Source: Candidatus Pacearchaeota archaeon
Lineage (GTDB): Archaea > Nanobdellota > Nanobdellia > Pacearchaeales > GW2011-AR1
Direction of reading: 5' to 3'
Length of the DNA stretch: 10,469 nt
Assembly: GCA_016234025.1 (NCBI GenBank)
Contig: JACQLL010000086.1
Coordinates: 1 to 10,469 of the forward strand
Positions within the stretch are counted from its first letter, which is position 1, and the number at the start of each line of letters is the position of its first letter. Made by a program: the position numbers and the translations under genes. The notes beneath the pieces were generated by a model. That model worked only from the letters and a program-made list of their open reading frames with translations. It had not been told where the DNA came from and did not search any database. Positions 1 to 10,469 of this stretch are shown one piece after another.

Positions 1-3
1 ACC

Positions 4-47
4 TATAGTGAACCAACTAAGTTTCTCGGTGTTGGTTCCCTAATAGT
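4..47. repeat. Hairpin A of the left intergenic array
   Basis: An 8-bp perfect inverted repeat, gaaccaac (10-17) and gttggttc (31-38), encloses a 13-base loop containing tttctcgg. It begins with tatagtg and runs directly into hairpin B through ccctaatag. A close relative (hairpin C) lies at 169-212, so this is a repeat unit and not a one-off terminator. No coding potential is visible. Confidence 0.6.
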
Positions 48-134
48 CCACCAATAAATAAAGAGAACGAAGTTCTCTAATCTTCGCTTCTCACGAAGCT
101 TCAGAAAACCGAAAGATTAAATTGGTGGACTATA
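44..134. repeat. Hairpin B: 91-bp palindromic element, inverted copy at right end
   Basis: The element has 12-bp perfect terminal inverted repeats, tagtccaccaat (44-55) and attggtggacta (121-132). Inside are further nested pairings: agagaac/gttctct with a 3-base loop (62-78), taatctt/aagatta (78-84 with 113-119) and gcttc/gaagc with a 4-base loop (86-99). Bases 44-134 match 10353-10443 in reverse complement without a mismatch by eye. It has no room for a protein. It resembles a MITE: short, with terminal inverted repeats that start and end in TA, as expected if a TA target was duplicated (the habit of IS630/Tc1-mariner elements). A REP-like mobile hairpin is the alternative. No transposase is present in the window. 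Confidence 0.75.
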
Positions 135-168
135 AACAATTCCATAGGCAATTTAGTTCTCTCGAATA

Positions 169-212
169 TATAGTGAACCAACTAAATCTTTCGGTGGTTG
201 TTGGTCCCCTAA
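169..212. repeat. Hairpin C, relative of hairpin A
   Basis: gaaccaac (175-182) pairs with gttggtcc (200-207) apart from one A/C mismatch. The loop carries aatctttcggt, which also occurs in hairpin B in reverse orientation (aaaaccgaaagatt). Like A it begins tatagtg, ends cccctaatag and leads straight into a second hairpin, so A+B and C+D are two copies of the same two-hairpin arrangement. Confidence 0.6.
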
Positions 213-261
213 TAGTCAACCAATTGAACGAGCGTAACTGAAGAACTTAATTGGTTGACTA
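213..261. repeat. Hairpin D, relative of B with a compensatory change
   Basis: A 13-bp perfect inverted repeat, tagtcaaccaatt (213-225) and aattggttgacta (249-261), has a 23-base centre unrelated to that of B. Compared with B's ends, the sixth base has changed from C to A on the left and its partner from G to T on the right, so pairing is kept. This supports the paired structure as the conserved feature. Confidence 0.65.
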
Positions 262-304
262 TAGCAAAAGACAAACTGAGGAAATTTTAAAGTCTTTTGC
301 TATA
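260..304. terminator. Hairpin E, possible bidirectional terminator after the DUF1761 gene
   Basis: tatagcaaaagac (260-272) pairs perfectly over 13 bp with gtcttttgctata (292-304) around a 19-base loop. It overlaps hairpin D by two bases and lies 15 bases past the stop codon of the minus-strand DUF1761 gene, so it could end that transcript. It also fits the run of adjoining hairpins A-E, so termination is only one reading. Confidence 0.45.
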
Positions 305-318
305 TTTAAATAATTATT

Positions 319-753
319 TCAATAAACAGGCGCGAACCTTGAAATTATTCCTGAAATAAGTGCGAGGTTGATTAGCCAGTATGCACTGTTTAAAATGAAA
401 AGTCCGAATGGCTTATTGTCCCAGAGATAGCTTCCTAGAATTGTCGTCGTGATTAGGAAGCCGACTGCGAGCCAGATGCCGAAAATCACGCCTGCGCCAA
501 AACCTATTATAGACAACTCGTAGATTAATAACGAAATCACGTAAGCGGTAATTAGTGTTCCGATGAAGTTTAGTATCATCATCTTCGCCATGCCCTGATG
601 CTTAGCGTCTTTAATATCCTTATGCGAAATTTTGTTAAGCTCCATCCATTTTTTGCCGAAAAGCGGTCCGTACCAAATCCAACCAAAGATAAACGAGGCA
701 ATTGTTGCGATTATGATTGGCAACCCATCCGCGCTGTAGCTTGAGAAAACCAT
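319..753 (-). CDS. DUF1761 family integral membrane protein
   Basis: This 144-residue protein matches the DUF1761 family, whose hallmark is an N-terminal helix running into WYGPLFGKKWM (here W27-M37). About four hydrophobic segments are visible: roughly residues 12-30, 59-78, 83-107 and 118-140. The family's usual length is near 130-150, so it appears complete. DUF1761 proteins are small inner-membrane proteins with no established biochemical role; nothing here adds one. The start is supported by a TATA-like box 25 bases upstream (774-783), which would give a leaderless mRNA. It is transcribed alone, with a hairpin array at its 3' side and about 100 bases between it and the next minus-strand gene upstream. 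Confidence 0.85.
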   Translation of the reverse strand: MVFSSYSADGLPIIIATIASFIFGWIWYGPLFGKKWMELNKISHKDIKDAKHQGMAKMMILNFIGTLITAYVISLLIYELSIIGFGAGVIFGIWLAVGFLITTTILGSYLWDNKPFGLFILNSAYWLINLALISGIISRFAPVY

Positions 754-773
754 AGCTAATTAAAGGAAAGGGA

Positions 774-783
774 GTTTAAATAT
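774..783 (-). promoter_or_regulatory. TATA-like box for the DUF1761 gene
   Basis: On the minus strand this reads ATATTTAAAC. Its centre is about 25 bases before the ATG at 753, so transcription would begin at or next to the start codon. Confidence 0.5.
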
Positions 784-854
784 CTTGTGGGATGTCAGTT
801 GCTATTAGATTTTAAAAAATTTCAAAGAACAATATTTAGACAATATAAAAATAT

Positions 855-1364
855 CTAATTCTGTTTTTTAATATTGAATGTTAATATTCCATCATCAGAG
901 ATAAACATTTCTGTTATTTCTGGAGATCCATTATATATCTCCTCTAATACTGTCACTCTAATTTTAAGTCCCTTTGTGTTTAAGTATTGATATAATTCAG
1001 AAGCAAATTGTTTCACTTCATAATCTATTTCATAATTTATCTCGATGACGTTTCCGTTATAGTTTAATAAAGCACTATCAATCTGACTTTTGCCGGTTTG
1101 GCTTAAGTGTCTTGCTGGTTTTTCTGTGCTTAAAACAAGATTATTACCTTGTTGGTTTTGTGTAACAATATTTCCTTGCGAATTTTGGATAATAAATTTG
1201 TTATATGAAGAGTTTAGCAAATTGTATTCATTCTGTAATTCTGCAAAATCTCCATTAATTACATATGACTTGCCAATAAAGAGTCCGCCAACGAATGTTA
1301 AGAGCAGAGCAATTATTGTTGTAACCAAAAACTCTGGTTTCTTCAAAAACTTCCAATCTCCCAT
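855..1364 (-). CDS. Membrane-anchored hypothetical protein, one N-terminal TM helix
   Basis: The protein has 169 residues. A short basic N-terminus (MGDWKFLKKPEF) precedes a single hydrophobic segment at about residues 13-31, suggesting a signal anchor. A polar Asn/Gln-rich linker follows (about 38-75, with NSQGNIVTQNQQGNN), then a soluble C-terminal domain of about 90 residues. The layout resembles uncharacterised membrane-anchored proteins in which a 'QGN...' linker precedes an alpha/beta domain, but I recognise no named family and assign no function. The ATG is supported by a strong TATA box 27 bases upstream. Upstream lie two nested palindromes that separate it from msrA. Confidence 0.75.
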   Translation of the reverse strand: MGDWKFLKKPEFLVTTIIALLLTFVGGLFIGKSYVINGDFAELQNEYNLLNSSYNKFIIQNSQGNIVTQNQQGNNLVLSTEKPARHLSQTGKSQIDSALLNYNGNVIEINYEIDYEVKQFASELYQYLNTKGLKIRVTVLEEIYNGSPEITEMFISDDGILTFNIKKQN

Positions 1365-1386
1365 AAATTAAAGTATGCATCAATGA

Positions 1387-1395
1387 TTATATAAA
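1387..1395 (-). promoter_or_regulatory. TATA box for the 855-1364 gene
   Basis: The minus strand reads TTTATATAA, an excellent archaeal TATA box. It is centred about 27 bases before the ATG at 1364, which implies a leaderless transcript. Confidence 0.6.
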
Positions 1396-1401
1396 TTTAT
1401 G

Positions 1402-1453
1402 TCAAGATGCTTTGCGAAAACCACGCACTCTAGTACGTGGATGAGCATCTTGA
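1402..1453. repeat. Nested palindrome, unit 1
   Basis: A 10-bp perfect outer stem, tcaagatgct (1402-1411) and agcatcttga (1444-1453), encloses an inner imperfect hairpin at 1421-1440: ccacg, C/A mismatch, act, 2-base loop, agt, cgtgg. The inner hairpin matches that of unit 2 (1475-1496) apart from a few bases, whereas the outer stem is unrelated. The hairpin type recalls IS200/IS605-associated and REP-like hairpins, but no transposase is adjacent. Confidence 0.6.
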
Positions 1454-1459
1454 GCATCC

Positions 1460-1512
1460 AAAAGTCTCACGCAAACCACGGACTTTAGTCCGTGGTGAAC
1501 ACAAAGACTTTT
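1460..1512. repeat. Nested palindrome, unit 2
   Basis: An 8-bp outer stem, aaaagtct (1460-1467) and agactttt (1505-1512), encloses a perfect 10-bp hairpin accacggact-tt-agtccgtggt (1475-1496). Units 1 and 2 share the core gc(g)aaaccacg.act..agt.cgtgg at a spacing of about 55 bases. The pair lies between msrA and the next gene downstream, so it may also end the msrA transcript. Confidence 0.65.
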
Positions 1513-1556
1513 TGATATATCGACCAAAACCAAAAATTCAAAACTCCGGCGGAAGC

Positions 1557-2024
1557 TCAATAACAAGCCATCCCATTTTTCTTGTAATACTCTTGATGAT
1601 AGTTCTCGGCTTTGTGAAACTTTTTTGCCTTTGCGATTTGCGTTACAATCGGTCTATCAAAGTCATTCTGGAATTCTTCTTTCAGTTTCAAAGCGGCTTT
1701 CTTTTGTTTCTCATTTGTGTAGAATATTACAGAACGATAAGCTTCGCCGACGTCAGGTCCCTGTCGGTTTAGTTGAGTCGGGTTATGATTTTTCCAGAAT
1801 ATCTCTAACAACTTTTCGTAAGAAACAACGCTTGTATCAAACTCAACCTTAACTACTTCGGCATAACCGGAATCTGAAGAGTGAATATCTTCGTATTTAA
1901 CTTTCTCTTTTTTGTCGTCGCCGCCCATGTAGCCGACCTCTGCTTCAAGGACACCCTTTGCTTTAGAGAAAACATATTCCGACTTCCAGAAGCATCCCAT
2001 ACCAAAGTAAATTTTTTCTTTCAT
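1557..2024 (-). CDS. msrA: Peptide-methionine (S)-S-oxide reductase MsrA
   Basis: MsrA reduces the S-epimer of methionine sulfoxide in proteins and free methionine, repairing oxidative damage in the cytosol. The family's active-site motif GCFW is at residues 10-13, with the nucleophile at C11. Other conserved blocks are VGYMGG, FWKNHNPTQLNRQGPDVG and YRSVIFY. The C-terminal YHQEYYKKNGMACY carries C154, a plausible resolving cysteine. At 155 residues it is a minimal MsrA without the N-terminal extension of the E. coli enzyme. The start lies 24 bases after the SMC stop, and a TATA-like box overlapping that stop suggests it can be transcribed on its own; read-through from the SMC gene is also possible. 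No MsrB domain or neighbour is present. Confidence 0.95.
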   Translation of the reverse strand: MKEKIYFGMGCFWKSEYVFSKAKGVLEAEVGYMGGDDKKEKVKYEDIHSSDSGYAEVVKVEFDTSVVSYEKLLEIFWKNHNPTQLNRQGPDVGEAYRSVIFYTNEKQKKAALKLKEEFQNDFDRPIVTQIAKAKKFHKAENYHQEYYKKNGMACY

Positions 2025-2045
2025 TGGATAATTAATTCTTCAGAA

Positions 2046-2054
2046 GATTTAAGC
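2046..2054 (-). promoter_or_regulatory. TATA-like box for msrA, overlapping the SMC stop codon
   Basis: The minus strand reads GCTTAAATC, centred about 26 bases before the msrA ATG at 2024. The box sits across the last codons and stop of the upstream SMC gene. It is weaker than the other boxes in the window. Confidence 0.4.
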
Positions 2055-4925
2055 TTTCTCTCCTAGCTTTAAACTCAATATTTTGCTTACTCCCTCGTGC
2101 ATTGAAACGCCGTAGAGAATTTGAGAGTCAAGAATTATTGCATCGTTGTGCGTCACGATAAGATATTGTCCAGATTTAATGTATCGGCTTAAAAGTGAAG
2201 CGAGCCGCTCCGAGTTTCTTTTGTCTAACGCAGCGTCTATTTCGTCGAGAATGTAGAACTGATAGGGGCGATATTCCTGAATTGAAAAAAGAAGAGACAA
2301 TGCGACAAGAGTTTGCTCTCCTCCTGAAAGAGAAGTAACATCAAAATATTTTCCTTTTCCAAGTTTGACGACGATATTTACTCCTCCTTCGAAAATGTCT
2401 TCAGTGTTCTCGACTTCTAAATAAGCCGTTCCTTTCGAAGACAACTTGGAAAAATTATCAGTGAACAAAGAGTTAATTGCATTGAACGTCTTCATAAAAG
2501 TCCTTTTCTTCTTCTTATCAATCTCTTCAATTATTTTTAATATCTCTTCTTTCTCTTTCTCAATTGTTTCTGTCTTTAACTTGACTTTGTCGTATTCTTT
2601 TTTTATTTCGTCGTAAACTTCCAGCGCCCGCATGTTTATTGAGCCGATTGTGTTTAATGTTTCCTGCGATTTTTTCAATCTTTCTTCAAGATAATTCATG
2701 CTTCCCTGAAGAAGTTCAACTCCTTTGTATTCTATCATGTCCATCTCGAGAGTTTCTTTTTCGCCGTCGATTTTCGCCCGTCCTATTTTCAGATAATTTA
2801 TTTGGTCCTCTATCTCCCTTTCTTCGCCTCTCGTTTCAGAAAGTTTAATTCCAAGTTCCTGCACCTCTTTCTGAAAGTCGTCTCTTTCAGAAAACATCCT
2901 GTTAAATCTTTTTGTTAATTCCTTTTCCTGATTTTCTTTTTCCGCCAAATCAGATTCGTTGTTTTCTATTTCAGAAGTTAATTCATCTATTTGAACATCA
3001 ATGTCTTCCAAATCATTCTTGCTTCTTTCAATTATGCTGATTATCTTCTCAAGTTCTCTTTCCTTGTAAAGCAAAGTCGTGTCAACGTCTTCCTCTGTTC
3101 TCGACGATATCTCCTCTATTTCCAAGATTATATTAGAATATTTCTCTTCTATCCGAGACAAATCTTCTGTCTTGTTCTCTAACAGCTTTCTTTTACTTTC
3201 CAATTCTGACAGCTCTTTTTTTACAATCTTCTCGCTTTCAAGATATCTATTCAGTGAAAGTCTTTTCTCGCCTAGACGTTTGTGCGAAGACAGCTCGTTT
3301 TCTGCAGCTCTGATCCCGCCTTCTATTTCTGAAATTGAGGTCTTATTCTTCTCAATTTTTCTTTTTGTTTGCTTGAGTAAATCACTTTGCTTCTCTAATT
3401 CTTCTTTTGCCAAATTAATTTTTTTGTCACAGTCCTCGAAAACATGTTTCAAATGGTTCTCGTCAATCCTGCTCTGGCAAAGAGGACAAATGTCTATTTC
3501 GTTTACTCTATTTTTTATTTCATTATTTCTTTCTATTTCTGAATTTGAAATAGAAATTTTCCTCTCGCTTTGCAGTTCTTCTGAAATCAAAGAGTTAAGT
3601 TCTGCTTTTTTCTTCAAAAGTTCATTCCCGAACTCGGATATAACATGAGAAATTTCTTTTTCGCTGGCATACTTCATTTGCAGAGATATTTCCTCTATTT
3701 GCTTGGCAATCGACTCTGTATCTGCGTTTGCCCTCGACAACTGGCTCTTCTTATCATAAATTCTTTCTTTCAAAGAGTTCAATTCCGTCTTGATTGACAA
3801 GACTCTTTTTCTCTCTTTCTCTATTTCGACAAGCTCCTCTTTTTTCTTCTTTAACTCTTTTGATTTTCTTTCAATCAACGGACTTTTTTCTTTCAATTCC
3901 TTTATTTCTCTCTCTGCTTCGGGAACCGACTTCTTCATTTGTGAAATTCTTCTCTCAACTTCCTCTTTCCTGTTTTCGTACGCCTCTTTTCTTACTTTAA
4001 GCCCTTCCAATTCAGCTCTAACGTTAGTTATCTCTTCTCTTAGTTTTCCCTGTTCATGTCCTGTTGCCTCTCTTATATGCCTGTTTATCTGATTTATCTT
4101 TTCAGACAAAGAGTCGATTTTTTCCTGCAGCATCTCTGCTTCTTTGCTCTTCTTATCTTTCTGGCTCATCTTCATTTCTATCGACTTTAGAATTGCCCCG
4201 ATTTCTTTTTTCTTCTCCTCAAGCTTCTTGAAAGTTATCGATGCTTTGGCTCTTTTCGCAGTTGTCTGAAGTTCTTTGTATCTTTGCGCTTGAGTTTTCT
4301 CTTTCTCTAAATTATTAAGATAAGCAGTCCTTTCTCTCAAGATAGTAGAGATTTCTTTTAGTCGCGATTCTGTTTTCTCGAGTTCTTTGAGGGACTTTTC
4401 TTTTCGCCATTCATAGACAGAGATGCCAGCAACTTCACCGATTATTTTTCTCCTTTCTTCAGGATGCATCTTTACTATCGACTGAATTTGTCCTTGCAAG
4501 ATAATGTTATATCCGTAAGGGTCGATGCCTGCCTGACCGAGAGTTTCGATGACTTCTGCTCTCGTTTTTGTCTCTCCGTTTATCTTATAAATGCTCTGTC
4601 CGTATACTCTGACGATTCTTTTTATCGAGATTTCATCTTTGTCGATTTCAAATGCCCTGTCCGAATTGTCGAAGACGATTTCAACTACTGCTTCTTTCGC
4701 CGGCTTGATGTACTTGGAGCCCATGAAAATTAAATTGCGCGCTTTTTCGGCACGCAATGATTTTACTGAAAGACGACCGAGGACAAAACAAATAGCGTCG
4801 CTAATATTCGACTTTCCCGAACCATTCGGGCCGATTATAATGTTAATTCCTTTGTCGAACGGGATTTCCGTCTTCTTGGCGAAACTCTTGAAGCCGTTCA
4901 TCACCATCCTTTTTATGTGAGCCAT
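2049..4925 (-). CDS. smc: SMC-type chromosome ATPase with a Rad50-like zinc hook instead of a hinge
   Basis: SMC proteins are ABC-type ATPases that dimerise and organise chromosomes. Both head halves here are canonical SMC. The N-terminus has NGFKSFA (10-16), Walker A GPNGSGKS (32-39) and the Q-loop region with Q144 in NIILQGQI. The C-terminus has INMRALEVYDE, signature LSGGEQ (866-871), Walker B with D894/E895 in YILDEIDAALD, and H-loop THND (925-928). Between them, from about residue 155 to 810, is charged coiled coil. Canonical SMCs have about 1150-1190 residues and a globular hinge of about 150 residues in the middle. This one has 958, shows no hinge, and carries CPLC (C480, C483) at the exact midpoint, as in the Rad50 zinc hook. 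The LSGGEQ/DEIDAALD region and GFKSF make it SMC by head, not Rad50. No ScpA or ScpB gene is adjacent. The start is backed by a TATA box 28 bases upstream. Confidence 0.93.
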   Translation of the reverse strand: MAHIKRMVMNGFKSFAKKTEIPFDKGINIIIGPNGSGKSNISDAICFVLGRLSVKSLRAEKARNLIFMGSKYIKPAKEAVVEIVFDNSDRAFEIDKDEISIKRIVRVYGQSIYKINGETKTRAEVIETLGQAGIDPYGYNIILQGQIQSIVKMHPEERRKIIGEVAGISVYEWRKEKSLKELEKTESRLKEISTILRERTAYLNNLEKEKTQAQRYKELQTTAKRAKASITFKKLEEKKKEIGAILKSIEMKMSQKDKKSKEAEMLQEKIDSLSEKINQINRHIREATGHEQGKLREEITNVRAELEGLKVRKEAYENRKEEVERRISQMKKSVPEAEREIKELKEKSPLIERKSKELKKKKEELVEIEKERKRVLSIKTELNSLKERIYDKKSQLSRANADTESIAKQIEEISLQMKYASEKEISHVISEFGNELLKKKAELNSLISEELQSERKISISNSEIERNNEIKNRVNEIDICPLCQSRIDENHLKHVFEDCDKKINLAKEELEKQSDLLKQTKRKIEKNKTSISEIEGGIRAAENELSSHKRLGEKRLSLNRYLESEKIVKKELSELESKRKLLENKTEDLSRIEEKYSNIILEIEEISSRTEEDVDTTLLYKERELEKIISIIERSKNDLEDIDVQIDELTSEIENNESDLAEKENQEKELTKRFNRMFSERDDFQKEVQELGIKLSETRGEEREIEDQINYLKIGRAKIDGEKETLEMDMIEYKGVELLQGSMNYLEERLKKSQETLNTIGSINMRALEVYDEIKKEYDKVKLKTETIEKEKEEILKIIEEIDKKKKRTFMKTFNAINSLFTDNFSKLSSKGTAYLEVENTEDIFEGGVNIVVKLGKGKYFDVTSLSGGEQTLVALSLLFSIQEYRPYQFYILDEIDAALDKRNSERLASLLSRYIKSGQYLIVTHNDAIILDSQILYGVSMHEGVSKILSLKLGEKA

Positions 4926-4948
4926 ATCTTGTAAAAATAGAAAGAGAG

Positions 4949-4957
4949 TTATATAAA
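4949..4957 (-). promoter_or_regulatory. TATA box for the SMC gene
   Basis: The minus strand reads TTTATATAA, centred about 28 bases before the ATG at 4925. It lies in the 43-base gap after the PilT-like gene, so the SMC gene has its own promoter and probably a leaderless mRNA. Confidence 0.6.
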
Positions 4958-4968
4958 GATTATTCCAT

Positions 4969-6072
4969 CTATAAACCGAGATCTTTTATTAATGTATCTG
5001 GGTTGTGGGCATAGGATAGCGCTTCTTCTCTGTCTATTGCGCCTGTTTGGCAGAGTTGTTTTATATGCGTGTCCATTAAAATCATCCCGTGTTTTGCTCC
5101 GGTTTGTATAACCGTTGGAATTTGATGATAGTCTCCTTTTCTAATGTGCGTCCGAGCTCCTGCATGTGCCCCAACATTTAATACTTCCATAGCAAGTGTT
5201 CTCTTGCCGTCGCTTTGACGTGGTGGGATGAGCTGTTGTGACAACACATAAACTATGTTGTTGGCCAATGTCCCTCTCACAGAATCTTGTTCAATTGCCG
5301 GAAACAGCTCAGTATATCTGCATGCAGTTTCGCTTGCGTTTTTTGTGTGAACTGTTGCAAAAACCAAATGGCCTGTTTCTGCAGCTTCAAGCGTATGGCG
5401 AGCGGTCTCACGGTCACGCACCTCCCCAACCAATAAAACGTCAGGGTCTTGACGCAATGCATATTTTACTCCATCTGCAAAATTCGAAAGATGAGTTCCA
5501 ATTTCCCTCTGGGAAATAATACTTTTCCTTGGAGAGTAGACATATTCTATGGGATCCTCAAGAGTAATAATATTTTCCGCTCTTGTTTCATTAATCTCTT
5601 GTAACAATGCGGCAAGGGTTGTTGTTTTCCCAGAACCTGTAATTCCCGTAACAAGAACAAGTCCTCTTCGCAATTTTACTATGTCCTGCCAGACTTGTGC
5701 ATTAGGAAAACCAACATCCTTGATACTTCTAATCTCGTTAGGAATAACTCTCAAAGTTGCGTAGCTGCCTGAATTGCTTTTACCCAGATTAACTCTGAAT
5801 CTATAGGTTGTTTTTCTTTCTCTGTCTTCAGCACTAATCGCGCAGTCCAGGTTTCCTGTTTCTCTAAATGCCGTAAGCTTTTCGTCAGGGACAATTGCTC
5901 TGATGAATTTTTCAACGCCCTCGGTATCAAAAACAGCTGTTTCAACTTCCTGTAAATTTCCGCCCTTTCTAATAATCGGTTTTAATCCAGGATTAATATG
6001 AATATCTGATACTCCTGTTCTTGCGGCATTTAACAATATTCTGTCAACTTGTAAAGATTTATCGAGCTGCAT
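4969..6072 (-). CDS. PilT-like type IV pilus retraction/secretion ATPase
   Basis: This is a GspE/PilT superfamily hexameric ATPase, the class that powers pilus assembly, retraction or secretion from the cytoplasmic face of the membrane. Counting from the first possible ATG (6084), it has the N-terminal GVSDIHINPG block (24-33), Walker A GITGSGKT (147-154), the Asp box ITLEDPIEY (173-181), Walker B region LLVGEVRD (217-224) and the His-box region ATVHT. The C-terminal IRKGDYHQIPTVIQTG...GMILMD is the PilT/PilU style, not that of archaeal GspE2/FlaI/VirB11 ATPases. The exact bacterial AIRNLIRE motif is only loosely kept. I prefer the internal ATG at 6072 (367 residues), because the TATA box lies 25 bases before it but only 13 before 6084. 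No pilin, PilB or PilC gene is in the window. A bacterial origin by transfer is likely. Confidence 0.88.
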   Translation of the reverse strand: MQLDKSLQVDRILLNAARTGVSDIHINPGLKPIIRKGGNLQEVETAVFDTEGVEKFIRAIVPDEKLTAFRETGNLDCAISAEDRERKTTYRFRVNLGKSNSGSYATLRVIPNEIRSIKDVGFPNAQVWQDIVKLRRGLVLVTGITGSGKTTTLAALLQEINETRAENIITLEDPIEYVYSPRKSIISQREIGTHLSNFADGVKYALRQDPDVLLVGEVRDRETARHTLEAAETGHLVFATVHTKNASETACRYTELFPAIEQDSVRGTLANNIVYVLSQQLIPPRQSDGKRTLAMEVLNVGAHAGARTHIRKGDYHQIPTVIQTGAKHGMILMDTHIKQLCQTGAIDREEALSYAHNPDTLIKDLGL

Positions 6073-6084
6073 AAAAGCCAACAT

Positions 6085-6284
6085 AAGTTTGTCTTTATAA
6101 AGATTTAGCAGATTTTCTGGTAAAGGTGATAAAACAAGCTATGATAAAATTTTTAGAACAAATGTATGAAGCACTGCAAAAATTAAATCGTTATTATGGT
6201 GAAAGCAAATCAGTAATTTGAGCATCTTACAATACTAAATACTGATGACATAGTTCTAGATATTTATTATGTCCCTTAACATCC
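6085..6284. other. Intergenic stretch with no supported gene
   Basis: Apart from the TATA box at 6093-6102, this part of the 409-base gap shows only a 26-codon plus-strand ORF (6141-6221) without a convincing ribosome binding site or recognisable product, and a short inverted repeat gacata/tatgtc around 6246-6272. The sequence tatttattat at 6261-6270 could be a plus-strand TATA box for the structured segment that follows. Confidence 0.4.
6093..6102 (-). promoter_or_regulatory. TATA box that decides the PilT-like start
   Basis: The sequence ctttataaag is a perfect TATA-like palindrome. Its centre is 25 bases before the ATG at 6072 and only 13 before the ATG at 6084. With the leaderless spacing seen elsewhere in the window, it supports 6072 as the true start. 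Confidence 0.55.
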
Positions 6285-6379
6285 CATATTTAGCAAAGTT
6301 TTGCAGAGTATCTTAAAATTATAATTTACTGCAAAATTTGGGTGTAAGAAACTGCAAGTTTCTGGAACTGCTAAATATG
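6285..6379 (+). ncRNA. Candidate structured RNA with a three-way junction
   Basis: Three stems nest cleanly. P1 pairs catatttagca (6285-6295) with tgctaaatatg (6369-6379), 11 bp perfect. P2 pairs 6296-6306 with 6329-6339, 11 pairs of which one is G/T at 6298/6337. P3 pairs agaaac (6347-6352) with gtttct (6358-6363) around a 5-base loop. P1 and P2 abut with no linker; the other junction strands are 7 and 5 bases. The single G/T pair would be a G-U wobble only in a plus-strand RNA. A possible TATA box lies at 6261-6270. No known RNA family is recognised, and the fold is by eye only; it could be a remnant of a mobile hairpin element. Confidence 0.3.
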
Positions 6380-6401
6380 TGTTCAACTCTCCCAGCAGGG
6401 A

Positions 6402-6440
6402 TTAAAATTTAGTGCAACGATGCCAAAGGCAAAATTTTAA
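6402..6440. repeat. Stem-loop within the left inverted-repeat arm
   Basis: ttaaaattt (6402-6410) pairs with aaattttaa (6432-6440), with tgcc-aaa-ggca (6421-6431) as an inner hairpin. This is present in the left arm but missing from the right arm at 6785-6839, so it may be a later insertion or a segment lost from the other arm. Confidence 0.4.
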
Positions 6441-6493
6441 AGTCGCGATTGCAATTTGGTAGGGGTGGGGGAAGGCAGACTAATTAATTATAG

Positions 6494-6736
6494 CTAATCA
6501 GCTTCTCCGGCTTCGCCAGATGCACAGCCAATATTCCAAGGTTTGGTTTCCCTTGTTCTGGTTCTAAGGATATCTCTTGCTAATCTAGAATCTTCATCTG
6601 GCAAACCGGCACTAGATAAAGATTCAAGTGCATTATTAAAAACCATATATCTTGCAAAAGAATCTCTGGCTTGAGAAGCACCCAATTCAATTCTTCCCAA
6701 ATATTGACATAATTCTGGAGAGTATTCTTTTGCCAT
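6494..6736 (-). CDS. Small hypothetical protein, 80 residues
   Basis: The translation is soluble and mostly helical in character, with PELCQYLGRIELGASQ near the N-terminus and an arginine/aspartate-rich stretch DEDSRLARDILRTRTRE near residue 50-65. I do not recognise a family, and it has no membrane segment or metal motif. A TATA-like box (6758-6765) sits about 25 bases before the ATG. The overlapping longer ORF in another frame (6580-6840) has a far less protein-like composition, so this frame is preferred. The gene lies inside a pair of inverted repeats (6380-6839), suggesting it may travel as cargo of a small element. It ends at the edge of the left repeat. Confidence 0.5.
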   Translation of the reverse strand: MAKEYSPELCQYLGRIELGASQARDSFARYMVFNNALESLSSAGLPDEDSRLARDILRTRTRETKPWNIGCASGEAGEAD

Positions 6737-6757
6737 GCTATTCTGATAATTATATGG

Positions 6758-6765
6758 TTTTTAAG
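6758..6765 (-). promoter_or_regulatory. Possible TATA-like box for the 80-residue gene
   Basis: The minus strand reads GCTTAAAAACC around here, centred about 25 bases before the ATG at 6736. It is a weak match. Confidence 0.35.
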
Positions 6766-6853
6766 CATTATTATTCTTGAACACATTAGTCTGCCTTCTG
6801 GGCGGGGGAAGAAAATAACAATCGCGATTGAGTTGAACAACCTCTAATGTAGC

Positions 6854-7006
6854 TTACTCACTATTAGCTCTAAACAAAAACGGACTAAACTTCGTCTTAT
6901 AATCATAATAATCAATGCCTTCTTCTTTCTTGTCCTTGTTTTTTATAACAAATCTATTCTCCTTCTTTGACAGATAACTCCCAAATTCATTAATAATAAT
7001 CTTCAT
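6854..7006 (-). CDS. 50-residue ORF resembling the Cas1 N-terminus; possible cas1 remnant
   Basis: The ORF begins MKIIINEFGSYLSKKENRF and continues VIKNKDKKEE. This looks like the N-terminal beta-strand segment of archaeal Cas1 proteins (compare the MRLVVDGFGKYL start of the Archaeoglobus Cas1 protein). Cas1, the CRISPR adaptation integrase, is about 300 residues; here the ORF stops at residue 50 after YDYKTKFSPFLFR, loosely like the PF(V/L)xRW ends of some Cas1 proteins. It could be an internal-deletion remnant, a small gene borrowing the strand, or chance. A good Shine-Dalgarno-like GGAG (7013-7016) lies 6 bases before the ATG, unlike the leaderless genes around it. No Cas1 catalytic residues, other cas genes or CRISPR array are in the window. 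Confidence 0.45.
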   Translation of the reverse strand: MKIIINEFGSYLSKKENRFVIKNKDKKEEGIDYYDYKTKFSPFLFRANSE

Positions 7007-7069
7007 TATATTCTCCACTAATTAAACAAAAAGAGAAACTACCACAAAAAAATTAAAAAATTAAGAAAT

Positions 7070-8305
7070 TTAGTAGTAGCTTTCGCCGAATTCTTCTTTT
7101 GTTTCAGGTTTTCTTGTTAGCAAGACAATTAGAACAACAAGTAAGACGATGAAAATAATCGCGAGGATTATTGTCAGCAAAATTGTTGTGTTGCCTGCTG
7201 TTGCATTAGCTGTACTCTTTCCTTCGCCTTCGACGTTAGCAATCAGTGTTTCCTGTCCGACTACTTCGCCTTCTTGCGAAAGTATGCTTACGCTGAAAGT
7301 GTTGCTTCCTGTGTTCGAGGAGTCAGCAAAAACGCTGAATGTTCTGCTCGAACCAGCCGGAACGACGATTACAGACTCGCTAAGAGAGACGTCGATGTTG
7401 CTTCCTGAATCGACAACGATGTTGTAAACACCGATTGTAGTTCCTTTGTTAACAACGGTCAACTTGTATTCGCCAATTTCTCCAACTGCAAATGTCTGGC
7501 TCGTTGAAGAAGGGAAAACTTCCGCTTCGCTTCCTGCGCTGGAAACGAGAACTTTTCTCTCAAGTTGCGTAATTGCGTCCGAGTTGAATGCTTCGATTTC
7601 AAGCGTGTATAGTCCTGCTTTGGTGTTGACAGGCAGTTTCAAGAATGCTCTTCTCTCCACTGCGTCTTCCTTGTCAGGCGCGTTTCCGCCCTGGTCAATC
7701 GGAGATAAGTCACCGAAGTAGACTCTTGTTTCTATTCCAAGTTCAGGTATTTTCACATCGACAAAAGTGTCTTCTGCGAATTGTCTTCCCCTGTTCTTAA
7801 GAACAATGTCCACTGGTAGTGTTTCTCCTGCTTTGACTTCCGGTAGGAAGTTCACGCTAAGCACTTCAACGACATAAGAAGCTCTCTCTATTGTGAAATC
7901 AATTGACTCTTGGTCAGCGATTCCGTTTTTCGCGCTTTCAACAACGATTTCCAAGTTTCTTGGTTCATCAGGGTCGTCAAGGTCGAAAGGCACTTCAACT
8001 TCAAGAATTCTTACGTATGTGCTTCCGTTGATGACGTCGAATCTTTCTGTGACAACGGCGTTCTGGCTCTCACCAGAAATCCATGCCTTTATTCTAACGT
8101 CTTCTGCCGGAGCAGTTGCATCAAAACGAACGAGAACCGGAACTCTCTCACCTGCAAAATTGGCAAAGTCCAAATTGCCGTTCAAGGCGTCCACTCCGTT
8201 CACTTCGACTGCTGCAATCGTTCCGAATGCACTTACGCTTTGTGTCGCAAACACAGCTAAGGCAATAAAGCTAACAAGCAAAATCCATAGGTTTTTTTGT
8301 TTCAT
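7070..8305 (-). CDS. Putative S-layer/cell-surface protein with Ig-like domains and C-terminal anchor
   Basis: The protein has 411 residues. It has an N-terminal secretion signal (MKQKNLWILLVSFIAL... to about QSVSA, residue 26). An extracellular part follows that is rich in beta-strand-type sequence and acidic residues. At least two Ig-like/COG1361-type repeats are visible: around VEVLSVNFLPEVKAGETLPV and around FAVGEIGEYKLTVVNKGT. A Ser/Asn/Thr-rich spacer comes next, then a hydrophobic anchor at about 373-396 and a short cytoplasmic tail ending EEFGESYY. This is the layout of proteins labelled putative S-layer protein in Woesearchaeota and Pacearchaeota. It probably coats or decorates the cell surface with its C-terminus in the membrane. 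The strong TATA box is 47 bases upstream, so unlike its neighbours it likely has a short leader, with GAAGG (8313-8317) as a possible Shine-Dalgarno site. Confidence 0.82.
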   Translation of the reverse strand: MKQKNLWILLVSFIALAVFATQSVSAFGTIAAVEVNGVDALNGNLDFANFAGERVPVLVRFDATAPAEDVRIKAWISGESQNAVVTERFDVINGSTYVRILEVEVPFDLDDPDEPRNLEIVVESAKNGIADQESIDFTIERASYVVEVLSVNFLPEVKAGETLPVDIVLKNRGRQFAEDTFVDVKIPELGIETRVYFGDLSPIDQGGNAPDKEDAVERRAFLKLPVNTKAGLYTLEIEAFNSDAITQLERKVLVSSAGSEAEVFPSSTSQTFAVGEIGEYKLTVVNKGTTIGVYNIVVDSGSNIDVSLSESVIVVPAGSSRTFSVFADSSNTGSNTFSVSILSQEGEVVGQETLIANVEGEGKSTANATAGNTTILLTIILAIIFIVLLVVLIVLLTRKPETKEEFGESYY

Positions 8306-8347
8306 TTTTTTGCCTTCAAATTTAGTTAATATACCACCAAAATGTTT

Positions 8348-8357
8348 CTTTATAAAC
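8348..8357 (-). promoter_or_regulatory. TATA box for the surface-protein gene
   Basis: The minus strand reads GTTTATAAAG, a strong box centred about 47 bases before the ATG at 8305. This predicts a leader of about 20 bases carrying GAAGG. A weaker TATATTAAC (8325-8333) is at leaderless distance and cannot be ruled out. Confidence 0.5.
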
Positions 8358-8379
8358 TTTTTGGTGATTACATTAATAG

Positions 8380-8406
8380 ACCACTTCTTAGTTACATAGA
8401 AGTGGT
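8380..8406. promoter_or_regulatory. Inverted repeat between divergent promoters, possible operator
   Basis: accacttct (8380-8388) and agaagtggt (8398-8406) form a perfect 9-bp inverted repeat with a 9-base spacer. It lies between the TATA boxes of the surface-protein gene and the RHH gene. A dimeric regulator such as the adjacent ribbon-helix-helix protein could bind it. It also begins taatag like the hairpins at the left of the window, so a hairpin-element origin is an alternative. Confidence 0.45.
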
Positions 8407-8423
8407 AAAAACTTTCGGAAGAA

Positions 8424-8449
8424 GTTAAAAAGGTAAACGATGGTATACC
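8424..8449 (+). promoter_or_regulatory. TATA-like box and palindrome before the RHH gene
   Basis: gttaaaaag (8424-8432) is a weak TATA-like box about 25 bases before the ATG at 8453. Between it and the start codon is the 8-bp palindrome ggtatacc (8442-8449), where a bound repressor would block initiation. The motif tggtata here also occurs on the minus strand just upstream of the divergent surface-protein gene (8331-8337). Confidence 0.4.
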
Positions 8450-8452
8450 TTA

Positions 8453-8659
8453 ATGAAAAACAACGAAATAACGACGATAAAAATAAAAAGAAAAACAAAA
8501 GACAGATTTGAAAAATTACGCCTGCACGAAAAAGAAAGTTACGATGAAATCGTCCAGAGGATACTGAATATACTTAATGTTTGCAGGGCGAATCCTGAAA
8601 ACGCGCAGGAAAAACTTGAAAGAATTGAAGAGTTAAGAAGGAGGAAAAAGTTTGTTTGA
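8453..8659 (+). CDS. DUF7557-like ribbon-helix-helix protein, antitoxin-like
   Basis: The 68-residue basic protein starts with a short beta-strand (TTIKIKRKT, residues 6-14). Then come DRFEKLRLHEKESYDEIVQRIL, the helix-turn-helix pattern of small archaeal ribbon-helix-helix proteins (DUF7557 style, related to VapB antitoxins), and a charged tail ending RRRKKFV. Such proteins usually dimerise, bind operators through the beta-strand and often repress their own gene. The palindrome at 8442-8449 and the inverted repeat at 8380-8406 are candidate sites. No PIN-domain or other recognisable toxin follows: the next gene starts 40 bases later with its own TATA box. It is therefore best read as a solitary DNA-binding protein, and a toxin-antitoxin role is unproven. 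Confidence 0.75.
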   Translation: MKNNEITTIKIKRKTKDRFEKLRLHEKESYDEIVQRILNILNVCRANPENAQEKLERIEELRRRKKFV

Positions 8660-8668
8660 TAACAACAA

Positions 8669-8679
8669 TTAATATAAAC
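8669..8679 (+). promoter_or_regulatory. TATA box for the 8700-9080 gene
   Basis: ttaatataaac is centred about 26 bases before the ATG at 8700, indicating a separate leaderless transcript and not co-transcription with the RHH gene alone. Confidence 0.55.
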
Positions 8680-8699
8680 TATCTTTTACAAAGAATTAA

Positions 8700-9080
8700 A
8701 TGGAAATAGAAATCGGGAGAGAGGTTTACAGAATTTTTTTAAACGACGGAACGACTTTAAGGGCTTTAGTAAACAGAAGATACGACACGCGTCGACCATG
8801 TCAAGAAACCTTTGTTTACGGAGAAGGCGATTCACCGAAAGAAGAAGCAGAGCGGCTCTACCAATTAGAAGACAACGACGTCGTAAGAGTTCAGTATGAA
8901 GAAGACGACGAACTCATTGAATCTGAAATAACTTGGAGAAATCTCTATCGTCTTGATGGAGATTTTAAAATTGGAAAGGACTTCAGACCAATTGAAAGAC
9001 CGAAAATTTATGTTTGCAATTCAATGGAAGAAATGTTAGGCAGAGCGGCCGGAGTTGAAGGAGATAAAGAGATTGCCTAA
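8700..9080 (+). CDS. Acidic hypothetical protein, 126 residues
   Basis: I do not recognise a family. The protein is soluble and strongly acidic in the middle (YQLEDNDVVRVQYEEDDELIE, about residues 53-75) and has no signal or membrane segment. The alternation of short hydrophobic and charged stretches suggests a small beta-rich fold. It contains two cysteines (in RRPCQE and YVCNSM) but no metal-binding pair. It is translated in the same direction as the RHH gene, 40 bases after it, with its own TATA box. Its last codons (AAAGAGATTGCC, then the stop) form one arm of a long palindrome with sequence 90 bases downstream, so its 3' end is part of the repeat structure at 9068-9167. Confidence 0.7.
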   Translation: MEIEIGREVYRIFLNDGTTLRALVNRRYDTRRPCQETFVYGEGDSPKEEAERLYQLEDNDVVRVQYEEDDELIESEITWRNLYRLDGDFKIGKDFRPIERPKIYVCNSMEEMLGRAAGVEGDKEIA

Positions 9081-9167
9081 AATTTTGCGATCCCATCGTC
9101 GCTTCGCTCCTTCGCAGCAAGTTGCGGGGTATTCGCAAAATTTTTCGCTTCGCGACCAGCAATCTCT
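9068..9167. repeat. Palindromic repeat unit 1, reaching into the upstream gene's 3' end
   Basis: agagattgc (9068-9076) pairs with gcaatctct (9159-9167), and aaaattttgcga (9079-9090) pairs perfectly over 12 bp with tcgcaaaatttt (9133-9144). A core hairpin cgcagc-aa-gttgcg (9113-9126, one G/T pair) continues into gggtatt. The right arm has an extra small hairpin, tcgcttcgcga (9144-9154). The outer arm includes the last codons and stop of the 8700-9080 gene, so the structure could end its mRNA. Confidence 0.65.
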
Positions 9168-9168
9168 A

Positions 9169-9222
9169 ATTCTCCATTTGGAAACGCAGCAAGCTGCGGG
9201 GTATTAAACCCAAATGGAGAAT
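9169..9222. repeat. Palindromic repeat unit 2
   Basis: attctccatttgg (9169-9181) pairs perfectly over 13 bp with ccaaatggagaat (9210-9222). Between them is the core cgcagcaagctgcgg followed by ggtatt (9185-9205), which differs at one base from unit 1's core (9113-9133) 72 bases away. The outer stems of the two units are unrelated. The core recalls the ccccgcagcttgctgcgg hairpins seen around many microbial IS200/IS605-type elements, by memory only. It lies just past the stop of the minus-strand gene at 9237 and may terminate it. Confidence 0.65.
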
Positions 9223-9236
9223 AAAGGTTAGTTAAA

Positions 9237-10289
9237 TCACTGCCGCATCGCCCAGTGTTGAAGCGCTTCAAACTTCGGATTTTGTTTCACAACATCAATT
9301 AATGTTTCAAATAAATTTCCGCCTGCGACAACAGGATTTTTGCTCCACCATCTTAAATCGAAAAAGGTGTCTCTTGCGCAGTCCTCGTGTAAAAAAATTC
9401 TTTCGTCCGAAGTTTTTTTATTTCCTCTCATCACAATATTCCCAGTTCTTGGATGACGCGTTATCTCCACTTCTGCGTCATTTTTGTATGAATTTAAATC
9501 TTCATTAAAAAATTTTCTAAGCGTATATGGCTTTGCGACATGATAATGAACAATTCCGTCAAATGCTTGATTTACGAATTGCGCCTCAACATCTAACTTG
9601 TCCCTAATATCATTCATCCAACGAGAAGAAAAAAGTTTTATCTTTAATCTTGGATAGGTAGTATGTATATAACAAGTTATATCCGCGTTATGACCACTGC
9701 TACTATAAATCAACACTTTAGGGCTTTCCAGTTCTCCTCCCCTCCTGCTGGGAGTGTAAGAATTAGTATCGAGAAGTTGACAAACTTTCTTTTCCAATGA
9801 ACTTCTGTCCTCGCTCTTAAAAGGAACAAAACAAAAAGTTAAAGGGGAGATTATAGAATATAATGTTCCGAGGGAAATTGTCTCTTTCTTAACCATGCCT
9901 ATGAGTTCGCTGAATCTTTTAATCCTGCTACTTTTCTTTCTTTGTATCGAATGGGCTCTATTATCACAAATCTCCTCTAAATATTTAAAATCATGTGGAC
10001 TGAAATCTCTGGCTACATTCATCACTCTTTCTAAATACCTTAACGCAATTTGTTTTCCGGTTTTTATAAGCTCTTTTTTGAATATTTCAATTGCTCTGTT
10101 GTCTTCGTCTTTTAGATTATCTACGAAGTTTCCATTGTTGTCAAGAATTGGGAAACTCGTTATTAAAATAGGAGTTACTTGCTTCTCTATTAATCTCATC
10201 ATTTCCCCTTTCAATAAAGCATTGCGCTTTGCTTTTCTCAAATGAATGTCGTGTTCTGCATTTTTGAAAGAGATGTAATGACTACTCAT
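9237..10289 (-). CDS. Hypothetical protein, 350 residues, no recognised family
   Basis: This is a soluble, basic protein without signal or membrane segments. The N-terminal 130 residues are highly charged and helical. Around residues 190-230 there is KVLIYSSSGHNADITCYIHTTYPRLKIKLFSS, a hydrophobic strand followed by a Ser/Gly turn and a second strand, suggesting an alpha/beta fold; whether it binds a nucleotide cannot be told. A later stretch includes RHPRTGNIVMRGNKKTSDERIFLHEDCARDTFFDLRWW. The start is supported by a TATA-like box about 23 bases upstream. The gene stands alone between a palindromic repeat pair at its 3' end and the inverted 91-bp element upstream of its 5' end. The size and clean reading frame make it a real gene, but I cannot name it. 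Confidence 0.72.
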   Translation of the reverse strand: MSSHYISFKNAEHDIHLRKAKRNALLKGEMMRLIEKQVTPILITSFPILDNNGNFVDNLKDEDNRAIEIFKKELIKTGKQIALRYLERVMNVARDFSPHDFKYLEEICDNRAHSIQRKKSSRIKRFSELIGMVKKETISLGTLYSIISPLTFCFVPFKSEDRSSLEKKVCQLLDTNSYTPSRRGGELESPKVLIYSSSGHNADITCYIHTTYPRLKIKLFSSRWMNDIRDKLDVEAQFVNQAFDGIVHYHVAKPYTLRKFFNEDLNSYKNDAEVEITRHPRTGNIVMRGNKKTSDERIFLHEDCARDTFFDLRWWSKNPVVAGGNLFETLIDVVKQNPKFEALQHWAMRQ

Positions 10290-10307
10290 AAGATTAAATA
10301 AATATGA

Positions 10308-10317
10308 AGTTTATAAG
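10308..10317 (-). promoter_or_regulatory. TATA box for the 350-residue gene
   Basis: The minus strand reads CTTATAAACT, centred about 23 bases before the ATG at 10289, again at leaderless spacing. Confidence 0.5.
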
Positions 10318-10352
10318 TTTTTATGAGATTGGCTTTTAAAATCCTCACAAAA

Positions 10353-10443
10353 TATAGTCCACCAATTTAATCTTTCGGTTTTCTGAAGCTTCGTGAGAAG
10401 CGAAGATTAGAGAACTTCGTTCTCTTTATTTATTGGTGGACTA
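10353..10443. repeat. Inverted second copy of the 91-bp hairpin element B
   Basis: This is the exact reverse complement of 44-134, including the 12-bp ends tagtccaccaat and attggtggacta and the internal hairpins. Identity stops at the element's edges: the flanks differ from those of the left copy except for two bases on one side. Complete identity between copies 10 kb apart suggests recent mobility or gene conversion. The sequence just after it, gaaccctcaaagatttcggg, looks like the first half of an A/C-type hairpin cut by the window end. Confidence 0.75.
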
Positions 10444-10469
10444 CGTCAAGAACCCTCAAAGATTTCGGG

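What the first reader, a model, noticed from the sequence alone, without database searches (positions are those of the whole stretch)
2049..4925. SMC heads joined to a Rad50-type zinc hook with no hinge
Seen: canonical SMC motifs at both ends (GFKSF, LSGGEQ, DEIDAALD), 958 residues instead of about 1150-1190, and C480-P-L-C483 at the exact centre of the chain with no hinge-sized globular segment. Known: SMC proteins dimerise through a hinge and Rad50 through a zinc hook. Archaeal SMC-related proteins with zinc hooks (the Sph/coalescin group) have been described, but their heads are not plain SMC. Inference: here the dimerisation module of a true SMC was swapped for, or reduced to, a zinc hook. 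That would alter how the ring opens and would bear on the common origin of SMC and Rad50.
Basis: partly seen in the sequence, partly recalled or inferred. Interest (0 to 1): 0.78.

Follow-up and report, generated by a model that had tools for sequence, protein, structure and literature searches.

The report
SMC protein with a zinc-hook tip
A whole group of tiny archaea appears to have replaced the hinge that normally joins the two arms of the chromosome-folding SMC motor with a zinc hook like that of the DNA-repair protein Rad50, a swap we otherwise know only from laboratory-made chimeras.

Summary
Confirmed and extended. The 958-aa protein (2049-4925, minus) has plain SMC heads (SMC_N 182 bits) and no SMC_hinge. 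At its centre, C480-P-L-C483 sits in a helical hairpin whose family profile finds Rad50 zinc hooks as the two best PDB matches (E 1.3e-6, 2e-6). The 120 listed nearest proteins all keep both cysteines. In its order (Pacearchaeota-type MAGs) 59 of 67 SMCs read have the hook, 8 have neither hook nor hinge, and 0 of 200 genomes have a hinge over cut-off; elsewhere in the class 200 of 219 do. Heads group with hinge SMCs; hook SMC plus Rad50 as one clade is rejected (p 0.0003), though where the long Rad50 branch joins is unresolved (p 0.475). The genome also encodes ScpA, ScpB and a separate Mre11-Rad50 pair with its own hook. So it is SMC by descent, most likely dimerising through zinc and working as an Smc-ScpAB ring: a natural counterpart of the engineered Smc(Zh) that supports B. 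subtilis growth. I found no description in the searched library. Zinc binding, dimerisation and the hook's donor are inferred.

The parts
2049..4925 (-). whole gene: hook-tipped SMC, 958 aa
4416..4925 (-). N-terminal half of the SMC ATPase head (residues 1-170)
   Evidence: SMC_N match 3-136; PDB SMC heads; model
4809..4832 (-). Walker A GPNGSGKS (residues 32-39)
3504..4421 (-). N-terminal coiled-coil arm (residues 169-474)
   Evidence: helices in the model; SMC_prok_A profile match 3-474
3462..3503 (-). zinc-hook hairpin (residues 475-488) between the two arms
3477..3488 (-). CPLC motif (residues 480-483), the presumed zinc ligands
   Evidence: 120 of 120 listed proteins; invariant in A1
2442..3461 (-). 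C-terminal coiled-coil arm (residues 489-828)
   Evidence: helices in the model
2313..2330 (-). ABC signature LSGGEQ (residues 866-871)
2223..2246 (-). Walker B / D-loop DEIDAALD (residues 894-901)

Best explanation
This is the cell's SMC by descent, in which the hinge was replaced by a Rad50-type zinc hook. Two copies most likely join at their tips by four cysteines (two CPLC motifs) around one zinc ion. ATP-driven heads bind the kleisin ScpA and its partner ScpB, making a closed Smc-ScpAB ring that folds the chromosome. Since there is no hinge, DNA cannot enter or be held there; opening must happen at the heads, arms or kleisin, and the tip is a plain dimer clasp. Shown: sequence anatomy, head ancestry, absence of a detectable hinge, conservation of the hook, presence of scpA/scpB and of a separate mre11-rad50 pair. 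Inferred: zinc binding, homodimerisation, complex with ScpAB, chromosome function.
For: SMC heads: SMC_N 182 bits, SMC_prok_A 544 bits against Rad50 127 and ASRP 104; 5xei, a Pyrococcus yayanosii SMC head (organism), E 7.6e-105 against best Rad50 6e-15. Head tree: hook SMCs plus short SMCs of the order are one clade (100/99), inside a 98/98 clade with 16 hinge SMCs of the class; Rad50 apart at 100/100; hook SMC + Rad50 as one clade rejected, p 0.0003. Hook: profile against PDB gives the Rad50 hooks 1L8D and 6ZFF as best two (E 1.3e-6, 2e-6); profile-profile 99.2% with Rad50 hooks of the class against 22, 22 and 55% for three control pairs; CPxC in 120 of 120 listed. Model: two helices joined by a short hairpin, pLDDT 91.9 for the fragment. 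Partners: ScpA over cut-off in 46 of 56 genomes and ScpB in 52 of 56, both including this one. Arm length is closer to SMC than to Rad50 and nearly constant: Walker A to first Cys 446-449 in 19 of 24 hook SMCs, Rad50 313-378. An engineered B. subtilis Smc with the Pyrococcus Rad50 hook supports normal growth on nutrient medium (PMC5344682, passages).
Against: No experiment. The query's own hook is below the Pfam hook cut-off. Structural comparison of the hairpin does not single out Rad50: Foldseek gives no match at E 0.001 or better, and unrelated helical hairpins score alike. Eight of 67 SMCs read in the order lack both cysteines and hinge, so the clasp is not indispensable in the lineage. 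The protein falls below the SMC_prok_A curated cut-off (544 against 729); I attribute this to the missing hinge. The Rad50 attachment point on the head tree is unresolved (p 0.475). The assembly is 75% complete, so a second SMC could be missing from it.
Confidence: 0.83

Rival explanations
1. It is a Rad50 or an Sph/coalescin-type (ASRP) protein working in repair, not an SMC.
For: It has a central zinc hook, as Rad50 and ASRPs do (PMC9389158, passages); PRK03918 Rad50 model 127 bits and ASRP 104 bits.
Against: Both scores are far below their cut-offs (700 and 300) and below SMC's 544; head tree and AU test against Rad50 (no ASRP row was in the tree); an Mre11-type gene followed by a hook-bearing Rad50 is elsewhere in the genome; 0 of 237 genomes of the phylum reach the ASRP cut-off, while 2 of 14 control genomes do.
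Confidence: 0.03
2. The hook is ancestral: hook SMC is a relic of the common ancestor of SMC and Rad50, and hinges came later.
For: A tree with Rad50 joined to the stem of the hook-plus-hookless clade is only 0.37 log-likelihood units worse, p-AU 0.475; without Rad50, the 20 hinge SMCs of the class as one clade are not rejected, p 0.073.
Against: Hinges are in 200 of 219 class genomes outside the order and in 10 of 14 control bacteria and archaea; the order lies inside the class by its taxonomy codes, and the best trees nest it among hinge SMCs (98/98, 100/99). The Rad50 branch is very long (3.35 changes per column on either side of the root), so its join carries little information.
Confidence: 0.04
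3. The CPxC binds a metal or forms disulphides within one chain, or binds a partner; dimerisation is by the coils, as perhaps in the hookless relatives.
For: Eight of 67 order SMCs read have neither module yet intact heads; two other lone cysteines exist.
Against: The motif sits at the turn and matches Rad50 hooks over the flanking coils; hooks known from structures bind zinc between two chains (established knowledge of Rad50, recalled).
Confidence: 0.1

Closest known systems
Canonical archaeal SMC (SMC_prok_A, TIGR02169; Pyrococcus SMC)
   Same: Head sequence, order of motifs, long antiparallel arms, scpA and scpB in the genome
   Different: No hinge; arms about 32 and 43 residues shorter on average, head motif to tip (means 449/389 against 481/432); zinc hook at the tip
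Rad50 zinc hook (PF04423; 1L8D, 6ZFF, 5GOX)
   Same: CPxC hairpin between two helices, similar flanking sequence
   Different: Heads are SMC, arms longer than those of the Rad50s of the class, Mre11-Rad50 is separate
Engineered Smc(Zh) chimera of B. subtilis (PMC5344682, passages)
   Same: SMC heads and arms with a Rad50 hook in place of the hinge
   Different: Made in the laboratory; here natural and order-wide
ASRP family: Sph and coalescin ClsN (PMC9389158, part 1 of 4 and passages)
   Same: Archaeal, SMC-superfamily head and zinc hook
   Different: A clade apart from SMC in that paper, shorter (NF045487 has 593 positions), score far below cut-off here
Hinge-less SMCs of marine Actinobacteria (PMC12153180, section 15 read)
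   Same: SMC heads without hinge
   Different: No CXXC there; bacterial. They resemble the hookless SMCs of this order more than the window's protein

Membership tests
SMC (canonical, hinge type) | SMC-type split ABC head (SMC_N over cut-off) | tested here: met
   182.1 against 40 bits
SMC (canonical, hinge type) | head phylogeny with SMC rather than Rad50 | tested here: met
   exact join of Rad50 unresolved
SMC (canonical, hinge type) | SMC_hinge domain | tested here: not met
SMC (canonical, hinge type) | SMC_prok_A equivalog cut-off | tested here: not met
   544 against 729 bits
SMC (canonical, hinge type) | kleisin and kite partners encoded | tested here: met
   ScpA C55, ScpB C56; binding itself not tested
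Rad50 | Rad50-type head | tested here: not met
Rad50 | zinc-hook motif at the arm tip | tested here: met
   own Pfam score below cut-off
Rad50 | gene paired with mre11 | tested here: not met
   neighbours are T2SSE and PMSR; an mre11-rad50 pair is on contig C53
ASRP (Sph/ClsN) | NF045487 cut-off | tested here: not met
   104 against 300 bits
ASRP (Sph/ClsN) | head phylogeny with ASRPs | not tested
   no ASRP sequence was obtained for the tree
Zinc-hook dimer | zinc bound between two chains | not testable with these tools
   no dimer or metal prediction offered

The most novel reading that the evidence does not exclude
In this archaeal order the SMC hinge was discarded once and the tip then evolved freely: a Rad50 hook was taken up (perhaps more than once, from the lineage's own Rad50) and in other branches lost again, leaving functional SMCs with no known dimerisation module. 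The order would be a natural mutagenesis series showing that the hinge fold, its DNA binding and its gate are not needed for an Smc-ScpAB motor.
Probability: 0.4. Interest if true: 0.88.

Novelty: new variant of a known kind. Interest (0 to 1): 0.77.

Why it matters
Whether the SMC hinge is a DNA gate, a DNA-binding site, or just a clasp is a long-standing question. Chimeras suggested that a clasp suffices (PMC5344682, passages; PMC6969161, abstract). A whole order living with a zinc clasp, next to other orders with hinges and cousins with neither, lets evolution answer it, and gives proteins whose ring can in principle be opened by removing zinc.

Tried and rejected
Rad50 and ASRP membership: rejected. 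I had no ASRP sequence for the tree.

Hook origin: an 84-column tree of 51 hook modules is unresolved. Hooks of families f2 and f4 fall near Rad50 hooks of the same order, and none of 200 bootstrap trees has the SMC hooks as one clade, yet the AU test does not reject one clade (p 0.335, in which six rows, on long branches or identical to one, were dropped and 45 of 51 kept).

Arm ancestry by profile comparison: head-proximal arms look SMC-like and the coil next to the hook may be Rad50-like, but coiled-coil background is high (82-96% for 6 of 8 pairs), so I draw nothing from it.

Tip of the hookless SMCs: two protein searches found only itself plus one weak hit or only itself (for the bacterial L118), so no family could be built (alignment). 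An AU test joining hookless archaeal and bacterial SMCs did not finish.

Plasmid search meant also to reach Sph-type sequences gave SMC-annotated or unannotated records, 40 listed of 54.

My final regex tally missed 4 of 67 loci (L015, L036, L048, L049); one search shows them (2 with, 2 without CPxC), and the 59/8 count includes them.

Full report
What is there. The minus-strand ORF 2049-4925 encodes 958 residues with Walker A at 32, signature LSGGEQ at 866 and DEIDAALD at 894, and CPLC at 480-483, the middle of the chain. Pfam finds SMC_N at 182 bits against a cut-off of 40 and no SMC_hinge at E up to 1. NCBIfam ranks archaeal-type SMC first (544 bits, below its curated 729), then SMC_prok_B (525, below 567), Rad50 (127) and ASRP (104). 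Among solved structures the best is 5xei (E 7.6e-105), a Pyrococcus yayanosii SMC head (organism); the best Rad50 is at 6e-15.

Where it is. The window is contig C51 of a 663,516-base assembly, 75% complete. Relatives found by sequence among named genomes are Candidatus Pacearchaeota, Nanoarchaeota or uncultured-archaeon records (18 archaeal loci of 22; the other 4 are bacterial). The order name Pacearchaeales is recalled, not shown by a call.

No hinge in the lineage. SMC_hinge: 0 of 1 own genome; 0 of 200 order genomes over cut-off, with one weak match of 19.4 bits in a 316-aa frame of G166, whose SMC lies on another contig; 200 of 281 class genomes over cut-off. By handle numbers, 219 of those 281 lie outside the order, so 200 of 219. 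The other 19 were searched again with the protein: 13 have no match, 2 have only weak matches, and 4 have SMC pieces at contig ends, so their centres could not be read.

The hook. In the protein database 336 proteins matched residues 330-640; all of the best 120, which were listed, carry the CPxC in the aligned place. A 90-row alignment has C480, P481, C483 and H491 invariant. In genomes of the order I read the centre of 67 SMCs: 59 have the CPxC, 8 do not. These 67 are not a random sample: 51 are the best-scoring loci of two searches (30, 21 new ones), the other 16 were fetched by place. Of the 52 order genomes alone, 48 have a match; 46 centres were read, 38 with hook and 8 without. A profile of 17 hook segments searched against the PDB returns two Rad50 hooks first and second (1L8D E 1.3e-6; 6ZFF, P. 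furiosus, E 2e-6); the human RAD50 hook is fourth at 0.046, behind a coronin coil at 0.034 (that 5GOX is human is recalled). Profile comparison with 22 Rad50 hooks of the class gives 99.2% over 116 of 124 columns; three control pairs of arm segments give 22, 22 and 55%. Both profiles were cut at equal distance from the motif, which helps the register. Pfam's hook model scores 16.7 bits here, below 24.3, but 12 SMC genes of relatives exceed it, 3 of them only with their neighbours in the frame.

Shape. The full-length model (mean pLDDT 76.4, pTM 0.38) has helices 422-474 and 489-586 around a short hairpin; the fragment 410-550 has pLDDT 91.9 and the same form. There is no room for a globular hinge. 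Fold comparison ranks a eukaryotic Rad50 hook first but at E 0.012, with unrelated hairpins close by, so it is weak evidence. From Walker A to the first cysteine 24 hook SMCs measure 442-462 residues (446-449 in 19 of 24), and from the second cysteine to LSGG 382-447 (383 in 14 of 24); hinge SMCs average 481 and 432 to the hinge edges (17 measured), and 12 Rad50s measure 313-378 and 226-240. Constant arm length recalls the tuned arms of Smc (PMC5344682, passages).

Ancestry. A careful tree of 68 head sequences chosen by hand (395 columns; 2 of 22 chosen hinge loci dropped because their heads failed the pattern) puts 24 hook and 8 hookless SMCs in one clade (100/99), within a clade with 16 hinge SMCs (98/98), and 12 Rad50 apart (100/100). 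AU tests: hook + Rad50 rejected (p 0.0003); hook alone as one clade rejected (p 0.0008); hookless alone rejected (p 0.0036); hook + hookless + Rad50 not rejected (p 0.475). With Rad50 left out the clade keeps 100/99, but one clade of the class's hinge SMCs is not rejected (p 0.073). So the heads are SMC, tip types are mixed inside the order (family f4 holds both), and the point where Rad50 joins is open. A late replacement is preferred because the order lies within a class, and among bacteria and archaea, with hinges.

Partners. ScpA is over cut-off in 46 of 56 genomes and ScpB in 52 of 56 (52 of the 56 are of the order); in this genome they are on contigs C55 and C56. Contig C53 carries a metallophosphatase, which I read as Mre11, directly followed by an AAA_23 protein with its own CPTC hook, which I read as Rad50, cut by the contig end; its hook groups with that of another Rad50 of the family (99/97). 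The own-genome SMC_N search shows no second SMC: the other hits were that Rad50, an ABC transporter and a MutS-like ATPase by my reading of their ORFs; the assembly is 75% complete. ASRP: 0 of 237 phylum genomes over cut-off.

How it works. I infer a zinc-clasped Smc-ScpAB ring. A B. subtilis Smc with the Pyrococcus Rad50 hook supported normal growth on nutrient medium (PMC5344682, passages), and a Rad50 with the MukB hinge works in DNA repair in yeast (PMC6969161, abstract). The window suggests that nature made the first of these swaps.

Novelty. Searches of the held library: SMC + zinc hook + hinge + archaea (11 papers), hinge-less and zinc-hook SMC phrases (2), four of five of SMC, DPANN, condensin, ScpA, archaea (51, 20 listed), DPANN + SMC + hinge (2), four of six of SMC proteins, CXXC motif, hinge, Rad50, archaeal SMC, horizontal (24, 15 listed), Pacearchaeota + SMC (2), zinc hook + Nanoarchaeota (0), zinc hook + DPANN (0). 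Beyond the listings I saw part of the text or passages of three papers (PMC9389158, PMC5344682, PMC12153180) and the abstract of a fourth (PMC6969161). Nothing I saw describes a natural SMC with a Rad50 hook. The nearest is the hinge-less actinobacterial SMC without CXXC (PMC12153180). The library lacks most subscription papers and all bioRxiv preprints.

Noticed in passing
L042-L049 (G049, G051, G045, G037, G046, G048, G042, G038; families f4, f6, f7): SMCs of about 800 aa with intact heads and neither hinge nor CPxC; they have a short helical-looking tip region of unknown kind (Pfam scan of two).
   Followed up: partly
L118 (881 aa from 5001) and L119 (723 aa from 5001): Bacterial SMCs, one from Candidatus Jorgensenbacteria, with SMC_N but no SMC_hinge match and no CPxC: another hinge-less group.
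   Followed up: partly
P0007, P0013, P0014, P0016, P0029 and loci L012, L029, L030, L032, L034, L039: SMCs of about 1480-1575 aa; the listed proteins carry intein-type domains (PF14528, PF14890; meaning of the accessions recalled) and in the loci's genomes the match breaks near residues 36-47, i.e. probably an intein in the Walker A loop.
   Followed up: no
G204, G216, G225, G232, G239, G246, G251, G257, G262 (family f13): Nine genomes of one family of the class show neither an SMC_hinge nor any SMC match with the window's protein; SMC may be absent.
   Followed up: partly
G000:C56:7402-7842 and 51 other genomes: ScpB-type proteins are over cut-off in 52 of 56 genomes, whereas the abstract of PMC7055376 (start seen in the listing) says the archaeal Smc complex appears to lack ScpB.
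   Followed up: no
window 4969-6084 minus, 1557-2024 minus: Neighbours on the same strand: a type II/IV secretion ATPase (T2SSE, 161 bits) upstream and a methionine sulfoxide reductase (PMSR, 191 bits) downstream; no obvious link to SMC.
   Followed up: no
window 9237-10289 minus: 350-aa ORF with no convincing Pfam match.
   Followed up: no
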